In this document: positions 1 through 64,000 of the stretch, in pieces
Layout: the number at the start of each line of letters is the position of its first letter
Numbering within the stretch: position 1 is the stretch's first letter
From: Solitalea longa
GTDB taxonomy: Bacteria > Bacteroidota > Bacteroidia > Sphingobacteriales > Sphingobacteriaceae
DNA: 64,000 nucleotides
Direction of reading: 5' to 3'
Assembly (NCBI RefSeq): GCF_002920915.1
Contig: NZ_PQVF01000008.1
Span: 1-64,000 of the forward strand
Notes under the pieces: generated by a model
Databases searched by the model: none
What the model was told of the DNA's origin: nothing
The model's input: only the letters and a program-made list of their open reading frames with translations
Program-made: the position numbers and the translations under genes

Positions 1-1073
1 ATGCGGCAGCAACTACATCATTAGCGAATCCTTCTTCGATAAGCACAAGTGGCACTTATTATATTAAGCTTACCAGCACACAAGGTTGTTTGGTAATCAA
101 ACCCGTAACGGTAACGATCAATGCCTTGCCGAAATTGGTGATTACCAATCCGCAACCTACCTGTGATCAACCGGTAGATCTGACCAGTACGGCCATTACA
201 GCCGGAAGCGATGTAGGGACATTCAGCTATTTTAGCGATGCCGCAGCAACAACATCCTTAGCGAATCCTTCTTCGGTAACCGCCAGTGGCACTTATTATA
301 TTAAGCTTACCAATGCCCAAGGTTGTTCGGTGATCAAACCGGTAACAGTGACGATCCTTGACTTGCCGAAATTGGTGATTACTAACCCGTCTGCTACATG
401 TGATCAACCTATCAATTTAACTAATCCAGCCATTACAGCCGGAAGCGATGCAGGTACGCTCAGCTATTTTAGCGATGCGGCAGTAAAGACTCCATTAGCG
501 AATCCTTCTTCGATAACGACAAGTGGCACTTATTATATCCAGCTTACCAGCGCGCAAGGTTGCTCGGTGATTAAGCCTGTAACGGTAACGATTAATCCTT
601 TACCGAAATTGGTGATTACCAACCCTACTGCCACATGTGACCAACCTGTTGATCTGACTAATCCAGCTATTACAGCTGGAAGTGACTTAGGTAGTTTGAG
701 CTATTTTAGCGATGCGGTGGCTACGATGCCACTAACCAATCCTTCAGCTATAACAGCCAGTGGAACTTATTATATCCAGCTTACCAGCGCACAAGGTTGT
801 TCGGTGATCAAGCCCGTAACGGTAACCATCAATGCCTTGCCAAAATTGGTGATTACCAACCCGCCAGCTACATGTGATCAACCCGTTGATCTGACTAATG
901 CGACCATTACAGCCGGAAGCGATGCAGGTACACTAAGCTACTTTAGCGATCCCGCAGCAACAACGTCCTTAGCGAATCCTTCAGCCTTAACCGCCAGCGG
1001 TACTTACTATATTAAGCTAACCAGCGTACAGGGGTGTTTGGTAATTAAACCGGTTTGCGTGAGTATTAATTTA
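1..1073 (+). repeat. 237-bp in-frame tandem repeats (4 full copies plus a partial)
   Basis: Full units lie at 126-362, 363-599, 600-836 and 837-1073, each exactly 237 bp (79 codons). A partial copy runs in from the left edge at 1-125. Copies are very similar at DNA level (for example the shared stretches around TTACAGC and AGCTATTTTAGCGAT), which suggests recent duplication or ongoing homogenisation. The array encodes Ig-like domains of the surface protein, and its true copy number lies outside this window. Confidence 0.92.
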
Positions 1074-2330
1074 CTTCCAGAGGCTCAGTTTGATTTTTCC
1101 GGAGCATGCGGTTCATCCGTAATTAAATTTAAAAACCTAACTAAAAGTTCAACCGGAGCTTATAAATGGGATTTTGGAACAGGAGAAACTTCAAATGAAG
1201 TAGAGCCTGTATACGATTTCAAGCAGGAAGGAGAATATACTGTTAAGTTAACCCTGACTGCAAATGGATGTTCGACCAGTATTGTGAAAAAGTTAATTGT
1301 AGGAACAAAACCTAAAGCAGGTATCGAGATTAATTCATCTCTTCCCTATTGTACAATGGATGAAATTGTATTTAGGGACGGGTCGGTTTCAGCTACACCA
1401 GTTTCGACCCGTAGCTGGAAGGTGCTTGACGAGGCTGGAGCTATCATAATTAATAAAACAGATAATAATCCGGTATTTGTATTCACACCTCCTGAATCTT
1501 CCATGGCAAAACGGTATCAGATCAAATTGACGATCTATACAACTTTAGGTTGTATTGATTCAACAGCTGGATATTTTACTGCGATGCCAAAACCAAAAAT
1601 TAGTTTATCGATTCCTGATACTGTTTGTCAGAATGCACCGCCTGTGATTTTAACACCGGGTGAAATGATTCAAGGAAACTATACTTTTCGTGGGCCAGGT
1701 GTAAAAGACGGTCTGTTTTTCCCCGAAGTGGCAGGACAAGGAACCCATACTATTGAATGTGTTTTCACAAATGAAGTAGGATGTTCACAAAAGATCAAAC
1801 ATGAAATTACCGTGAATGGACCTCCATCGGTTGATAATAGAGTTTTTGAAGTACCCGAAGGCCATAGTATAAGGTTCGATATGGAGTTATCGTCGACTGT
1901 AGAGTCAGAGCACACGTATCGCTGGTATCCGGAAGATGGATTGGATGATCCAAGTAGTTTAACTCCCATATTTAATGCCCAGGAAAATAAGGCGTACAAC
2001 TTAGTAATTACCAATGAAGCCGGATGCAGCTGTGAGGCAAATGTTTTGGTTAATGTGTTACCGGATATTGAGGTTCCTAATGCCATATCACCTAATGGAG
2101 ATGGTAAAAATGATTATTGGGAAATAAAAAATATTGAAAAATATCCCGCTGCAATGATATATGTTTATAATCGCTATGGAGATAAAATATTTTCTTCACA
2201 AGGAAGCGCTCAAACCTGGGATGGAACCGCGAATGGAAAAAAACTTCCAAATGCTACCTATTATTATGTCATTCAGCCGAATAAAAAAGGCATCAAGCCG
2301 AAAGTAGGTGATATTACTATTATCTATTAA
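1..2330 (+). CDS. Type IX-secreted repeat/PKD surface protein, 5'-partial
   Basis: The reading frame is open from base 3, so the gene begins left of the window; the first ATG in view (90) is internal. The visible part has a fragment plus four copies of a 79-residue Ig-like unit beginning LPKLVITNP and carrying CDQPVDLT, SYFSDAA, SGTYYI and QGC motifs. A PKD-like domain follows (about 1080-1310, YKWDFGTGE), then less conserved beta-sandwich sequence. The last 85 or so residues match the gliding-motility C-terminal domain (PNAISPNGDGKNDYW, IYVYNRYGDKIF, WDGTANGKKLP). That domain is the known type B sorting signal of the type IX secretion system, so the product should be exported to the cell surface or medium. 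Function inferred: adhesin or matrix protein. The sorting domain is secure; the ligand is unknown. Confidence 0.85.
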   Translation, partial: AAATTSLANPSSISTSGTYYIKLTSTQGCLVIKPVTVTINALPKLVITNPQPTCDQPVDLTSTAITAGSDVGTFSYFSDAAATTSLANPSSVTASGTYYIKLTNAQGCSVIKPVTVTILDLPKLVITNPSATCDQPINLTNPAITAGSDAGTLSYFSDAAVKTPLANPSSITTSGTYYIQLTSAQGCSVIKPVTVTINPLPKLVITNPTATCDQPVDLTNPAITAGSDLGSLSYFSDAVATMPLTNPSAITASGTYYIQLTSAQGCSVIKPVTVTINALPKLVITNPPATCDQPVDLTNATITAGSDAGTLSYFSDPAATTSLANPSALTASGTYYIKLTSVQGCLVIKPVCVSINLLPEAQFDFSGACGSSVIKFKNLTKSSTGAYKWDFGTGETSNEVEPVYDFKQEGEYTVKLTLTANGCSTSIVKKLIVGTKPKAGIEINSSLPYCTMDEIVFRDGSVSATPVSTRSWKVLDEAGAIIINKTDNNPVFVFTPPESSMAKRYQIKLTIYTTLGCIDSTAGYFTAMPKPKISLSIPDTVCQNAPPVILTPGEMIQGNYTFRGPGVKDGLFFPEVAGQGTHTIECVFTNEVGCSQKIKHEITVNGPPSVDNRVFEVPEGHSIRFDMELSSTVESEHTYRWYPEDGLDDPSSLTPIFNAQENKAYNLVITNEAGCSCEANVLVNVLPDIEVPNAISPNGDGKNDYWEIKNIEKYPAAMIYVYNRYGDKIFSSQGSAQTWDGTANGKKLPNATYYYVIQPNKKGIKPKVGDITIIY

Positions 2331-2570
2331 TCAGATTATCTACCACTATTAATGCTTCTTTACACAGGAATCTTCTGTGGGAATTTTAAGGCTGTTTTTC
2401 GAGATACTGAATAAAACAATAAAGCCCTTGAAATTTGGAGAAACAGCCCGAATATTTATTTTAGAGCATTGATACTAGACAAGAATACACGCAATGAGTT
2501 GCGTATAGCAATTTGTCAGCAGCAAGCACCCAAAATTGCGCATAAACTATGTAACATAACACTCAAAAAT

Positions 2571-2975
2571 ATGAAAACCCAAAACAAGGTATTTATCAAA
2601 GCTATTATTATAATTACTGCTTTCGTATTCATTAGTTGGACTAAAGAAGACATCAGACTTGATAATCCTAAAAATATCATTGTTCTTGTAAAATACAAGG
2701 CGCAGCCGACCAAAGAAATAGCTGCAGTTTCTGCTTTGACCAAATTGATAGAAAATGTAAAACTGGAACCACATTTCGTAAATATCAAACTCCATATTGA
2801 TCCAAAAGACAAAACAAATATTCTTTTGTACGAAGAATGGGATGATGAAGCATATTACAATTCAAAACATATGACAACAACTCATTTACAAAAATTTATC
2901 GGAGACTCCAGAAATTTTCTAGCAGGTCCACCCGAAATAACTTTTTGGCAAGTGGAAAACGAATATAAAAAGTAG
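2571..2975 (+). CDS. Exported ABM-domain (antibiotic biosynthesis monooxygenase-like) protein
   Basis: The start is placed at ATG 2571, which gives a 134-residue protein with a hydrophobic N-terminus (KTQNKVFIKAIIIITAFVFI). A longer in-frame start exists at 2469, but it would put 34 charged residues before the signal-like segment. The rest (IIVLVKYKAQP, FVNIKLHIDPKD, LLYEEWDDEAYYNSKHM, HLQKFIGD) fits the ABM ferredoxin-like fold of small quinol or haem-interacting monooxygenases. The residue pattern YEEW followed by H is typical of that family. The stop is 8 bases before an attC-like inverted repeat. Substrate unknown. Confidence 0.65.
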   Translation: MKTQNKVFIKAIIIITAFVFISWTKEDIRLDNPKNIIVLVKYKAQPTKEIAAVSALTKLIENVKLEPHFVNIKLHIDPKDKTNILLYEEWDDEAYYNSKHMTTTHLQKFIGDSRNFLAGPPEITFWQVENEYKK

Positions 2976-2983
2976 TGCCAGCT

Positions 2984-3116
2984 GCTAACAGACTGTACCC
3001 GCAATCGCGGAGTTTTCGGTAAATTGAACGTTCTATTTTCACGAAGTAATCATATCTTACCAGAGAGAACTCAGTCCGCTTTGATCCGCGACTGCGGTTA
3101 CAGGCGAAACGTTACC
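2984..3116 (+). other. Integron attC-like imperfect inverted repeat
   Basis: The left arm (2984-3011) and right arm (3085-3116) pair almost fully. ACCCGCAATCGCGGA pairs with TCCGCGACTGCGGTT apart from two mismatches, and GACTGT pairs with ACAGGC with one mismatch. The outer boxes TAAC (2986-2989) and GTTA (3111-3114) pair across an asymmetric spacer of 1 base on the left and 5 on the right. The central loop is 73 bases and the whole element 133 bp, within the attC range. It begins 8 bases after one small gene and ends 12 bases before the next, which is cassette spacing. The outer boxes only partly match RYYYAAC/GTTRRRY and no integrase is visible, so this is an inference from architecture. 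Confidence 0.5.
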
Positions 3117-3128
3117 TGAAAGGCTTAC

Positions 3129-3556
3129 ATGCAACTCACAGAAGAACAACGAAAAGAACTACAAGACTTCGTAGACAAATGGAATCACGAAATCCAAAAT
3201 GAAGACATTTATTTTTCATTTAACGGACACGGCCATCTTCGATACATCAATGCCAATGACGAAGGACTTATAAAGTTCGGAGTGAAGAGCATTGAAGTGG
3301 CACTATCAAATAAAATATACACGGATATTGCAGGTGAAACTTTAAGAGAAGACTGGATAAAGAAGAAGATGAAGAACTAAGTATTCATTACATTGAAAAG
3401 GTTAATCAAAATATAGAGACATTCATCTCAGAAAGGGACCAGAACAAAAAAGCTGCACGACAGACTGGAAAGTCGATACTTCCATTTTTAATTGCGTTAA
3501 TAATAGGATTGTTAGGGTTCAATATCTATCTCTTTGTCTTTTGGATAAATCACTAA
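3129..3556 (+). pseudogene. Small membrane-anchored hypothetical protein, frameshifted
   Basis: The ATG at 3129 opens a frame of 83 codons (MQLTEEQRKELQDFVDKW...) that stops at 3380. A second frame overlaps it from 3338 and runs to TAA 3554-3556 without its own ATG: DKEEDEELSIHYIEKV, then a lysine-rich stretch, then a transmembrane helix (ILPFLIALIIGLLGFNIYLF) ending FWINH. The charged linker, helix and short tail look like the natural C-terminus of the same protein. A single indel near the AAGAAGAAG run at about 3356-3370 would join them. It could be a real decay, a sequencing error or programmed frameshifting. Family not recognised. It lies directly after the attC-like element. Confidence 0.5.
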
Positions 3557-3653
3557 GTAATGCCAGGGCGGATGATGACACAGTTTTTTTCACCGCTGCT
3601 TCAAGAAGCAGGAATGTCATGCGACTTACTTACTCAAAAATCCGAACTGAAGT

Positions 3654-4517
3654 ATGTTCGTAAAAAGTGGTTTTATAGCTAAATACCCCATCGGGATTTT
3701 TGTACTCCTTACATTCAGCATTTCGCATGTTCTTAATCCTATCCTAGTTGAATTAATTCACACTCTGCTTCCGCGCTTTTCCTTCAATTTTCCAGAGGCA
3801 CAACTGAATGAAAGAAGCTCTTCAATCAATATGGTGGTAGCATTGCAGCGTTGATCGTTATTTTGAAATTGTATGGTATTAAAGGACTAAGATCGATACT
3901 TCGCTTCAACCGGATAACGCAGCATACCGTATTTTGGCTGTTAATGGTTGTCTTGCTGCCGCTGAGTATAATTCTCCTCTCCTACTATTTCGCCGGAGTG
4001 GAGCTTGCCAGTTTACTTATTATTTTACAACAACATTTTTCGTTTTACCTTCTCCTAATTACCGGATTTATAGTTTCGGGAGGGCTAGCCGAAGAATTTG
4101 GATGGCGCGGATTTCTACTACCTCAAAACTCAAAAGCCGTTGATAGCCACAATTATCACTTTTTTTATTGTAAGCATCTGGCATTTACCAGCGCTACTTG
4201 CAGGTTGGAAAAACGAACCGCTGTGGCCCTGGCTAATTTTATCACTGGCAATCGCGATAGTTCATTCATGGTTCTTTTTTAAATCCCGTGGAAATCTTTT
4301 GGTTGTAATTCTATTTCACGCATGTTTTGACGCCCAATATTCCTTCCTTTCAAAATTTATTCCCAATGTTTCTAATACTCCTTTTCATCAAGGCTGGACC
4401 TATATCATTTTATATTGCCTGCTTTCATTATCAATAATTTTTTTAACCAAGGGAAAGTTGGGGTATAACAAAGCGAACTTAAACTTGAAAGAGTACTTTG
4501 GAGAACCGGAGCAATAA
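3654..4517 (+). pseudogene. CPBP-family intramembrane protease (Abi/CAAX-like), two frameshifts
   Basis: Three consecutive frames make one CPBP protein: 3654-about 3830 (MFVKSGFIAKYPIGIF...), about 3833-4120 (GGSIAALIVILKLYG..., GGLAEEFGWRGFLLP) and about 4122-4517 (TQKPLIATIITFFIVSIWH...). The family motifs are present: EExxxR as EEFGWR, the second histidine in SIWHLPALLAG, and HACFD near the C-terminus. The joins fall at a GGTGGT run near 3832 (one base missing) and an AAAA run near 4120 (one base extra). The two shifts cancel, so these may be sequencing errors instead of a dead gene. The family includes prenyl-protein proteases and bacteriocin self-immunity proteins; the role here is unknown. 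Confidence 0.65.
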
Positions 4518-4721
4518 CTAAAATCCTGAGGATAAAAAAGCTATTTATTATTACGTTTAAGAAGAATTAAAGTGTACTAATTGAGCCACTTGAACGAAAC
4601 CTGCATCATGTCCCTGACTCTTATGAATTGAAAAATTTATTTCTTATTAATTAATATATATTTTTTTGAGTTACTAAATATTCTAAATTGCAAGCCTATT
4701 TTACCATTTAATTAACCTAAC

Positions 4722-6050
4722 ATGAAAAAACACGTTGTCATTTTTACTGCGTTGTTGGCTACTGGTTTACATCTACAAGCCAAAACTTTAACCGAGATTA
4801 AGGGGATCTCAAAAAAAACTAAACAAACCACATTAAGCCTTTACCGAGTAGTCACTGGGCATATGGAGGAAATTGCTAGTATAACCCCAAAGGCAAACGG
4901 CGAATTTACTTTTAGTTTTGAACCAGAATACAAGGGGTACTATGTAATTGGTACCGAACATCCAGGCAGAACAAAGGATAAATTCAAGTTCTACGTTAAA
5001 GGTAATGAACAAATTAACCTTGAGTTAAACGACTCCACATATGTACTTACAGGACAAAATACCAAAGAAAATCAACTGCTTGAACAATGGCACAAATTAA
5101 TTTACAAAGTTGACAAGGAGGCTAATAATATTAAAACAGATTCTTTTAAATTTTTTACGGATCTTGAAAATACCGCATCACAAGCACAAAACTGGTGTGC
5201 AGATAAAAAAACCGGAAATGCCGATTTTGATCAGTTAATGCATGAAACTGTTAAATATGATTTAGCATTTATTTCAAACCTTTATTTGAATACACAACGT
5301 TATGCTCCTCAAGATTTTAATTCTTACTTGAAAAATTTAAAACCAGACGAATATTTAAATAAGAGTCTCTATAATTTTCCTTATGGAGAAAGATTGCTCC
5401 AATTTCTTGTAATGTTCAAGCTTCATGGTTCAAAAGAAATAAATTTTGACAAATGTTTGCAAGCGGTACCCGATGATACAATAAAAGGGGAATATGTATT
5501 GACTCGAATCCCTAGAGCTATAAAATCGTATTATGATTATTCTGAATGGTTTGAAAAGTACCAACAGTACTTTTTAACCGCAGAGCAAAAAAGTCGCGCC
5601 AAATCAATATTGGATCATGTAGCAGCCTTACAGCCTGGTAAAAAAGCTATTAATTTTTCTTATCCTGATGCTAATGGCAAGATGGTATCCCTATCGGATT
5701 ATAAAGACAAGGTAGTACTGGTGCATGTGTGGGGTGATCATTTCCAGATGGAAAAGGAATTTTCTTACTTAAAACAATTGCAGGAAGAATTTAAAGAAAA
5801 GGATTTAGTAGTAATAGGTGTTTCAGCTGATTGGAATAGTAAAGATCAGTGGGAGAAATGCATGACAAAGTTAAATTTGAACGGAATACAACTGTTTGGT
5901 AAATACGAAATATGGGAGAAATATATGATCAAAGGCAACAACGTATTCTCAACATTTATGCTATTTGATAAAAAAGGTAATATTGTTAGTGTTAATGCGC
6001 CTTTAGCGAGCGATCCAATGCTGAAGGAAATGATAATGAAACAGCTTTAA
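4722..6050 (+). CDS. Exported thioredoxin-fold protein lacking the CxxC motif
   Basis: The 442-residue product has a signal peptide (HVVIFTALLATGLHLQA). Next is a beta-rich N-terminal domain of the kind found before TlpA-like domains in Bacteroidota (residues 22-110), then a helical middle. The C-terminal domain from about 305 is thioredoxin/AhpC-like: PGKKAINFSYPDANGK, VSLSDYKDKVVLVHVWG, LVVIGVSADW, FMLFDKKGNIV. Where TlpA proteins have WxxxCxxC this one reads VWGDHFQMEKEF, so both redox cysteines are absent. A disulfide reductase role is therefore unlikely and a binding or structural role is inferred. It is monocistronic, ending at a strong terminator. Confidence 0.75.
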   Translation: MKKHVVIFTALLATGLHLQAKTLTEIKGISKKTKQTTLSLYRVVTGHMEEIASITPKANGEFTFSFEPEYKGYYVIGTEHPGRTKDKFKFYVKGNEQINLELNDSTYVLTGQNTKENQLLEQWHKLIYKVDKEANNIKTDSFKFFTDLENTASQAQNWCADKKTGNADFDQLMHETVKYDLAFISNLYLNTQRYAPQDFNSYLKNLKPDEYLNKSLYNFPYGERLLQFLVMFKLHGSKEINFDKCLQAVPDDTIKGEYVLTRIPRAIKSYYDYSEWFEKYQQYFLTAEQKSRAKSILDHVAALQPGKKAINFSYPDANGKMVSLSDYKDKVVLVHVWGDHFQMEKEFSYLKQLQEEFKEKDLVVIGVSADWNSKDQWEKCMTKLNLNGIQLFGKYEIWEKYMIKGNNVFSTFMLFDKKGNIVSVNAPLASDPMLKEMIMKQL

Positions 6051-6076
6051 TTACTATACGATTTACGAAATAAAAG

Positions 6077-6115
6077 ATCCTTGTCAATCAAAAATTGACA
6101 AGGATTTACTTTTTT
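6077..6115 (+). terminator. Rho-independent terminator after the thioredoxin-fold gene
   Basis: A perfect 12-bp stem (ATCCTTGTCAAT at 6077-6088, ATTGACAAGGAT at 6094-6105) with a 5-base loop is followed by a T-rich tract. Confidence 0.88.
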
Positions 6116-6279
6116 GTTAAGATTCTACCTTCGTTCAACCACCTTATTACCTCTTTCCGGAGAAAAACAAGTCAGACTAAATCCGCTCCCATTCATACTC
6201 ATCTCGTAAAAAATTCTTTTCGCTCAACCATTGATTTACACCTATCCATTCATTTAATTTGCAGCCTTTATTTCAAGTT

Positions 6280-7170
6280 ATGATTAAGAACTATTTAAAA
6301 TATACACTATTGGCAGGGATGCTGTTTACAGCAGTTTCTTGTGGTCAAAAAGGTAAATCGACAGAAGAAAAATCTACTTCCGATTCAGGTGTTGTGGCTG
6401 AACCTAAAACGGATTCAGCATCTGCCTCTACTCCTGTAGCAAGCAATAATACGAACAGAAAAGCTGCTTCGGTTGCCGAAATTTTGGCTCGAAAAGAAGT
6501 GCCTATTCTTTGTTATCACCAGATCAGAGACTGGAAGCCATCGGATTCAAAAGTTGCTAAAGATTATATTATTCCGGTTAGCACTTTTAAAGCGCACATG
6601 AAACTACTTGCCGACAGTGGTTATCACACTGTTTTACCTGAGCAGGTTTATAATTATTTGGTTTATGGAGATCCGCTTCCATCGAAACCGGTAATGTTAA
6701 CATTTGATGATACCGAAGCAAACCAATTTTTGGTTGCCAACGAAGAGTTAAAAAAATACAACTATAAAGCGGTTTACTTCATCATGACGGTTTCTATCGG
6801 TCGCCCTAACTATATGACCAAAGACCAGATCAAGAAACTTGCTGACGAAGGCAACACAATTGGCAGTCATACCTGGGATCACCATAACGTTAAAAAATAC
6901 CAGGGCGAAGATTGGGTAACCCAGATTGAAAAACCTACCAAAACGCTTGAAACTATTACTGGTCAAAAGATAGAGTATTTTGCTTATCCATTTGGTTTAT
7001 GGAACAAGCCAGCGTTTCCGGAGTTGAAGAAACGAGGATTTAAAGCGGCATTTAGCTTAGCCGATAAAAAAGATCAGGATGATCCTTTATTTACCATCCG
7101 TCGTATTATTGCCAGCGGGTATTGGAGTCCAAAAACACTGAATAGTGCAATGAACAATAGTTTTCATTAA
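6280..7170 (+). CDS. Polysaccharide deacetylase (NodB/CE4) lipoprotein
   Basis: The start is set at ATG 6280, which gives a lipoprotein signal peptide with the lipobox AVSC (KYTLLAGMLFTAVSCGQ). An upstream in-frame ATG at 6259 adds seven residues that do not help. A Ser/Thr/Ala linker leads to the NodB domain: VPILCYHQI, PVMLTFDDTEANQF (TFDD motif with the catalytic and metal aspartates), the metal-binding histidines in GSHTWDHHNV, and FAYPFGLWN. CE4 enzymes remove N-acetyl groups from GlcNAc polymers such as peptidoglycan or exopolysaccharide at the envelope. The exact substrate cannot be read. A possible promoter (TTG near 6233, TAATTTG near 6255) lies upstream. Confidence 0.88.
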   Translation: MIKNYLKYTLLAGMLFTAVSCGQKGKSTEEKSTSDSGVVAEPKTDSASASTPVASNNTNRKAASVAEILARKEVPILCYHQIRDWKPSDSKVAKDYIIPVSTFKAHMKLLADSGYHTVLPEQVYNYLVYGDPLPSKPVMLTFDDTEANQFLVANEELKKYNYKAVYFIMTVSIGRPNYMTKDQIKKLADEGNTIGSHTWDHHNVKKYQGEDWVTQIEKPTKTLETITGQKIEYFAYPFGLWNKPAFPELKKRGFKAAFSLADKKDQDDPLFTIRRIIASGYWSPKTLNSAMNNSFH

Positions 7171-7197
7171 TATTCTCTATAAAAGATATTTAAGGTT

Positions 7198-7230
7198 AAT
7201 GGTCGTCTGTAAGGCGACCATTTTCTTTTT
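7198..7230. terminator. Terminator between convergent deacetylase and permease genes
   Basis: Stem AATGGTCG (7198-7205) pairs with CGACCATT (7215-7222), followed on the plus strand by TTTTCTTTTT. The T tract favours termination of the plus-strand deacetylase. Confidence 0.8.
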
Positions 7231-7240
7231 GATCAATCGA

Positions 7241-7681
7241 TCATCGCTTCTTTGCTGAGTGATTTTTCATTGCTTCATCAATGGAATGCGATTGGTGGAT
7301 TTCCCGTTCCTTTTTCGAAAGTTCGGCCAGCTTTTCATAAAACTCCTCAAGTATCGCTAATTCCTTTTCACTAAGATCTTCAACTGCCACTATCCGATTG
7401 CTGGCTTTTTCATGTGCAGCAATAAGTTCATTGAGTTTTATGTGCAGCGCAACCGAATCTTTGTTTTGTGTCTTCTGAATTAAAAACACCACCAAAAAGG
7501 TAACAATGGTTGTAGAGGTATTGATCACTAACTGCCAGGTATCAGAATAGTTGAAAACCGGCCCTAAAAACAACCAGACAACCACCATCAGAAATGAAAT
7601 TAAAATAGCTATGTTACTTCCGGCAGCATGAGTAGCCTTTGAAGCCATGCGTTCGAGTAAAGGAATTTTATTTTTTTCCAT
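7241..7681 (-). CDS. Low-affinity iron permease-like small membrane protein
   Basis: The 146-residue protein has two predicted transmembrane segments (AILISFLMVVVWLFLGPVF and WQLVINTSTTIVTFLVVFLI) followed by QKTQNKDSVALHIKLNELI and a charged helical tail. That order and the QKTQNRD-like motif are typical of the low-affinity iron permease domain family (Fet4-like, PF04120), which in bacteria is usually this short. Iron transport by the bacterial members is not well shown, so the name is a family label. It lies 36 bases downstream of the lipid kinase gene on the same strand and may be cotranscribed. Confidence 0.75.
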   Translation of the reverse strand: MEKNKIPLLERMASKATHAAGSNIAILISFLMVVVWLFLGPVFNYSDTWQLVINTSTTIVTFLVVFLIQKTQNKDSVALHIKLNELIAAHEKASNRIVAVEDLSEKELAILEEFYEKLAELSKKEREIHQSHSIDEAMKNHSAKKR

Positions 7682-7717
7682 CTTGTTTAATTTCTAATTA
7701 TAATCGTCTGAAACCTT

Positions 7718-8611
7718 TTAAATCATAAATTCCAGAATTCCTTCTTTGATCTCAATTTTTACTTCCAAAGTCTTTGGAATCTTCGTCATCTCATCATCGA
7801 TATGAATAAGGTTATCCGACCACCTGATACGCACATTTTTGGCTTTAATACTCGTAAGCGAATGATTTTTTTCTTTACTGTCGAGCTTGCCTGAAACATA
7901 GTTGATCAGCTTACCTCTATCCTTTTCCGACACTAACACAACGTTCAACGCACCATCAAAAGGCGTTGATTCTGGCGAAAGCACTAAATTTGGCCCAAAC
8001 GACTGGGTGTTCATCACTTCTGCCATGAGGTATTTCCCCGAATAATCAACCCCATCAATTTCAATTTCACAGTAGCGCACATCATAGGCTTCAATAATTT
8101 CCTGCAACAGTTCTAAAGCAGCCTGAATGCGCTCTTCGGGTGTTTCCAAATTGTTTTTGCCTTGCTTTTTCATCTCGTTCATTAACTTCGGAAAAACACC
8201 AAATCCAAACGATTCAAGAAAAAAAGCAGTTGAACCATTGAAGTAAATCAGTCCCACATCGTAATGCTTTATTTTGGCCTTATGCCAGGCTTGCACCACG
8301 GCTTCCGTTTCTTTAGACAGTCCCAGCGTTTTGGCAATGTTGTTGGCTGTTCCCAAAGGCAATAAAGCCACCGGCCAGCTTTGCTCCAGTATTTTTCGAT
8401 CTAACAGTTCTTTGGTGAGTTTCCTGACCGTTCCATCTCCTCCAGCCGAAACAATAAAGTCAACTTCGGGTTCAATCAGATTCCAGCCCTTTTTCTTTGT
8501 TGAAGCATAATTGCAGATAAAGCCATTCGACTCCAGTAATGAAATCAATTTCTTTTTTGAATGTTCCAAATCGCCCGCTGTGGGATTATGTAATAACTTA
8601 ACTGTTTTCAT
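7718..8611 (-). CDS. Diacylglycerol/lipid kinase family protein (YegS/BmrU-like)
   Basis: The 297-residue protein starts KTVKLLHNPTAGD and contains the nucleotide-binding motif SAGGDGTVRKL at about residue 55, then PLGTANNIAKTLGL. All are hallmarks of the DAGK catalytic domain. The C-terminal half is the beta-rich substrate domain (FDGALNVVLVSEKDR). Family members phosphorylate diacylglycerol or other lipid diols with ATP at the inner face of the membrane. It is divergent from surE across 79 bp. Confidence 0.87.
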   Translation of the reverse strand: MKTVKLLHNPTAGDLEHSKKKLISLLESNGFICNYASTKKKGWNLIEPEVDFIVSAGGDGTVRKLTKELLDRKILEQSWPVALLPLGTANNIAKTLGLSKETEAVVQAWHKAKIKHYDVGLIYFNGSTAFFLESFGFGVFPKLMNEMKKQGKNNLETPEERIQAALELLQEIIEAYDVRYCEIEIDGVDYSGKYLMAEVMNTQSFGPNLVLSPESTPFDGALNVVLVSEKDRGKLINYVSGKLDSKEKNHSLTSIKAKNVRIRWSDNLIHIDDEMTKIPKTLEVKIEIKEGILEFMI

Positions 8612-8690
8612 GTTTCATCTTTTGTAGCTATACATTAATAAAAATCAATCCATTATTACCTGTGGCACAATAATTTAAGTAGAATATACC

Positions 8691-9437
8691 ATGAGAATAC
8701 TAATCACTAACGATGATGGAATATACAGTCCCGGTATTGCAGCTTTGGCAAAGATCGCCCTACAGTTCGGGGAAGTGTTTATTGTAGCTCCGGATGTGGA
8801 GCAATCGTCGATGGGGCATGCAGTTACCCACTCGCGCCCGCTGTCTGTTAAAAAATCGCCTATTACATTCGAAGGCATCGAAGCATTTAGGGTAAACGGA
8901 ACTCCTGCCGATTGTGTGGCATTAGGTACCCATATTTACACGCATATAGACCTGGTGCTGTCAGGAATTAACATGGGGATGAACATTGGCAACTCAATTT
9001 GGCACTCGGGAACACTTGCCGCCGCCAAACAGGCTGTTTTATTGGGAATAAAAGGAATTGCTTTCAGCACCTCAGTGGGCAGCACTGAACCAGATTTTGA
9101 AGCTTTAGCTTTACCGGTTGCTAATACATTAGAATCGTTGATCACTAAAACCGATTTCGGGCTATTCAACGTAAACGTCCCTCCTAACTCGCACGGGTTA
9201 CAATGGACACGGCAATCGGTACGATTGTATGATGGTAAAGTGGTTCCGGGTATTGATCCGATGGGTCGCAAGCATTATTGGTTTACGGTAATTCCGCTGG
9301 AAGAAACCGAAGAAGGAACTGACAGATGGGCCATTGAACATGATTTTATTTCGGTCACGCCATTAAGGTTAGATCTAACGAATGAAGAAGAGCTTAGAAA
9401 GATAAATAAGGAAGTTAATCAGGAAAAGGTGGAGTAA
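8691..9437 (+). CDS. surE: 5'/3'-nucleotidase SurE
   Basis: The N-terminus RILITNDDGIYSPGI carries the SurE metal-binding DD pair. VAPDVEQSSMGHAVT supplies the conserved serine/metal region and LSGINMGMNIG the conserved asparagine loop. Length (248 residues) is normal. SurE dephosphorylates nucleoside 5'- and 3'-monophosphates and short polyphosphates in the cytoplasm, with a stress or stationary-phase role in other bacteria. Confidence 0.95.
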   Translation: MRILITNDDGIYSPGIAALAKIALQFGEVFIVAPDVEQSSMGHAVTHSRPLSVKKSPITFEGIEAFRVNGTPADCVALGTHIYTHIDLVLSGINMGMNIGNSIWHSGTLAAAKQAVLLGIKGIAFSTSVGSTEPDFEALALPVANTLESLITKTDFGLFNVNVPPNSHGLQWTRQSVRLYDGKVVPGIDPMGRKHYWFTVIPLEETEEGTDRWAIEHDFISVTPLRLDLTNEEELRKINKEVNQEKVE

Positions 9438-9465
9438 AGTTCACTTATGGTGGCGACCCAACTCC

Positions 9466-9540
9466 CCTCCTAATTTAGGAGGAGCCGGGCGTGGTGAGCA
9501 ATCTCCCCTAACTCATCAATTGCCTAGAAGGGGTAAACAG
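9466..9540. repeat. G/C-biased intergenic hairpin element
   Basis: Between surE and pdeM lies CCTCCTAA (9466-9473), one base, then TTAGGAGG (9475-9482), followed by a GCCGGGCGTGGTG stretch and a second CCCCT...AGGGG pair. The composition differs from flanking AT-rich DNA and resembles dispersed intergenic repeats seen in related genomes. Only one copy is in this window, so mobility is not shown. It may also serve as a transcription stop between the convergent genes. Confidence 0.35.
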
Positions 9541-9579
9541 CTTCTCCCTCTACGATCTGTATTTCTTCTGAGAACACTT

Positions 9580-10221
9580 TTAAACTTCCTTCAGCTCGTG
9601 TTCTACAATAGCAAAAATTTTATCGGTAGAAGTAGTCTTAAGTGCGTGTCCACCGGTAAAATAGCCGAAACCCGGTAAAATGGCCTGCTGCTTTCCAATA
9701 ATAAAACAGGGTAGTTTAATAGCCTGGTTAGCTTTGCCTGTGATTTTCACCACCGGATGAATGTGCCCCGAAATAACATATTCATCAACATTGGAAAAGG
9801 ATTTTACCGGCTGATGCGCCAGCGTAAAAGGACCTACTTTAATAGTAGTTTGATGAACAGTTATTTTGAAATCTTCGTTGAAATTAGAAGGTAAACGATC
9901 ATGGTTCCCAAGTATGATTTGCATATCAATTGCCAGAAACTGTTTACGCCAGTTCAGAAACAGTTCCCATTCATGATTGATATCACTATGGAAGAGATCG
10001 CCTATGAAATAGATTCGTTTAGGATTACAAAAAGCCATTAACTGGTTCAGCCGTTCGAAGTTTTGCTGAATGGAGTTAGAAGGAACCGCATATCCGGCTT
10101 TACGAAAATGGGCTATTTTGCCGATGTGCAAATCGCTGATCAGCAACGTTTGTTCCTCTACCCAAAAGAGGGCCTTTTGAGGCAAAAGCTGCAATGTTTG
10201 GTCGCAAATGGTTATCGTCAC
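9580..10221 (-). CDS. pdeM: Ligase-associated DNA damage response endonuclease PdeM
   Basis: The 213-residue metallophosphoesterase has LLISDLHIGKIAHFRKAG (metal site DxH), YFIGDLFHSDINHEW (GDxxH), LGNHD and GHIHP, the complete calcineurin-like set. It overlaps the upstream helicase gene by 4 bp, the arrangement typical of the bacterial repair cluster with an ATP-dependent ligase, a beta-CASP exonuclease and a Lhr-like helicase. The ligase and exonuclease are not in this window. Its role in DNA repair is inferred from that context. Confidence 0.88.
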   Translation of the reverse strand: MTITICDQTLQLLPQKALFWVEEQTLLISDLHIGKIAHFRKAGYAVPSNSIQQNFERLNQLMAFCNPKRIYFIGDLFHSDINHEWELFLNWRKQFLAIDMQIILGNHDRLPSNFNEDFKITVHQTTIKVGPFTLAHQPVKSFSNVDEYVISGHIHPVVKITGKANQAIKLPCFIIGKQQAILPGFGYFTGGHALKTTSTDKIFAIVEHELKEV

Positions 10222-12668
10222 TTTTCTAACTGTTCTATTAATTTATTCACCCTGTCGGCCAGTTTTTCCGAAGTAACTTCCTCCCGCAACCTATCCACCA
10301 TAATTGGAAAGCTAAACGGACTAGGGCGATCGGGAAAGGTAAATATCACATTTTGCTCTTTTATTCTCAGCAAAGCATTACGTAAACGTGTTTCCTCCAA
10401 CTGCTGGTCGAGTATTTCCCTATACGATTGCTGGAGCAATAAGTTGTCTTTTTCATGCTCACTGATCACCTCAAATAATAATGACGAAGATGCCTGCAAA
10501 TGACTGGCTTTAACAGATTTACCGGGATACCCCTGAAACAGCAAGCCCGAAATTGCTGCAATTTCCCTGAACTTTCGCCTTGCCATTTCATTGGCATTTA
10601 TACTTAAAAAAATATCCTCAATTAGGTTTTCGGTTGAAAACAGGTCATGCTCTTCCAACAGTTCATCCAATCGTACCGGCGAATCGGTTAGCAGTTCGAA
10701 ACCATAATCGTTCATGGCCAGTGAAAAGGTAATAGGCATAATTCGGCTAATGCGAAAAGCAATTAAAGCCGCCATGCCTTCATGCACCAATCGCCCTTCG
10801 AAAGGAAAAATAAAGATATGATAACCTTCATCAGTCTGGCATTGTTCAATTAATAATTCGGTATGATGTGGTATTGCCGAACGCTCCTGCTGCAACGCCA
10901 ACAGTGGCTTTAGTTTTTTCATTTCGGGCTGTGTAAATGATTGCCCCAGGGCCTCATCCAAGCGTTTTCGAATATAAACCGCGAGCTGCGATGAAAGTGG
11001 AACCCGTCCTCCCATCCACCTGGGCACCAAAGCCTTTTGTGCATTGGTTTTTCTAACTTCCGCAACCATCCCTCGTACCCGGATCAGTTCGAGATGCATT
11101 CCTCCAAAGGAAAATACACTTCCAGGTTTCATTCTCGATATAAAGCCTTCTTCTACTGAGCCCAGGTATCGCCCATTTACGGTTTTAATTTTCATTGCCG
11201 CATCTGAAACAATGGTACCCATACTCAGGCGATGCCTCAGGGCCACTCTCCTATCCTTAACTGTAAACAAATCGTCAACCTTTTCCACCTTTTTAAATTC
11301 ATCATAAGCTACCAGTGATGAACTTCCGGTAGTGATAAAACCAAGCAACCAATCCCACTCTTTGCGGGTTAGAAATTGAAAAGCATGCGTTTTACTAACC
11401 TGCTCATATAACTCCTGTTCCCTGAATCCTTCGCCAACGGCCAGTGTTACCATAAATTGAGCCAGCACATCTATCGCATGTGCAATCGGGACCCTTTCTT
11501 CCAGCACATTATTCTTTACCCCATCTCGCAAAGAGGCACCCTCAATAAGCTCCAATGAATGTGTAGGTACAAAGTAAATCTTACTTACAGCTCCCGGATG
11601 GTGGCCGCTACGGCCGGCTCGCTGCAAGAAACGTGAAATACTCTTTGGACTTCCAACCTGGATTACGGTATCAACAGGGCGAAAATCAACCCCTAAATCG
11701 AGACTTGAAGTACAGATCACCAGTTTCAGACGCCCTGTATGCAAGTTATCTTCCACCCAGTCTCTGATATTGCGATCTAAAGAACCATGATGGAGGGCCA
11801 CCAGGCCGGCCATTTCGGGATATTGCTCCAATAATACCCGGTACCAGATCTCCGTTTGTGAGCGAGTATTGGTAAACAATAAAGTCGACTTATTTTGATT
11901 GACCACCGGCATTACTTTATCCAGCAGGTTAATGCCGAGATAACCGGCCCAGGGCATCAGCTCTATGGTGTCGGGCAAAATGGATTCTACTTCCACCTTC
12001 TTTATGATTCCTGATCTGACAATAACCGATTGGTGCCTATTGGTATGTTTGCCTAAAAGCACATCAAGTGCCTGTTCAATATTGCCAATGGTAGCCGACA
12101 TGCCCCAAATTTGTAGCCGTTGCTGCAAATTTTTAAGGTACATAAGGCCCAGTTCAACCTGAATTCCCCTTTTGGTGCTCAATAATTCGTGCCATTCGTC
12201 AACAACAATCAGCTTCAGTTCCTTAAAAAATACAGAGTTATTTTTCTGCGTAAAAAGCATGTGCAAACTTTCAGGTGTTATAAGCAACACTTCAGGAAGT
12301 TCTTTTTTTTGTAATGCTTTCTCCTTCGCACTGCTATCGCCTGTGCGAATGCCAACACGCCATGGAAGTTCCAATTCATCGCAAACCTGCTGCATGCTTC
12401 GCTGCAAATCGCGGGTTAAGGCACGCAAAGGCGTTATCCATAAAACCTGTAGTTGAGATGCTCTTTTTGTTTTATAATCAGAGGTGGAATTAATGTATTG
12501 AATTAAGGCGGGAAGAAAAAGTGAAAAGGTTTTGCCTGAACCGGTGGGGGCATTCACCAAGCCATTAAATCCTTTTAAATAGGCATCAATGCTTTGCTGT
12601 TGAAAACCAGCCAGTTTCCAACCTTTTCCAACTAACCAATCTCTTAATATTTTTTCGCCTGGGGTCAT
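10218..12668 (-). CDS. Ligase-associated DNA damage response DEXH-box helicase (Lhr core type)
   Basis: The 816-residue superfamily 2 helicase has a Walker A in NAPTGSGKTFSLFLPAL (about residue 38), motif II as VVDEWHEL, motif III as GMSATIG, and motif VI in FLQRAGRSGH. The C-terminal half has the winged-helix and Lhr-specific beta-rich region. Length and layout match the ligase-associated DEXH family, not full-length Lhr (about 1500 residues). It is translationally coupled to pdeM by a 4-bp overlap. Substrate is presumably branched or damaged DNA. Confidence 0.9.
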   Translation of the reverse strand: MTPGEKILRDWLVGKGWKLAGFQQQSIDAYLKGFNGLVNAPTGSGKTFSLFLPALIQYINSTSDYKTKRASQLQVLWITPLRALTRDLQRSMQQVCDELELPWRVGIRTGDSSAKEKALQKKELPEVLLITPESLHMLFTQKNNSVFFKELKLIVVDEWHELLSTKRGIQVELGLMYLKNLQQRLQIWGMSATIGNIEQALDVLLGKHTNRHQSVIVRSGIIKKVEVESILPDTIELMPWAGYLGINLLDKVMPVVNQNKSTLLFTNTRSQTEIWYRVLLEQYPEMAGLVALHHGSLDRNIRDWVEDNLHTGRLKLVICTSSLDLGVDFRPVDTVIQVGSPKSISRFLQRAGRSGHHPGAVSKIYFVPTHSLELIEGASLRDGVKNNVLEERVPIAHAIDVLAQFMVTLAVGEGFREQELYEQVSKTHAFQFLTRKEWDWLLGFITTGSSSLVAYDEFKKVEKVDDLFTVKDRRVALRHRLSMGTIVSDAAMKIKTVNGRYLGSVEEGFISRMKPGSVFSFGGMHLELIRVRGMVAEVRKTNAQKALVPRWMGGRVPLSSQLAVYIRKRLDEALGQSFTQPEMKKLKPLLALQQERSAIPHHTELLIEQCQTDEGYHIFIFPFEGRLVHEGMAALIAFRISRIMPITFSLAMNDYGFELLTDSPVRLDELLEEHDLFSTENLIEDIFLSINANEMARRKFREIAAISGLLFQGYPGKSVKASHLQASSSLLFEVISEHEKDNLLLQQSYREILDQQLEETRLRNALLRIKEQNVIFTFPDRPSPFSFPIMVDRLREEVTSEKLADRVNKLIEQLEK

Positions 12669-12834
12669 AAAAAATACGATGGATTACAAAATCGAACCAT
12701 TGAATATTATTTAGGCAAAAATGGGACAGCTTATTCTAAGGGGAAAAAGTTCCCCTCTCATTTGAAGGTATTTTCAGCAATTTATAAAAAGGGATAAATA
12801 GGCCGAAATATATGAGGAAGATCATATTTTATCC

Positions 12835-12873
12835 ATAAAAAAGAAAGCACCAGACCAGGATTGGTCTGATGCT
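12835..12873 (-). terminator. Terminator of the glycosidase operon
   Basis: Reading the minus strand, AGCA/TGCT and CAGACCA/TGGTCTG (12846-12857 with 12862-12873) form a stem with one internal mismatch and a GGAT loop, followed by TTTC and a run of T. It lies 113 bp past the stop of the GH5 gene. The rest of the 12669-12985 gap holds only a small AGGGGAA/TTCCCCT hairpin at 12739-12756 and AT-rich sequence; no gene was seen. Confidence 0.8.
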
Positions 12874-12985
12874 AAACATAATTAATTGATAAATTGGTTG
12901 AAGCGTTAAATATAAGACTTTCGCTATAATTACGAAACCTTTTATTTACGATTTATTTATATTGAATTAACACTGATTTTCATTA

Positions 12986-14734
12986 TTAAATTTTAGCAAA
13001 TCGGAAAGATTTAAAATAAAACCCTCCTTTATCAAACTTAATCTTCAACTTGTTAAGCCCTGATTTCAAGCTAATTCCAGCGCTTTTAATTTCCTGCCAT
13101 TTCCCCGCTTCACCTTTTACAGGCACTTCTATTGTGACAGCTTTTGGTTCATCATTTACAAAAACTGAAATTTTTCCGGCAGTAGAATCTGCAGAAACCA
13201 ACAGATTTAGGGAATATTTTCCCCCATCGGCTACATTTATTGTGTATTGGAGCCATTCTCCATCTTCAATTTTAAACACAAAATGATCTTCACCTTCTTT
13301 CTGAATATCCACTCCATCGTTACGGTATATCCTTCCCTTATTACCTACCGTATTTACACCAGGAGTATAATGATAACTGGCGGAATCGGCATCATAATAA
13401 GCATAACGCTGGCGTCCCAAATCATAGTCCACCGCATTGATAATCGTATTTTGTTTAATAAGATGTTTCTTGAACGGAATCGTTTCGATTGACTGCACCT
13501 GACGAAACATCGCATCGATCACATCTTTATGATAAACATTATTCTCTATTTTCAGGTTTTCAGCCAGTTCATCCAGTGTGGCCTGAGCTTCAGCGGCGGA
13601 TGGCTTCTCTCCCTTTCCTGTCCAATAATCAACCAGCTGTTGATATCCGGGCGTTATTTTGATCTCCATAGGATTATTCGAACCCATTTTTTTCAACTGC
13701 CACCAGGCCCAGCCAATATCGTTCGCTTCCACCATACTGATCAGTTGAGTGTACCAGGTATTAGAATTCTCTCCCGACTCTCCCATCCACAAAGGCATAT
13801 TGTTGGCTTTTTGCAGATCAAGGAAACCTTGAATGCTGGGCTGGTCATTAAAATTGCCATACTTGTGAAAGCTCACCGCCATATTATCATCCCACAATGG
13901 CATTACTCCATGATAATTATTACCAAAGGCATTCCCTTCAATAATAATAATGTGTTTGCTATCAACCTCGCGTATAGCCTTAGTAATATCCATCATCAAT
14001 TGACGCAGTGGCTTATTTTCTTTCTCCTGATTCCCTATTCTATCCTTTGGATAGGTAAAGCCCCAATTAGGTTCGTTAATAATATCATAGCCGCCAATGT
14101 AAGGCTCGTTTGCATAGCGTTGAGCAAGTTTTTTCCAAAGCGCCACTGTTTTTAAGCGATTCGCTTCACTCTCCCATATGGAAGGCTTAGCAGGATCACG
14201 ATCTGAAATAGCCAGATCATTTCCCTGCCCGCCTGGAGCCGCATGCAAATCTAAGATCAGGTATAGATGATTGGCTTTACACCAGTTCAACAAACTGTCG
14301 GTCAAGGCAAAGCCAGTTTCCAGCCAGGTATTTTGTCCTGCCACGGGTTCCTTCTCAACAGGAAGCGTATAAAGGTTATAATGCATTGGCAATCGAACAG
14401 AATTGAAACCCCAGGCCGCCAACGAATCAATATCCTTTTTGGAGGTATGATCATTCAGCCACTTGGTATAAAACTCATCGGTTTTGACTTTACCAATCAG
14501 CGCCTGTATACTATCCCTGATCTTATATTGCTGACCAATAGTCCCCAGTTTAAACATGTAACCTTCCTGCAGCATCCATCCTCCCAAACCCATACCTCGC
14601 AGTATCACTTTTTTACCTTTTTCGTTAACAATAAGCTTCCCTTGGGTTTTTAAAAAACCCTGACCTGCTACTGCAAAAGGCATAAAAAAGAGCATGAAAC
14701 CAATCATGCTCTTATGTAATTTCAATTTTTTCAT
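12986..14734 (-). CDS. Exported GH5 glycosidase with C-terminal CBM6-like domain
   Basis: The start is taken at ATG 14734, which gives a clean signal peptide (MIGFMLFFMPFAVAGQ); an ATG at 14755 would overlap the preceding stop. The catalytic domain has the GH5 signatures: RGMGLGGWMLQEGYM, SVRLPMHYNLY, LDLHAAPGGQGND, the acid/base Glu in DIINEPNWGF (about 221) and the nucleophile Glu in LWMGESGEN (about 319). Residues from about 430 to the end form a jelly-roll carbohydrate-binding module (DGEWLQYTINVADGGKYSLNLLV). The start resembles exo-beta-1,3-glucanase-type GH5 proteins; the exact bond is inferred from the GH16/GH30 neighbours. It is the last gene of the operon, 14 bases after GH30. Confidence 0.88.
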   Translation of the reverse strand: MKKLKLHKSMIGFMLFFMPFAVAGQGFLKTQGKLIVNEKGKKVILRGMGLGGWMLQEGYMFKLGTIGQQYKIRDSIQALIGKVKTDEFYTKWLNDHTSKKDIDSLAAWGFNSVRLPMHYNLYTLPVEKEPVAGQNTWLETGFALTDSLLNWCKANHLYLILDLHAAPGGQGNDLAISDRDPAKPSIWESEANRLKTVALWKKLAQRYANEPYIGGYDIINEPNWGFTYPKDRIGNQEKENKPLRQLMMDITKAIREVDSKHIIIIEGNAFGNNYHGVMPLWDDNMAVSFHKYGNFNDQPSIQGFLDLQKANNMPLWMGESGENSNTWYTQLISMVEANDIGWAWWQLKKMGSNNPMEIKITPGYQQLVDYWTGKGEKPSAAEAQATLDELAENLKIENNVYHKDVIDAMFRQVQSIETIPFKKHLIKQNTIINAVDYDLGRQRYAYYDADSASYHYTPGVNTVGNKGRIYRNDGVDIQKEGEDHFVFKIEDGEWLQYTINVADGGKYSLNLLVSADSTAGKISVFVNDEPKAVTIEVPVKGEAGKWQEIKSAGISLKSGLNKLKIKFDKGGFYFKSFRFAKI

Positions 14735-14748
14735 CGTAAAGTATATTG

Positions 14749-16155
14749 TTACCAAACGTAGGTAGCTCCAGATTGTGCATCGAGCGATAATTTCACAATT
14801 TGATTGTTAAATCGTATCGAAAACGATTGATTAGTTGGTGCATTGTTATACACTATTAAAACATATTTCCCCTGTGGCGTTTTATAAGCCACATTTGGAA
14901 GTTCAACGGATGTATTTGAAGTTATACGAACCGATCCAGGACGAACAAATTTTGCCGCATGGGCAATGGTGTAATAAGCCGGATTGCGGGTTACTTTATC
15001 GCCGTCAATAGTTACTGCTCCTAAGCATCGGTCGCATCCGCCCCTATCAGTAAATGGTGTTAATTGAAGATTGCTCGTAAGGTTCCACTCTAAAACAGTT
15101 TTACTCCAATTGCGAGGTGCACCAATAATCAGATCATTCATATGAAAGGCAAAATCTTGGGGCAAATTACCCGGTGATCCAAACCATTGTTCAGTGAAAT
15201 AAACATTCTTATCAGAGTGCGCATTGTGCACTTCTGTTAAAGCATCAATTTTACCACCGTATAAATGGAATGCCGAACCGTCCACATATTTTTTAGCCTC
15301 CGGATCATTTAAAATAGAAATTGGATAATCAGGACGATCGCAATTATGATCGTATATAATGATCTTGGTTTTAACACCAGCCTTTTTAAAAGCCGGTCCC
15401 AAATGCTTTTTCACAAATATTGCCTGATCAGCCGCCAGCATCAACAAACTTGGATTATTGCCCGGATGCAAAGGCTCGTTTTGAACCGTTAGCGCATCTA
15501 TAACAATACCCTGCGCTTTTATTACCTGAATGTATTTCACTAAATAAAGCGCATACGCATCATAAAATTCAGGCTTTAGACTACCACCACGTGTATCGTT
15601 ATTGGTTTTCATCCATTTTGGTGGCGACCAGGGAGAAGCTAAAAACTTAATTTTCGGATTGATAGCAAGGATCTCTTTAATAACAGGAATTAAGTTCTTT
15701 TTATCCGGTCCCAAATCAAATTTCTTCATCTCCACATCGGTTTCCCCCTCAGGCAAATCATCATAAGAGAAAACATGATCATTTAAATCAGAAGCGGCAA
15801 CACTTAAACGTAAATAGCTGGTTCCAATTTGATTACCATCCGTTCCAAAAAGCTCATTGAGCAATGCGGTGCGAGCAGCCTGGCTCATTCCCATTAAATG
15901 ATCGGCACTACCGCCGGTAAGCGTATAACCAAAACCATCTATCGACTGATAGGTTTCTTTAGGATTTACATCGATAATTAGGCCGGTGTTTGAACGGGTG
16001 CTGAACTGTAGTGATTGAGGCTGCTTTTGAAATAAAACAGATTTAGCCGGATCTGTTATCCAGCTTTCAACTGTCCCATTTTTTTGACTATAGCCAATAT
16101 TGGCATAAACTACAAACAGTGCACAAACTAAACTGCTTTTTAATAATGCTTTCAT
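14749..16155 (-). CDS. Exported GH30 glycosidase (second of two)
   Basis: The 468-residue protein has a signal peptide (SLVCALFVVYANIGYSQ) and a GH30 catalytic core: YQSIDGFGYTLTGGSA, FLASPWSPPKWMKTN, acid/base Glu227 in LTVQNEPLHPGN and nucleophile Glu322 in VYFTEQWFGSPG. A short beta-domain follows at the C-terminus. GH30 enzymes of this kind hydrolyse beta-1,6-glucan or beta-glucosides. It shares the fold but little close sequence with the neighbouring GH30 at 16246, so this is an old divergence, not a recent duplicate. It is the third gene of the four-gene operon and probably acts in the periplasm or at the surface. Confidence 0.9.
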   Translation of the reverse strand: MKALLKSSLVCALFVVYANIGYSQKNGTVESWITDPAKSVLFQKQPQSLQFSTRSNTGLIIDVNPKETYQSIDGFGYTLTGGSADHLMGMSQAARTALLNELFGTDGNQIGTSYLRLSVAASDLNDHVFSYDDLPEGETDVEMKKFDLGPDKKNLIPVIKEILAINPKIKFLASPWSPPKWMKTNNDTRGGSLKPEFYDAYALYLVKYIQVIKAQGIVIDALTVQNEPLHPGNNPSLLMLAADQAIFVKKHLGPAFKKAGVKTKIIIYDHNCDRPDYPISILNDPEAKKYVDGSAFHLYGGKIDALTEVHNAHSDKNVYFTEQWFGSPGNLPQDFAFHMNDLIIGAPRNWSKTVLEWNLTSNLQLTPFTDRGGCDRCLGAVTIDGDKVTRNPAYYTIAHAAKFVRPGSVRITSNTSVELPNVAYKTPQGKYVLIVYNNAPTNQSFSIRFNNQIVKLSLDAQSGATYVW

Positions 16156-16245
16156 TTCTTGTCTAACAATTCTTTACCCGATAAAAACAATAAAATCTAT
16201 TTAATAAGTGCACTAGTGGAGTTAAAACCATTGTTTACCTTTTAT

Positions 16246-17694
16246 CTATTCGATAATTAACGTACTAATTGAATGTGCGGCGCTAGTTGCCGAAGCAATA
16301 TTTCCATTAATTGAAATATTATATGGTAAGCTATCATCCGAACGATTCATTACAATAACCGCCACTTTTCCATCGGAATTAATAAATGCTGTAGTTAACA
16401 GTTTATCACGATTTGACGATGCAATAATGCGTTTTGCGCCCGGACGAACAAACTTTGAAAAGTGCGCGAAATAGTAATATGAATTGGTATAGATCAGTTT
16501 ATCATTTTTTGTATCGGCATGAAGTGGGGCGTAACATAAATTGCCCACATGGTTTGGTCCACCGGTTTCATCCAATAAAACGTTCCAATCGGTCCATGCG
16601 CAGGTTCCGTTATTAAAGTCGTTCACCATTGAATAACCATATCGCTCGCCTAATGTCCAATCATCAACATTATTTAATTTAAAAACCTCTTTACATCCTT
16701 CGGTGAACACCAAATTCGTTTCAGGATAAGTTTCGTGAACTCTTTTTACGTTATCGAACTGCATGCCGCTACCAGTCCAGGTTTCGTACCAGTGATAACC
16801 AATGCCCCAAACATATTTAGCAGCTTCAGGATCATCTAAGATGGTGCTGGCACGCTGGTAAATCAGGTCACGGTTATGATCCCATGCAATCAGTTTCTTA
16901 TTGTCCATACCTGCTTTTTTAAGCGTTGGGCCTAAATAACCTTTAATAAAATCACGCTCATCGTCAGCAGTATAAATACACGACTCCCAGGATTGCTTAG
17001 CCATTGGTTCATTTTGAACAGTTAAGCCCCAAACCGGTATGCCCAATGCTTCGTATGTCTGAATAAATTTCACGTAATAGTTGGCCCATGCCTGGCGATA
17101 CTCAGGCAATAATTTACCGCCCTGCAACATGTTGTTGTTATCCTTCATCCATGCAGGTGGACTCCATGGAGACACAAACGTTGTCAACTGACCGCCAGCA
17201 GCTGCAATGGCTTGTTTAATTAATGGAATACGGAACTTTTTATCGTGATTAACGTCAAAACTCTTCAGCTCTTTGTCGTTATCCTTAACATACGTGTAGG
17301 TGTCACTGCTAAAGTCGCAGCTATTGATATGTGTACGCGCCAATGAATAACCGGCACCTTTATCTTTATCGTAGCAAGCTGTTAAGAACTCCTGCTGCTT
17401 TTCTTTCGAAAGTTTAGCAAAGGTTTCAGCTGCGGCATCGGTAATTGCCCCGCCAATTCCATAGATGGTTTGAAAGGTTTTAGATGGGTCAACAAAAATG
17501 GTTACCTCAGTTTCGAAAGGTTGACCATGGGCTTTAAACTCCGATGTTCCGTTTGGAGATAAGCGCAGTTCCGATTGCTTAGCTGTGGTATAAACCGTTA
17601 CTTTTTTACCATCAGTGCTGTACTTTTGTTGGGCACCTACTGAAAGTACTGAGGAGGCCAGTAACAGTGTTAAAATTGGTTGTTTCATTTTCAT
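16246..17694 (-). CDS. Exported GH30 glycosidase, likely endo-beta-1,6-glucanase type
   Basis: The 482-residue protein has a signal peptide (ILTLLLASSVLSVGAQQ). Its core includes FQTIYGIGGAITDAAAETF, FVSPWSPPAWMKDNNNM, acid/base Glu229 in LTVQNEPMAKQSWESC, WDHNRD, and nucleophile Glu332 in LVFTEGCKEVF. The QSWESC and GIGGAITDAAAE motifs are shared with glucosylceramidase and beta-1,6-glucanase members of GH30. It sits between GH16 and the second GH30 with gaps of 121 and 90 bp on one strand. Substrate inferred: the beta-1,6 branches or chains of laminarin or fungal glucan. Confidence 0.9.
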   Translation of the reverse strand: MKMKQPILTLLLASSVLSVGAQQKYSTDGKKVTVYTTAKQSELRLSPNGTSEFKAHGQPFETEVTIFVDPSKTFQTIYGIGGAITDAAAETFAKLSKEKQQEFLTACYDKDKGAGYSLARTHINSCDFSSDTYTYVKDNDKELKSFDVNHDKKFRIPLIKQAIAAAGGQLTTFVSPWSPPAWMKDNNNMLQGGKLLPEYRQAWANYYVKFIQTYEALGIPVWGLTVQNEPMAKQSWESCIYTADDERDFIKGYLGPTLKKAGMDNKKLIAWDHNRDLIYQRASTILDDPEAAKYVWGIGYHWYETWTGSGMQFDNVKRVHETYPETNLVFTEGCKEVFKLNNVDDWTLGERYGYSMVNDFNNGTCAWTDWNVLLDETGGPNHVGNLCYAPLHADTKNDKLIYTNSYYYFAHFSKFVRPGAKRIIASSNRDKLLTTAFINSDGKVAVIVMNRSDDSLPYNISINGNIASATSAAHSISTLIIE

Positions 17695-17815
17695 AATAGC
17701 ATTTTATGGTTGCAGGTTATTAAATTTATCAATTTCAACAATTTTTATGTTGAAGATTTCGGTACTCTTTTAGGTTCTTCCAGATATAAAACAAGAGTTA
17801 AGGACTACAAAAAGC

Positions 17816-18673
17816 CTATTTATCAATCATTTTATATACTCTCACGTAATCAACTTCCATTGCCGCAGGGAAAGCCGAATCATCCATCCCCTGAGCTCCA
17901 CCCCAGTCACCACCTACAGCCAGGTTCATTAATATATGGAAGCGTTTATCAAACGGCCATACTTTATAGCCCTTACCCTCATTTACAAATTCAAACACCT
18001 GAACATCATCAATAAAACCTCTGAGTGCATAAGGCGTCCAATCAAGACGATATTTGTGAAAATCGGAAGTGGCGGTTGGAATTGTTTTAGTACTTGTTTT
18101 TTGGGTATTGATCTTAAAGTAATAAGCTTCTGTATGCGCAGTAACGTGAATTACATTTGGATCATAACCCACATGCTCCATAATGTCTATTTCGCCCGAC
18201 TGAGGCCAGCCTCCGTACACCCAATCGGTTGGCAGCATCCATAAAGCAGGCCAGGTTCCTTTACCCGTAGGAAGCTTGGCTTTGATCTCTATTCTACCAT
18301 ATAAAAAATCACCTTTGCCTCTTGAAACTACACGTGCAGAAGTGTATTCTCTGCCGCCCATTGATTGTTTCTTTGCGGTAATGGTGAGTTTACCGTTAGC
18401 AACTGAGGCATTTTCAATTGTATTGGTATAATATTCAAGCTCGTTGTTTCCCCAACCCGAACCGCCAGTATCATATCCCCATTTATCGGTAGCAGGCAAT
18501 CCTTCGTAATCAAACTCATCAGCCCAAACAGGTGTGGCTTCAAATTGCCATCCTTTATCTGACGGTGCTTCCGGAAGGTTAGGATAATAGGCAGTTTCTT
18601 CTTTCTTTTTGCCCGAACAGGCTAACACACCGAATATAAGTATCGACCATGTTGCTAATCTTATTTTTTTCAT
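17816..18673 (-). CDS. GH16 beta-1,3-glucanase (laminarinase-type) lipoprotein
   Basis: The N-terminus has a lipobox ending in Cys19 (ILIFGVLACSGKKK), so the enzyme is predicted to be membrane-anchored. The GH16 domain fills the rest: WADEFDYEGLP, NNELEYYTNT, and the catalytic motif SGEIDIMEHVG with Glu161, Asp163 and Glu166, then WTPYALRGFIDD and FHILMNLAVGGDWGG. The EIDIMEH form is that of laminarinases and lichenases. As first gene of the operon it probably makes the initial endo-cuts in beta-1,3-glucan. Confidence 0.93.
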   Translation of the reverse strand: MKKIRLATWSILIFGVLACSGKKKEETAYYPNLPEAPSDKGWQFEATPVWADEFDYEGLPATDKWGYDTGGSGWGNNELEYYTNTIENASVANGKLTITAKKQSMGGREYTSARVVSRGKGDFLYGRIEIKAKLPTGKGTWPALWMLPTDWVYGGWPQSGEIDIMEHVGYDPNVIHVTAHTEAYYFKINTQKTSTKTIPTATSDFHKYRLDWTPYALRGFIDDVQVFEFVNEGKGYKVWPFDKRFHILMNLAVGGDWGGAQGMDDSAFPAAMEVDYVRVYKMIDK

Positions 18674-18855
18674 AATATAAAATGGATGTGAATGCGCTTT
18701 TTAGAAGCTGCCGGTTTCCCGGCAGCTTACAAACCAATTATCTATACTTCCAATGCAAAAATATATTCTAGTTATTATATCGATGTCGGATTAGCTTTCT
18801 AACAGTTCTACACTTATCCTGATAAGCAATTGGGGCTAAGTATTCCGACTGATAA

Positions 18856-19020
18856 ATTGGTCAAACACTGCAGCAAGGTGGCCGCAGTAATTATTTTTTA
18901 AATGTAAAGCAGATCAAAGAAACTGGCGATTTTAAAGCCACTACAGAAACCATACAGCGCCATCTAAAGGGCTCCAAAGCAGCCCTACAACAGCACTACA
19001 CAAGAATATTAAAATATTGA
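18856..19020 (+). pseudogene. Possible gene remnant, about 54 codons, no start
   Basis: Within the 419-bp gap between the GH16 gene and the regulator there is an open plus-strand frame from 18856 to TGA 19018-19020. It has no ATG, but the composition looks protein-like: GQTLQQGGRSNYFLNVKQ, then ETGDFKATTETIQRH. A second frame just upstream (about 18830-18900) also looks protein-like. It could be the tail of a decayed gene or chance. The family is not recognised. The rest of the gap is AT-rich with no other feature seen. Confidence 0.25.
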
Positions 19021-19092
19021 TTTTTAAACCATTAAAACCAATAAATATCTCTAAAGAACTTAGCTAAAGTCATACCCCATTTCTTATGGGTT

Positions 19093-21990
19093 TTAGTCTT
19101 TTGAAGTCTTGACAAGGAAATCGTAAAGGTTTGTTTCGGGGGTTAACTGCAATTTTTTCCGTAAGCGATAACGAGCCACCTCAATTGCTTTGCTTGTGAT
19201 ATTCATCAGCTGAGCAATTTCTTTGGTCGACAGGTTCATTTTTATATAAGCACAAAGCTTTAGTTCTGTGGAAGTCAGCTCAGGATAAGTATTTTTCAGT
19301 TTATTAAAGAAATCATCGTTAACATTATTAAAATGCATAGTGAACTGATTCCAATCTTGTTCACCGTTCTCCACTTCACGTATTAAACGTAGCAATTGCC
19401 TAAAACTGGTGGCATTTTCGTCCGCAGATGGCTTTTTAACCAGCAATTCTTTAACCTTGGCCAGCACTTTTCCTCTTTCAACCATATGCATAGTAATGAT
19501 CGACAATTCTTTATTCTTGTAATTTATATCCGCCGCCAGCTTTTCCTTTTCTAAACGAACGATTTCTTTTTCATTCCGATCGAGCTCCAACTGGTGCATA
19601 TATTGCAGTTTTTGCTGCTCCTCCTGATGTTTTCTTTGTTGCCAACGATAAACATACAGCAGTATTCCAGAGATCAACAATCCATAAAAGCAATACATCC
19701 ACCATGTTTGATACCAGGGCGGTAAAACAATAAATGTATAAACTACCGGAAGTGAATCTGATCCAAGGTTATTTCGGGCCTTCACTTTAAAAGAGTACTT
19801 CCCTGCCGGAAGATTGGTATAATCTTTTTCCATCTTATCGGTCCAGGGCGACCAATCATCATCAAATCCTACCAACTGATAGCTGAATACCGTATTTTTT
19901 TGCTGTTCAAACAAAGTAGATGAATACTCAAAATGAATTGAGTTATAACTATGCGACAGTTTGTAAATATCTTTTGAAGATTGAGTTAAGGAGCTTTTAC
20001 CTTCGTTTAAAAAGTATCCGCCAAAAATGGTGCTATCTTCCTGGCCCGATAATTTTACTTTACCCAACACAACAGTGGGCTTGCTAATATTATCAATGTA
20101 TTTTTTGTAATTAAGATGATAAACTGCCTTACTTGCCCCAATAAAGATATTTTCTTTATTGTATGGGTAAATGCTTTCAAAGCCTTTTACAATTTTATCA
20201 TTAAGCTCAGGAAAGTAAAAAACTGAAGGTTTATTCCCGCTGGAAAGCTGAAAATCAACTACACCAACCGTTTTATCCGTAACAAACCAAACGTTTCCAT
20301 CCGGATCTTCTTTTAAATAGCGAAGTGTAAAATTATTCAAGGTTGCATTTAACAAATTTGATTGGATGAATCTTTTTTTGTGATCATCAAACTCATAAAT
20401 TCCTTTTGTGGTGGCAACTACTATACGATTTTTTACACGATAGATATAATTCCCAAGGTTTGATGGCAACCCCTCTTTTTGAGTGTAAATAGTTTTTTTA
20501 TCGATCGATTTTAAATCGGCAGACAACTGCAGCCTAAAAACTCCGCGATAAGGATGTGATGCCCATACCGTATTACTTGAATTATCGAATGCAATAAAAC
20601 GTAGCGATTCATACAACCCGTCGATATGGCCTAAATCGGCAAACGCTCCGTTTAAAAAGTTAATATTTTGAAGCCCTTTGTAGGTGCCGGCAATGATCGA
20701 CCTGGTTGGAAAAACATTGGAAACAGGCTGAAATAGCCAGGTTCCGGGAGTATTATAAATTTGCTTTGCGGTAGGACCAGTAATTTCGAAACAACCATCT
20801 TCATGTCCCATTAATAAATGCCCGTTAATCTCGTCCAGATTCCAAACCTGACCCGAAGCATTACTTACTTCCGTAAAAACACTTTTCGATAAACTGAAAT
20901 CGCGCTGGCCCTTTTCTAGTTTAGCCTGGTACAGTCCGTTTGAGGTTCCAATATAAAGCTGGTCATTAAAAACATTGATCGCATAACTGGTGGTTTGTTT
21001 GCTCCTATCAGGATGAATGGATTTAATGGGGCTATTCAACTCAATAAAATCAATACCATCATCAGAGGGCAACCATAAATTCTTGTGTTTATCAATAAGC
21101 AATCCGCGGATGTTATTATTCTGTAATCCATCCTGAAATGTATATTTCTGAACCAGATTACCTTTTTTATCAATAATAATAACACCTGCAGAGGTGGTAC
21201 CAATGGCAAACCATTGCTCGTTAACACGCTTGCAGCAATAGATCCTGTCGGAATAAAAGTTTTTATCCAATTCCGTTTTCTTGCTGATCAATTTATTATT
21301 GACCAGGTAAAAAAGTCCTTTTTTAAGCGTAGAAACCAGTAAAGTATCTTTGCCAAAATTAGCAACAGAGGTTATGGCCGCATTCTTTAACACCTCATCT
21401 TCACAAAACGGCCTCCAAATCCCATTATTATATTTCATTAAGCCACCTTGCTGGCTCTGTGCATACAGTTGATTGTTGACCAATCCTAAAAACTGCCATT
21501 CCGTTTCGGTTTTGTAAACTTTTATCGAACCCTCTTTGTAATGAAGTATCTTATTTATAGAACGAAAGAATACCTCATCATTTACGATACAGATGTTCCA
21601 TATATCTGAAAATCGTCGTTCGTTTTCGGGAATCAATGAAATCAAGGAATGATATTGCAGTGAACCGTTGTTACCCGGAAAAAAATAACCAATCTCATCC
21701 TGACCACCAATATAGATCCTGCTTTTTGAATCAATTTCTACCGAACGAATAACTGTTAGATTAGGTAATCTGTATAAATTCCAAAAATGCCCATTGAACG
21801 TGAGCAAACCTTCGTTGTTTCCAAAGTAAAGTATCCCCCTTTCGTCCTGCGCCACGTCCCAATTTTGTGTTCCTGCTTTGTAATCGTCGTTTTTATAATT
21901 AACAATTTGAGGAGAAGCAATTTGGTTTTGCCCCCGAGCATCAAAAATTAACAGGAAAAAGATACTACACAGTATCAAGCATTTATTCAT
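19093..21990 (-). CDS. Periplasm-sensing regulator: beta-propeller, Y_Y_Y domain, membrane helix, LuxR-type HTH
   Basis: The start at ATG 21990 gives a signal peptide (CLILCSIFFLLIFDARGQ). About 700 residues of two-component-regulator propeller repeats follow (WDVAQDERGILYFGNNEGLL, IRGLLIDKHKNLWLPSDDGI, YLKEDPDGNVWFVTD). Next come a Y_Y_Y domain (YQLVGFDDDWSPWTD, LPAGKYSFKVKARN), one transmembrane helix near 740-760, a coiled coil and a C-terminal LuxR-like HTH (LTSTELKLCAYIKMNLSTKEIAQLMNITSKAIEVARYRLRKKL). No histidine kinase domain is seen, so sensing and DNA binding sit in one chain. Such proteins control nearby glycan genes in Bacteroidota; the adjacent beta-glucan operon on the same strand is the likely target. 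Confidence 0.85.
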   Translation of the reverse strand: MNKCLILCSIFFLLIFDARGQNQIASPQIVNYKNDDYKAGTQNWDVAQDERGILYFGNNEGLLTFNGHFWNLYRLPNLTVIRSVEIDSKSRIYIGGQDEIGYFFPGNNGSLQYHSLISLIPENERRFSDIWNICIVNDEVFFRSINKILHYKEGSIKVYKTETEWQFLGLVNNQLYAQSQQGGLMKYNNGIWRPFCEDEVLKNAAITSVANFGKDTLLVSTLKKGLFYLVNNKLISKKTELDKNFYSDRIYCCKRVNEQWFAIGTTSAGVIIIDKKGNLVQKYTFQDGLQNNNIRGLLIDKHKNLWLPSDDGIDFIELNSPIKSIHPDRSKQTTSYAINVFNDQLYIGTSNGLYQAKLEKGQRDFSLSKSVFTEVSNASGQVWNLDEINGHLLMGHEDGCFEITGPTAKQIYNTPGTWLFQPVSNVFPTRSIIAGTYKGLQNINFLNGAFADLGHIDGLYESLRFIAFDNSSNTVWASHPYRGVFRLQLSADLKSIDKKTIYTQKEGLPSNLGNYIYRVKNRIVVATTKGIYEFDDHKKRFIQSNLLNATLNNFTLRYLKEDPDGNVWFVTDKTVGVVDFQLSSGNKPSVFYFPELNDKIVKGFESIYPYNKENIFIGASKAVYHLNYKKYIDNISKPTVVLGKVKLSGQEDSTIFGGYFLNEGKSSLTQSSKDIYKLSHSYNSIHFEYSSTLFEQQKNTVFSYQLVGFDDDWSPWTDKMEKDYTNLPAGKYSFKVKARNNLGSDSLPVVYTFIVLPPWYQTWWMYCFYGLLISGILLYVYRWQQRKHQEEQQKLQYMHQLELDRNEKEIVRLEKEKLAADINYKNKELSIITMHMVERGKVLAKVKELLVKKPSADENATSFRQLLRLIREVENGEQDWNQFTMHFNNVNDDFFNKLKNTYPELTSTELKLCAYIKMNLSTKEIAQLMNITSKAIEVARYRLRKKLQLTPETNLYDFLVKTSKD

Positions 21991-22381
21991 AATGTACTCT
22001 ATCGAACAGTTCTCCACCAATGCTAATCATCAGCTTATTGGATTATATCAGTGGATAAATTTTGAAAACTAAAGTAGATTTAATATTCGAGAATTTTTAA
22101 AACAAGCATTATACGTGGAATCCAATGGCCATATTTTATTGCTGTATTATGTTGATAAATTGTTTTTCATTAAATTAAATAATGCTAATCGCTCATATCC
22201 ATTTACAGCCGAGTTAAACATGAAAATTTCCATAAAGCAATGAAAGAGTTCATGTTAAACATACCCGCCGTGCCCGACATAGAAATTGGTTCTTTTTTGA
22301 TCAAACTAATAAAGGCTAATTACAAAACCCATCTATGATCAAATCAAATTATTAATCGCAAAACATCTAAATTTTATCTCT
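21991..22381. other. Divergent intergenic region with an inverted repeat
   Basis: This 391-bp gap separates the minus-strand regulator from the plus-strand OmpA-family gene and must hold both promoters. GTTAAACATGAA (22213-22224) and TTCATGTTAAAC (22249-22260) are inverted copies with one mismatch, 24 bases apart, and could be a binding site. No ORF or RNA gene was recognised. Confidence 0.4.
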
Positions 22382-23581
22382 ATGGCATTCAATTTTATCG
22401 ATACAGTACACAGTTATTTCGGTAATGAATTAATTGGCAAAGCTGAGAATTACCTGAATGAAGGAACAGTAAGTGTAAAGAAAGGACTGGAAGCAATTAT
22501 CCCGATTTCGTTAGCAGGCCTTGTTCATAAAGCAGAAACAGGTCATGCGGATCAATTGCTTAACCATGCCCGTGAAGCCTACCATAGCGGGTTAGGCGAC
22601 AAATTGCTTGATTCATTCATTCCCGGTGGAGAAGGGATTCCGGCAAAGGGCCCGGCTTATATAAGCAGTATTTTTGGAGATCAGTTTGGAAAAATTGCCA
22701 ATGCTGTTTCCAGTTTTGCCGGATTAAAAGGCTCAAGTACATCCTCCTTATTCGGTATAACACTGCCCTTCATCCTGGCTCTGCTTGGCAAACATGCCGA
22801 AGAAAACGATCTTTCTTCATCAGGCCTTGCTTCATCTTTATCATCAGAAAAAAGCTCATTTCTAGCAGCTGTTCCGGAGAGTTTTAACATAAGTAGCTTA
22901 TTGGGGGTAAAAGAAAATCCTGAAGAAAGGTATACCAGAAGAATTGAAGAAAAGCGTTCAAGCAGTGGATGGGTCACTCCTACCTTACTGGCTCTTTTAG
23001 CTGTTATTGCAGTAGGATGGCTATTGAGAAGTTGTAACAAAGAAGCACCTCCAATGGAAACTCCTACTCCAAGTACCGATACTTTAATTACCACCCAAAC
23101 CGATACCGTTGTAATAAGCAGGGAACCCATAAAACTTAAACTTCCCAATGGCGTGGAACTGGATGCTTACAAAGGAGGTATTGAAGATTTGCTGATCATA
23201 TTTATCAATGATTCGCTGGCTGCATCAGGAAAAGACAATTGGTTCGATTTTAATGAGCTTAACTTTCAATTCGGAACTGCAGAAATAATCCCTGAAAGTG
23301 AAAGTGAGTTGAATAATATTATTAAAATTTTGCAGGCGTACCCTAAAGTAAAGATCAAGATTGGCGGTTATACCGATAAAATTGGAGATGAAGTGGCAAA
23401 CAAAAAACTGTCACAAGATAGGGCTGATGCTATTGCAGCCGCATTAAAAGCAGCCGGTGTAGGTAGCCAGGTTGTTGGTGCAGAAGGCTATGGCTCTGAG
23501 TTTGCCAAGTATCCGGCTGATGCCCCGGAAGCTGATCGTATTAAGGACAGACGGGTTTCGGTAAGTGTTCGTGAAAAATAA
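22382..23581 (+). CDS. DUF937 - transmembrane - OmpA C-terminal domain fusion
   Basis: The 399-residue protein has an N-terminal DUF937 region of about 170 residues (FNFIDTVHSYFGNELIGKA, IIPISLAGLVHKAE, LFGITLPFILALLGKHA). One transmembrane helix follows (WVTPTLLALLAVIAVGWLLR), then a Thr/Pro linker and an OmpA-type peptidoglycan-binding domain (LNFQFGTAEIIPESESEL, IKIGGYTDKIGDEVANKKLSQDRADA, RRVSVSV). With no signal peptide the DUF937 part should lie in the cytoplasm and the OmpA part in the periplasm bound to peptidoglycan. This topology links an uncharacterised cytoplasmic domain to the wall. The gene ends at a long bidirectional hairpin. Confidence 0.85.
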   Translation: MAFNFIDTVHSYFGNELIGKAENYLNEGTVSVKKGLEAIIPISLAGLVHKAETGHADQLLNHAREAYHSGLGDKLLDSFIPGGEGIPAKGPAYISSIFGDQFGKIANAVSSFAGLKGSSTSSLFGITLPFILALLGKHAEENDLSSSGLASSLSSEKSSFLAAVPESFNISSLLGVKENPEERYTRRIEEKRSSSGWVTPTLLALLAVIAVGWLLRSCNKEAPPMETPTPSTDTLITTQTDTVVISREPIKLKLPNGVELDAYKGGIEDLLIIFINDSLAASGKDNWFDFNELNFQFGTAEIIPESESELNNIIKILQAYPKVKIKIGGYTDKIGDEVANKKLSQDRADAIAAALKAAGVGSQVVGAEGYGSEFAKYPADAPEADRIKDRRVSVSVREK

Positions 23582-23583
23582 TA

Positions 23584-23629
23584 ATAAGTAAGAGGGGCGA
23601 AAAGTTTACTTTTCGCCCCTCTTACTTAT
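23584..23629. terminator. Bidirectional terminator with 22-bp perfect arms
   Basis: Positions 23584-23605 and 23608-23629 are exact reverse complements separated by TT, with core AGGGGCGAAAAGT. It lies between the converging OmpA-family and GNAT genes, 3 bp after one stop and 7 bp from the other. Confidence 0.9.
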
Positions 23630-23635
23630 AAACTT

Positions 23636-24169
23636 TTAAATAGCATTCAATTCTCTTTTCATCATCAGATCGGTTTGCACGTCATTACCCAAAACAAAAA
23701 CATGCTTATCGAATTCAACAAAGCCATTTCGCTTATAAAATTCAATTGCTTTCAGGTTTTTCTCCCAAACACCCAGCCATACAAAATCACAAGCCATTTT
23801 CCTGGCAATTTCTATTGCTTTGTCAACTAATGCCTGCCCCAAACGTTGGCCCTGAAACTCCTGTAAAATATAAATACGTTCAATTTCGAGTGAGTTATCA
23901 GTTTTTAGCTCCGATTGACCGGCCGAAGAATTAACCTTTAGATAACCTACTTTCTTATCTTCTATCGAAATAAAATAAAACGCCGAGGTATTGTTATTTA
24001 ACTCCTTCAACAGTTTTTGTTGATTAAAACTCTCTTCGAGGTACTTTTGCATATCATCTTCTGTATTTTCACTTGCAAAGGCCTCATAGAATGTTTTACA
24101 ACTAATAAGCTCCAACTGGTCAATATCTGCCGTTGAAGCTTTTGAGATCGAAATTTTTGCTGAATCCAT
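23636..24169 (-). CDS. GNAT-family N-acetyltransferase
   Basis: The 177-residue protein has the GNAT fold: ISKASTADIDQLELISCKTFYEAF at the N-terminus, FYFISIEDKKVGYLKVN, the acetyl-CoA loop in IYILQEFQGQRLGQALVDKAIEIA, and VWLGVWEKNLKAIEFYKRNGFVEF. The QxxGxG/A loop (QGQRLGQA) is intact. Family members acetylate amines of small molecules or proteins in the cytoplasm. The substrate cannot be told from sequence. Confidence 0.9.
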   Translation of the reverse strand: MDSAKISISKASTADIDQLELISCKTFYEAFASENTEDDMQKYLEESFNQQKLLKELNNNTSAFYFISIEDKKVGYLKVNSSAGQSELKTDNSLEIERIYILQEFQGQRLGQALVDKAIEIARKMACDFVWLGVWEKNLKAIEFYKRNGFVEFDKHVFVLGNDVQTDLMMKRELNAI

Positions 24170-24215
24170 AAAATAAGATATTCAAAAAGTAGAAATTCTC
24201 ATCGTTAAAAACGAT

Positions 24216-24257
24216 AAAAAAATAAGCCCAATACATTTTATTTGCAATGGGCTTATT
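24216..24257 (-). terminator. Terminator after the first DUF2807 gene
   Basis: AATAAGCCCA (24221-24230) pairs with TGGGCTTATT (24248-24257). On the minus strand the stem is followed by a run of T (24216-24220), 19 bp past the stop. Confidence 0.85.
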
Positions 24258-24275
24258 TCTAACATTATATTTCTT

Positions 24276-24989
24276 TTATTCTACTCTTTCAACTGATGAA
24301 GCACCGCTGGCATTATCCACCACTTTCTCAGGAGTTCCTTTATAGCGAACTTTACTTGCACCACTCGCCGAAACATTTAACTCAGAAAGGACATTCACTT
24401 CGGCATCGGAAGCACCACTTACATTGATCAGGCATTTATTGGTAACCAGTTCAAACGACCTGATTTTGCCTGCCCCAGAAATTTCAATCGACTGTTCCGC
24501 CGCCTGACCTCTATAGGTAACTTTTCCGGCCCCGCTGATCTGTGTATCAACCACATTTGCATTTAAATTCATCTCCGATTCGGTAGCACCTGAAGTTTTA
24601 AATATTAAGTGGTTAAGCTTAAACTGATTCAGCATTTTCACATTAACCGCTCCCGAAATATCTATTTTACTCAGGTCCTTTACATGTATTTTAACCACCA
24701 GTGCATGAGAAACGCAAAAGTTCTTCTTGTTGTGGATCTTTAAGGTATTGCCGTTAACGGAAGTAAGAATGTGTTCCTGCAAATTGTCATCAGCAACAAT
24801 TTCTACTTTTTGCATCGAGTCTTGAGTGAGTTCCAAAGTATAAGCGCCACTTACATCCAGATCAGTAAAGTGCGTGAGAACACGTTCTTGGGTAACCATG
24901 TTCCCTGAACCGCTAACGCATATTCTTTTACAAGATGAACTTAGAAGAGCAATAAATGATAATAAAATAAGACAGGTTTTAAATTTCAT
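24276..24989 (-). CDS. GIN/DUF2807 domain lipoprotein
   Basis: The 237-residue protein begins with a lipoprotein signal (CLILLSFIALLSSSCKR). A DUF2807 domain follows, made of repeating beta-helix turns: DLDVSGAYTLELTQ, DISGAVNVKM, KTSGATESEMNL, QISGAGKVTYRG, ISGAGKIRSF, VSGASDAEVN, ASGASKVRYKG. The periodic SGA(S/G/T) steps are characteristic. These proteins are found at the envelope of Bacteroidota; function is unknown. A second, diverged DUF2807 gene lies upstream on the same strand, but a terminator between them suggests separate transcripts. Confidence 0.87.
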   Translation of the reverse strand: MKFKTCLILLSFIALLSSSCKRICVSGSGNMVTQERVLTHFTDLDVSGAYTLELTQDSMQKVEIVADDNLQEHILTSVNGNTLKIHNKKNFCVSHALVVKIHVKDLSKIDISGAVNVKMLNQFKLNHLIFKTSGATESEMNLNANVVDTQISGAGKVTYRGQAAEQSIEISGAGKIRSFELVTNKCLINVSGASDAEVNVLSELNVSASGASKVRYKGTPEKVVDNASGASSVERVE

Positions 24990-25150
24990 TTTAGGGTTTG
25001 TTAAATAGGTTCTGTAATTTTTGACGTTTTAACTTACTTAAAGGTTACATTAAAAAAGTTCAATTCAAATTTAAAATTCTTTTTGATTTGAATGCCTGGC
25101 CGAAATATTTGACACCTATGCAAGCTTCTTCGAAAAAGTAAGATCATGTT

Positions 25151-25190
25151 AAATAAAAAATGGCTGTTGGTTTTCACTAACAGCCATTTT
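25151..25190 (-). terminator. Terminator after the second DUF2807 gene
   Basis: AAAATGGCTGTT (25157-25168) pairs with AACAGCCATTTT (25179-25190), with a wobble and a further G-C pair inside. On the minus strand a T-rich tract follows. Confidence 0.85.
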
Positions 25191-25224
25191 ACTTTTAAGG
25201 CAGATGTATGTATGTTGACTAAGA

Positions 25225-25917
25225 TCAGTTTAACTGATTTTTGGATGAAACATAAACTGTGTTTCCGGCAAAGCTTACTTTTGAAGCCGAATCGTTTTCA
25301 TAATCAAACGTGTCTTTTACAAAAGCTTTGAAACTGTTAATACCATTCAGCTCAGCGAAGCATTTACTCACCACAAACAATGACCCGTCAATACAAGCAC
25401 TACGGTCGGTTTTAATGGTATGTGTATCTGCTGAACCTTTAACAACGATACTTGAGCCATCCACAACTTTTGAAGTCAGTTCAAATACATTAAGATCAAG
25501 ATTAGCAGTACTGTTTCCCGAAAGGTCAACCGATAGTTCCAGAGCCGAAAAGGCTGAACTTCCTGATTCTATTGAAGCATTATCTTCAGCTGCAATTGAT
25601 GTCAAATTGCAGGTGTTTAAGATTACTATTGGCGATTCGCTACATGCATCTGCAGTAGAGAAGATCTGCAATTCACCATTTTTCACTTCAAAGCGAAGCT
25701 GTTTTTTTACAAAAGCTTCCTTACTTATTAGGGTTAGCTGGTTTTTATCAGAATTGCTGATCAATACGCGAACATTTCCGTGTACATTGACCTTGCTGAA
25801 TTGTTTTAATTGATAAGTGAATTGCGTTTTCTTAGAATGGTCGGCTGCAAAGGAAGTACCGGTCCAGAAAAATGTGAAAAGAGCAACACATGCGATTAAT
25901 TTTGAGAGCGTTTTCAT
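25225..25917 (-). CDS. Exported DUF2807 (GIN-like) protein
   Basis: The 230-residue protein has a cleavable signal peptide (IACVALFTFFWTGTSFAA) and no lipobox. The body follows the DUF2807 pattern in a weaker form: FSKVNVHGNVRVLISNSDKN, EDNASIESGSSAFSAL, DLSGNSTANLDL, DGSSIVVKGSAD, DSASKVSFAGNTVYV. The SGA steps of its neighbour are largely lost. It is probably a diverged relative acting in the periplasm. No function is known. Confidence 0.75.
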   Translation of the reverse strand: MKTLSKLIACVALFTFFWTGTSFAADHSKKTQFTYQLKQFSKVNVHGNVRVLISNSDKNQLTLISKEAFVKKQLRFEVKNGELQIFSTADACSESPIVILNTCNLTSIAAEDNASIESGSSAFSALELSVDLSGNSTANLDLNVFELTSKVVDGSSIVVKGSADTHTIKTDRSACIDGSLFVVSKCFAELNGINSFKAFVKDTFDYENDSASKVSFAGNTVYVSSKNQLN

Positions 25918-26143
25918 TGTTGTTAAGTGTTAGTGTTAATTGTTGGTTCATCTGACGAGAACTTGTTTAATTAGGTTACAGTTGTTTTTTTTATTTGTTT
26001 AAAAATCAATTGTTTAACACTTCAAAATTGCTCATAATTCACTACGCATATCAAGCGTAGTACTACGTAATTTCATTTCTAAGTAGTTGCCTATAGGTAA
26101 CAATAATAATCCAGTTTGTATCCATCCCAAACCCTAAAATCTA

Positions 26144-26177
26144 GGACTATAGTCTATGGACTATCGACGATGGACTA
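26144..26177. repeat. Degenerate 7-bp tandem repeat
   Basis: Five 7-base steps read GGACTAT, AGTCTAT, GGACTAT, CGACGAT, GGACTA. It ends just before the stop of the ABC-F gene, in the 261-bp gap upstream of the DUF2807 gene, which otherwise holds only a CTACGC/GCGTAG inverted repeat near 26043-26061. No function is apparent. Confidence 0.5.
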
Positions 26178-26178
26178 A

Positions 26179-27771
26179 TCATTCTTTTAGTACAATTGAA
26201 CGCTCAATGTTTATCTGGTTTAAGAAATATTCATCATGTGAAACAACGATCAAGGTACCCGAATAGTCATTTATGGCCGACGTTAATATTTCTATATTTT
26301 GAATATCAAGATTATTGGTGGGTTCATCCAGCACAATTATATCAGGCTGTTGATGGCTAATGGTTAAACAGCAAAGCATTAGCCTCATTTTTTCTCCTCC
26401 ACTAAGCGCATGGCATGGTTTATCCCAGGTTTCTTTGGAAAATAAAAAACGGTTGAGCCTTATTTTTACCTCATGCTCCTGCAAACCCGATTCATTCATT
26501 TGCTGTGCCTGCTCATAAACTTTTAGGTGATTGTCAATCAATGAATAATCCTGATCAATATAAACGGTTTTATTTTGCGCTCTGGAAAGCTGTCCCGATT
26601 TTGGTTCCAATTCACCCAAAATAAGCCGAATAAGCGTTGTTTTCCCCGAACCATTTAAACCACTTAATGCAATTCGTTCCCCGCTATTTAATTGAAAGGT
26701 CAATGGCTGTTTCCATAGCTGCTGATCTTCAAATTGATAATTTACTTCATTAGCTGTTACCAGTGTTTTCCCTTTATGCAAATTTGAATTATCAAAGCCA
26801 AACTTCATCTTATCCACATCAGGCAGTTCTTTTCTCAATTCGGTTAAATCACTGGCAATTGAACCCACCTTTTCTGCGTGTATACTTTTTGCTTTCGACG
26901 TGCTTTTTTCGGCGCTGTTCCTCAACGTATTCATCATAATGGTAGGCAATCCTGCTTTTTCCTGTTTCTTTTTACCTTTTGCATCCAATTTTTGCTGACG
27001 TTCCAGTGTTTCCCGTTCCACCTCTTTTGCTTTTCGCAACGCCTTTTCCCTGCTTCTTACATCCTGGTGCAAAGCCTCATTTTCTATACGTTTTTGCTCT
27101 GCATAAAACTCATAATTACCGCCGTAAACAGTAATTCCCCGCTTGCTAAGTTCATTTACCGAATTGAGAAGGTTTAACAATTTACGATCATGGCTTACCA
27201 CCAATAATGCAGCGGGAGTTGTTTTTATAAAATCATACAGCAATTGCCGGCCTGCTTTATCCAAATGGTTACTCGGTTCATCCATCAAAACCACTTCGGC
27301 TTGATGAATGACAATTCCGGAAAGAAAGACCTTAGTTTTTTGTCCACCACTTAAGCTTTTCATTGGAGCGGTCAAGTCAATATCTGACAATCCCCAATGA
27401 GCCAAAGCTTCCGAGCATCGCTCTTCAATCATCCAGTCATCATTTAAGATGGCCATGTTCAATTCATTGGCACTTCCATTTAAAATTTCATGTAAAGCCT
27501 TTAGCTTTTCATCAATTCCGAGAGCATGAGCAATGGTTAACTGGTTAAACTGGCCGTAATGCTGAGGAATATAATAGGGAAACGAATTAACGTGAATGGT
27601 TCCTGCTGATGGCTGTAGTAAGCCTGCCATAATTTTCAGCAAGGTTGATTTACCCGTACCATTATTACCGATCAATGCAATTTTACTGCGAGTAGTAATA
27701 GTAAGATCTATGTTTTCAAACAATAAATCTTTATTAGGATGTATAAAGCTAAGATTTTGAAGAATAAGCAT
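26179..27771 (-). CDS. ABC-F family ATP-binding protein
   Basis: The start is placed at ATG 27771 (MLILQNLSFIHPNKDLLF); an ATG at 27801 would add ten residues of no clear role. Two ABC domains are present. The first has GNNGTGKSTLL, SGGQKTKVFLSG and VVLMDEPSNHLD; the second has SGLNGSGKTTLIRL, SGGEKMRLMLCC and IIVLDEPTNNLD. A charged linker rich in Lys/Glu/Arg (about 225-320) separates them, and no transmembrane segment exists. That is the ABC-F plan of ribosome-associated translation factors, some of which give antibiotic protection. Which subfamily this is cannot be read by eye. Confidence 0.9.
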   Translation of the reverse strand: MLILQNLSFIHPNKDLLFENIDLTITTRSKIALIGNNGTGKSTLLKIMAGLLQPSAGTIHVNSFPYYIPQHYGQFNQLTIAHALGIDEKLKALHEILNGSANELNMAILNDDWMIEERCSEALAHWGLSDIDLTAPMKSLSGGQKTKVFLSGIVIHQAEVVLMDEPSNHLDKAGRQLLYDFIKTTPAALLVVSHDRKLLNLLNSVNELSKRGITVYGGNYEFYAEQKRIENEALHQDVRSREKALRKAKEVERETLERQQKLDAKGKKKQEKAGLPTIMMNTLRNSAEKSTSKAKSIHAEKVGSIASDLTELRKELPDVDKMKFGFDNSNLHKGKTLVTANEVNYQFEDQQLWKQPLTFQLNSGERIALSGLNGSGKTTLIRLILGELEPKSGQLSRAQNKTVYIDQDYSLIDNHLKVYEQAQQMNESGLQEHEVKIRLNRFLFSKETWDKPCHALSGGEKMRLMLCCLTISHQQPDIIVLDEPTNNLDIQNIEILTSAINDYSGTLIVVSHDEYFLNQINIERSIVLKE

Positions 27772-27948
27772 AATTTCTTTCGATAAAAGATTAAAAAACA
27801 TAGCAAAGCGGTTTTACCGTTTCACTATCCATCTGTTTATTTCCTAAAAGAAATTAGTATTACATTAAAAAGAGGTGTTTTTGTTTTGTGGGTACAAACT
27901 TAGCATTTTTTGGAAACATCTGAAATTTAAAGCTAAAGGGCCCTTATT

Positions 27949-28461
27949 TCATAGTTTTTCCTGCCCTAGTTTTTTCAACAATTCTGCCATCTGTTGGGGT
28001 TTGGCAGTTCCGATAAGCAATTTTTCTGAGTTTTTAATTTCCAGCTGTAAACCTTGGTTACCTGAAATATTATAGGCTGTTCCACTGCCCAATAACCCTT
28101 TTCTTAAACCCCAGCCACCATATTCAGCTATAGGCGAATATGGTCGAACATAAGATTTGGTCAGGGTATCCCAAGCGTAAAATTTGAATTTAAGATGAAA
28201 TGGGAAAAACCTTACATAAATTCCATCCTTTTTGATCATTGTTTCCATTTTAAAATTGATAAAAACAATCATCACTATAAGCGTAATGCCCGAGGCAATT
28301 AAAAGTCCACTGTTACTCATTGGTTTATCACCGAATTGTCGACCGCCAATCACCTGTTTAAAAACGCCAAAAAGAAACAGGCTATTAACTCCTAACAATG
28401 CTAACCAAAGCCACCATTGTTTAAATCGTTGCCTTTCTTTAAATAAAATTTCGTTATCCAT
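27949..28461 (-). CDS. Small membrane protein of unknown function, two transmembrane helices
   Basis: The 170-residue protein starts DNEILFKERQRFKQWWLWL and has two hydrophobic segments (LWLALLGVNSLFLFGVF and LLIASGITLIVMIVFINF). A soluble, PH-like beta-rich part follows (KDGIYVRFFPFHLKFKFYAWDTL, YGGWGLRKGLLGSGTAYNISG, GLQLEIKNSEKLLIGTAKPQQ). The GWG-R and TAKPQQ features recur in conserved hypothetical proteins of Bacteroidota. I do not recognise a function. It is followed downstream by the ABC-F gene and preceded by the DinB gene on the same strand. Confidence 0.7.
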   Translation of the reverse strand: MDNEILFKERQRFKQWWLWLALLGVNSLFLFGVFKQVIGGRQFGDKPMSNSGLLIASGITLIVMIVFINFKMETMIKKDGIYVRFFPFHLKFKFYAWDTLTKSYVRPYSPIAEYGGWGLRKGLLGSGTAYNISGNQGLQLEIKNSEKLLIGTAKPQQMAELLKKLGQEKL

Positions 28462-28549
28462 GGTTGATTATTTTTTAAGTTGGGATTTTGCCTTTGAATT
28501 TTGTCTTTCGCCGGCTCACACTCGTCGTCATTAATAAAGCAGATTCATT

Positions 28550-29041
28550 TTATACATACCGTTCTTTAATAATATTGATATGATGCACTTCATGACCAGC
28601 GGTTGCTTGCAGGAACTCCTCAACCGTTAATTCATATTTCCAGGCCTGTCCTTTCAAGCTTAACTGCTCTTCAGATAGTGAATCAATAAAACTATTGGTA
28701 GCACTTCTCACATTTTTAAAATCGGTTAAAAGTTGCTTAAAGCTTAACTCATCAAAACGACTGTTCTCAACAAATAGGTTCTGGTCATAACCGGGTAGTA
28801 GTGTTTTATCATTCCGGCTAAAGCGTAAAGCCCGGTAGGTCATAATGCGTTCATGGTCGGTTATATGACCGATAATTTGTTTAATACTCCATTTGCCTGC
28901 TGCATAACGATGAGTTGCTTTTTCTTCATCAAGTGATTCAAGAAGCGTAAGGTTTTCATTTGAAGAGAATAGTTGCTGGTAGCTTGTGTTTCCTAGTAAT
29001 TCGATGTAATAAGGAAAACCATCTTGAACTGTGTATTTCAT
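28550..29041 (-). CDS. DinB-superfamily protein
   Basis: The 163-residue four-helix-bundle protein has the DinB metal-site histidines: one in KQIIGHITDHERIM and two near the C-terminus in ATAGHEVHHINIIKERYV. The opening HRYAAGKWSIKQIIGH is the usual DinB_2 motif. Family members are metal-dependent, including thiol S-transferases and stress-induced proteins. The physiological substrate here is unknown. Confidence 0.88.
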   Translation of the reverse strand: MKYTVQDGFPYYIELLGNTSYQQLFSSNENLTLLESLDEEKATHRYAAGKWSIKQIIGHITDHERIMTYRALRFSRNDKTLLPGYDQNLFVENSRFDELSFKQLLTDFKNVRSATNSFIDSLSEEQLSLKGQAWKYELTVEEFLQATAGHEVHHINIIKERYV

Positions 29042-29151
29042 ATTAGTGATTTTAGAAAATGATAAAAGTGGTTCTAATCAAAAGTTTAAAGGTGATGTAA
29101 ATATTTGGGTTTGCGTATTGACTAAAGTTCCTTAATACTTAAGATTTTGAT

Positions 29152-29188
29152 TAAAAAAAACAGCCCTGAGGGTATTTGGAAACCTCAG
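29152..29188 (-). terminator. Terminator downstream of the 45-residue peptide gene
   Basis: CTGAGG (29166-29171) pairs with CCTCAG (29183-29188). On the minus strand this is followed after a few bases by a run of eight or nine T. It supports transcription of the small gene at 29242-29379. Confidence 0.75.
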
Positions 29189-29241
29189 AGCCTATCAGAA
29201 ATATTTACTTTAACAATCGAACCTGTAATGGTTCATTTGCT

Positions 29242-29379
29242 TTATTTATTTATAAATCCTTTTAACCATTGCCCAAATTGATAACCATCCTTAGCAATAA
29301 GTACGATAATTAAAACGATCAACATTGGAATTAATACCTTAAAAAGGTTGGTGGACATTAATGATCCTGTCTTTTTCAT
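29242..29379 (-). CDS. 45-residue single-helix membrane peptide
   Basis: Minus-strand ATG at 29379 opens a 45-codon frame ending in TAA at 29242-29244. It starts MKKTGSLMSTNLFKVL, has a strongly hydrophobic helix (LIPMLIVLIIVLIAK), and ends DGYQFGQWLKGFINK. The sense codons, charged N-terminus, helix and aromatic tail look protein-like. A terminator follows at 29152-29188, so the unit has its own end. Without a homology search the call rests on those features. Possible roles include a small membrane-complex subunit. Confidence 0.6.
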   Translation of the reverse strand: MKKTGSLMSTNLFKVLIPMLIVLIIVLIAKDGYQFGQWLKGFINK

Positions 29380-29494
29380 AGTTTTAGTTTCTAGGTAAGA
29401 ATAAGTTTCTTACATCTAAAATAATATTTAGTCAGCTATTTTAGAAATCCAAAAACCTCAATATTAAATATAAAACAGCCTATTTATTGCCAAC

Positions 29495-30058
29495 TTAAAT
29501 TGCCAACCAACCACGAAAGCCTCGTGCTGCATAATAAGATTCAGCGCCGTTATGGTACAGGAAAACGGTACCATATCGAAAATCACAAAAAACAGCACCA
29601 CCAAGCTTTCTGATATCGGATGGGGTTGTCACCCAGCTAGAAGTTTTACTGTCGAATTTGCCTAGTTGCTGTAGTTCTTTATATTGAGTTTCAGTAAGCA
29701 GTTCTATGCCCATTTCAGCAGCAATTTCAAGGGCACTGCTTACCGGTTTATATTCCTTCCTCGACTCCCATGCCTCCCGATCATAACAGAGGCTTCTGCG
29801 GCCTTTCGGACTTTCAGCCGAACAATCATAAAAAATATACTCCCCAGTCTTTTCGTCAATACCTACAACATCGGGTTCTCCTTCGGTCCTTTCCATTTCA
29901 TTAAGCGACCAAAGCTTTTCAGCTGAAGCTGTGCCGTTTAACTTTGTTGCCACATCAGCCCAGGCAATGCCTTTATGGCGATTCATGTTTTTCTCAAACC
30001 GAGCTTTCAATAATTTAATCAGCTCTTCATGTTGCTCAGTAGTTAATTCTTTCTTCAT
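29495..30058 (-). CDS. DUF4256 family protein
   Basis: The 187-residue soluble protein matches the DUF4256 pattern: ELIKLLKARFEKNMNRHKGIAWADV, LWSLNEMERTEGEPDVVG, YIFYDCSAESPKGRRSLCYDREAW, and the C-terminal GAVFCDFRYGTVFLYHNGAESYYAARGFRGWL. The family is conserved in many bacteria without a known function. It lies 32 bp downstream of the YdeI-like gene on the same strand and may be the last gene of the ArsR-led operon. Confidence 0.85.
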   Translation of the reverse strand: MKKELTTEQHEELIKLLKARFEKNMNRHKGIAWADVATKLNGTASAEKLWSLNEMERTEGEPDVVGIDEKTGEYIFYDCSAESPKGRRSLCYDREAWESRKEYKPVSSALEIAAEMGIELLTETQYKELQQLGKFDSKTSSWVTTPSDIRKLGGAVFCDFRYGTVFLYHNGAESYYAARGFRGWLAI

Positions 30059-30090
30059 TTTTTATAAGTTGAGGTAAATTCAAATGCGTA

Positions 30091-30669
30091 TTAATCATCA
30101 AGCCCTTTTCCATTCAAAATTTGAGGCATGTATTTTTCAATCCTGGCCTCCCGTGTTTTTGCTTGTTTCGCCTGCGAAAAATAAAACAGATAGGCCCGTT
30201 GCCGCCCCGGTGTTAATGCTTCAAAAGCTGTTTTTAATTCAGGAACTTCAGCTAATTTATGCTGAAACTCTTCGGGAACCGGAAAATCTTCGGTCTTTTT
30301 TAATTCAACCTTCAAACCTGATTTTTCCACTTCAATAGCTTCATAGATATAAGCTTTTATAGTCGTTTCTATCTCTAAAACTTGAAGAAGATTGCGGAAT
30401 CTAAGATGACGCGCAGCTTGTACGTTTTTAGTTTGTTGAATCAAAACTCCATTCGGATCTTTTAATAAGGCTCCTTTGAAAAACAGAATTGCGCAGTATT
30501 CTTTAAAATCATGGATTAGCACAATATTATTTCCCTGATAGGTATAACATGGAACACCCCATTTTAATTCTTCAGTAAGACCGAAATCAAGAATGATCAT
30601 TCTCAATTTGTCTAATTCTTTCTGCCATTTCTCAGCCTTATTGAAATACCAATCAACTTTTGGATTCAT
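30091..30669 (-). CDS. YdeI/DUF1801-family protein
   Basis: The 192-residue protein has an N-terminal DUF1801 domain (VDWYFNKAEKWQKELDKLRMII, ELKWGVPCYTYQGNNIVLIHDFKEYCAILFFKGALLKD). Its C-terminal YdeI/OmpD-associated part reads PEEFQHKLAEVPELKTAFEALTPGRQRAYLFYFSQAKQAKTREARIEKYMPQIL. Related proteins were linked to peptide or bacteriocin tolerance, but no biochemical activity is secure. It overlaps the DoxX-like gene by 4 bp, so the two are translationally coupled. Confidence 0.85.
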   Translation of the reverse strand: MNPKVDWYFNKAEKWQKELDKLRMIILDFGLTEELKWGVPCYTYQGNNIVLIHDFKEYCAILFFKGALLKDPNGVLIQQTKNVQAARHLRFRNLLQVLEIETTIKAYIYEAIEVEKSGLKVELKKTEDFPVPEEFQHKLAEVPELKTAFEALTPGRQRAYLFYFSQAKQAKTREARIEKYMPQILNGKGLDD

Positions 30670-31070
30670 ACGTTATTAATTAAAACTAAAGAACCTATTT
30701 TTCTTTCTGCTGGTCTGAAATACCATGACGTAACTGTAAGCACTAGTAATAATAATGAAGGAAATAACTCACCGATAGATGCACCAACTGCTATATGTGA
30801 AAATAACGCACCGGTCATGATAAAAAAGAAACCTGCATAGGTCCATTCTTTTACCAACGGAAATTTAGGAATTAATACGGCTATCACTCCCAAAATTTTC
30901 CAAATACCTAAAATGGTCAAAAAATATACGGGGTAACCTAAATGGATAAGACTGTCAACGCCCCCTGCCCCTTCTTTTCCTTTGAATAATTGAACCAATC
31001 CTGTTGAAACCATTCCTAATGAAAGCCAAATAGTGGCAATCCAATAGATAATTTTATTTCGCTTTGTCAT
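30666..31070 (-). CDS. DoxX-like membrane protein
   Basis: The 134-residue protein has four predicted transmembrane helices (IIYWIATIWLSLGMVSTGLVQL, YFLTILGIWKILGVIAVLIP, AGFFFIMTGALFSHIAVG, SLLLLVLTVTSWYF) and the DoxX-like motif LGYPVYFLTILGIWKILG. Its role is uncharacterised; relatives occur in operons with ArsR regulators and SRPBCC proteins. It lies 11 bp after the SRPBCC gene and overlaps the YdeI-like gene. Confidence 0.85.
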   Translation of the reverse strand: MTKRNKIIYWIATIWLSLGMVSTGLVQLFKGKEGAGGVDSLIHLGYPVYFLTILGIWKILGVIAVLIPKFPLVKEWTYAGFFFIMTGALFSHIAVGASIGELFPSLLLLVLTVTSWYFRPAERKIGSLVLINNV

Positions 31071-31081
31071 GATACCTTATT

Positions 31082-31540
31082 TTAGTTGTTTAAGATTTCC
31101 TGAATACGATTATGAGCCATGTTTATGCCTTGGGCAAATGGTAATTTTAAAATTTGATCGCGATGTTCGGCTGATTTATACACCACGTGCATAGTAAGCT
31201 TGCTGGTTCCGGAAGTAAGTTCTTCGAACTCCAAAAACTCAAGTTGAACAGCAAATGGCGTGTTCTCCATCTCAAAAGTCCTGGTGATTTTACTATTGGA
31301 AATAAAATCATGAATAACCCCATTAAACCGGTGTTTGTTGCCTTTTGGATCAGTAGTTTCAAATTGATAACCACCATGCTTTTTATTCTCCAGCTTAAGC
31401 ACTTTTGTACCCATCCATTGTTCAACAATTTCCGGTTCAACATAGGCGGTGAAAAGTAAATCCAGTGGTAAATCAAACTCACGGGTAATCACCAAGTCCT
31501 GTTGACCATCCCTGGCATCAACCTTTGTTTTTTGTTCCAT
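31082..31540 (-). CDS. SRPBCC (AHSA1-type) domain protein
   Basis: The 152-residue protein opens VITREFDLPLDLLFTAYVEPEIVEQWMG, then YQFETTDPKGNKHRFNGVIHDFI, and ends QILKLPFAQGINMAHNRIQEIL. This is the activator-of-Hsp90 homology 1-like subset of the START/Bet v1 fold, which forms a pocket for a hydrophobic ligand. It sits 5 bp downstream of the ArsR regulator. That pairing is very common in Bacteroidota; the ligand is unknown. Confidence 0.9.
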   Translation of the reverse strand: MEQKTKVDARDGQQDLVITREFDLPLDLLFTAYVEPEIVEQWMGTKVLKLENKKHGGYQFETTDPKGNKHRFNGVIHDFISNSKITRTFEMENTPFAVQLEFLEFEELTSGTSKLTMHVVYKSAEHRDQILKLPFAQGINMAHNRIQEILNN

Positions 31541-31545
31541 GGTTT

Positions 31546-31869
31546 TTATTTTTTTGATTGATAGTTTTTCATAATGGTTTCCAATTTATTAAATCGCTCA
31601 TCCCACATTTGACGGAATGGTTCAATAAAATCTGCTACCTCTTTCATTTTTTTGGCATTAATGTGATAATAAACCTCCCTGCCGCTTTGCGTTTGCTTCA
31701 GTAACTCGCACTCGGTAAGTATCTGTAAATGTTTTGAAACAGTCGGTCGGGCTGTATCAAAATTCGAAGCAATGGCACCGGCCGTCATCGACTGAGTGGC
31801 CACCAATAGCAATATTGCCCTTCTTGTTGGGTCTGCTAAAGCCTGAAATACATCTCGTCGTAAATTCAT
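31546..31869 (-). CDS. ArsR/SmtB-family transcription regulator
   Basis: The 107-residue winged-helix protein reads [19 protein letters not shown] at the N-terminus. Its recognition helix lies in [25 protein letters not shown] and the wing in [15 protein letters not shown]. The ArsR metal-binding ELCVCD box is absent, so it should sense something other than arsenite, or nothing. It heads the operon with SRPBCC, DoxX-like, YdeI-like and possibly DUF4256. Two GTAG-N8-CTAC boxes right before its start point to autoregulation. Confidence 0.92.
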
Positions 31870-31872
31870 TAT

Positions 31873-31919
31873 GTAGCTATTTGACTACAAATATAAATGT
31901 AGTCATTTAACTACGCAAA
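31873..31919 (-). promoter_or_regulatory. Promoter and double operator of the ArsR operon
   Basis: On the minus strand a -33 TTTG (31916-31919) and a -7 TATATTTG (31888-31895) are separated by 20 bases, the standard Bacteroidota sigma spacing. Two 16-bp palindromic boxes of form GTAG-N8-CTAC lie at 31899-31914 and 31873-31888, one filling the spacer and one over the start site. A regulator bound there would block RNA polymerase. The expected transcript start is only about a dozen bases before the arsR ATG. Confidence 0.75.
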
Positions 31920-31940
31920 TATTTATAAATAAAATTGCAG

Positions 31941-31978
31941 AAAAAAAGCGCCTCAATCAATAAGATCAAAGGCGCCTT
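31941..31978 (-). terminator. Terminator after the ATP-grasp gene
   Basis: AGCGCC (31947-31952) and GGCGCCTT (31971-31978) form a G/C-rich stem with one bulge; on the minus strand a run of seven T follows. It is 21 bp past the stop. Confidence 0.75.
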
Positions 31979-31998
31979 AGGATATAAAAACAGGATAT

Positions 31999-33135
31999 TT
32001 AAACTAATTCAGTTATAGGTTCGAAATAATCATCAAAATTAATTTCAAGAAGATTACCTAAGGTTTGTTCATTTTCATGCAGGCAAAACACTCCAAAAGC
32101 AAGTTGCTGCTGATAGTCGAAAAGCTTCTCCAACTTTACCTCTGTAAAAAGCTTGCGTAATTCGCCCACCATCGGCTTATGGGTCAATTTATCTTTTCTA
32201 AATGCGTTGTAGGCTATAAGATAAATGAATCTTGATTCGTCACTGATCTTATCATTTATTGTTTTCCAATCGGGTTCAATATCATTTAAAAAATATTCAT
32301 ATGGGTTTATTCCGAAGGAATGATAAACTAAATTTCCCAGGCCCATCCCCCCAAAACGCATGGGATTTATTTCAATTGGCACCAGGTTATTATTGGCCAA
32401 CTTAAACTCACAGTGCATAGGAAAATTGGTGACCCCGATCTTCTCATTTAACCTCTTAAAAAAATCAACGGCCAAAGGATAAATTGCTTCAAAGGTTGGT
32501 TTCGATGAATAATAGATCATGTGCAGATATTCCTTGTGCTTGGGAATTGGGTGATGATAAATATTTACAATACAAGGTTCTCCTTTCGAATTATAAAACA
32601 TATCAACCGCATACTCTTCCCCTTCAATGAAATCCTCCACAATAAACTCATCGGTTGACAAAACATTGTCTGAGAAAAGAACAGCGTTCTTTTTCAACTC
32701 CTGGGCAATTTCCTCTTTCACCTGAAGTAGATCGGTGTTTTCATCTACAATTTTTACAGCAGTTCCAAAACAACCTTTTAAAGGTTTAATAACCGATTTT
32801 TTATGAATGTTCAGATGCTGTAAATTTTGAAAGCAGGTTCGATGAACTTCGAAATTATCGTCTTTTACTAACTCCCTGAAACGATATTTATCCTTGAACA
32901 GTTCCAGAGCAATTCGTTTACGATCGCTTTCGGGCAACGATTTTATAATGGTTTCAATCGATGATTCGGATATGATACAAGCCTTTTCATTATTGGAAAG
33001 CAATGCCGGTATCGTGTTATCATGCCCTACTATTATTTCAAGCTTACTAAAATCAGCTAATGTTTCAATTGTTCCCGCCTCTGATCTGTTGGATTTAATT
33101 AAATATACTTTTTGATCCATATCCATTTCTCCCAA
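31999..33135 (-). CDS. ATP-grasp domain protein (ligase of unknown substrate)
   Basis: The 378-residue protein (start could also be ATG 33126 or 33120) has ATP-grasp features. These are SVIKPLKGCFGTAVKIV (phosphate-binding lysine and loop), EFIVEDFIEGEEYAVDMFYN (adenine and metal region), and FPMHCEFKLANNNLVPIEINPMRFGGMGLGNL (metal-binding Glu and Asn). Family members join a carboxylate to an amine or thiol through an acyl phosphate, as in peptide or cofactor synthesis. No partner biosynthetic gene is adjacent, so the product is unknown. It is monocistronic by spacing. Confidence 0.8.
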   Translation of the reverse strand: MGEMDMDQKVYLIKSNRSEAGTIETLADFSKLEIIVGHDNTIPALLSNNEKACIISESSIETIIKSLPESDRKRIALELFKDKYRFRELVKDDNFEVHRTCFQNLQHLNIHKKSVIKPLKGCFGTAVKIVDENTDLLQVKEEIAQELKKNAVLFSDNVLSTDEFIVEDFIEGEEYAVDMFYNSKGEPCIVNIYHHPIPKHKEYLHMIYYSSKPTFEAIYPLAVDFFKRLNEKIGVTNFPMHCEFKLANNNLVPIEINPMRFGGMGLGNLVYHSFGINPYEYFLNDIEPDWKTINDKISDESRFIYLIAYNAFRKDKLTHKPMVGELRKLFTEVKLEKLFDYQQQLAFGVFCLHENEQTLGNLLEINFDDYFEPITELV

Positions 33136-33237
33136 CGCATAAACACGTTAGTTCTTGAGTTATACATTAAAATGATAGTGTTGATTGATGGTAGAATAAT
33201 GTTCTGCCGGTAATGCAGCTTGATGGCAAATATAACA

Positions 33238-33270
33238 AAACCCGCACGAATCGAAAATGCATGCGGGTTT
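33238..33270 (-). terminator. Terminator after the methyltransferase gene
   Basis: AAACCCGCA (33238-33246) pairs with TGCGGGTTT (33262-33270) around a 15-base loop. It lies 26 bp past the stop on the minus strand, followed by TTTTGTT-like sequence. Confidence 0.78.
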
Positions 33271-33295
33271 CACTCAAAAAATTATAATGTACCTA

Positions 33296-34108
33296 TCAAC
33301 AGTTTACAGTAACTCTTAAATAGGCTGCAGGTATTAGGGTTTCATTTGTTGAACCACTTTTATTCTGAGCATTAAATAACGTAGTTAATTCCTCTTCAAG
33401 CTGAGTTGACTTACCGTTTTGCCCGGCAGCATCAAATGCATTCATTGTTGGTCCGTAATAGTTTTTAAAGGTGGCCATAAAATGGTCAGGTGAAAATGGA
33501 CCTTCAAAGGTATAGGTATCTTTTTCAAATGAAATATTTTCAGCAGGGATACCGGCTGCCCCGAACCGTTCAATTACATTGCCCTCTATTCCCCAGGTCA
33601 TCGGACTAATAAATCCTTCGGGGGGTGGCGGAGTGTATGCCGCGCTTATTTTCAGTATTTGGGCTACTAAGGTTGGATCACTAGGAATCCAATTACCCAT
33701 AGTTATTTTACCGCCAGGTTTTGTAACCCGCACCATTTCCTTAGCTACTTCAAAGGGCTTGGGTGCAAACATTGCCCCGAAAATACTCACCACCCGATCA
33801 AAGGATTGGCTCTCCAATTCATTTAAATCGCAGGCATCACCCAGCCGGAATGTACAGTTATTCAGCCCCTCATCTTTTGCTCTACTATTTCCAGCATCAA
33901 CAAGATTACTGGCAATATCAACCCCTAAAACTTCAGCGCCAAGTTTCGCTTCCGGAATAGCGGTGGTTCCGTCTCCGCAACCCAGGTCAAGCACTTTCAT
34001 ACCTTTTGTAATACCTAATTTAGCGACCAATTCTTCGCCACTTTTACGCATAGTTTGAGCAATACGCGTAAAATCCCCCTTTTCCCATAAAGCTTTATTT
34101 GGATTCAT
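33296..34108 (-). CDS. Class I SAM-dependent methyltransferase
   Basis: The start is placed at ATG 34108 (MNPNKALWEKGDFTRIAQTM), where the conserved sequence begins; an ATG at 34144 adds a hydrophobic tail without clear role. The Rossmann core shows motif I as VLDLGCGDGTTAIP, motif II as VLGVDIA, post-I FRLGDACDL, and ITMGNWIPSDPTLVAQILKI. The YTPPPPEGFISPMTWGIEG loop is typical of a UbiE-like subgroup acting on small molecules. Substrate unknown. A perfect palindrome TAGAACGTTCTA lies 143 bp upstream (34251-34262). Confidence 0.88.
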   Translation of the reverse strand: MNPNKALWEKGDFTRIAQTMRKSGEELVAKLGITKGMKVLDLGCGDGTTAIPEAKLGAEVLGVDIASNLVDAGNSRAKDEGLNNCTFRLGDACDLNELESQSFDRVVSIFGAMFAPKPFEVAKEMVRVTKPGGKITMGNWIPSDPTLVAQILKISAAYTPPPPEGFISPMTWGIEGNVIERFGAAGIPAENISFEKDTYTFEGPFSPDHFMATFKNYYGPTMNAFDAAGQNGKSTQLEEELTTLFNAQNKSGSTNETLIPAAYLRVTVNC

Positions 34109-34361
34109 AACTTCATTAATTAATGTGATTAAAATTATTACCAATTATTATTGAAATTACTCGGGATAAGGCCTGATGTTTTGTGTCTTTTTGCTGCTTA
34201 AGTTGGTTAGCTATTGATGGCCTTCAATTCTATTTTTTTAAGAGATTTTATAGAACGTTCTACAATAAAAATAAATAAAAAAGTGAGGTTCACTATGGAC
34301 CGCAATTAAATTATCAGTAATATAAAAATTCTGTAAAGGTGTTTCAACCTAGTATCATGTC

Positions 34362-35159
34362 TCAATTTTTAAATACTCCCTCAAAAACAATCACAGCCTC
34401 ACCGTAAATAAACACTTTGCCCCCTATCAATTCAATTGTCATCATACCCGTTCTCAGAGAGGACTGAAAAGCCTTTAATTTATTTTTATTGAGTTTTTCT
34501 GCCCAGTATTTGGTCAAAAAGGTTTGAATGCCCCCGGTAACCGGATCTTCGTTGGTGCCGGCCCATGGCCAAAAATAGCGGTATTGAAAATCAAAATCAG
34601 GACTGTTAGATAACGCTGTTACTAAAACACCATTGATACCTGAATATGAATTGAGAAGAGCCTGAAAATCGGGTTGTAAAGCCGCTAATTTATCTGAATC
34701 GTTTATTTCAATTAAAATGATCTTATTCTTTTGACTAAACCTTGTGTTCACTACCTCTTTTATACCTAAGGCGCTAAAAACTGCTTGAGGCACATCCATT
34801 TCGGATGTTTCATAAACCGGAAATTGCATAACAATTTTATCAGCCATTTTTTCAATCTTTAATTCCACCTCCTCACAATTTATAAAGCTGATATTTACCA
34901 ACCCAGTGTTATCAAAGATTATTTTTGAAGCAGCCAGCGTTGCATGTCCACATAAGGCAATTTCTTGCTTTGGTGTATAAAAGCGAATTTTATAAGCATT
35001 CTCCCCTGTTTTTTGGATAAAAGCCGTCTCAGAAAAACCAATTTCAGTTGCAATGCTTTGCATAGTTTCCGCACTCAGCTCAATTTCGGTTATACAAACT
35101 GCAGCTGGATTTCCTTTAAATTTCTCAGTGGTAAATGAATCTACAAAATAAGTTTTCAT
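34362..35159 (-). CDS. PhzF-family isomerase
   Basis: The 265-residue protein starts KTYFVDSFTTEKFKGNPAAVC and has the catalytic glutamate in EIGFSETAFIQ and the conserved ALCGHATLAAS, then RYFWPWAGTNEDPVTGG. These are the PhzF/diaminopimelate-epimerase-fold signatures. Members catalyse isomerisation or hydration of small carboxylic acids; only PhzF of phenazine synthesis is well defined. No phenazine genes lie nearby, so the function here is unknown. It stands alone between wide gaps. Confidence 0.9.
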   Translation of the reverse strand: MKTYFVDSFTTEKFKGNPAAVCITEIELSAETMQSIATEIGFSETAFIQKTGENAYKIRFYTPKQEIALCGHATLAASKIIFDNTGLVNISFINCEEVELKIEKMADKIVMQFPVYETSEMDVPQAVFSALGIKEVVNTRFSQKNKIILIEINDSDKLAALQPDFQALLNSYSGINGVLVTALSNSPDFDFQYRYFWPWAGTNEDPVTGGIQTFLTKYWAEKLNKNKLKAFQSSLRTGMMTIELIGGKVFIYGEAVIVFEGVFKN

Positions 35160-35346
35160 GGTAGTTTATGCTTTTTTCGAGTGGTAAAATAAATCAGTTT
35201 TAGACTGATATCTGCTTACAAATTAGTCAGTTTTATCCTAAAAGCATTATTTTTAATTATTAAGTATCTACCTTTTAGTTGTTCTATTGATCAATTTTTA
35301 AACTAAACTATACTGGCTTCCGCTGCAACTCAAATTGCGGCGGTTT

Positions 35347-36759
35347 TTATTTTAACAGATCAAGCACTTTCCACATCTTCTCCCTCATTTCGCGGGGACT
35401 TCCGCTAAAGTTATTTACAATGAAAACAAATGTGTACGTATTTCCATCTTTAGAATCGGCATAACCGGCATAAGAACGAACACCGTTTATATAGCCGTCT
35501 TTCATTTTTAAACCATTAGCTTCAGGTAAAGAGTTATAAAAGCTTTTAAACCATTGTTGATTACGGGCATAATTAAGCACCCGAGCCATAGCGCTGCTAG
35601 TTATTCGATTGGCTGGAGAAAGACCACTACCATCATTTATATTTATTGAATTCTTATCAATTCCCTGTTTGTTCCAATGATCCAGTACTTGCTCAATTCC
35701 ATTGTTGGTGGTAGCAGTTTTCCCCTTCTCTTTGGCAATCGTTTTCAACAGTTGTTCTCCGTAAAGATTAATACTCTTTTTATTGAACCAATACACTATT
35801 TCGCTCATTTTCGGCGATTGAATATCAACCAAAGTTTTTGTCAGTGCCGGAATCGTTTTATTTTCCAAAGTTAATCTGCGTGCGGTGGTGATCTCTACTT
35901 TGAGTCCATTCTCTTGCGCCAAAGCGTTCTTAATTTGGCTGGCACATTCAAAAGCCGGATCGGGAACAGCTGCCGAAACCGTTATATTCTGTTCATCAAT
36001 CCCTACTTCACCCCTTATATAACCGGTTGTGGTATAAGGTGCCATGAAGACATAAGCCTCATCTCCTGTACCTCGCGGGCCGGTTATTAATTCATTTTTC
36101 AAACTCAAATAAGGCATTGAAGGTTTAGTGGAGATGATCTTCACTGAATCACCCAACGCCTTTCCCGGTTTTAAATTAATATCGAATTGATTTTCCCGCC
36201 AGGTAAGTGCTGATGTTCCTGCACCATAATAATTGCCTATATCCTGCCAGATCCATCCATCGGGTAATGACTGCGAGGAAAAAGCACTATCATCGGCAAT
36301 CAAAGCTCCATCTATCTTTTTTATACCGGCAAATTTTACGGCATTGCAAAGGTTATTCAATACGAGGTTTTCTTTCGTTTGCTCATAACGCCAGGTAGCC
36401 AAAGTAGGATCGCCATTTCCTTTAATGATCAGATTTCCATGTAATACACCCTGATTATCAATGTATCCCGAATAACCAAATTGAGTTTTATAGGTATAAT
36501 CTGTGCCCAATAAACTAAAAGCACTGGCAGATGTAATTATTTTTAACGTTGAAGCTGTTGAAAGCCCAACATTTGCATTTAAAGCATACACCTCGGCTCC
36601 AGTTTTTGCATTCAATACCATTAAACTGATACTCGAATATTTAAGCTGAGGATCATTTTGCAAGTTGCTGATACTACCCGCTAAACGCTGTTTTAAAGTT
36701 TGAGAGAATACAGATATTGAAAAGCTCGAAAGGAGTAAAAGAAATAAGATTTTCTTCAT
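35347..36759 (-). CDS. dacB: D-alanyl-D-alanine carboxypeptidase/endopeptidase (PBP4, peptidase S13)
   Basis: The 470-residue protein has a signal peptide (KKILFLLLLSSFSISVFSQ) and the S13 layout. The active-site Ser and Lys are in GLSTASTLKIITSAS (SxxK = STLK). The large inserted domains follow, then the second motif SxN region in INDGSGLSPANR. At the third motif, usually KTG or KSG, this one reads KDGYINGVRSYAGYA. PBP4 enzymes trim peptidoglycan cross-links in the periplasm. The KDG variant should be compared with close relatives before inferring activity loss. Confidence 0.88.
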   Translation of the reverse strand: MKKILFLLLLSSFSISVFSQTLKQRLAGSISNLQNDPQLKYSSISLMVLNAKTGAEVYALNANVGLSTASTLKIITSASAFSLLGTDYTYKTQFGYSGYIDNQGVLHGNLIIKGNGDPTLATWRYEQTKENLVLNNLCNAVKFAGIKKIDGALIADDSAFSSQSLPDGWIWQDIGNYYGAGTSALTWRENQFDINLKPGKALGDSVKIISTKPSMPYLSLKNELITGPRGTGDEAYVFMAPYTTTGYIRGEVGIDEQNITVSAAVPDPAFECASQIKNALAQENGLKVEITTARRLTLENKTIPALTKTLVDIQSPKMSEIVYWFNKKSINLYGEQLLKTIAKEKGKTATTNNGIEQVLDHWNKQGIDKNSININDGSGLSPANRITSSAMARVLNYARNQQWFKSFYNSLPEANGLKMKDGYINGVRSYAGYADSKDGNTYTFVFIVNNFSGSPREMREKMWKVLDLLK

Positions 36760-36763
36760 GCAA

Positions 36764-37222
36764 TTAATTGGAGAATGATTGAATCCGGGTTCTTAACATA
36801 GTGGCAACATGCTTATCGATTGGAAAGGTAAGATCTTCGGGTTTTATTTTTGTTAAGGGTAGCCAGCGAAAACACTGAGCCAATTCTACCCTTTCTTCGA
36901 AATCAAAAGGCTTCTCAACAATGCGGATGTCAAGCGGAGATAAATTTTTAACGATATAATAAATACTGATCAATTGTCCACCACCAAACATCGACTCAAG
37001 GAAAAAATCGGTAGTATAAAAATGATCGATCACCTCTATCTCGCAGCCACATTCTTCCATAAACTCCCGTTTTAGTCCATCAATGGTACCTTCGCCAAAC
37101 TCAAGCCCACCTCCGGGAAACTTGGAAAACTCAATACCATATTCAAATTCGTCACTAACGAGCACTTCGCTGAATTCATTAATAAGAATGCCGTAAACAC
37201 GAATATTGAATTTTTTCTGCAT
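36764..37222 (-). CDS. Nudix hydrolase
   Basis: The start is placed at ATG 37222 (MQKKFNIRVYGILINEFSEVL); an upstream ATG at 37300 would add residues that do not fit the fold. The Nudix box is complete: G-x5-E-x7-REF-x-EE-x-G in GGLEFGEGTIDGLKREFMEE followed by CGCEIEV. Members hydrolyse nucleoside diphosphates linked to another moiety. The substrate is not clear. It lies 4 bp upstream of the PBP4 gene, so they may be cotranscribed, though no functional link is known. Confidence 0.88.
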   Translation of the reverse strand: MQKKFNIRVYGILINEFSEVLVSDEFEYGIEFSKFPGGGLEFGEGTIDGLKREFMEECGCEIEVIDHFYTTDFFLESMFGGGQLISIYYIVKNLSPLDIRIVEKPFDFEERVELAQCFRWLPLTKIKPEDLTFPIDKHVATMLRTRIQSFSN

Positions 37223-37593
37223 GTTGTTGAGATTTTGGTTAGATGACCGGACGAACAACTTTTCGTTATTAAATTCAATATTAGTAAAAGAAAATGCCAA
37301 TACATCCTTGAAACCGCAATTTATTTTAGTGTAATAAGATTGTTAATACCGCTGGTGTCTTTGGATTTCTTTTGACTGGCAAAGTTTTCCGGAGATTCCC
37401 GGTATTCCTTAGAAGAGGTTCTAACTAATTGTTTATTTACAATTTGATTAAAGCAAACAATTTAATTTACAAAATTCACAACAATACAATGATTAATTTA
37501 AAATTACAACAACCAACTGATTGTAAAAATAAAAATATGAACAAGTAGCATTCATAATTTTGTATATATTTGCAAACAAAGGATAATTAGAAA
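37223..37593. other. Divergent intergenic region, Nudix / aminotransferase
   Basis: This 371-bp AT-rich gap must hold promoters for both directions. TATATTTG at 37565-37572 matches the Bacteroidota -7 element TAnnTTTG, 21 bases before the aminotransferase ATG. No TTTG is found at the expected -33 position. No RNA gene or ORF was recognised in the rest. Confidence 0.5.
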
Positions 37594-38790
37594 ATGAGTA
37601 TACAACTGGCAGACCGTATAAACCGACTTGAAGAATCGGCTACGCTATTGATGTCGAAAAAATCGCGCGAACTGGCATCACAAGGTATTGATGTTATTAA
37701 TTTAAGTTTAGGAGAGCCTGATTTTACTACGCCTAAGCACATTTGTGATGCGGCGAAGAATGCATTAGATCAAGGTTATACCTATTATACTCCTGTTGCA
37801 GGTTATTTAGACCTTCGCCAGGCAATTTCTGCCAAGTTAAAGCGTGAGAATGATTTAGATTATTCGGCCGATCAGATCGTAGTTTCAACCGGTGCCAAAC
37901 AATCATTATCTAATACTATTTTAGCTTTGATCAATCCGGGTGATGAAGTGATCATCCCTACACCATACTGGGTTTCCTATTCAGAAATGGTAAAAATGGC
38001 TGAAGGTAAAAGTGTGTTCATTCCTGCTTCGATTGACTGCAATTTCAAAATTACACCAGATCAGTTAGAAGCTGCTATTACACCGAAATCAAAACTTTTC
38101 ATGTTCTCTTCTCCTTCAAACCCAACTGGTGCGGTTTACAGCAAGGAAGAATTGGCTGCATTAGTTAAGGTATTCGAAAAACATCCACAGATCTATATTC
38201 TTTCTGATGAAATTTACGAACATATCAATTTTGGCAGCAAACATGCCAGCATTGCTTCGTTTGAAAGCGTAAAGGACCGCGTAATTATTATCAATGGTTT
38301 TTCAAAAGGCTTTGCCATGACCGGCTGGCGTTTAGGCTACATGGCGGCTCCTAAAGCAATTGCAGCAGCTTGTGATAAATTACAAGGCCAGGTTACTTCT
38401 GGAACCTGTTCAATTGCCCAGCGCGCTGCATTAACGGCATTAACTACTGACATGGAACCAACTTACGAAATGCGTGAAGCATTCCGTAAACGTCGTGATA
38501 TTGTTTATAACTTATTGAAAGAAATGAATGGAGTTAAAGCCAATCTACCAGATGGTGCTTTTTACTTCTTCCCTGATGTAAGTTCATTTTTCGGCAAATC
38601 ATATAATGGAAAAGTGGTTAAAAACGCCGACGATTTAAGTATTATGCTGTTAACAGAAGCACACGTTTCAACAGTAAGTGGTGAATCATTTGGCGATCCT
38701 AATTCAATTCGTTTCTCATACGCTGCTTCTGAAACTAAATTGATTGAAGCCATGAAACGCATTGCCGCATTTCTTAATGAATTAAAATAA
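37594..38790 (+). CDS. aspC: Class I PLP aminotransferase, aspartate aminotransferase type
   Basis: The 398-residue enzyme has INLSLGEPDFTTPKHI, PTPYWVSY, FSSPSNPTGAVYSKEEL, LSDEIYEH and the PLP lysine in INGFSKGFAMTGWRLGYMAAP, with the substrate arginine in SIRFSYA. This matches the subgroup I-gamma aspartate aminotransferases of Bacteria. It interconverts aspartate and 2-oxoglutarate with oxaloacetate and glutamate in the cytoplasm. Specificity could also cover prephenate or kynurenine, so the gene symbol is a best match. Confidence 0.88.
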   Translation: MSIQLADRINRLEESATLLMSKKSRELASQGIDVINLSLGEPDFTTPKHICDAAKNALDQGYTYYTPVAGYLDLRQAISAKLKRENDLDYSADQIVVSTGAKQSLSNTILALINPGDEVIIPTPYWVSYSEMVKMAEGKSVFIPASIDCNFKITPDQLEAAITPKSKLFMFSSPSNPTGAVYSKEELAALVKVFEKHPQIYILSDEIYEHINFGSKHASIASFESVKDRVIIINGFSKGFAMTGWRLGYMAAPKAIAAACDKLQGQVTSGTCSIAQRAALTALTTDMEPTYEMREAFRKRRDIVYNLLKEMNGVKANLPDGAFYFFPDVSSFFGKSYNGKVVKNADDLSIMLLTEAHVSTVSGESFGDPNSIRFSYAASETKLIEAMKRIAAFLNELK

Positions 38791-38812
38791 AACCCCAATA
38801 AGTTTATTTTTT

Positions 38813-38845
38813 AAAACGCTATTCGTTAATTCGAATAGCGTTTTT
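38813..38845 (+). terminator. Terminator after the aminotransferase
   Basis: AAAACGCTATTCG (38813-38825) pairs with CGAATAGCGTTTT (38832-38844), followed by TTCATTTTT. The stem is perfect over 13 bp. Confidence 0.9.
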
Positions 38846-38885
38846 CATTTTTAAGATAGCGCCCTTATCATCTGCAACTACCCGA

Positions 38886-38920
38886 TAAAAAAACACCGAA
38901 TCCTAATAAAGGACCCGGTG
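38886..38920 (-). terminator. Terminator after the MacB-like permease gene
   Basis: On the minus strand CACCGGGTCC pairs with GGATTCGGTG around TTTATTA with one mismatch, followed by seven T (38887-38893). It lies 28 bp past the permease stop. Confidence 0.85.
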
Positions 38921-38947
38921 AACTATAGTTAATATAATATCGAAATC

Positions 38948-40198
38948 TTATTTTGATCGAATGGCCTCAACCGGATCAAGTCGGGAAGCTGTAAATGCAG
39001 GAATAAAGCCGGCCAGTGTTCCAATAACCAATGAAATTCCAACCCCCACCATTACATTTCCAGCATTAATAGTAAAATCGAATCCTATGAGTTGGGTTGC
39101 GGCAATACTGATGAGAAATACTAGCGCCATTCCTATAAATCCGCCTACCAAACATAAAGCAATAGCCTCAACTAAAAACTGAAGCAGGATAAAGAAATTC
39201 TTTGCTCCCAATGATTTTTGAATACCGATAATATGGGTACGTTCCTTTACCGAAACGAACATGATATTAGCGATTCCAAACCCTCCTACCAAGATTGAAA
39301 ATCCACCAATTATCCAGCCTGCCATATTCATTACCGCAAACAAGCCATCAATTTGATTAGCCAATACGGTGATCTTATTTACTGCAAAATCATCTTCCTG
39401 TTGTGGATTTAACCTGCGGATTGAGCGCATTAGACTCTTCAGTTCAGCTTCAACCTCTTCATTAGGAATGCCTGCTTTACCTTTAAGCATAATACGCGGA
39501 TCATTACGTTCATCTTTGGGATTTATGATGCTTTTTGCGAAGTTCAATGGAATATAAACACAGTTATCGTCTTCGGTAAAATTTAAGATCGAAGTTCCTT
39601 CTTTTTTCAGGACCCCAATCACCTGAGCTTTCATCGAACCAATTTTAATGGTCTTACCAATGGGATCTTCACCTTTAAAAATACCATCCGCAATACCATG
39701 ACCCACAATAGCAAGCGCCTTTCCGCTGTTAGTCTCGTTTTGTGTAAAATATCGACCCTGCTCAATTTCCAAGGTATATACCTTGTCCATGTCATAGGTT
39801 ACCCCTAACATATAAGCCCCTTCGGCCGAATTGCTTTTATATTTAATTGTTTTACCACCTGTTACTGTATAAAAAGCCGCCGCCTCTACAGTATTTACCT
39901 TTGGCATTAAAGAATTGTAGTCTTTTTCATCTACAGGTTTACGATTAATAAATTTCCACCAGGGGTAATCATCCTGAAACAGCATAGGCCATTTCTCAAT
40001 TACCAGCGTATTACTTCCAAGTTTATCAACACTTGCCCTAACATTACGTTTTAAGGCATCTACAGCAGTTAAAATGGAAATAATGGTTAAAATACCAATG
40101 GTAATACCCAACAACGAAAGGAAGGTACGAAGTTTGTTAGTCCTCAGTGCCTCAAAAGCAAAGGCAAAGCTTTCTTTGATTAAACGCAGATAGATCAT
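38948..40198 (-). CDS. ABC transporter permease, MacB/FtsX-like
   Basis: The 416-residue protein has one N-terminal helix (FLSLLGITIGILTIISILTA), a periplasmic MacB_PCD domain of about 230 residues (NVRASVDKLGSNTLVIEKW, KALAIVGHGIADGIFKGEDPIGKTI), and three C-terminal helices of the FtsX domain with the ERTHIIGIQKSLGAKNFFIL motif. The ATPase partner is not adjacent. Type VII ABC systems of this kind export peptides or drive lipoprotein or stress functions by mechanotransmission. The cargo is unknown. Confidence 0.9.
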   Translation of the reverse strand: MIYLRLIKESFAFAFEALRTNKLRTFLSLLGITIGILTIISILTAVDALKRNVRASVDKLGSNTLVIEKWPMLFQDDYPWWKFINRKPVDEKDYNSLMPKVNTVEAAAFYTVTGGKTIKYKSNSAEGAYMLGVTYDMDKVYTLEIEQGRYFTQNETNSGKALAIVGHGIADGIFKGEDPIGKTIKIGSMKAQVIGVLKKEGTSILNFTEDDNCVYIPLNFAKSIINPKDERNDPRIMLKGKAGIPNEEVEAELKSLMRSIRRLNPQQEDDFAVNKITVLANQIDGLFAVMNMAGWIIGGFSILVGGFGIANIMFVSVKERTHIIGIQKSLGAKNFFILLQFLVEAIALCLVGGFIGMALVFLISIAATQLIGFDFTINAGNVMVGVGISLVIGTLAGFIPAFTASRLDPVEAIRSK

Positions 40199-40319
40199 AC
40201 ACCAAATCTAATTAATTAACGATTGGTTGTATTTAAAACAATGTAAAATTTATGCTAAACCCTATCTGAAATAGTACAACAAAACCGCATTTACACAATA
40301 CTTTATAGGACTTTTTTTC

Positions 40320-40327
40320 TATCTTTG
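40320..40327 (+). promoter_or_regulatory. Candidate -7 promoter element for queA
   Basis: TATCTTTG matches the Bacteroidota TAnnTTTG element, 47 bases before the queA ATG. A clear -33 TTTG is not seen at the expected distance. Confidence 0.5.
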
Positions 40328-40374
40328 CCACATTTTACTAAAATCTATATTAATTAGACAACAATCATTATAAC

Positions 40375-41424
40375 ATGAAATTATCTCAATTTAGTTTCCA
40401 TTTACCTGAATCATTAGTTGCCCACAAACCCTCCGAAACTCGCGACGAAGCTCGTTTAATGGTGTTGCACAAAGACTCAGGAAAAATAGAGCACAAAATC
40501 TTTAAAGACGTTCTGGATTATTTTGATGATAAGGATGTTATGATTCTGAATAACACTAAAGTTTTCCCTGCCCGCATGTATGGCAATAAGGAAAAAACAG
40601 GTGCTCAAATTGAAGTGTTCTTACTTCGCGAACTTAATAAAGAAATGCGTTTATGGGATGTTTTGGTTGATCCAGCCCGTAAAATCCGTGTTGGTAATAA
40701 GCTTTATTTTGGCGACAACGACCTGTTAGTAGCCGAAGTTGTAGATAACACTACATCTCGTGGCCGCACCATCCGTTTCTTATTTGATGGTACCGACGAA
40801 GAATTCCGCGAAGCCATTGAAATTTTAGGCGAAACTCCTCTTCCAAAATATATCAAACGTAAAGCAACCGCTGAAGACAAAGAGCGTTACCAAACAGTGT
40901 TCGCTAAAAACGAAGGTGCTGTAGCAGCTCCAACTGCAGGTTTGCACTTTAGCCGCGAGCTATTGAAACGCCTTGAATTAAAAGGTGTTGATTTTGCAGA
41001 AGTAACTTTACACGTAGGTCTAGGAACTTTCCGTCCGGTTGAGGTTGAGGATTTGACCAAGCACAAAATGGATTCAGAGCATTTTATTATCGAGCAAAAA
41101 GATGCTGATATTGTTAACCATGCTTTGGAACAAAAAAGAAGAATTTGTGCAGTAGGAACCACATCAATGCGTGCTATTGAATCAGCTGTTTCGGCAGGCA
41201 GAACATTGAAAGCTGCTAACGATTGGACCAGCAAGTTCATTTTCCCTCCTTATGACTTTAGTATTGCTAATTGTATGATCACTAACTTCCACACTCCTGA
41301 ATCAACTTTATTGATGATGGTGGCTGCATTTGGTGGTTACGAACATATTATGAATGCGTATGAAGTGGCTGTAAAAGAAAAATATAATTTCTACAGCTAC
41401 GGAGATGCCATGTTGATCATATAG
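40375..41424 (+). CDS. queA: tRNA preQ1(34) S-adenosylmethionine ribosyltransferase-isomerase QueA
   Basis: The 349-residue enzyme starts [26 protein letters not shown] and has the QueA signatures [48 protein letters not shown], and [16 protein letters not shown]. It transfers the ribosyl part of SAM to preQ1 in tRNA anticodons, forming epoxyqueuosine. The length is standard. It is probably monocistronic, with a long repeat-built hairpin between it and ispD. Confidence 0.96.
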
Positions 41425-41445
41425 AAAACAAGAAGTAAGATATAG

Positions 41446-41485
41446 GAGTTAAGAAGTAAGACCGATCACTTTTACTTCTTAACTC
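41446..41485 (+). terminator. Repeat-built hairpin between queA and ispD
   Basis: GAGTTAAGAAGTAA (41446-41459) is the exact reverse complement of TTACTTCTTAACTC (41472-41485). Additional AAGAAGTAAGATAT-like and CTTCTTACATCTTATATC copies flank it (41430-41443, 41509-41528), giving a nested structure. No long T run follows on the plus strand, so it may be a mobile hairpin element or an RNA stabiliser instead of a terminator. Confidence 0.55.
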
Positions 41486-41533
41486 TACTTATTTGAAATC
41501 ATGATTCTTGCTTCTTACATCTTATATCTTTAA

Positions 41534-42202
41534 ATGACGTATTACGCCATTATTGTTGCCGGAGGTACCGGGTCGCGTATGGGTGCTCAAATTCCCAAAC
41601 AATTTCTTGAGCTCAATGGAATACCCATTTTAATGCACAGCATTAAAGCGTTTTATCAATGGCCCCTGGTACCCAAAATTATCCTGGTAATGCATCCCGA
41701 CTTCCATGATCACTGGAAGAAACTTTGCGACGAACATAAATTCACCACTCCTCACACCTTGGTTCCAGGTGGAAAAACCCGTTTTCATTCTGTTAAAAAT
41801 GGGTTGGAGCATGTACAATCGCCTGGAGTTGTAGCTGTTCATGACGCGGTACGACCTTTGGTCAATCATCAATTTATCACTAACCTTTTCCAAAACGCGC
41901 AGCTTAACGGCAATGCTATTCCCGCTGTAAAATGCCGTGATTCAATACGTAAAGTTGAAAACAATACTTCCATAGCACTTAACCGAGAACATTATTACCT
42001 TGTTCAAACGCCTCAATGCTTCACTTCTGAAATGATCTTAAAAGCCTACGAACAGGATTTTAAAGAAGAGTTTACTGATGATGCCAGTGTTGTAGAAAAC
42101 ATGGGGGTAAAAATATTGCTTACTGACGGCGATTATAAGAACATAAAGATCACTTATCCCGAAGATCTTTTATTTGCTGAGGCTATCATTGGCCGATTGT
42201 AA
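41534..42202 (+). CDS. ispD: 2-C-methyl-D-erythritol 4-phosphate cytidylyltransferase IspD
   Basis: The 222-residue protein begins YYAIIVAGGTGSRMGAQIPKQF, the nucleotidyltransferase loop with the conserved Arg and Lys. It continues VPGGKTRFHSVKNGLE, VVAVHDAVRPLV and ALNREHYYLVQTPQCF, all IspD hallmarks. It makes CDP-methylerythritol from MEP and CTP in non-mevalonate isoprenoid synthesis. The length is normal. Confidence 0.95.
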   Translation: MTYYAIIVAGGTGSRMGAQIPKQFLELNGIPILMHSIKAFYQWPLVPKIILVMHPDFHDHWKKLCDEHKFTTPHTLVPGGKTRFHSVKNGLEHVQSPGVVAVHDAVRPLVNHQFITNLFQNAQLNGNAIPAVKCRDSIRKVENNTSIALNREHYYLVQTPQCFTSEMILKAYEQDFKEEFTDDASVVENMGVKILLTDGDYKNIKITYPEDLLFAEAIIGRL

Positions 42203-42284
42203 TTTTTATACAGCGGCTATTGCGAATCCGATATATTTAATAATTTCGCTTAAACGAAGCATATGCCTATGCTTTTAGCGTTTT

Positions 42285-43061
42285 ATGGATCCTAAAGAAA
42301 AAGAACTCTACCTTGCAATAATAATAGCCATTGTGCTATTCAGTATTATCATTATCTACTTTATTGTTTCACTTATTCTCTATCAGCGCCGTTTTATTGC
42401 CTTGCAAAAAGAACGGATCAATGCTGAAATCAACACCCTTGAAAATGAACGTAAACGGGTTGCCTCTGAATTGCATGACGGTATTGGGCCACTTATTTCG
42501 TCTGTAAAGCTCTATATAAATAGCCTGGATGTACCTAAGGATGATGATGAAATTGTGCAAAAGGCAGGACTTTATATAGATGATATTATGCAAAATATTA
42601 GGCAAATTTCAAACAATCTAATGCCTAATACATTGGTTCGAAAAGGCCTTCATGCTGCTATTGTTGAGTTTGTAGCCAAATCAGACAATCAGAATAATGT
42701 GAAGATCAACTACAGTTGCGAGACACCCGATTTATCGATTGATAAAGAAACGGAGATCAATGTTTTCCGGATCATTCAGGAAATCATCAATAATACAATT
42801 AAACATTCGGGAGCAACCCAATTGATGATAAAACTAAGTAAAGAAAACAAACAGTTGCTGCTTCAAACACGCGATAATGGAAAGGGATTCGATTTTGAGG
42901 CTATGAAAAACAAGGATGTAACCAGTACTGGTGGTTTGGGCTTGAAAAACCTGGAAAGTCGGGTTGAAGTTTTAGGAGGACATCTTTTTCATAAAAGTGA
43001 AGTAAATAAAGGTGTTGCATTCATTTTCGAAATCCCCATTAATCAAAAGGAAAATAACTAA
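42285..43061 (+). CDS. NarL-type sensor histidine kinase with minimal input domain
   Basis: The 258-residue protein has one N-terminal membrane helix (LAIIIAIVLFSIIIIYFIVSL) and almost no periplasmic part. A coiled segment leads to the HisKA_3 H-box in VASELHDGIGPLISSVK. The ATPase domain follows: IQEIINNTIKHSGA, RDNGKGFDF, TGGLGLKNLESRVEVLGG. With no sensor domain, it probably responds to a partner protein or membrane state. The response regulator starts 31 bp after its stop on the same strand. Confidence 0.9.
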   Translation: MDPKEKELYLAIIIAIVLFSIIIIYFIVSLILYQRRFIALQKERINAEINTLENERKRVASELHDGIGPLISSVKLYINSLDVPKDDDEIVQKAGLYIDDIMQNIRQISNNLMPNTLVRKGLHAAIVEFVAKSDNQNNVKINYSCETPDLSIDKETEINVFRIIQEIINNTIKHSGATQLMIKLSKENKQLLLQTRDNGKGFDFEAMKNKDVTSTGGLGLKNLESRVEVLGGHLFHKSEVNKGVAFIFEIPINQKENN

Positions 43062-43092
43062 TTTTATTTCTGATTACTATAACTACCTACCA

Positions 43093-43761
43093 ATGCTGGA
43101 TCAAGGAATAAAAATTATTATAGCTGATGATCATGAGATCTTCCGTGACGGACTAAGTTTGGTTCTAAAAAAGGAAAAAGATTTTAATTTGATTGAGCAG
43201 GCAATAAACGGCATCGACTTGATCAATAAAATTAACCTTCATCATCCCGATGTAGTACTTACTGATATAAAAATGCCGGGTATGGATGGAATTGAGGCTA
43301 CAAAGATCATTTCAGACAAGTTTCCTACTGTAAAGATCATTGCCTTATCCATGTTCGATGAGGATAATTTGATAGCCGATATGTTTGAAGCCGGAGCAAA
43401 AGGCTATCTGCTAAAAAATGCTCACAAAAATGAGATCATTGAAGCGATAAAAACTGTTTATGAAGATGGTAACTACTTCTGTGAGGCAGCCTCAATGAAA
43501 CTAGTTAAAATGCTGGCAAAAAGTAAACAGGCATCCAAACAACAACAGGTAGAATTCAATGACCGTGAACTTGATATAATAAAACTTATTTGTAAGCAAC
43601 TAACAGCCCTTGAAATTGCCGATAAAGTATTTTTGAGCAAACGTACTGTCGAAGGTTATCGCATGCGCATTTTGGAAAAAATGAATGTAAAAAACACCGC
43701 AGGTGTTGTGGTTTATGCCTTGCGAAATCAGCTTATTACCGAAGAAGAAATTCTGGATTAA
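43093..43761 (+). CDS. LuxR/NarL-family response regulator
   Basis: The start is placed at ATG 43093 (MLDQGIKIIIADDHEIFRDG); an upstream ATG at 43012 would overlap the kinase gene in another frame. The receiver domain has acidic DD in IIADDHEIF, the phosphoacceptor Asp in DVVLTDIKMPGMDGIEA, and the Lys in GAKGYLLKNAH. The C-terminal HTH reads LDIIKLICKQLTALEIADKVFLSKRTVEGYRMRILEKM. It is the cognate partner of the preceding kinase. Target genes unknown. Confidence 0.93.
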   Translation: MLDQGIKIIIADDHEIFRDGLSLVLKKEKDFNLIEQAINGIDLINKINLHHPDVVLTDIKMPGMDGIEATKIISDKFPTVKIIALSMFDEDNLIADMFEAGAKGYLLKNAHKNEIIEAIKTVYEDGNYFCEAASMKLVKMLAKSKQASKQQQVEFNDRELDIIKLICKQLTALEIADKVFLSKRTVEGYRMRILEKMNVKNTAGVVVYALRNQLITEEEILD

Positions 43762-43784
43762 TCCGAACCTGATAAAATTAGATT

Positions 43785-43819
43785 TAAGGCCGTTCTAAAA
43801 CAGAAGGGCCTTATTTTTT
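43785..43819 (+). terminator. Terminator of the two-component operon
   Basis: TAAGGCC (43785-43791) pairs with GGCCTTA (43807-43813), followed by TTTTTTG. It lies 24 bp past the response-regulator stop. Confidence 0.8.
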
Positions 43820-43998
43820 GAATTATTTCAACTGAAATTAACCCAAAACTACATTGCTATTATTAAACTTAAACAATCTAACAATCAATAACTTAAACGT
43901 AATTAATATTTTATATTATTTTAAATAGCTAAAATTATTTGCCAAATAAGCTAAAATTATTAGTCTTTATTATATTTGCAGCTGTATAGTTTTTAAGT

Positions 43999-45372
43999 AT
44001 GCGAGATAACGATACACTATATGCTATTGTAGATATTGAAACTACAGGCGGTTATGCAAGCGGCAATAGTATTACTGAGGTAGCTGTTTTTGTTCACAAC
44101 GGAAAAGAAATTGTTGACCGGTTTGAGACACTGGTTAATCCGGGTGTGCCCATCCCTCTTCATATTCAGTCGCTCACAGGTATTACCAATGAAATGGTAC
44201 AAACCGCTCCACGATTTAATGAAATTGCCCAATCGCTGTTTCAATTGTTAAGTGACAAAGTTTTTGTGGCTCATAATGTAAACTTCGATTATTCGTTTCT
44301 TCATCATGAGTTCAACCGGGCCGGTTTTCAACTGCAATCGAAAAAGCTTTGCACTGTTAGACTTTCACGTAAAATTTTCCCGGGCTTTCCTTCTTACAGT
44401 CTCGGCAAATTATGCAATCACCTATCCATTTCAATTGAAAACAGGCACAGAGCCGCAGGTGATGCTCATGCCACCTCTATCCTTTTCTCTAAATTGATAG
44501 AAAATGACGCTAATCAATTTATCGTTCAATCCTTAAAAAAAGGCTCGAAAGAGGCTTCCATTCCGGCCAATTTACCTAAAGAACAAATCGAATGCCTTCC
44601 AAATAAACCTGGCGTTTATTATTTCTATGATAAAAAAGGAAAGATAATTTATATTGGAAAAGCTGTTGATCTAAAAAAAAGAGTGTTGAGTCATTTTACC
44701 AATAATAAGGCCACTCAACAAAAACAGGAATTTTTAAGAGAAGTGTTCAGCATTTCGCATACTGAATGTGGCAGTGAGTTGTACTCTTTTGTTTTGGAAG
44801 CCCTGGAAATAAAAAAATATTGGCCAAAGTACAATCGCTCATTAAAACATTACGAACAGCTATACGGGCTGTATTTATTTGATGCACAAAATGGATATAA
44901 GCGTTTGGCCATCAGTAAAAAGATTAAAAATTTCCGTCCAATTGCTACTTTCAATTCGCTCAGCGACGGGTATCGGTTTTTATATCAATTAATTGACGAT
45001 TATGAATTGTGCAGCAAGCTCTGTTTTTTGAGTAAAATAGCCGAATCATGCTCAACTGAATGCCATGGAGCTTGTAAAGGACTGGAAGAAACTACTATTT
45101 ACAATCAACGCGTTGATGCTGCTATTTCCTCTGTAAACAGTTATTTACCCACCTTTGCTATAATGGAAGATGGGCGAACGGAAAACGAGCGGAGTTGCTT
45201 ATTAATGATAAAAGGTGAATTTTATGGGATGGGATTTATTGATGATCAGACCATTTGGAACAATTTTGAGTCACTTCAGCAATCATTGACCACTTACCCT
45301 TCTTTCGATTATGTTAAAAATCTGATTTATCAATACATTCTTAACCATCCTGGGAAAAGTGTATATTTTTAG
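43999..45372 (+). CDS. DEDDh 3'-5' exonuclease - GIY-YIG nuclease fusion (UvrC/Cho-like)
   Basis: The 457-residue protein has an N-terminal DnaQ-like exonuclease (residues 5-170). Its catalytic residues are in VDIETTGGYASG, VAHNVNFDYSF and HRAAGDAHATS. The GIY-YIG domain follows at about 200-280 (KPGVYYFYDKKGKIIYIGKAVDLKKRVLSHF, with the catalytic Glu in FVLEALEIKKYWPKYN). The cysteine-containing C-terminus (CSKLCFLSKIAESCSTECHGACKG) resembles the UvrC/Cho zinc-like cluster. It is probably a DNA repair nuclease that incises and then trims. A TATATTTG -7 element lies at 43971-43978, 20 bases before the ATG. Confidence 0.9.
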   Translation: MRDNDTLYAIVDIETTGGYASGNSITEVAVFVHNGKEIVDRFETLVNPGVPIPLHIQSLTGITNEMVQTAPRFNEIAQSLFQLLSDKVFVAHNVNFDYSFLHHEFNRAGFQLQSKKLCTVRLSRKIFPGFPSYSLGKLCNHLSISIENRHRAAGDAHATSILFSKLIENDANQFIVQSLKKGSKEASIPANLPKEQIECLPNKPGVYYFYDKKGKIIYIGKAVDLKKRVLSHFTNNKATQQKQEFLREVFSISHTECGSELYSFVLEALEIKKYWPKYNRSLKHYEQLYGLYLFDAQNGYKRLAISKKIKNFRPIATFNSLSDGYRFLYQLIDDYELCSKLCFLSKIAESCSTECHGACKGLEETTIYNQRVDAAISSVNSYLPTFAIMEDGRTENERSCLLMIKGEFYGMGFIDDQTIWNNFESLQQSLTTYPSFDYVKNLIYQYILNHPGKSVYF

Positions 45373-45478
45373 AACAAAAATCCCTTTCAAGCATAAATAA
45401 AGAGGATTTTATCTTTTATTATGGTAAGATTATTGTACATCCACGAATAATCTGTCTGATTCTTAAAATTTACGCTCC

Positions 45479-46294
45479 ATGAAAATATTATTGATTACTT
45501 CGGGCTACAATTCATTGGCTCAAAAGCTACTATTCGACGACAAAATTGAACTTATTGGCATCGCATTTCCGTGCAAGAACATTAAAAATCAATCGATTAG
45601 ACACAAATTCTCTTTCAGTATAAGACACAATTATTTTCGAGTAAAAAGACTACTTTCAAACGCTAAAAAGCTGCCCAATTTTATATTCAGTAAAGAAAAC
45701 GAAAATGAATTTTTAGATTGGATAAAGACACTTAAACCTGATTTGATCATTTCTTATTCGAGCCCATTTTTATTCGATCAAAAATTATTAGCACTGCCAC
45801 CAAAAGGTGTGATCAATGTGCATAATTCGTTATTACCAAAATACCGTGGCCCTCAACCCATTATGTGGCAATACCTTGACTACGACCTGATACACGGTGT
45901 TACCATTCACTATTTAGGAGAAAAAGAAGATTCCGGAGATATTCTTCTGCAGCAATCTTTTGAGATCAAAAATGGCAGTTCACATTTACAAACTATTGAG
46001 CATTGCGAAAAGTTGGGATACGAATTATTGGTACGATCAATACAACTAATTAAAAAAGGAAAAGTAAAAAGAATAAAACAGCCCGTACGGGGCTCAACCA
46101 AACGGGCCAAAAGATTATCAGCAGATGAGATTAGGCAACTCATCAAATGGAATGAATGGTCACCTGAGCATATTAATCATGTAATAAAAGGCTTACAATT
46201 ACCTATTTCAGATAAAGAAGTTGAACAGCTTAGCCATGGTATTACGGTAAAAAATGATGCAACTCAATTGGCCTCTACAACATTTCTTCTGTAG
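45479..46294 (+). CDS. Formyltransferase-family protein (methionyl-tRNA formyltransferase fold)
   Basis: The 271-residue protein has the formyltransferase core: LKPDLIISYSSPFLFDQKLLALPPKGVINVHNSLLPKYRGPQPIMWQYL. The Asn and His of the catalytic triad are in INVHNSLLP, and the Asp in GEKEDSGDILLQ. It lacks the usual C-terminal OB domain of Fmt and is shorter than Fmt, so it probably formylates a sugar nucleotide or another amine, not initiator tRNA. Its 3' end overlaps the convergent cinA gene by 20 bp. Confidence 0.85.
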   Translation: MKILLITSGYNSLAQKLLFDDKIELIGIAFPCKNIKNQSIRHKFSFSIRHNYFRVKRLLSNAKKLPNFIFSKENENEFLDWIKTLKPDLIISYSSPFLFDQKLLALPPKGVINVHNSLLPKYRGPQPIMWQYLDYDLIHGVTIHYLGEKEDSGDILLQQSFEIKNGSSHLQTIEHCEKLGYELLVRSIQLIKKGKVKRIKQPVRGSTKRAKRLSADEIRQLIKWNEWSPEHINHVIKGLQLPISDKEVEQLSHGITVKNDATQLASTTFLL

Positions 46295-47534
46295 CTATAT
46301 TGTTCATTAATTTCCAGAGCATATAAAAGCTGCTTGTAGCGGTCCGTTCAATGTTTTGCAAACGTTTATTTCCAAACAGAAACTTTTTAGCTATCACTTT
46401 ATCTTTTGAAGCTACTGCAATCCAAATAGTACCTACAGGTTTATCAGATGTACCTCCGTCAGGTCCCGCAATTCCGGAGCAGGCTATAGCAAAATCGGTA
46501 TGGTAGGTGGCCAAAGCACCCAGTGCCATCTCTGTAACGGTTTGTTCACTTACTGCTCCGAAAGCTTGCAATGTTTCAGCCTTCACTCCTATCATTTGTT
46601 GTTTTAATTGATTACTATAGGTAACAGCTCCACCCACATAAGCATTTGACGATCCGGGTATGGAGGTAATCAAGTGAGCTATATACCCCCCTGTACAGCT
46701 TTCGGCAGTGGTTAAAGTCTGATTATTTACTTTCAAATGGTTTAAAATCGCTTCCTGAAGAGTTATATCTTCAGTAGCAACAACATATTTCTTTATCCGG
46801 TTGATAATCAACCCCGAAGCACTCTCAACTTCTTTTTCAACATGTTCTTTATTAGTTCCAATCGCACTTAAACGCAACCTAACTTGTCCTAATTTCGGCA
46901 AATAGGCCAATTTAATATGTTCAGGCAGACCGTCTTCAATGTCTTCGATCTCTTTGGCTAAAAATGACTCTCCCAATCCGGCTGTTATAATTGTTTTGTG
47001 GAAAATTGTATCTATGTTAAATCGTTTTTGAAGTTCAGGTAACACATAACCTTCCATCATCCCTACCATTTCAAAAGGAACTCCGGGCATTGAAACAATA
47101 ATTTTATCATTGTATTCGAACCACATACCAGGAGCCGTGCCATTCTTGTTTTGAATTACCTGGCAATTATCCGGAACTTCGGCCTGACGAACATTTACCT
47201 CAATCAATGGCCGGTTAAACCTTTTGAATATTTCTTTAACATTGTTCAAGGCATCATCGTTCATTACCAAACTGGCACCAAAAAACTCGCAAAGGGTATG
47301 TTTGGTAATATCATCCTTGGTTGGCCCTAACCCACCGGTAATTAAAATAATATTTGCATGTGAGCAAGCTTCATTCAACGCCGTAAGTATTGCCTCGCGT
47401 TTATCACTAATTGAAGTAATTTGCTTTACGGATATTCCAATGTCGTTCAGTTTTTGTCCCATCCAGGCCGAATTGGTATCCACCACCTGCCCTATTAGTA
47501 TTTCATCACCAATGGTTATTATTTCTGCTAACAT
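46275..47534 (-). CDS. cinA: CinA-family nicotinamide-nucleotide amidohydrolase
   Basis: The 419-residue protein has the N-terminal MoaB-like domain (EIITIGDEILIGQVVDTNSAWMGQKL, ITGGLGPTKDDITKHTL, GTAPGMWFEY) and the C-terminal CinA deamidase domain (TTAESCTGGYIAHLITSIPGSSNAYVGGAVTYSN, FAIACSGIAGPDGGT). The second domain hydrolyses NMN to nicotinate mononucleotide. The family was named for competence induction, but recycling is the supported activity. It overlaps the formyltransferase end by 20 bp, an unusual convergent overlap. Confidence 0.95.
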   Translation of the reverse strand: MLAEIITIGDEILIGQVVDTNSAWMGQKLNDIGISVKQITSISDKREAILTALNEACSHANIILITGGLGPTKDDITKHTLCEFFGASLVMNDDALNNVKEIFKRFNRPLIEVNVRQAEVPDNCQVIQNKNGTAPGMWFEYNDKIIVSMPGVPFEMVGMMEGYVLPELQKRFNIDTIFHKTIITAGLGESFLAKEIEDIEDGLPEHIKLAYLPKLGQVRLRLSAIGTNKEHVEKEVESASGLIINRIKKYVVATEDITLQEAILNHLKVNNQTLTTAESCTGGYIAHLITSIPGSSNAYVGGAVTYSNQLKQQMIGVKAETLQAFGAVSEQTVTEMALGALATYHTDFAIACSGIAGPDGGTSDKPVGTIWIAVASKDKVIAKKFLFGNKRLQNIERTATSSFYMLWKLMNNIATEEML

Positions 47535-47675
47535 TTGTTAATTATTTTTTTGAGTTTATTTGGAATTACTTTAAAACTTAAACTATTTATTGAAACTTTA
47601 AATTACTGGTAAAGGTATAACAGATGTAAAGAAACCAAGAACATTGCAATTAAACCAACTAAAAACCAATTAAAA

Positions 47676-47897
47676 ATGTTTGCATTTTTTATGTGTTTAC
47701 TTACTGCAGTGGTGGTGAGTATAACAACTGTTACCTGTATAATAATGGTAGCAATTGATGCCTACCGAAATCGTGTTTCTAACATCTTTTTTTGGATTTT
47801 ATTATCTGTCTTTTTACCAATAATCGGAACATTGATCTATTTCAGGGTAAGAAAAGAAAACGATCAAGATAAGAAAGAGAAACTCCTTTTTAATTAA
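47676..47897 (+). CDS. Small membrane protein with PLD N-terminal-like helices
   Basis: The 73-residue protein has two transmembrane segments (FFMCLLTAVVVSITTVTCIIMVA and IFFWILLSVFLPIIGTLIYF) joined by IDAYRNRVSN and ending in VRKENDQDKKEKLLFN. This pattern is that of the phospholipase D-nuclease N-terminal (PLDc_N) family, found alone in many small membrane proteins. It has no catalytic domain and its function is unknown. The gene stands alone. Confidence 0.75.
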   Translation: MFAFFMCLLTAVVVSITTVTCIIMVAIDAYRNRVSNIFFWILLSVFLPIIGTLIYFRVRKENDQDKKEKLLFN

Positions 47898-48043
47898 TTC
47901 GGAAGTTTTCAATCGATCTAATTCTGGTGTTTACAGTTTGGCCAACAACTAACTATGAACACCAATAAACAATTAGTTTGATTGGAACAGTTGTGCTGCT
48001 GTTTTTCCGAAGATGACAAAGGAGCTGTTTAAGTAGGTTGAAA

Positions 48044-48076
48044 CAAGAATCCCCCGCATTAGCAGGGGATTTCTTG
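48044..48076 (+). terminator. Hairpin downstream of the small membrane gene
   Basis: CAAGAATCCCC (48044-48054) pairs with GGGGATTTCTTG (48065-48076) with one bulged base and a short loop. It has no long T run. The rest of the 47898-48136 gap shows no gene. Confidence 0.5.
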
Positions 48077-48136
48077 CATTGGTTGAGATTGAGAAGTTAT
48101 CAATTAAATCGAAATGGTTACACCATTTCTATATTA

Positions 48137-48170
48137 AAAGAGAGTTCCGCGCTTAAACGGAACTCTCTTT
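48137..48170 (-). terminator. Terminator of the ilv operon
   Basis: AAAGAGAGTTCCG (48137-48149) is the exact reverse complement of CGGAACTCTCTTT (48158-48170), with an 8-base loop. It starts 3 bp past the ilvC stop; T-rich sequence follows on the minus strand. Confidence 0.82.
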
Positions 48171-48172
48171 AA

Positions 48173-49711
48173 TTATGCTACTGTAGTAATTGATTTCATG
48201 GCAGTCATGGCTTGTCTTAATACATCACCTACTACCTCAATTTGATGCGAACGGATAGCCTTATTTACAGCAATTAGTTTTTTGTTATCTACGCCACCGT
48301 CTTTACCGTCGTTGTAGTTTTTACCAATGATATCGGTATTCACTGTTTTCATAAAATCAGCTAATAATGGTTTACAAGCATGATCGAACAAGTAACAACC
48401 ATACTCAGCAGTATCAGAAATAACACGGTTCATTTCAAACAGTTTTTTACGAGCAATGGTATTGGCAATAAGTGGTGTTTCGTGTAATGATTCGTAATAA
48501 GCTGATTCAGCAATAATACCAGCTTCAACCATCGTTTCGAAAGCTAATTCAACACCAGCTCTAACCATAGCTACCATTAACAATCCATTATCAAAAAACT
48601 CTTGTTCTGAGATCTTCACATCAGCTGCCGGCGTTTTCTCAAATGCAGTTTCTCCTGTTGCTGCTCTCCAGGTTAACAAGTTAATATCGTTGTTCGCCCA
48701 ATCTTCCATCATGGTTGATGAGAACTCACCGCTCATAATATCATCCTGATGTTTTTGGAACAATGGACGCATAATGCGTTTCAATTCTTCAGAAACCTCA
48801 AAAGCTTTAACTTTTGCTGGATTAGATAATCTGTCCATCATAGCAGTAATACCACCTTGTTTTAAGGCTTCGGTAATTACTTCCCATCCGTATTGGATCA
48901 ATTTAGATGCATACCCTTTATCAACTCCTTTTTCAACCATTTTATCGAAACAAAGAATTGAACCAGTTTGCAATAAACCACAAAGGATCGTTTGTTCACC
49001 CATTAAATCCGATTTAACTTCGGCAACAAATGATGATTTTAACACACCTGCTTTGTGACCTCCGGTACCAACGGCATAAGCTTTAGCTTGCGCCCATCCT
49101 TTACCTTCCGGATCATTTTCTGGGTGAACAGCAATTAAGGTAGGAACACCAAATCCTCTTTTGTATTCTTCCCTAACTTCTGTACCCGGACATTTTGGGG
49201 CCACCATGATTACGGTGATATCTTTACGGATCTTCATGCCTTCTTCAACAATGTTGAATCCGTGAGAGTATGATAAGGTTGCTCCTTTTTTCATTAAAGG
49301 CATTACTGCCGATACTACAGCGGAGTGTTGCTTATCAGGAGTAAGATTAATCACCACGTCGGCAGTAGGGATCAATTGTTCATAAGTACCCACTACAAAA
49401 CCGTTTTCGGTAGCACTTTTCCACGACTGGCGTTTTTCAGCAATTGCTTCTTCACGTAATGCATAAGAAACATCCAAACCTGAATCTCTAAGATTCAAAC
49501 CTTGATTTAATCCCTGAGCACCACAACCCACAACTACTAATTTTTTACCTTTTAAAGCAGTCACCCCATCAGCAAAATGGCTGTTGTCTAAAAATTCGCA
49601 AACACCCAATTGATTAAGTTTTTCTCTTAATGAAAGTGTGTTGAAATAATTTTGGCGGCTAGCCTTAGCAGTTGTTTCTTCTATTGTATCTGCAAAATTC
49701 ATTAAAGCCAT
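48173..49711 (-). CDS. ilvC: Ketol-acid reductoisomerase (class II, NADP)
   Basis: The 512-residue enzyme is the long form with a duplicated knotted domain, as in E. coli, not the roughly 330-residue form. The Rossmann loop is [29 protein letters not shown]. Metal and substrate regions include [41 protein letters not shown], and the C-terminal [18 protein letters not shown]. It converts acetolactate and acetohydroxybutyrate to the dihydroxy acids. It is last of the ilv operon, after ilvN. Start could be ATG 49711 or 49702. Confidence 0.96.
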
Positions 49712-49764
49712 TTTGTTTATTCTTTTAGTATAAGTTTTATTTTAATTGTTTGTTAAGTATAAAC

Positions 49765-50310
49765 CTAGTTTAACACCTGCTCATACTCGGTTAATTCTTC
49801 GGCATGATATAATTCATGTGCCGGAATACGCTGTTTGTGAATGGCTATACGCCCTGAATGGACGAACTCCAACAAACCAAAAGGTTTTAACAGATCATAA
49901 AAACTCATCAGATCTTCTATCGTACCGGTTTTTTCAAGAGCTGTAAACCCTGGTTCCATATACATTACCCTGGCGCCATGTTCATTAGCCAGATTGATAA
50001 TAGGTGTTAATTTAGCAGGATCTTCAATGTTCACTTTGTAGATTGCAACCTCACTAAATATCATATTATCAGCATCGTAAGCATAGGCAATTAACACTTC
50101 AATAACCTTGTTAATTTGTTGCACCAGTTTACGACTCATGTCTTCGGTACATTTAACTACAATGGTAAAACGAGAAATACCCTTTTTCTCTGTCTCAGAA
50201 ACTGTTAAGCTTTCAATATTAATTCGGCGACGGGTAAAGATGATCGTTAACCGGTTCAATAAACCGATATTATTTTCCGTAAAAACCGATATGGTATATA
50301 ACTTTTCCAT
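49765..50310 (-). CDS. ilvN: Acetolactate synthase small (regulatory) subunit
   Basis: The 181-residue protein begins with an ACT domain, YTISVFTENNIGLLNRLTIIFTRRRINIESLTVSETEKKGISRFTIVV, which binds valine in the feedback-inhibited enzyme. A C-terminal domain follows (IINLANEHGARVMYMEPGFTALEKTG). It partners IlvB encoded 67 bp upstream and lies before ilvC. Confidence 0.94.
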   Translation of the reverse strand: MEKLYTISVFTENNIGLLNRLTIIFTRRRINIESLTVSETEKKGISRFTIVVKCTEDMSRKLVQQINKVIEVLIAYAYDADNMIFSEVAIYKVNIEDPAKLTPIINLANEHGARVMYMEPGFTALEKTGTIEDLMSFYDLLKPFGLLEFVHSGRIAIHKQRIPAHELYHAEELTEYEQVLN

Positions 50311-50377
50311 TATGCCCTTCCCCCTGAAGGGATATTAGTAATTATTGATAAAACACTTTAAATGATAGTTATCGCTT

Positions 50378-52126
50378 TTATTGAAGGCGAACTTCATCGA
50401 CACTTGCACCAGTGGCAACCATTGGGAATACATTGGCTTCTTTTTCAACCACCACTTCTAAAAGGTAAGGAACTTCAGATGCAAGCATTTCTTCAACAGC
50501 GCTATCAAGCTCTTCTCTTTCGGTGATCTTTTTCGCTTTTACACCAAAACCTTCAGAAATTTTGATAAAATCAGGATTTTGCAATTCAACAAATGAATAG
50601 CGGTTATCAAAGAACATCTCCTGCCATTGGCGAACCATACCCAGGAAATTATTATTCAGGATCACAATTTTAACCGGAAGCTTATTTTGAGCAATTGTTC
50701 CCAATTCTTGTATGGTCATTTGAAAACAGCCATCTCCAATTACAGCGATAACTTCACGTTCAGGAGCCGCCACTTTTGCACCAAATGCTGCGGGCAATGC
50801 AAAGCCCATCGTTCCCAAACCTCCTGATGAGATGAAAGAGTTGGTATGCGCAAACTTATAGTAACGTGCAGCCATCATTTGATGCTGACCTACATCCGCT
50901 ACTAATGCTGCTTGTCCCTTGCTTTTTTCTGAGATCATATTGATTACCTCACCCATGCGCATTCCGCCTTGCGTAGGATAAATTTCATTTTGGATGACCT
51001 TTTCTATTTCCTGCTGATAACATTCATTGAATTTAGCATGCCATTGAGAATGATCGTTTTTGCGAACCAACGGAAGTAATACCTGTAAAGCCTCTTTCGC
51101 ATCAGCATTGATCGATACAGCCGTTTTAACATTCTTGTCTATCTCAGCTGGATCAACTTCAATATGAATAACTTTAGCCTGTTTTGCATAACGCTTTAAA
51201 TCACCAGTTACCCTGTCATCGAAACGCATACCAATGGCAATGATTACATCAGCCTCATTAGTTAACAGATTTGGCCCGTAGTTACCATGCATGCCTAACA
51301 TTCCCACATATTGTGGATGAGATGCTGGGAAAGCTGAAAGTCCGTGCAGCGTGCTGGCTACAGGAATTCCTGTTTTTTCTACCAATTCCCGTACTTCATT
51401 TTCGGCTTTAGAAATTAAAATGCCTTGTCCAATAAACAGGAAAGGTTTTTTTGCAGCATTAATTAACTCTGCCGCTTTTTCCACCTGCTCATAGGTATAG
51501 TTTGATTTAGGGCGATAACCACGAACACTGTTACATTTAACATTGATAAATTCGTTGGTCAGTTGTTCAAACTGGGCGTTTTTAGTAACATCGATCAATA
51601 CTGGCCCAGGACGACCGCTTTTAGCAATATAAAATGCCTTTGCAATGATCTCAGGAATCTCGTCTGCCGACGTTACCTGGTAATTCCATTTGGTTATCGG
51701 CATGGTCATACCCATAATATCAGCTTCCTGAAATGCATCAGTTCCTAATAATGCTTTAGCCACTTGACCAACAATGCAAACCATCGGAACGCTGTCCATC
51801 AATGCATCGGCAATAGGCGTGATAAGATTGGTTGCACCAGGTCCTGAAGTAACCAAACACACACCTACTTTACCCGAAATTCGGGCATAACCTTCGGCTG
51901 CATGTCCGGCACCTTGCTCATGGCGCACTAAAATATGGTTTAGTTTATCGCGATAATCATAGAGTGCATCATAGACGGGCATAATAGCTCCACCCGGATA
52001 ACCAAAAATGGTATCCACGCCTTCAGCAACTAAAGCCATCATAAGGGCTTCCGATCCACTGATTTTACGTTGAGCAGCTGTTTTTTGCATTGTCTTTAAT
52101 GTATCGTTTTGAACTGTTGTTCCCAT
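50378..52126 (-). CDS. ilvB: Acetolactate synthase large (catalytic) subunit
   Basis: The start is placed at ATG 52126 (MGTTVQNDTLKTMQKTAAQRK). Earlier in-frame ATGs up to 52303 fall inside ilvD and give unlikely sequence. The ThDP enzyme has FGYPGGAIMPVYDALY, the catalytic glutamate in VRHEQGAGHAAEGYARISG, GPGATNLITPIADA, and the ThDP-magnesium motif IGDGCFQMTIQELGTIAQNKLPVKIVILNN. It condenses pyruvate with pyruvate or 2-oxobutyrate, opening the valine and isoleucine pathways. It starts 49 bp after the ilvD stop. Confidence 0.95.
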   Translation of the reverse strand: MGTTVQNDTLKTMQKTAAQRKISGSEALMMALVAEGVDTIFGYPGGAIMPVYDALYDYRDKLNHILVRHEQGAGHAAEGYARISGKVGVCLVTSGPGATNLITPIADALMDSVPMVCIVGQVAKALLGTDAFQEADIMGMTMPITKWNYQVTSADEIPEIIAKAFYIAKSGRPGPVLIDVTKNAQFEQLTNEFINVKCNSVRGYRPKSNYTYEQVEKAAELINAAKKPFLFIGQGILISKAENEVRELVEKTGIPVASTLHGLSAFPASHPQYVGMLGMHGNYGPNLLTNEADVIIAIGMRFDDRVTGDLKRYAKQAKVIHIEVDPAEIDKNVKTAVSINADAKEALQVLLPLVRKNDHSQWHAKFNECYQQEIEKVIQNEIYPTQGGMRMGEVINMISEKSKGQAALVADVGQHQMMAARYYKFAHTNSFISSGGLGTMGFALPAAFGAKVAAPEREVIAVIGDGCFQMTIQELGTIAQNKLPVKIVILNNNFLGMVRQWQEMFFDNRYSFVELQNPDFIKISEGFGVKAKKITEREELDSAVEEMLASEVPYLLEVVVEKEANVFPMVATGASVDEVRLQ

Positions 52127-52175
52127 AGTTTTATTGTTGAGCATTGCCCCGACTAACGGAGCAATTGTTTTAATA

Positions 52176-53855
52176 TTATAATTCGTCTGTAACGCAACCT
52201 TCAGATGCTGAAGAAACGTTTTTGATATATTTTGCCAAAGTACCTTTGGTGGCTCTCCAAGCCGGCTGTTGCCAAGCGGCTCTTCTGCTTGCGATCTCTT
52301 CATCGCTTAACTCTGCATTTAAGACTCGTCTTTCGGCATCAATAGTAATGATATCACCATCTTTTAACAGTCCGATCAAACCACCGTTTTGCGCTTCAGG
52401 AGTAATGTGGCCAACTACGAAACCATGTGTTCCACCTGAGAAACGGCCATCAGTAATTAAAGCTACACTTTTACCTAAGCCTGCTCCCATAATTAATGAA
52501 GTTGGCTTCAGCATTTCAGGCATTCCCGGTGCTCCTTTAGGACCCTGATAGCGGATTACCACTACGTCGCCTTTTTGGATCTTACCTGAAAGAACCGAAT
52601 CATTTAGATCAAACTCAGTATTGAATACCTTAGCAGGTCCGCTGAACTTTAAACCTTCCTTACCTGTAATTTTAGCAACCGAACCTTCTGCCGCCAAGTT
52701 TCCGTATAAAATCTGCAAATGCCCTGTTGCTTTGATCGGGCTTGTAACCGGAACGATAATTTGCTGATCGGCCGCCAATTCGGGCACATCTGCAAGATTT
52801 TCTGCAACCGTTTTTCCTGTTACTGTCAAACAATCTCCGTGTAAGAAACCTTCATTCAGCAAATATTTCATTACTGCCGGAATACCACCTACCTGATGAA
52901 GGTCTTTCATCAAATATTTACCGCTAGGTTTTAGGTCAGCAATAAATGGAGTTCTGTCAGAAATACGTTGGAAATCATCGATCGTCAGTTTAACATCAAC
53001 CGCCTTTGCAATGGCAATTAAATGCAATACCGCGTTTGTTGACCCTCCTAAAGCCATTATGATCGTCATTGCATTTTCAAACGCCTTTTCGGTCATAATA
53101 TCCTTTGGAAGAATGTTCTTCTCCAGTAAAGTACGAATTGCTTTACCTACAGCTTTACATTCATCCTGCTTTACCTTGCTTACTGCCGGGTTTGATGAAC
53201 TGTACGGCAAACTCATTCCTAATGCTTCAATTGCCGAAGACATGGTATTAGCCGTGTACATACCCCCACAGGCACCTGAGCCAGGGCATGCATGTTTTAC
53301 AACTTCTTTGAATTCTTCCGGAGTTATATCTCCTGCAATTTTTTGCCCTAATGCTTCAAAAGCCGAAATGATATCAAGGTCTTTCCCATTATGATGACCT
53401 GCATCAATTGTACCTCCATAAACCATTATAGAAGGACGATTTAAACGGCCCATAGCCATTAAAGCACCCGGCATATTTTTATCGCAACCCATTACGGTAA
53501 TTACAGCATCATACCATTGTGCCGACACCACGGTTTCAATACTGTCGGCAATAATATCACGCGACTGTAATGAAAAGCGCATGCCCTCCGTACCGTTTGA
53601 CATACCATCGCTTACACCAATAGTATTAAATATAAGCCCCACCAACTCATTATCCTTCACACCAGCTTTAATTGCTTTTGCTAAATCATTCAGATGCATG
53701 TTACAAGTATTTCCCTCATAACCTGCACTGGCAATGCCTACCTGAGCTTTATTCATGTCTTCTTCAGTAAGACCAATACCATGTAACATGGCCTGCGCAC
53801 CAGGTAATGTAGTATCCTGCGTTAACGTTGCACTATATCTATTTAGTTTGTTCAT
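52176..53855 (-). CDS. ilvD: Dihydroxy-acid dehydratase
   Basis: The 559-residue iron-sulfur enzyme has [20 protein letters not shown], the cluster cysteines in [15 protein letters not shown] and [18 protein letters not shown], and [17 protein letters not shown]. The C-terminal motif is [22 protein letters not shown]. It makes the 2-keto acids of valine and isoleucine. It lies between ilvE and ilvB, with a 77-bp gap to ilvE. Confidence 0.97.
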
Positions 53856-53932
53856 TTGTAAAATTTAATCTAAAAGTATGTTTTCTTTGAAAGTTTGTTA
53901 AACAATCATTGTTTTGTTTTACGATGCTCAAT

Positions 53933-54820
53933 TTATATGATATAACCTTTGTATTCTTTTAAAGTAACTCGTTTCCTGTATTTTACGCTTATTTCGAAAC
54001 CAATTGTGTCTTCCCATTTTTTACGAAAGCTTTTGCCGTCAATACTTTCTATTCCGGCAACCTCAGCAGCAGTTCCTGTAGAAAAAGCACCGTCGATATC
54101 AATCAAGTCTTCAGGCTTTATTTTCTTTTCAATCACTTCATAACCCAAATCACTGGCAATGTCAATTACGGTTGATCTGGTGATGCCTGGAAAAATACTA
54201 CCCAACTCTGGTGTGTAAATAGTATTGTCTTTTTCATAGAAAAAGTTAGATGCTGCACATTGAGCAATAAAACCATGCTCATCTAAGAGCAATGCCTCAT
54301 CAAAACCTTTCTGTTTAGCTTCACGTGTGGCCATCACTGCATTAACATACTGCCCATTAACTTTAGAGTCGACATGAAATGCAGAAGGACTAATTCGTTT
54401 ATAAGAGGAGGTCATTAGACGGGTTTGCTGATCGCCATAATACACTGCCCAACTGAAGGCACCAATAAAAATGTTATGGCTGTTACCTGGCGTTAACGAT
54501 AAATTATCACCGGCAAAAACCAATGGACGGATATAAGCATTTTTCAAATGATTGCGACGAATTAACTCATATGATATATCCGTCAACTCCTCAACTGTAT
54601 AATTTAGGGTGAGAAAAAGTGTACTGCATGAATAATGTAAGCGCTTAAAGTGCTCAATAGGCTTAAAAATGCGAGTACCGCTATCTGTATCATAGGCCCT
54701 TATACCTTCAAAGGCACTGTTGCCATAGTGAAACGATTGACTGTAGGGACTTAATTTAACATCCTTGATGTTTAAATACTGGCCATTGTAAAATACAATT
54801 GAGTTTTCATTAAAATGCAT
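53933..54820 (-). CDS. ilvE: Branched-chain amino-acid aminotransferase (class IV)
   Basis: The 295-residue PLP enzyme has YSQSFHYGNSAFEGIRAYDTDSGTRIF, the catalytic lysine in HVDSKVNGQYVNAVMATREAKQKGFDEALLLD, and FYEKDNTIYTPELGSIFPGITRSTVI. It carries out the last step of isoleucine, valine and leucine synthesis. It is second gene of the operon, 59 bp after ilvA. Confidence 0.93.
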   Translation of the reverse strand: MHFNENSIVFYNGQYLNIKDVKLSPYSQSFHYGNSAFEGIRAYDTDSGTRIFKPIEHFKRLHYSCSTLFLTLNYTVEELTDISYELIRRNHLKNAYIRPLVFAGDNLSLTPGNSHNIFIGAFSWAVYYGDQQTRLMTSSYKRISPSAFHVDSKVNGQYVNAVMATREAKQKGFDEALLLDEHGFIAQCAASNFFYEKDNTIYTPELGSIFPGITRSTVIDIASDLGYEVIEKKIKPEDLIDIDGAFSTGTAAEVAGIESIDGKSFRKKWEDTIGFEISVKYRKRVTLKEYKGYII

Positions 54821-54879
54821 AATTCAGTCTATAAGGTTAAAATCAGTTGATAACAATTTATTCGGTTGAGAGTGAGTGT

Positions 54880-56133
54880 TTAAACCAGGTATTTCCTCAA
54901 CATTTCGTGATCGTTCACGTTGATATAATTGATGTGGTTTTGTTTTAAACGGAAGAGCAAAGGTTCGAGATCGGTTTTAACAGCAAGTTCAATACCTACC
55001 AGCGCTGGCCCAAACTCTTTATTGGTCTTTTTCAGATATTGAAAATGCACAATGTCATCGTTGGGACCCAAAGCCTCGTTCAAAAAATTACGAAGCTCAC
55101 CCGGTTTTTGGGCAAATTCAACTATAAAGTAGTGTTTTAAACCTTCAAAAATCAGGCTTCGTTCAATAACTTCAGGGTAACGAGCTATATCATTATTGCC
55201 ACCGCTGATCACACAAACCACATTTTTGCCCTGCAATTGATCGGCAATTTTATCAAGGGCCGCTACTGCCATTGCACCAGCAGGCTCAGCTATGATTCCT
55301 TCATTTTGATATAATTCGATCATGGTTGTACAAACCTTACCCTCCTCGATAGTAAAAATTTGTTCTATATGCTCGTTAATGATTTGAAAGGTCAGTTCAC
55401 CGATTTGCTTCACTGACGCCCCATCAATAAAGGTATCTATAGATTCAAGCTTCAATGGAGCCCCATTCTTTCGAGCCTCCACCATTTTGGGAGCACCTGC
55501 CGGGTCAACACCAATCACTGTTACCTCTGGTTTATTTTCCTTGAAATATAAGGCAGCTCCTGAAGCCAATCCACCACCACCAATTGGAACAACCAGCATA
55601 TCGAGATCGTTCAGGTCTTCATCAATTTCCCTGGAAACAGTAGCCTGTCCCCAGATGGTATTCCAATCGTCGAAAGGATGAATAAAAGAAAGGTCATTTT
55701 GTTCTGTAAACTTTTTAGCCGCTTCATAGGCCTCATCGTAAGTGGTCCCTGTTAAAATAACATTCGCCCATTCGCCACCAAAACTTCTAACCTTTTGTAT
55801 TTTCTGACGAGGAGTAACCTGCGGCATAAAAATATGCGACTTGATTTTCAATTTATTACTACTAAAAGCAACGCCTTGAGCGTGATTTCCGGCACTAGCG
55901 CATACAACTCCTCTTTCGCGTAATTCGGGATCAAGATTTATAATGTTATTATAAGCTCCTCTGATTTTATAAGAGCGAACCGGCTGCATATCCTCACGTT
56001 TGAAATACAACTTGCAGTTGTATTTCTCGGATAGTCGGGCAATGTATTGCAGGGGCGTCCGATAGGCTACACCATCAAGTTTTTCGGCAGCCTGCACTAC
56101 CTGCTCTGTTAAGTTAGAGGTTGTTGTTTGCAT
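54880..56133 (-). CDS. ilvA: Threonine dehydratase (biosynthetic)
   Basis: The 417-residue PLP enzyme has the lysine motif in PVRSYKIRGAYNNI and the glycine loop in LVVPIGGGGLASGAALYF. The C-terminal regulatory domain begins near GLKHYFIVEFAQKPGELRNFLNEALG and has one ACT-like repeat. That length and domain fit the feedback-controlled biosynthetic form. It converts threonine to 2-oxobutyrate, the committed step to isoleucine. It is the first structural gene, directly after the attenuator, so its product level sets isoleucine flow. Confidence 0.93.
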   Translation of the reverse strand: MQTTTSNLTEQVVQAAEKLDGVAYRTPLQYIARLSEKYNCKLYFKREDMQPVRSYKIRGAYNNIINLDPELRERGVVCASAGNHAQGVAFSSNKLKIKSHIFMPQVTPRQKIQKVRSFGGEWANVILTGTTYDEAYEAAKKFTEQNDLSFIHPFDDWNTIWGQATVSREIDEDLNDLDMLVVPIGGGGLASGAALYFKENKPEVTVIGVDPAGAPKMVEARKNGAPLKLESIDTFIDGASVKQIGELTFQIINEHIEQIFTIEEGKVCTTMIELYQNEGIIAEPAGAMAVAALDKIADQLQGKNVVCVISGGNNDIARYPEVIERSLIFEGLKHYFIVEFAQKPGELRNFLNEALGPNDDIVHFQYLKKTNKEFGPALVGIELAVKTDLEPLLFRLKQNHINYINVNDHEMLRKYLV

Positions 56134-56147
56134 AGTTGTGATAAAGT

Positions 56148-56225
56148 AAAAGAGCCGCTCCCTTTGGGGGAAGCGGCTCTTTTTATGTTTGTGTTTGCTT
56201 TACATATTTAAGTGCACCACTTCCC
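56148..56225 (-). promoter_or_regulatory. ilv operon attenuator: antiterminator and terminator
   Basis: The terminator stem is AGCGGCTCTTTT (56172-56183 on the plus strand) paired with AAAAGAGCCGCT (56148-56159), the loop side holding CCC/GGGG. It ends 14 bp before the ilvA ATG. Just after the leader peptide stop, GGGAAGTGG (56217-56225, minus sense) can pair over nine bases, one a G-U, with CCGCTTCCC in the upstream terminator arm (56168-56176). The two pairings are mutually exclusive, which is the antiterminator/terminator switch. A ribosome stalled on Ile codons would leave the antiterminator free. No clear region 1 partner was found. Confidence 0.8.
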
Positions 56226-56227
56226 TG

Positions 56228-56290
56228 TCATGTGTGAAGAATCACCACGATAATAATAATGACAGTAATAATAGTGCTCAGATTTTTCAT
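56228..56290 (-). CDS. ilvL: Ile/Val-rich leader peptide of the ilv operon
   Basis: Minus-strand ATG at 56290 opens 20 codons ending in TGA (56228-56230): MKNLSTIITVIIIIVVILHT. Seven residues are isoleucine (six ATT, one ATC), three valine and two leucine, with four Ile codons in a row. It is too short to be found by size, but it sits between a likely promoter and a terminator hairpin, ahead of ilvA. This is the classic leader-peptide arrangement for amino-acid sensing by ribosome stalling. The name ilvL is used by analogy. Confidence 0.85.
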   Translation of the reverse strand: MKNLSTIITVIIIIVVILHT

Positions 56291-56335
56291 TTGTTTAACT
56301 CTTAAGGCGAATATATTATGATATTAATAAAGAAG

Positions 56336-56342
56336 CAAAATA
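56336..56342 (-). promoter_or_regulatory. Candidate promoter for the ilv leader
   Basis: TATTTTG on the minus strand resembles a -7 TAnnTTTG element short of one base, about 45 bases upstream of the leader ATG and 41 bp after the lptD stop. No -33 TTTG is seen. Confidence 0.35.
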
Positions 56343-56382
56343 AAGTTTAAAAAAAATAAATATTTCTACGACGTCTACCCAC

Positions 56383-59007
56383 TTAATAGGCATCATCGTA
56401 GTAATAAGGACGACGCTTGCTAAGCTTTAAATCCTGTAGAATTGAGGACTTTACCCTTAGATCAATACTGTATTGTTTGTATTGTCCAAACGGTACCCAA
56501 TACACTTGCAGATCCCAGCAATGCAAATCACGGGCAATACTTAAAGTAGTTGGAGAAATTGTCTGTGATGATACATCATAGCCGGTCATACCACTGATCT
56601 TCCATTTTTGAGTCAGGTTAAAATCTCCGTTGACGTTAATTGTTTGAAAGAAGTTATTAAATCTGTTCCCATTTGAATACGAACGTGAATAGTTAAACGC
56701 ATAGTTTATGCCCACATTCCAGGGAATGTTAAAATCAATAAAATTATTTGGATTTGGATCAACCAGGTAAAGATCTCGCTGCTGCTGAGTTGTATATTGA
56801 GGACGGTTTTTAGCCTTTGAGTTAAAATTGGCACTTAAAGAAATGTTAGCATTAGTCAGATTTACCAATGGTCCACCTTCATTAATAGAGAATTTATTGA
56901 TCCGTTGACCTTCATCATTAACAGCATAAGGATCAAGTGAGGCCCCAAAGTTTAAATTTATAGTTTTAAATAAATTAGTGAAACCGGCTAATGAAAATGG
57001 CGCAAGATTAAATTCTTTTGCAGCAAAATTATAGCTCGAGTTCAAACTTAATTCATTTAAAATGGATATCTTCTTTTCTCCATTCACTGTATCCTTAGCT
57101 GAACGCACCTTCATTTCAAGGTTATTACTCAATCCGAAACCAATTACACTGCTACGGCCATAACTCGATGAACCGGATTCGAATACAGAATAAGGAACTT
57201 CATTATTATTTTTATCAGTGTACGTTTTCACGTACCCATATTTAGGATCCGAAAAATCAGGTTTATAACTATAACTGACATTTGGACGCAAGGTATGACG
57301 AATGGCTTTTATACCACCTTTTTTAAACTGTGCCATACCGTATAAAGTTGTTGAAGCTCCAACACTCAGAGCGTAACTTCTTTCGGCTTTAAACCCATTA
57401 TGATAAGTGGTTTCTACCTGATCATTACCCGCATTGTATTCTTTTGTTATAGTTCTGAAATACCAGTTTTCGGTATATGGCATGTTTGGACTAATGTTTA
57501 TGTATTTCAGCACATTAAAACTGGTTTGCAGGCTTGCCGTATGATTAACCAGTGTTTTAAACTGATGCTCAGGTGGCGCACTTGAACTGAACAATAAACT
57601 ATCGTAGGTGTTAACGGTATTACTTAATGCCATACCGTAGGTCAATCTCACTTTGCTGTACCAAGTTGGCGGTCCTATTCTTCTGGGCGAGTCAAATGGA
57701 GTAAACTGAATTCCATTCAACGTTAAGGTTGGGAGTGTTAAATTGATAGCCCCTGTATTAAACTGTTGTGATGCACTTAACGAAGATGATAAGTTTATAG
57801 GCATTTTCCCCTGCCATGTTTTAGAATAGCTTATAGAAGAGTTGCTCGTATTATTAAATCGGTTAGGCAGCGGAACAAAATTTCCAGTATTCTGATAAAA
57901 TTTAGAGGATGTTAAATTAACAGAAGCTGAAAAACTGGAACCGGTTCCCTGACGGCTTTGACCATGAGACCACATCACCTGAAAATCTTTCGTATTTTGG
58001 AAGGTGGAGGTACCCTCTTCTCCATAACGTGAGTTTGAATAATTAAAATTCAGGTTTCCACTGTATTTATATCGAACTACATAACGCGAAGAAAGTCCTA
58101 AATCATAACTACCATTGGTAAAAATGCTGGCCTTTAATGCTGCGTCAATATTATCACTTAACCCTAAATAATAGCCCATGTCGCGTAGGAAAAAGCCTTT
58201 TTGCTGGTCTTCGCCCACTGATGGGAAAATTATTCCATTTGCGCGTTTGGAGGTTTTAGGAAAAAAGCCAAATGGAACCACTAATGGAGTGGGAATATCT
58301 TCGATGTACATATACGCCGGACCGGTCACTACCCGATTCTCCATTACCTTGGCTTTAGTGATTTTAATACCAAAATGGACATGATCAGGGTCATTACAGG
58401 TGGTATAGGTTCCTCCTTTTAGAAAACCTTCTTTGTTTTCATTCAGTTTCATTTGTCCACCTCTAATAAAGCCTTCTCCCTCTTTTGAAACCCCCGACCA
58501 AACTTTAGCCTTTTTCGATTTAAAATTATAAGCCAAACTGTCGGCAATTAAATCGCTGCCCTCGCCCGTCATAAATGGGCGACCGCTATAGGTACCTGAA
58601 CTGTCAATTGCTCCTTTTGCATATACGATCATGGTTTGCTGATCCACACGTATAAAATCGGCCTTTAAGGTCATCCCTTCAAACTTTACCTCTGCATCTT
58701 TATATAGATAGAGGTATTTCCCTGAAATATCGGCTAGAATAGAATCCTTGGCGTTATATTCAACTTTAGATTTTAATGCAGTGCCAGCCTTAGGGTTAAT
58801 CTTCACTCTTTGCGTGGCAGTATCCATGCGAATAGAATCCTTTTTAGAACCCGATTTTCGAATGGTATCTGTTAAAGCAGAAGTATGAAACGATAACGAA
58901 TGAAGTTTTCTATCATAAGCGTTTGTCTTCGATGTAATTGCGCTTATCAAGGATAGAAATAATAAAACAGTAAAGGTTTGTGTAAAATGCTTACTTAATA
59001 ATTTCAA
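56383..59007 (-). CDS. lptD: LPS assembly protein LptD-like outer-membrane protein
   Basis: The 874-residue protein has a signal peptide (FTVLLFLSLISAITSKTNA). Its OstA-like periplasmic beta-jellyroll covers about 65-210 (ISGKYLYLYKDAEVKFEGMTLKADFI, LIADSLAYNFKSKKAKVWS). Then comes the LptD barrel with PLVVPFGFFPKTSKRANGIIFPSVGEDQQKGFFLRDMGYY and many aromatic beta strands to the C-terminus. It inserts LPS into the outer leaflet with LptE. The only in-frame start found is TTG at 59007. It is divergent from the amidase gene with about 30 bp between starts. Confidence 0.9.
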   Translation of the reverse strand: MKLLSKHFTQTFTVLLFLSLISAITSKTNAYDRKLHSLSFHTSALTDTIRKSGSKKDSIRMDTATQRVKINPKAGTALKSKVEYNAKDSILADISGKYLYLYKDAEVKFEGMTLKADFIRVDQQTMIVYAKGAIDSSGTYSGRPFMTGEGSDLIADSLAYNFKSKKAKVWSGVSKEGEGFIRGGQMKLNENKEGFLKGGTYTTCNDPDHVHFGIKITKAKVMENRVVTGPAYMYIEDIPTPLVVPFGFFPKTSKRANGIIFPSVGEDQQKGFFLRDMGYYLGLSDNIDAALKASIFTNGSYDLGLSSRYVVRYKYSGNLNFNYSNSRYGEEGTSTFQNTKDFQVMWSHGQSRQGTGSSFSASVNLTSSKFYQNTGNFVPLPNRFNNTSNSSISYSKTWQGKMPINLSSSLSASQQFNTGAINLTLPTLTLNGIQFTPFDSPRRIGPPTWYSKVRLTYGMALSNTVNTYDSLLFSSSAPPEHQFKTLVNHTASLQTSFNVLKYINISPNMPYTENWYFRTITKEYNAGNDQVETTYHNGFKAERSYALSVGASTTLYGMAQFKKGGIKAIRHTLRPNVSYSYKPDFSDPKYGYVKTYTDKNNNEVPYSVFESGSSSYGRSSVIGFGLSNNLEMKVRSAKDTVNGEKKISILNELSLNSSYNFAAKEFNLAPFSLAGFTNLFKTINLNFGASLDPYAVNDEGQRINKFSINEGGPLVNLTNANISLSANFNSKAKNRPQYTTQQQRDLYLVDPNPNNFIDFNIPWNVGINYAFNYSRSYSNGNRFNNFFQTINVNGDFNLTQKWKISGMTGYDVSSQTISPTTLSIARDLHCWDLQVYWVPFGQYKQYSIDLRVKSSILQDLKLSKRRPYYYDDAY

Positions 59008-59024
59008 AATATTTAGTTGAATAT

Positions 59025-59032
59025 TATTTTTG
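59025..59032 (+). promoter_or_regulatory. Candidate -7 element for the amidase
   Basis: TATTTTTG matches TAnnTTTG 6 bases before the amidase ATG at 59038, implying a very short or leaderless mRNA. It supports 59038 over the in-frame ATG at 59017. Confidence 0.5.
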
Positions 59033-59037
59033 CGATT

Positions 59038-59898
59038 ATGGAATTTAATAGCCCCCCAAAGTTAAAGAAATTTAGAGCAGTGAGAATAATTTTTAACACT
59101 TTGACTCTCTCGTTTCTGTTTATAAGTTTAACTTCCTTCAACTTTGACTCTGTTAACCAACAAAATAAAAAGATAAAACGGAGTAATTATAAATTTAAAA
59201 CTATTGTAATTGATGCCGGTCATGGCGGAAAAGATGTAGGAGCCAACAGGGCCTGGGGCACCGAGAAAAGAGTAGCCCTGTCTATTGCGTTGAAATTTGG
59301 CAGACTGATAGATAATGCATATCCTGAAATAAAAGTTGTTTACACCCGCAAAGACGACAGTTTTGTGGAATTATATGAGCGGGCAAATATTGCCAACAGG
59401 AATAAAGCGGATTTATTTGTGTCGATTCATTGCAACTCAAACGCCAGCGGCTCGCCTTATGGTACCGAAACTTATGCCTTTGGTATTGATTCGAAAACCA
59501 ATAAGGAAAAAATGGATGTAGCCAAAAGGGAAAACTCGGTAATTCTTTTAGAAGACAATTATGAAAAAAGCTATGATGGCTTTGATCCGAATTCGCCCGA
59601 ATCGTATATCATCTTCTCCCTTTATCAAAATAAAAACCTTGATAAGAGTTTGTCAATAGCCTCGAAAATAGAAAACGAATTTGGGGATAATGATAACCGT
59701 TATAGTCGTGGTGTTCGCCAGGAACGTTTCTTAGTGTTGCGCTATACTAATATGCCGGCTATTTTGGTTGAAACCGGATTTATATCCAACCGTGAGGAAG
59801 GTAAGTATTTAGCTAGTGATGACGGTCAGGATGAAGTAGCTGCTTCACTTTTCCGCGCATTTAAATCGTATAAAAAAGAGCTGGAAATGGCTAACTAA
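59038..59898 (+). CDS. N-acetylmuramoyl-L-alanine amidase (Amidase_3)
   Basis: The protein of about 286 residues has an N-terminal membrane or signal segment (IIFNTLTLSFLFISLTSF) and the Amidase_3 zinc motifs: IVIDAGHGGKDVGA (His), a Glu in GTEKRVALSIALKF, and DLFVSIHCNSNAS (His), ending with PAILVETGFISNREEGKYL. It cleaves the bond between muramic acid and the stem peptide in the periplasm, for cell separation or wall turnover. The gene start near lptD and the following mlaD gene suggest an envelope cluster. Confidence 0.92.
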   Translation: MEFNSPPKLKKFRAVRIIFNTLTLSFLFISLTSFNFDSVNQQNKKIKRSNYKFKTIVIDAGHGGKDVGANRAWGTEKRVALSIALKFGRLIDNAYPEIKVVYTRKDDSFVELYERANIANRNKADLFVSIHCNSNASGSPYGTETYAFGIDSKTNKEKMDVAKRENSVILLEDNYEKSYDGFDPNSPESYIIFSLYQNKNLDKSLSIASKIENEFGDNDNRYSRGVRQERFLVLRYTNMPAILVETGFISNREEGKYLASDDGQDEVAASLFRAFKSYKKELEMAN

Positions 59899-59998
59899 CA
59901 ACAGTTGATTTTCAGCAATTTAATAGCTTACCTTACAACCTTTATTTACACATATAATCTCAAATGCAGATTCTGCGTAAATGAATAAAGGTTTTTCT

Positions 59999-60006
59999 TA
60001 CTTTTG
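59999..60006 (+). promoter_or_regulatory. Candidate -7 element for mlaD
   Basis: TACTTTTG matches TAnnTTTG, 111 bases before the mlaD ATG. A leader of about 100 bases is implied. No -33 match is clear. Confidence 0.45.
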
Positions 60007-60117
60007 TCACCTGTAGGTTAAGAAAGTTAATTAGCTTAATGACAAATTAATTCTTGGCAACTACCTATTTAAGGAGGTATAACATTTAAACCTGTTTAAT
60101 TTTCTTTTACAAATCTG

Positions 60118-61083
60118 ATGAAAATAGCAAACGAAACTAAAATTGGCATTCTTACAGCGCTTGCCATAACATGTTTAATTTTAGGATATAATTATTTGCG
60201 TGGTAACGATGTGTTCTCGAGCACCCGTAAGTTTTATGCGGTGTATGAGCGAGTAGATGGTTTGACCGTTTCACGACCAATCTTGGTAAATGGTTTTCAA
60301 ATTGGCCGAGTTGCCCGTTTAGATCTTCAACCTGATCATAAAATTAAAGCGCGATTTGATATTTCCAACGATATCGAACTTCCTAAAAACTCAATTGCAG
60401 AAATCCAAAGCCCTGATCTGTTAAGCGGTAAAGTTGTAGTTTTTAAACTTGGCAACTCAGCTGATATGGCGGAAGAGGGTTTTATATTCACGCCTTCTAT
60501 TGAATCTTCGTTAATGGAATCGTTAAACCCGGTAAAAGATAAGGCTACTATGGCTTTGGTTAAGATCGATTCGGTTTTAACGGCGGTTAATAATATCCTT
60601 AACCCAGGCTTTCAAAAAAGTGTTCGAAATAGCTTCAAAAGCATTGAGATTACAATGAAAAACATGGAGGGCACCTCAGCGAAATTTGATGAAAGCGCAA
60701 AGCGCCTGAACACCATAATGACCAATGTTGAGGCTATCACTAACAACCTGAAAAACAATAACGACCATATTAGCGCTGCTTTAGCTAATATAGATAATAT
60801 CACCGATCAGGTAGCAAAAGCTAACCTTCAGGAAACGTTGTTAAATGCTAATAAAACCATGAATTCGGTTAGTGCAATTATGGCAAAAATTCAAAAAGGT
60901 GAAGGCTCGATTGGTTTATTATTGAATGATGATAAGCTTTACAATAATTTGAATAAAACCGCGGCAGACTTAGATAAACTGATGGTTGATTTCCGTGTAA
61001 ATCCAAAACGTTATGTTCACTTCTCAATGTTTGGTAAAAAACAAAAAACTTATAACGAAGCGGATACCGTAATCAAGAAATAA
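60118..61083 (+). CDS. mlaD: MlaD/MCE-domain lipid-transport protein
   Basis: The 321-residue protein has an N-terminal membrane helix (IGILTALAITCLILGYNYL) and an MCE domain (FYAVYERVDGLTVSRPILVNGFQIGRVARLDL, DISNDIELPKNSIAEIQSPDLLSGKVVVFKLG). A long helical coiled region follows. MCE proteins form hexameric rings or tubes that move phospholipids between the inner and outer membranes. The mlaE/mlaF partners are not in this window. It stands alone, after the amidase. Confidence 0.9.
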   Translation: MKIANETKIGILTALAITCLILGYNYLRGNDVFSSTRKFYAVYERVDGLTVSRPILVNGFQIGRVARLDLQPDHKIKARFDISNDIELPKNSIAEIQSPDLLSGKVVVFKLGNSADMAEEGFIFTPSIESSLMESLNPVKDKATMALVKIDSVLTAVNNILNPGFQKSVRNSFKSIEITMKNMEGTSAKFDESAKRLNTIMTNVEAITNNLKNNNDHISAALANIDNITDQVAKANLQETLLNANKTMNSVSAIMAKIQKGEGSIGLLLNDDKLYNNLNKTAADLDKLMVDFRVNPKRYVHFSMFGKKQKTYNEADTVIKK

Positions 61084-61138
61084 AAGGTATTTAGTTAGAA
61101 GTACAAAGTAAAACTAACTTCCGTCTAAAAAATTCGAG

Positions 61139-61178
61139 AACGGTTCATTGATCAATTCAGTGAACCGTTTACTTTTAT
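61139..61178 (+). terminator. Terminator after mlaD
   Basis: AACGGTTCA (61139-61147) pairs with TGAACCGTT (61161-61169), followed by TACTTTTAT. It lies 56 bp past the stop. Confidence 0.75.
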
Positions 61179-61240
61179 CAAAGATCGATTCTATTATTTC
61201 CTCTAAGTATTCCACTATAAATAATTAAACGGGATAACAC

Positions 61241-61282
61241 TGTACTTCTAAAATTGTACTTCTAAAATTGTACTTCTAAAAT
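61241..61282 (+). repeat. Three exact 14-bp tandem repeats in the ruvB promoter region
   Basis: TGTACTTCTAAAAT is repeated three times head to tail (61241-61254, 61255-61268, 61269-61282). The last copy overlaps the -33 region of the predicted ruvB promoter. Confidence 0.9.
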
Positions 61283-61300
61283 CATATTTTAATACTTTTG
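61268..61300 (+). promoter_or_regulatory. Candidate ruvB promoter
   Basis: A TTG (61268-61270) and TACTTTTG (61293-61300) are separated by 22 bases, within the accepted -33/-7 spacing of Bacteroidota. The -7 element ends 19 bases before the ruvB ATG. The -33 overlaps the tandem repeats, so repeat number could affect strength. Confidence 0.5.
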
Positions 61301-61319
61301 GCTAAATCAAAAATTACTA

Positions 61320-62345
61320 ATGCAGAATCCTAATCTTGACCCAAACGCCGAACGGCTCAGTCCTAACGAAAAGGAAATTGAAAGGGTTTTACGCCCCCAG
61401 GAGTTCGATGACTTTACCGGACAGGCCAAGATTTTGGAGAACCTTAAGATATTTGTTAAGGCTGCCAAAAGTCGTGGAGAGGCCTTAGATCATGTTTTAT
61501 TGCATGGCCCTCCGGGATTGGGAAAGACTACTCTTTCGCATATTATCGCCAATGAAATGGGAACCGGTATTAAAATTACCTCTGGACCTGTGTTGGACAA
61601 GCCTGGTGATCTGGCTGGTTTATTAACTAATTTATCTGAAGGCGATATCCTATTTATTGATGAGATACACCGTTTAAGCCCTTTGGTGGAAGAATACTTG
61701 TACTCGGCAATGGAAGATTACAAGATTGATATTATGCTGGAAACGGGACCAAATGCACGTTCGGTACAAATTTCTCTTAATCCTTTCACTTTAGTTGGAG
61801 CCACTACCCGATCGGGATTATTAACGGCGCCTTTAAGGGCTCGATTTGGTATTAACGCCCGATTGGAATATTACGATGCAAAATTATTGACCAGCATTGT
61901 AATGCGCTCTTCTGAGATTTTAAAAACACCCACTACTGAAGAAGGCGCCTTTGAAATTGCTCGCCGAAGCCGGGGAACACCTCGTATTGCTAATGCACTA
62001 CTTCGTCGTACTCGCGATTTTGCCCAAGTGAAGGGAAACGGTAACATTGATACCGAAATTGCCCGCTACGCTTTGGATGCATTAAATGTTGATGAACACG
62101 GATTGGATGAAATGGATAACAAGATTTTGGTTACCATTATTGACAAGTTTAAAGGAGGTCCGGTTGGCTTAAAAACAATTGCTACTGCTGTAGGAGAAGA
62201 CGAAGGTACAATTGAAGAAGTGTATGAGCCTTATCTGATTCAGGAAGGTTATTTAATGCGCACTTCACGGGGTCGTGAGGCTACGGAATTAGCTTATAAG
62301 CATTTGAAAAGACTGCACCATTCGAAGGGAAATACCCTATTTTAG
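61320..62345 (+). CDS. ruvB: Holliday junction branch migration helicase RuvB
   Basis: The 341-residue AAA+ ATPase has [22 protein letters not shown], Walker A in [18 protein letters not shown], Walker B in [12 protein letters not shown], and the sensor motif [18 protein letters not shown]. The C-terminal winged helix includes [20 protein letters not shown]. Length and motifs are standard. It drives branch migration with RuvA, whose gene is elsewhere. Confidence 0.97.
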
Positions 62346-62350
62346 AAACC

Positions 62351-62386
62351 GAATTGCACGAATTAGACGAATTGCACGAATTAAAA
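62351..62386 (+). repeat. Two 18-bp direct repeats
   Basis: GAATTGCACGAATTAGAC (62351-62368) and GAATTGCACGAATTAAAA (62369-62386) follow directly after ruvB. They resemble small dispersed repeats in intergenic regions of related bacteria; only this pair is in view. Confidence 0.6.
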
Positions 62387-62388
62387 TA

Positions 62389-62453
62389 ATTTCGGGTTGC
62401 GAGTTAGGAGTTACGAATTCTTGACTCGTAACTCCTAATTTTCAACCCGAAAT
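62389..62453. terminator. Long nested hairpin between convergent ruvB and lysA
   Basis: Outer arms ATTTCGGGTTG (62389-62399) and CAACCCGAAAT (62443-62453) enclose inner arms TTAGGAGTTACGA and TCGTAACTCCTAA. Pairing covers about 50 of 65 bases. It separates genes that converge and probably ends transcription from both. Confidence 0.75.
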
Positions 62454-62460
62454 CACTAAA

Positions 62461-63615
62461 CTATTCTCCGTAAACTACTCTTACTTTATCTCTTAAGTTA
62501 TAGTTCGATGCCATAACCTCGCCGTAAGCACCGGCAGTTCTGATGGCGATCAAATCTCCCCTTTGTGTTTCAGGCAATTCCACCGCTTTGGCAAAACAAT
62601 CTGTCGACTCACAAATAGGTCCTACAACATCATAGTTCTTCGTTTTTTCACCACTTGTTTTAGAGATATTCTCAATTTTATGATAAGCCTGATATAATGC
62701 AGGGCGCATCAGTTCGGTCATACCTGCATCTAAAATGGCGAAATTGGTCACCTGCCCATTTTTAACATACAAAACTCTTGAGATCAACGAACCACAGTTG
62801 GCCACCAAAGCACGTCCTAATTCAAAATGCACTTCCTGATTTGCCGAGCGCTCTAAAAATGAATCGAAGATTTTAAAGTAGGTTTCAAAATCAACAACAG
62901 ACTTGGTATCAGGATGATAATAATCAACCCCTAAACCACCACCAACATTGATCACGCTAATTTCTACATGACGATCAACAAACCATTTTACAATTTCATT
63001 CACCTTAATACAAAGGCTTTTGAAAACGTTCAAATCAGTTATTTGCGATCCAATGTGAAAATGCAAACCAAGGCATTTTAGGTTCGAAAGGTTGCGCAAT
63101 GCAGCAACCACCTTGTCAAACTCCCATTGGTTAATACCGAATTTATTTTCCTCTAAACCGGTGGTGATATATTTATGGGTGTACGCATTTACATTAGGGT
63201 TGATACGTAATGCAACACGAGCTGTTTTACCTTTTTTTGCTGCTAAATCATTAATGACTTCCAGCTCCTGGATCGACTCAACATTAAAGCAAAAGATATC
63301 CTGGTCTAACGCATAGTTAATTTCAGCATCTGATTTACCTACACCGGCAAACACCACTTTTTCTTTCCCAAAACCGATCTCAATTGCTTTTTTCACCTCG
63401 CCACCACTTACACAATCGGCACCAATGTTATAAGAGCGGATAGTTTGCAACACACGCTCATCAAAATTAGCCTTTAAAGCATAATGCACATGAAAGTTAT
63501 ATTTTGATGATGCCGCTTGGCAAGCCTCCAACGTTTCTTTTAACAACGCTACGTTGTAATAATAGAACGGAGTTTCGAGCGACTGAAATTTATTTACTAA
63601 TTCGTTTGAAAACAT
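62461..63615 (-). CDS. lysA: Diaminopimelate decarboxylase
   Basis: The 384-residue PLP enzyme has the lysine in FHVHYALKANFDERVLQ, the glycine motif GADCVSGGEVKKA, VVFAGVGKSD, LGLHFHIGSQI, INVGGGLGVDYYHPD, the active-site cysteine in DVVGPICESTDCFAK, and IRTAGAYGEVMASNYNLR. It makes lysine from meso-diaminopimelate. It lies 7 bp downstream of the aspartate kinase gene, forming a lysC-lysA pair. Confidence 0.93.
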   Translation of the reverse strand: MFSNELVNKFQSLETPFYYYNVALLKETLEACQAASSKYNFHVHYALKANFDERVLQTIRSYNIGADCVSGGEVKKAIEIGFGKEKVVFAGVGKSDAEINYALDQDIFCFNVESIQELEVINDLAAKKGKTARVALRINPNVNAYTHKYITTGLEENKFGINQWEFDKVVAALRNLSNLKCLGLHFHIGSQITDLNVFKSLCIKVNEIVKWFVDRHVEISVINVGGGLGVDYYHPDTKSVVDFETYFKIFDSFLERSANQEVHFELGRALVANCGSLISRVLYVKNGQVTNFAILDAGMTELMRPALYQAYHKIENISKTSGEKTKNYDVVGPICESTDCFAKAVELPETQRGDLIAIRTAGAYGEVMASNYNLRDKVRVVYGE

Positions 63616-63622
63616 TTGGTTG

Positions 63623-64000
63623 TTAATTGAATAATCCTTCGTGTAAATCTAATAAAGCCGAATGTTTGAAACTCGAATCAACAATTATTGAAATATTGTT
63701 ATTACTTCCACCATAAGAGATCATACGCATAGGAACTTCTTTCATACTGTTGATCACTTTAGCAGCATAACCGGTTTTTGAAGAAACAAAATCACCCACA
63801 ATACAGATAATGGTAAGATCTTTATCTACTTCAACTGCTCCAAGGTCGTTCAATTCTGCTACAATTTCTTTCAGGTTATCTGTTTTATCAATAGAAACCG
63901 AAACTGCAACCTCTGATGTTGTAATAACATCAATTGGAGTTTTGTAACGCTCAAACACTTCAAACACTTTACGTAAAAAGCCATAGGCCATTAACATGCG
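63623..64000 (-). CDS. lysC: Aspartate kinase, C-terminal part (runs off the right edge)
   Basis: The frame is open to the right end, so only the last 125 or so residues are seen; the first internal methionine is not the start. The visible part has two ACT domains: FEVFERYKTPIDVITTSEVAVSVSID, LTIICIVGDFVSSKTGYAAKVINSM, and MRMISYGGSNNNISIIVDSS. This is the regulatory end of aspartate kinase. Whether it is monofunctional is likely, since the end follows directly after the ACT pair with no homoserine dehydrogenase. Confidence 0.85.
   Translation of the reverse strand, partial: RMLMAYGFLRKVFEVFERYKTPIDVITTSEVAVSVSIDKTDNLKEIVAELNDLGAVEVDKDLTIICIVGDFVSSKTGYAAKVINSMKEVPMRMISYGGSNNNISIIVDSSFKHSALLDLHEGLFN

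Follow-up and report, generated by a model that had tools for sequence, protein, structure and literature searches.

In Escherichia coli the ilvGMEDA and ilvBN operons are controlled by the leader-peptide attenuators ilvL and ivbL respectively. The leader of the Solitalea ilvAEDBNC operon is like these in having a short ORF rich in Ile, Val and Leu codons, alternative terminator and antiterminator structures, and a branched-chain amino acid operon downstream. It is unlike them in belonging to another phylum, in its sequence, in the lack of a Shine-Dalgarno sequence and in preceding an operon led by ilvA. It also resembles the E. coli thr leader (RF00506), a ribosome-mediated attenuator. Thr_leader was the top sub-threshold match when the leader region was compared with Rfam at a permissive threshold, but at 25.6 bits (gathering score 55) the Solitalea leader is below the cut-off and is not a member of that family, and its codons and operon are different. 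A comparative study by Vitreschak et al. in 2004 reportedly lists cases in Bacteroidetes.

A transcriptome of Flavobacterium gave strong clues that amino-acid operons are preceded by leader peptide attenuators (PMC9723704), and short ORFs reminiscent of leader peptides are mentioned in B. thetaiotaomicron (PMC7366714). The F. psychrophilum candidates share with the Solitalea leader the phylum, the location at amino-acid biosynthesis operons and the proposal of leader peptide attenuation. They differ in that the proposal, in the passages concerned, takes up a single sentence, with no ilv case, pairing scheme or account of its spread (PMC9723704). The earlier note had presented the mechanism as known in proteobacteria and seen here in a Bacteroidota-type genome. 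This overstated its novelty, as attenuation before amino-acid operons had been suggested earlier in the phylum (PMC9723704). The ilvB candidates of Actinobacteria similarly combine leader peptides rich in ILV with terminators ahead of ilv operons (PMC1262725). Their exact mode is described in the relevant passages as unclear, and codon substitutions in S. coelicolor were without effect (PMC1262725); the Solitalea leader, unlike these, allows a full antiterminator and protector.

The mechanism is a textbook one, and the Solitalea ilv leader adds a case to the attenuators already suggested for Bacteroidota. No description of it was found in literature searches, as far as the accessible portions of the sources extend. 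It has the form of a complete, well-formed attenuator, in a phylum where the relevant passages mention the mechanism only briefly (PMC9723704, PMC7366714).

The operon and its leader ORF

We consider it highly probable that the leader is a classical ribosome-mediated transcription attenuator for ilvAEDBNC. Sequence and folding support the ORF, three competing pairings, the dependence of the antiterminator on the position of the ribosome, and recurrence in relatives. The window, i.e. the whole 64-kb stretch of DNA that was analysed (64,000 nt), contains the following operon.

54880..56133, minus strand: ilvA, threonine ammonia-lyase, heading the operon (above cut-off for NF006390 and TIGR02079)
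53933..54820, minus strand: ilvE, branched-chain aminotransferase (TIGR01122 over cut-off; NF005146 just under)
52176..53855, minus strand: ilvD, dihydroxy-acid dehydratase (NCBIfam)
50378..52303, minus strand: ilvB, acetolactate synthase large subunit (NCBIfam)
49765..50310, minus strand: ilvN, acetolactate synthase small subunit (above cut-off for TIGR00119, slightly below for NF008864)
48173..49711, minus strand: ilvC, ketol-acid reductoisomerase (NCBIfam)
48048..48071, minus strand: terminator-like hairpin past ilvC, likely the end of the operon (terminator scan)

The ORF listed for ilvB overlaps ilvD and its match to TIGR00118 begins only at residue 82, so the true start of ilvB is probably further in.

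Upstream of ilvA lies a short ORF on the same strand.

56228..56290, minus strand: leader peptide ORF, product MKNLSTIITVIIIIVVILHT (ORF list, shuffle test, conservation in four Solitalea)
56272-56237, minus strand: Ile/Val/Leu control codons, within codons 7-18 of the leader ORF

Its 20 codons run from the start at 56290 as ATG AAA AAT CTG AGC ACT ATT ATT ACT GTC ATT (codons 1-11) and continue as ATT ATT ATC GTG GTG ATT CTT CAC ACA TGA (codon 12 to the stop). Seven are Ile, three Val and two Leu, i.e. 12 of 20, and codons 11-14 are all Ile. When the region was dinucleotide-shuffled 5000 times, 5 of the shuffled sequences contained an ATG ORF with 12 or more codons and an ILV fraction of 0.6 or higher. 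Codons for the end products of the pathway are clustered in this short ORF in the manner of an attenuator. No Shine-Dalgarno-like sequence was found upstream of the leader ORF; such absence is normal in Bacteroidota. A search of plasmids using the leader as query gave zero matches.

The earlier note had taken the operon to be ilvA, ilvE, ilvD, ilvB, ilvN and ilvC, preceded by a 20-codon ORF with 12 Ile, Val or Leu codons and four consecutive Ile codons, and by a terminator ending 14 nt before ilvA. The NCBIfam profiles bear out the gene order, the codon read-out agrees with the composition, and the ORF precedes a hairpin that extends to 56148, with ilvA beginning at 56133.

Competing pairings and the position of the ribosome

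The leader RNA can form three competing helices, which are built from these elements.

56259..56277, minus strand: segment 1, 5′ strand of the protector (1:2), within the leader ORF (folding, shuffles, pairing in four species)
56214..56231, minus strand: segment 2 as 3′ strand of the protector, across the stop codon (folding, ribosome walk)
56216..56225, minus strand: segment 2 as 5′ strand of the antiterminator, GGGAAGUGGU (folding, shuffles, 92.5% of cells paired)
56168..56177, minus strand: segment 3, 3′ strand of the antiterminator, in the terminator 5′ arm and loop edge (folding, species pairing)
56148..56183, minus strand: intrinsic terminator hairpin (segments 3:4) of 15 pairs, with a UUUU end (folding; 4/4 Solitalea)

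The leader stop codon is followed by CA and then by GGGAAGTGG, which is complementary to CCGCTTCCC in the 5′ arm of the terminator. This pairing, two bases past the stop, had been pointed out in the earlier note and is present in the sequence, although the literal GGGAAGTGG occurs only in the window's species, the other three Solitalea having GGGAAGTAG. The antiterminator lies close to the stop codon of the ORF, using the terminator 5′ arm, and comprises 10 bp (56225-56216 with 56177-56168); a duplex as good was found in none of 2000 shuffles of the window sequence. The terminator follows the ORF and precedes the first structural gene, with 14 nt separating its stem-loop (56183-56148) from the start of ilvA (56133). 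Its U tract is short, UUUU being followed by ACUUU.

Both structures of the scheme put forward in the earlier note, antiterminator and terminator, are present, but the scheme overlooked the protector pairing inside the ORF. Since this segment of the ORF can pair with the antiterminator strand, the set of 1:2, 2:3 and 3:4 pairings is complete. The protector was matched in 3 of 2000 shuffles of the window sequence, and in 0 to 29 of 2000 in five other leaders.

The leader from 56320 to 56135 folds 5.2 sd below its shuffles, none of 200 being as stable, and its minimum free energy structure contains the protector and the terminator. The antiterminator forms in the fragment 56262-56160, from which the codons further upstream and most of the 3′ arm of the terminator are absent. 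When the ribosome-free transcript is cut before the 3′ arm of the terminator the protector forms in 5/5 relatives. The window's transcript cut in the same way adopts the antiterminator rather than the protector, which is disfavoured there, so that the default in an untranslated leader is not clear-cut in this case. In the window it is only the full-length fold that points to an off state without translation.

The effect of a ribosome was modelled by moving its A site along the leader ORF of the window. With the A site at codons 1-18 the energy of the antiterminator window is between -28.3 and -19.1 kcal/mol, and at codons 7-18 it is -19.1 kcal/mol or lower. It then falls away to -15.6 at codon 19, -7.8 at codon 20 and -4.0 kcal/mol at the stop codon. 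In this energy model a ribosome at the control codons frees the antiterminator, and one at the stop blocks it. In the two leaders of the sister genus g7 discussed below, 8 antiterminator pairs are left with the A site at the stop (-5.3 and -5.8 kcal/mol).

We infer four further elements, i.e. where transcription starts, that the ORF is translated, that its ribosome is coupled to the polymerase and that the system responds to amino acids, and with these the leader would operate as follows. Transcription would begin a few nt upstream of the leader ORF, with the ribosome trailing the polymerase. Where charged Ile, Val and Leu tRNA is ample the ribosome would proceed to the stop codon and cover segment 2, whereupon segments 3 and 4 would pair, the terminator would form and transcription would end before ilvA. 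Shortage of Ile (or of Val or Leu) would stall the ribosome in codons 7-18, in or just past segment 1; segment 2 would be left free, the 2:3 antiterminator would form and the operon would be read. If the leader were not translated, the 1:2 pairing should allow the terminator to form. The operon is very probably read only when Ile or Val run short, by means of a leader switch as in E. coli.

Conservation in Solitalea and in a sister genus

If the leader is an attenuator, the earlier note argued, relatives should keep a short Ile/Val-rich ORF upstream of ilvA together with a covarying antiterminator. The ORF is indeed kept, in 4/4 Solitalea and in 2/2 g7 genomes; within the genus Solitalea no covariation was seen. 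All four Solitalea genomes examined have a leader of 20-codon layout. Among them 59 of 63 columns are invariant in the leader ORF and 27 of 33 in the terminator, against 32 of 55 in the 5′ flank and 4 of 14 in the gap between terminator and ilvA. All 15 pairs of the protector and all 15 of the terminator form in 4/4 species. Antiterminator pairs are formed in 92.5% of cells, the pair 56218:56175 being broken in three of the four species, and the antiterminator of G046 does not exceed chance (248/2000 shuffles). No double-sided (compensatory) changes were seen among the four Solitalea in the pairs of protector, terminator or antiterminator. From these alignments the genus supports conservation, not covariation.

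We note that the spacer between the antiterminator strand and the terminator (56212-56181) is invariant at 28 of 32 columns in the four Solitalea. It is mostly single-stranded in the folds except for a weak hairpin of 4-5 bp, and the simple model leaves its conservation unexplained.

Both of the g7 genomes examined have a 20-codon leader before ilvA of largely different sequence (MLKTQQIIRFIVIILVVVIT and MLRTQQIIRAIVIILVVVIT). These leaders form antiterminators of their own (matched in 11/2000 and 44/2000 shuffles) and their own protectors (29/2000 and 5/2000). The alternative helices of the two lineages are made from differing but matching sequences, and as judged from these comparisons the covariation part of the support for the antiterminator comes from relatives beyond the genus Solitalea.

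These data bear on the possibility that the hairpin is the terminator of the upstream gene, the short ORF being fortuitous and ilvA having a promoter of its own. A minus-strand ORF (59007-56383) is indeed co-directional with the leader, its end being 92 nt upstream of the leader ATG, and the hairpin could also stop transcripts of that gene. Yet the ORF, protector and terminator are conserved where the flanks are not, and g7 has the matching layout before ilvA in a different sequence. The gap between terminator and ilvA is only 14 nt, and no sigma-70-like site was found in it (the scan does not cover Bacteroidota promoters). We therefore regard this explanation as very unlikely, and the attenuator as the preferred reading.

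A candidate for the promoter of the whole unit lies upstream of the leader.

56308..56339, minus strand: candidate promoter TTTG-N20-TATATTCG, of the -33/-7 type (layout common to six genomes)

We take the TTTG to be the -33 element. The pattern TTTG-N20-TAnnTT[TCA]G is found upstream of the leader in 4/4 Solitalea and 2/2 g7 genomes. It ends 17 nt upstream of the leader ATG in the window, 16-17 nt in Solitalea as a whole and 7 nt in g7. Taken by itself, the pattern is no rarer in the window than expected by chance (6 occurrences against 4.9). The -7 box TAnnTTTG of Flavobacterium is placed at -12 to -5 in the relevant passage of PMC9723704. With that spacing the predicted 5′ UTR is ~12-13 nt in Solitalea and ~3 nt in g7. 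The g7 promoter (L086, L087), predicted 7 nt from the leader ATG, would give a nearly leaderless leader mRNA.

Leaders across the phylum and at other operons

An ILV-rich leader with a terminator precedes ilvD in 12 of 89 upstream regions from the family (1/267 shuffles), and in 20 of 83 from the phylum outside the family (1/249 shuffles), although two of the 20 (L316 and L342) appear by eye to be chance-like. Most ilvD regions fail the leader filter (77/89 and 63/83). The family survey covered 89 of 109 places and the phylum survey 83 of 102, leaving out 7 from the window's own family and 12 of low score; each upstream span was 400-420 nt (shorter for L148). The loose filter took any start codon and an ORF with ILV of at least 0.25, plus a terminator; the strict filter took an ATG start and ILV of at least 0.32. 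Under the strict filter 9/89 family and 18/83 phylum regions passed, the 18 including the doubtful L316 and L342, compared with 0/37 control upstream regions. The loose filter passed 5 of the 37 controls (his, trp/pab, hom and leuA), four at trpE with a terminator present and one at another chorismate-binding gene; a terminator was present in 10/37 control regions. At ilvA, where the survey took the best 30 loci among 149 genomes with a match, the loose filter passed 6/30. One of these rows (L103) looks like chance, L086 was caught via a shortened frame and L087 was missed.

In 28 leaders the best match to the terminator arm was sought between position -36, counted from the end of the stop codon, and the arm itself. 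The match lies at -27 to +7 on this scale, and wholly within the last codons of the ORF in 26/28. It exceeds the shuffle mean in 28/28 leaders, with p ≤ 0.05 in 17/28, many of the leaders being related and hence not independent. In those 26, much of the arm-matching stretch would be hidden under a ribosome that has reached the stop. This set omits L316 and L342, the near-duplicates L318 and L325, and a family match with a TTG start (L169), and adds L191, found by eye. For L132 and L134 the start codon used differs from that of the filter, and the terminator arms for the shuffle and arm-match tests were picked by eye.

In family genomes that fail the leader filter (loci L118, L120, L123, L124, L127, L133 and L136) a recurrent dyad motif of the type TACCGAATACYGTTTT..TTTGGTATA occurs upstream of ilvD, which is possibly a binding site for a regulator. 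Four other genomes of the family (L090, L091, L106 and L108) have a Flavo-1 RNA (RF01705) immediately upstream of ilvA.

Other operons in the window's genome have leaders of corresponding composition: a His-rich ORF MITKQHIALHHHTHLHHGHHHHCA before hisG (L204), a Trp-rich ORF MNNKNTNIFAWWRCNN with a terminator before trpE (L221), and a Thr/Ile-rich ORF MKIAQSTINTTVITAPVVICAISIITTTIITPWGV before thrA (L359/L358). Counterparts occur in some relatives. Inspection of the his and thr leaders in this genome revealed no clear U-tract terminator, and their mechanism is therefore less certain. The leuA upstream regions have no clear leader. There is no Thr-rich leader before thrA in the g7 genomes, and the terminator-like hairpin upstream of their hom genes belongs to a SAM riboswitch (RF00162), found in both (L238:917-1021 and L240:915-1019).

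The match of codons to pathway across the his, trp and thr leaders is, at the level of sequence, independent support for the ilv attenuator. It also bears on whether the ORF might encode a small hydrophobic membrane peptide (e.g. a type I toxin) that has a separate terminator and no part in the regulation of ilvA, as its strongly hydrophobic product and conservation in the genus would allow. The ILV-rich ORFs before ilv genes in other genomes differ from it in sequence, and His-, Trp- and Thr-rich ORFs precede his, trp and thr genes; codon content therefore tracks the pathway and not one family of peptides. We regard such a peptide as even less likely than the upstream-gene terminator. A translation-independent riboswitch sensing tRNA or a metabolite (a T-box or similar) would account for a structured 5′ region with a terminator and an alternative fold, and the SAM riboswitch of the g7 genomes indicates that the family has such control, but we find this equally implausible. 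No match to the leader region attains the gathering score of its Rfam family, the alternative helices are formed within and next to an ORF whose codons fit the pathway, and in relatives the pairing remains near the stop codon. At the gathering score the other leaders and loci gave no leader family, the matches being to tRNAs and Flavo-1.

The reading of ribosome-mediated attenuation given in the earlier note is upheld by the ORF, the terminator, the ribosome-dependent antiterminator and their recurrence with different sequence. Part of the phylum has similar leaders at ilvA or ilvD, and the window's genome itself has them at his, trp and thr genes. It is possible, though we suggest it tentatively, that Bacteroidota have widespread translation-coupled attenuators like those of E. 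coli (ilv, thr, his and trp) on leader mRNAs without Shine-Dalgarno sequences, which in one genus are almost leaderless (predicted 5′ UTR ~3 nt). If so, the leading ribosome would begin translation very early and stay close behind RNA polymerase, and transcription-translation coupling would become directly testable in a phylum with its own rules of initiation. Because attenuation needs ribosome and polymerase to be in step, such leaders would be natural reporters of coupling in bacteria whose initiation does not depend on Shine-Dalgarno sequences.

Finally, in the genome G007 a chorismate-binding frame (C1:1529863-1530599) is split and has two internal stops, and may be a decaying gene.
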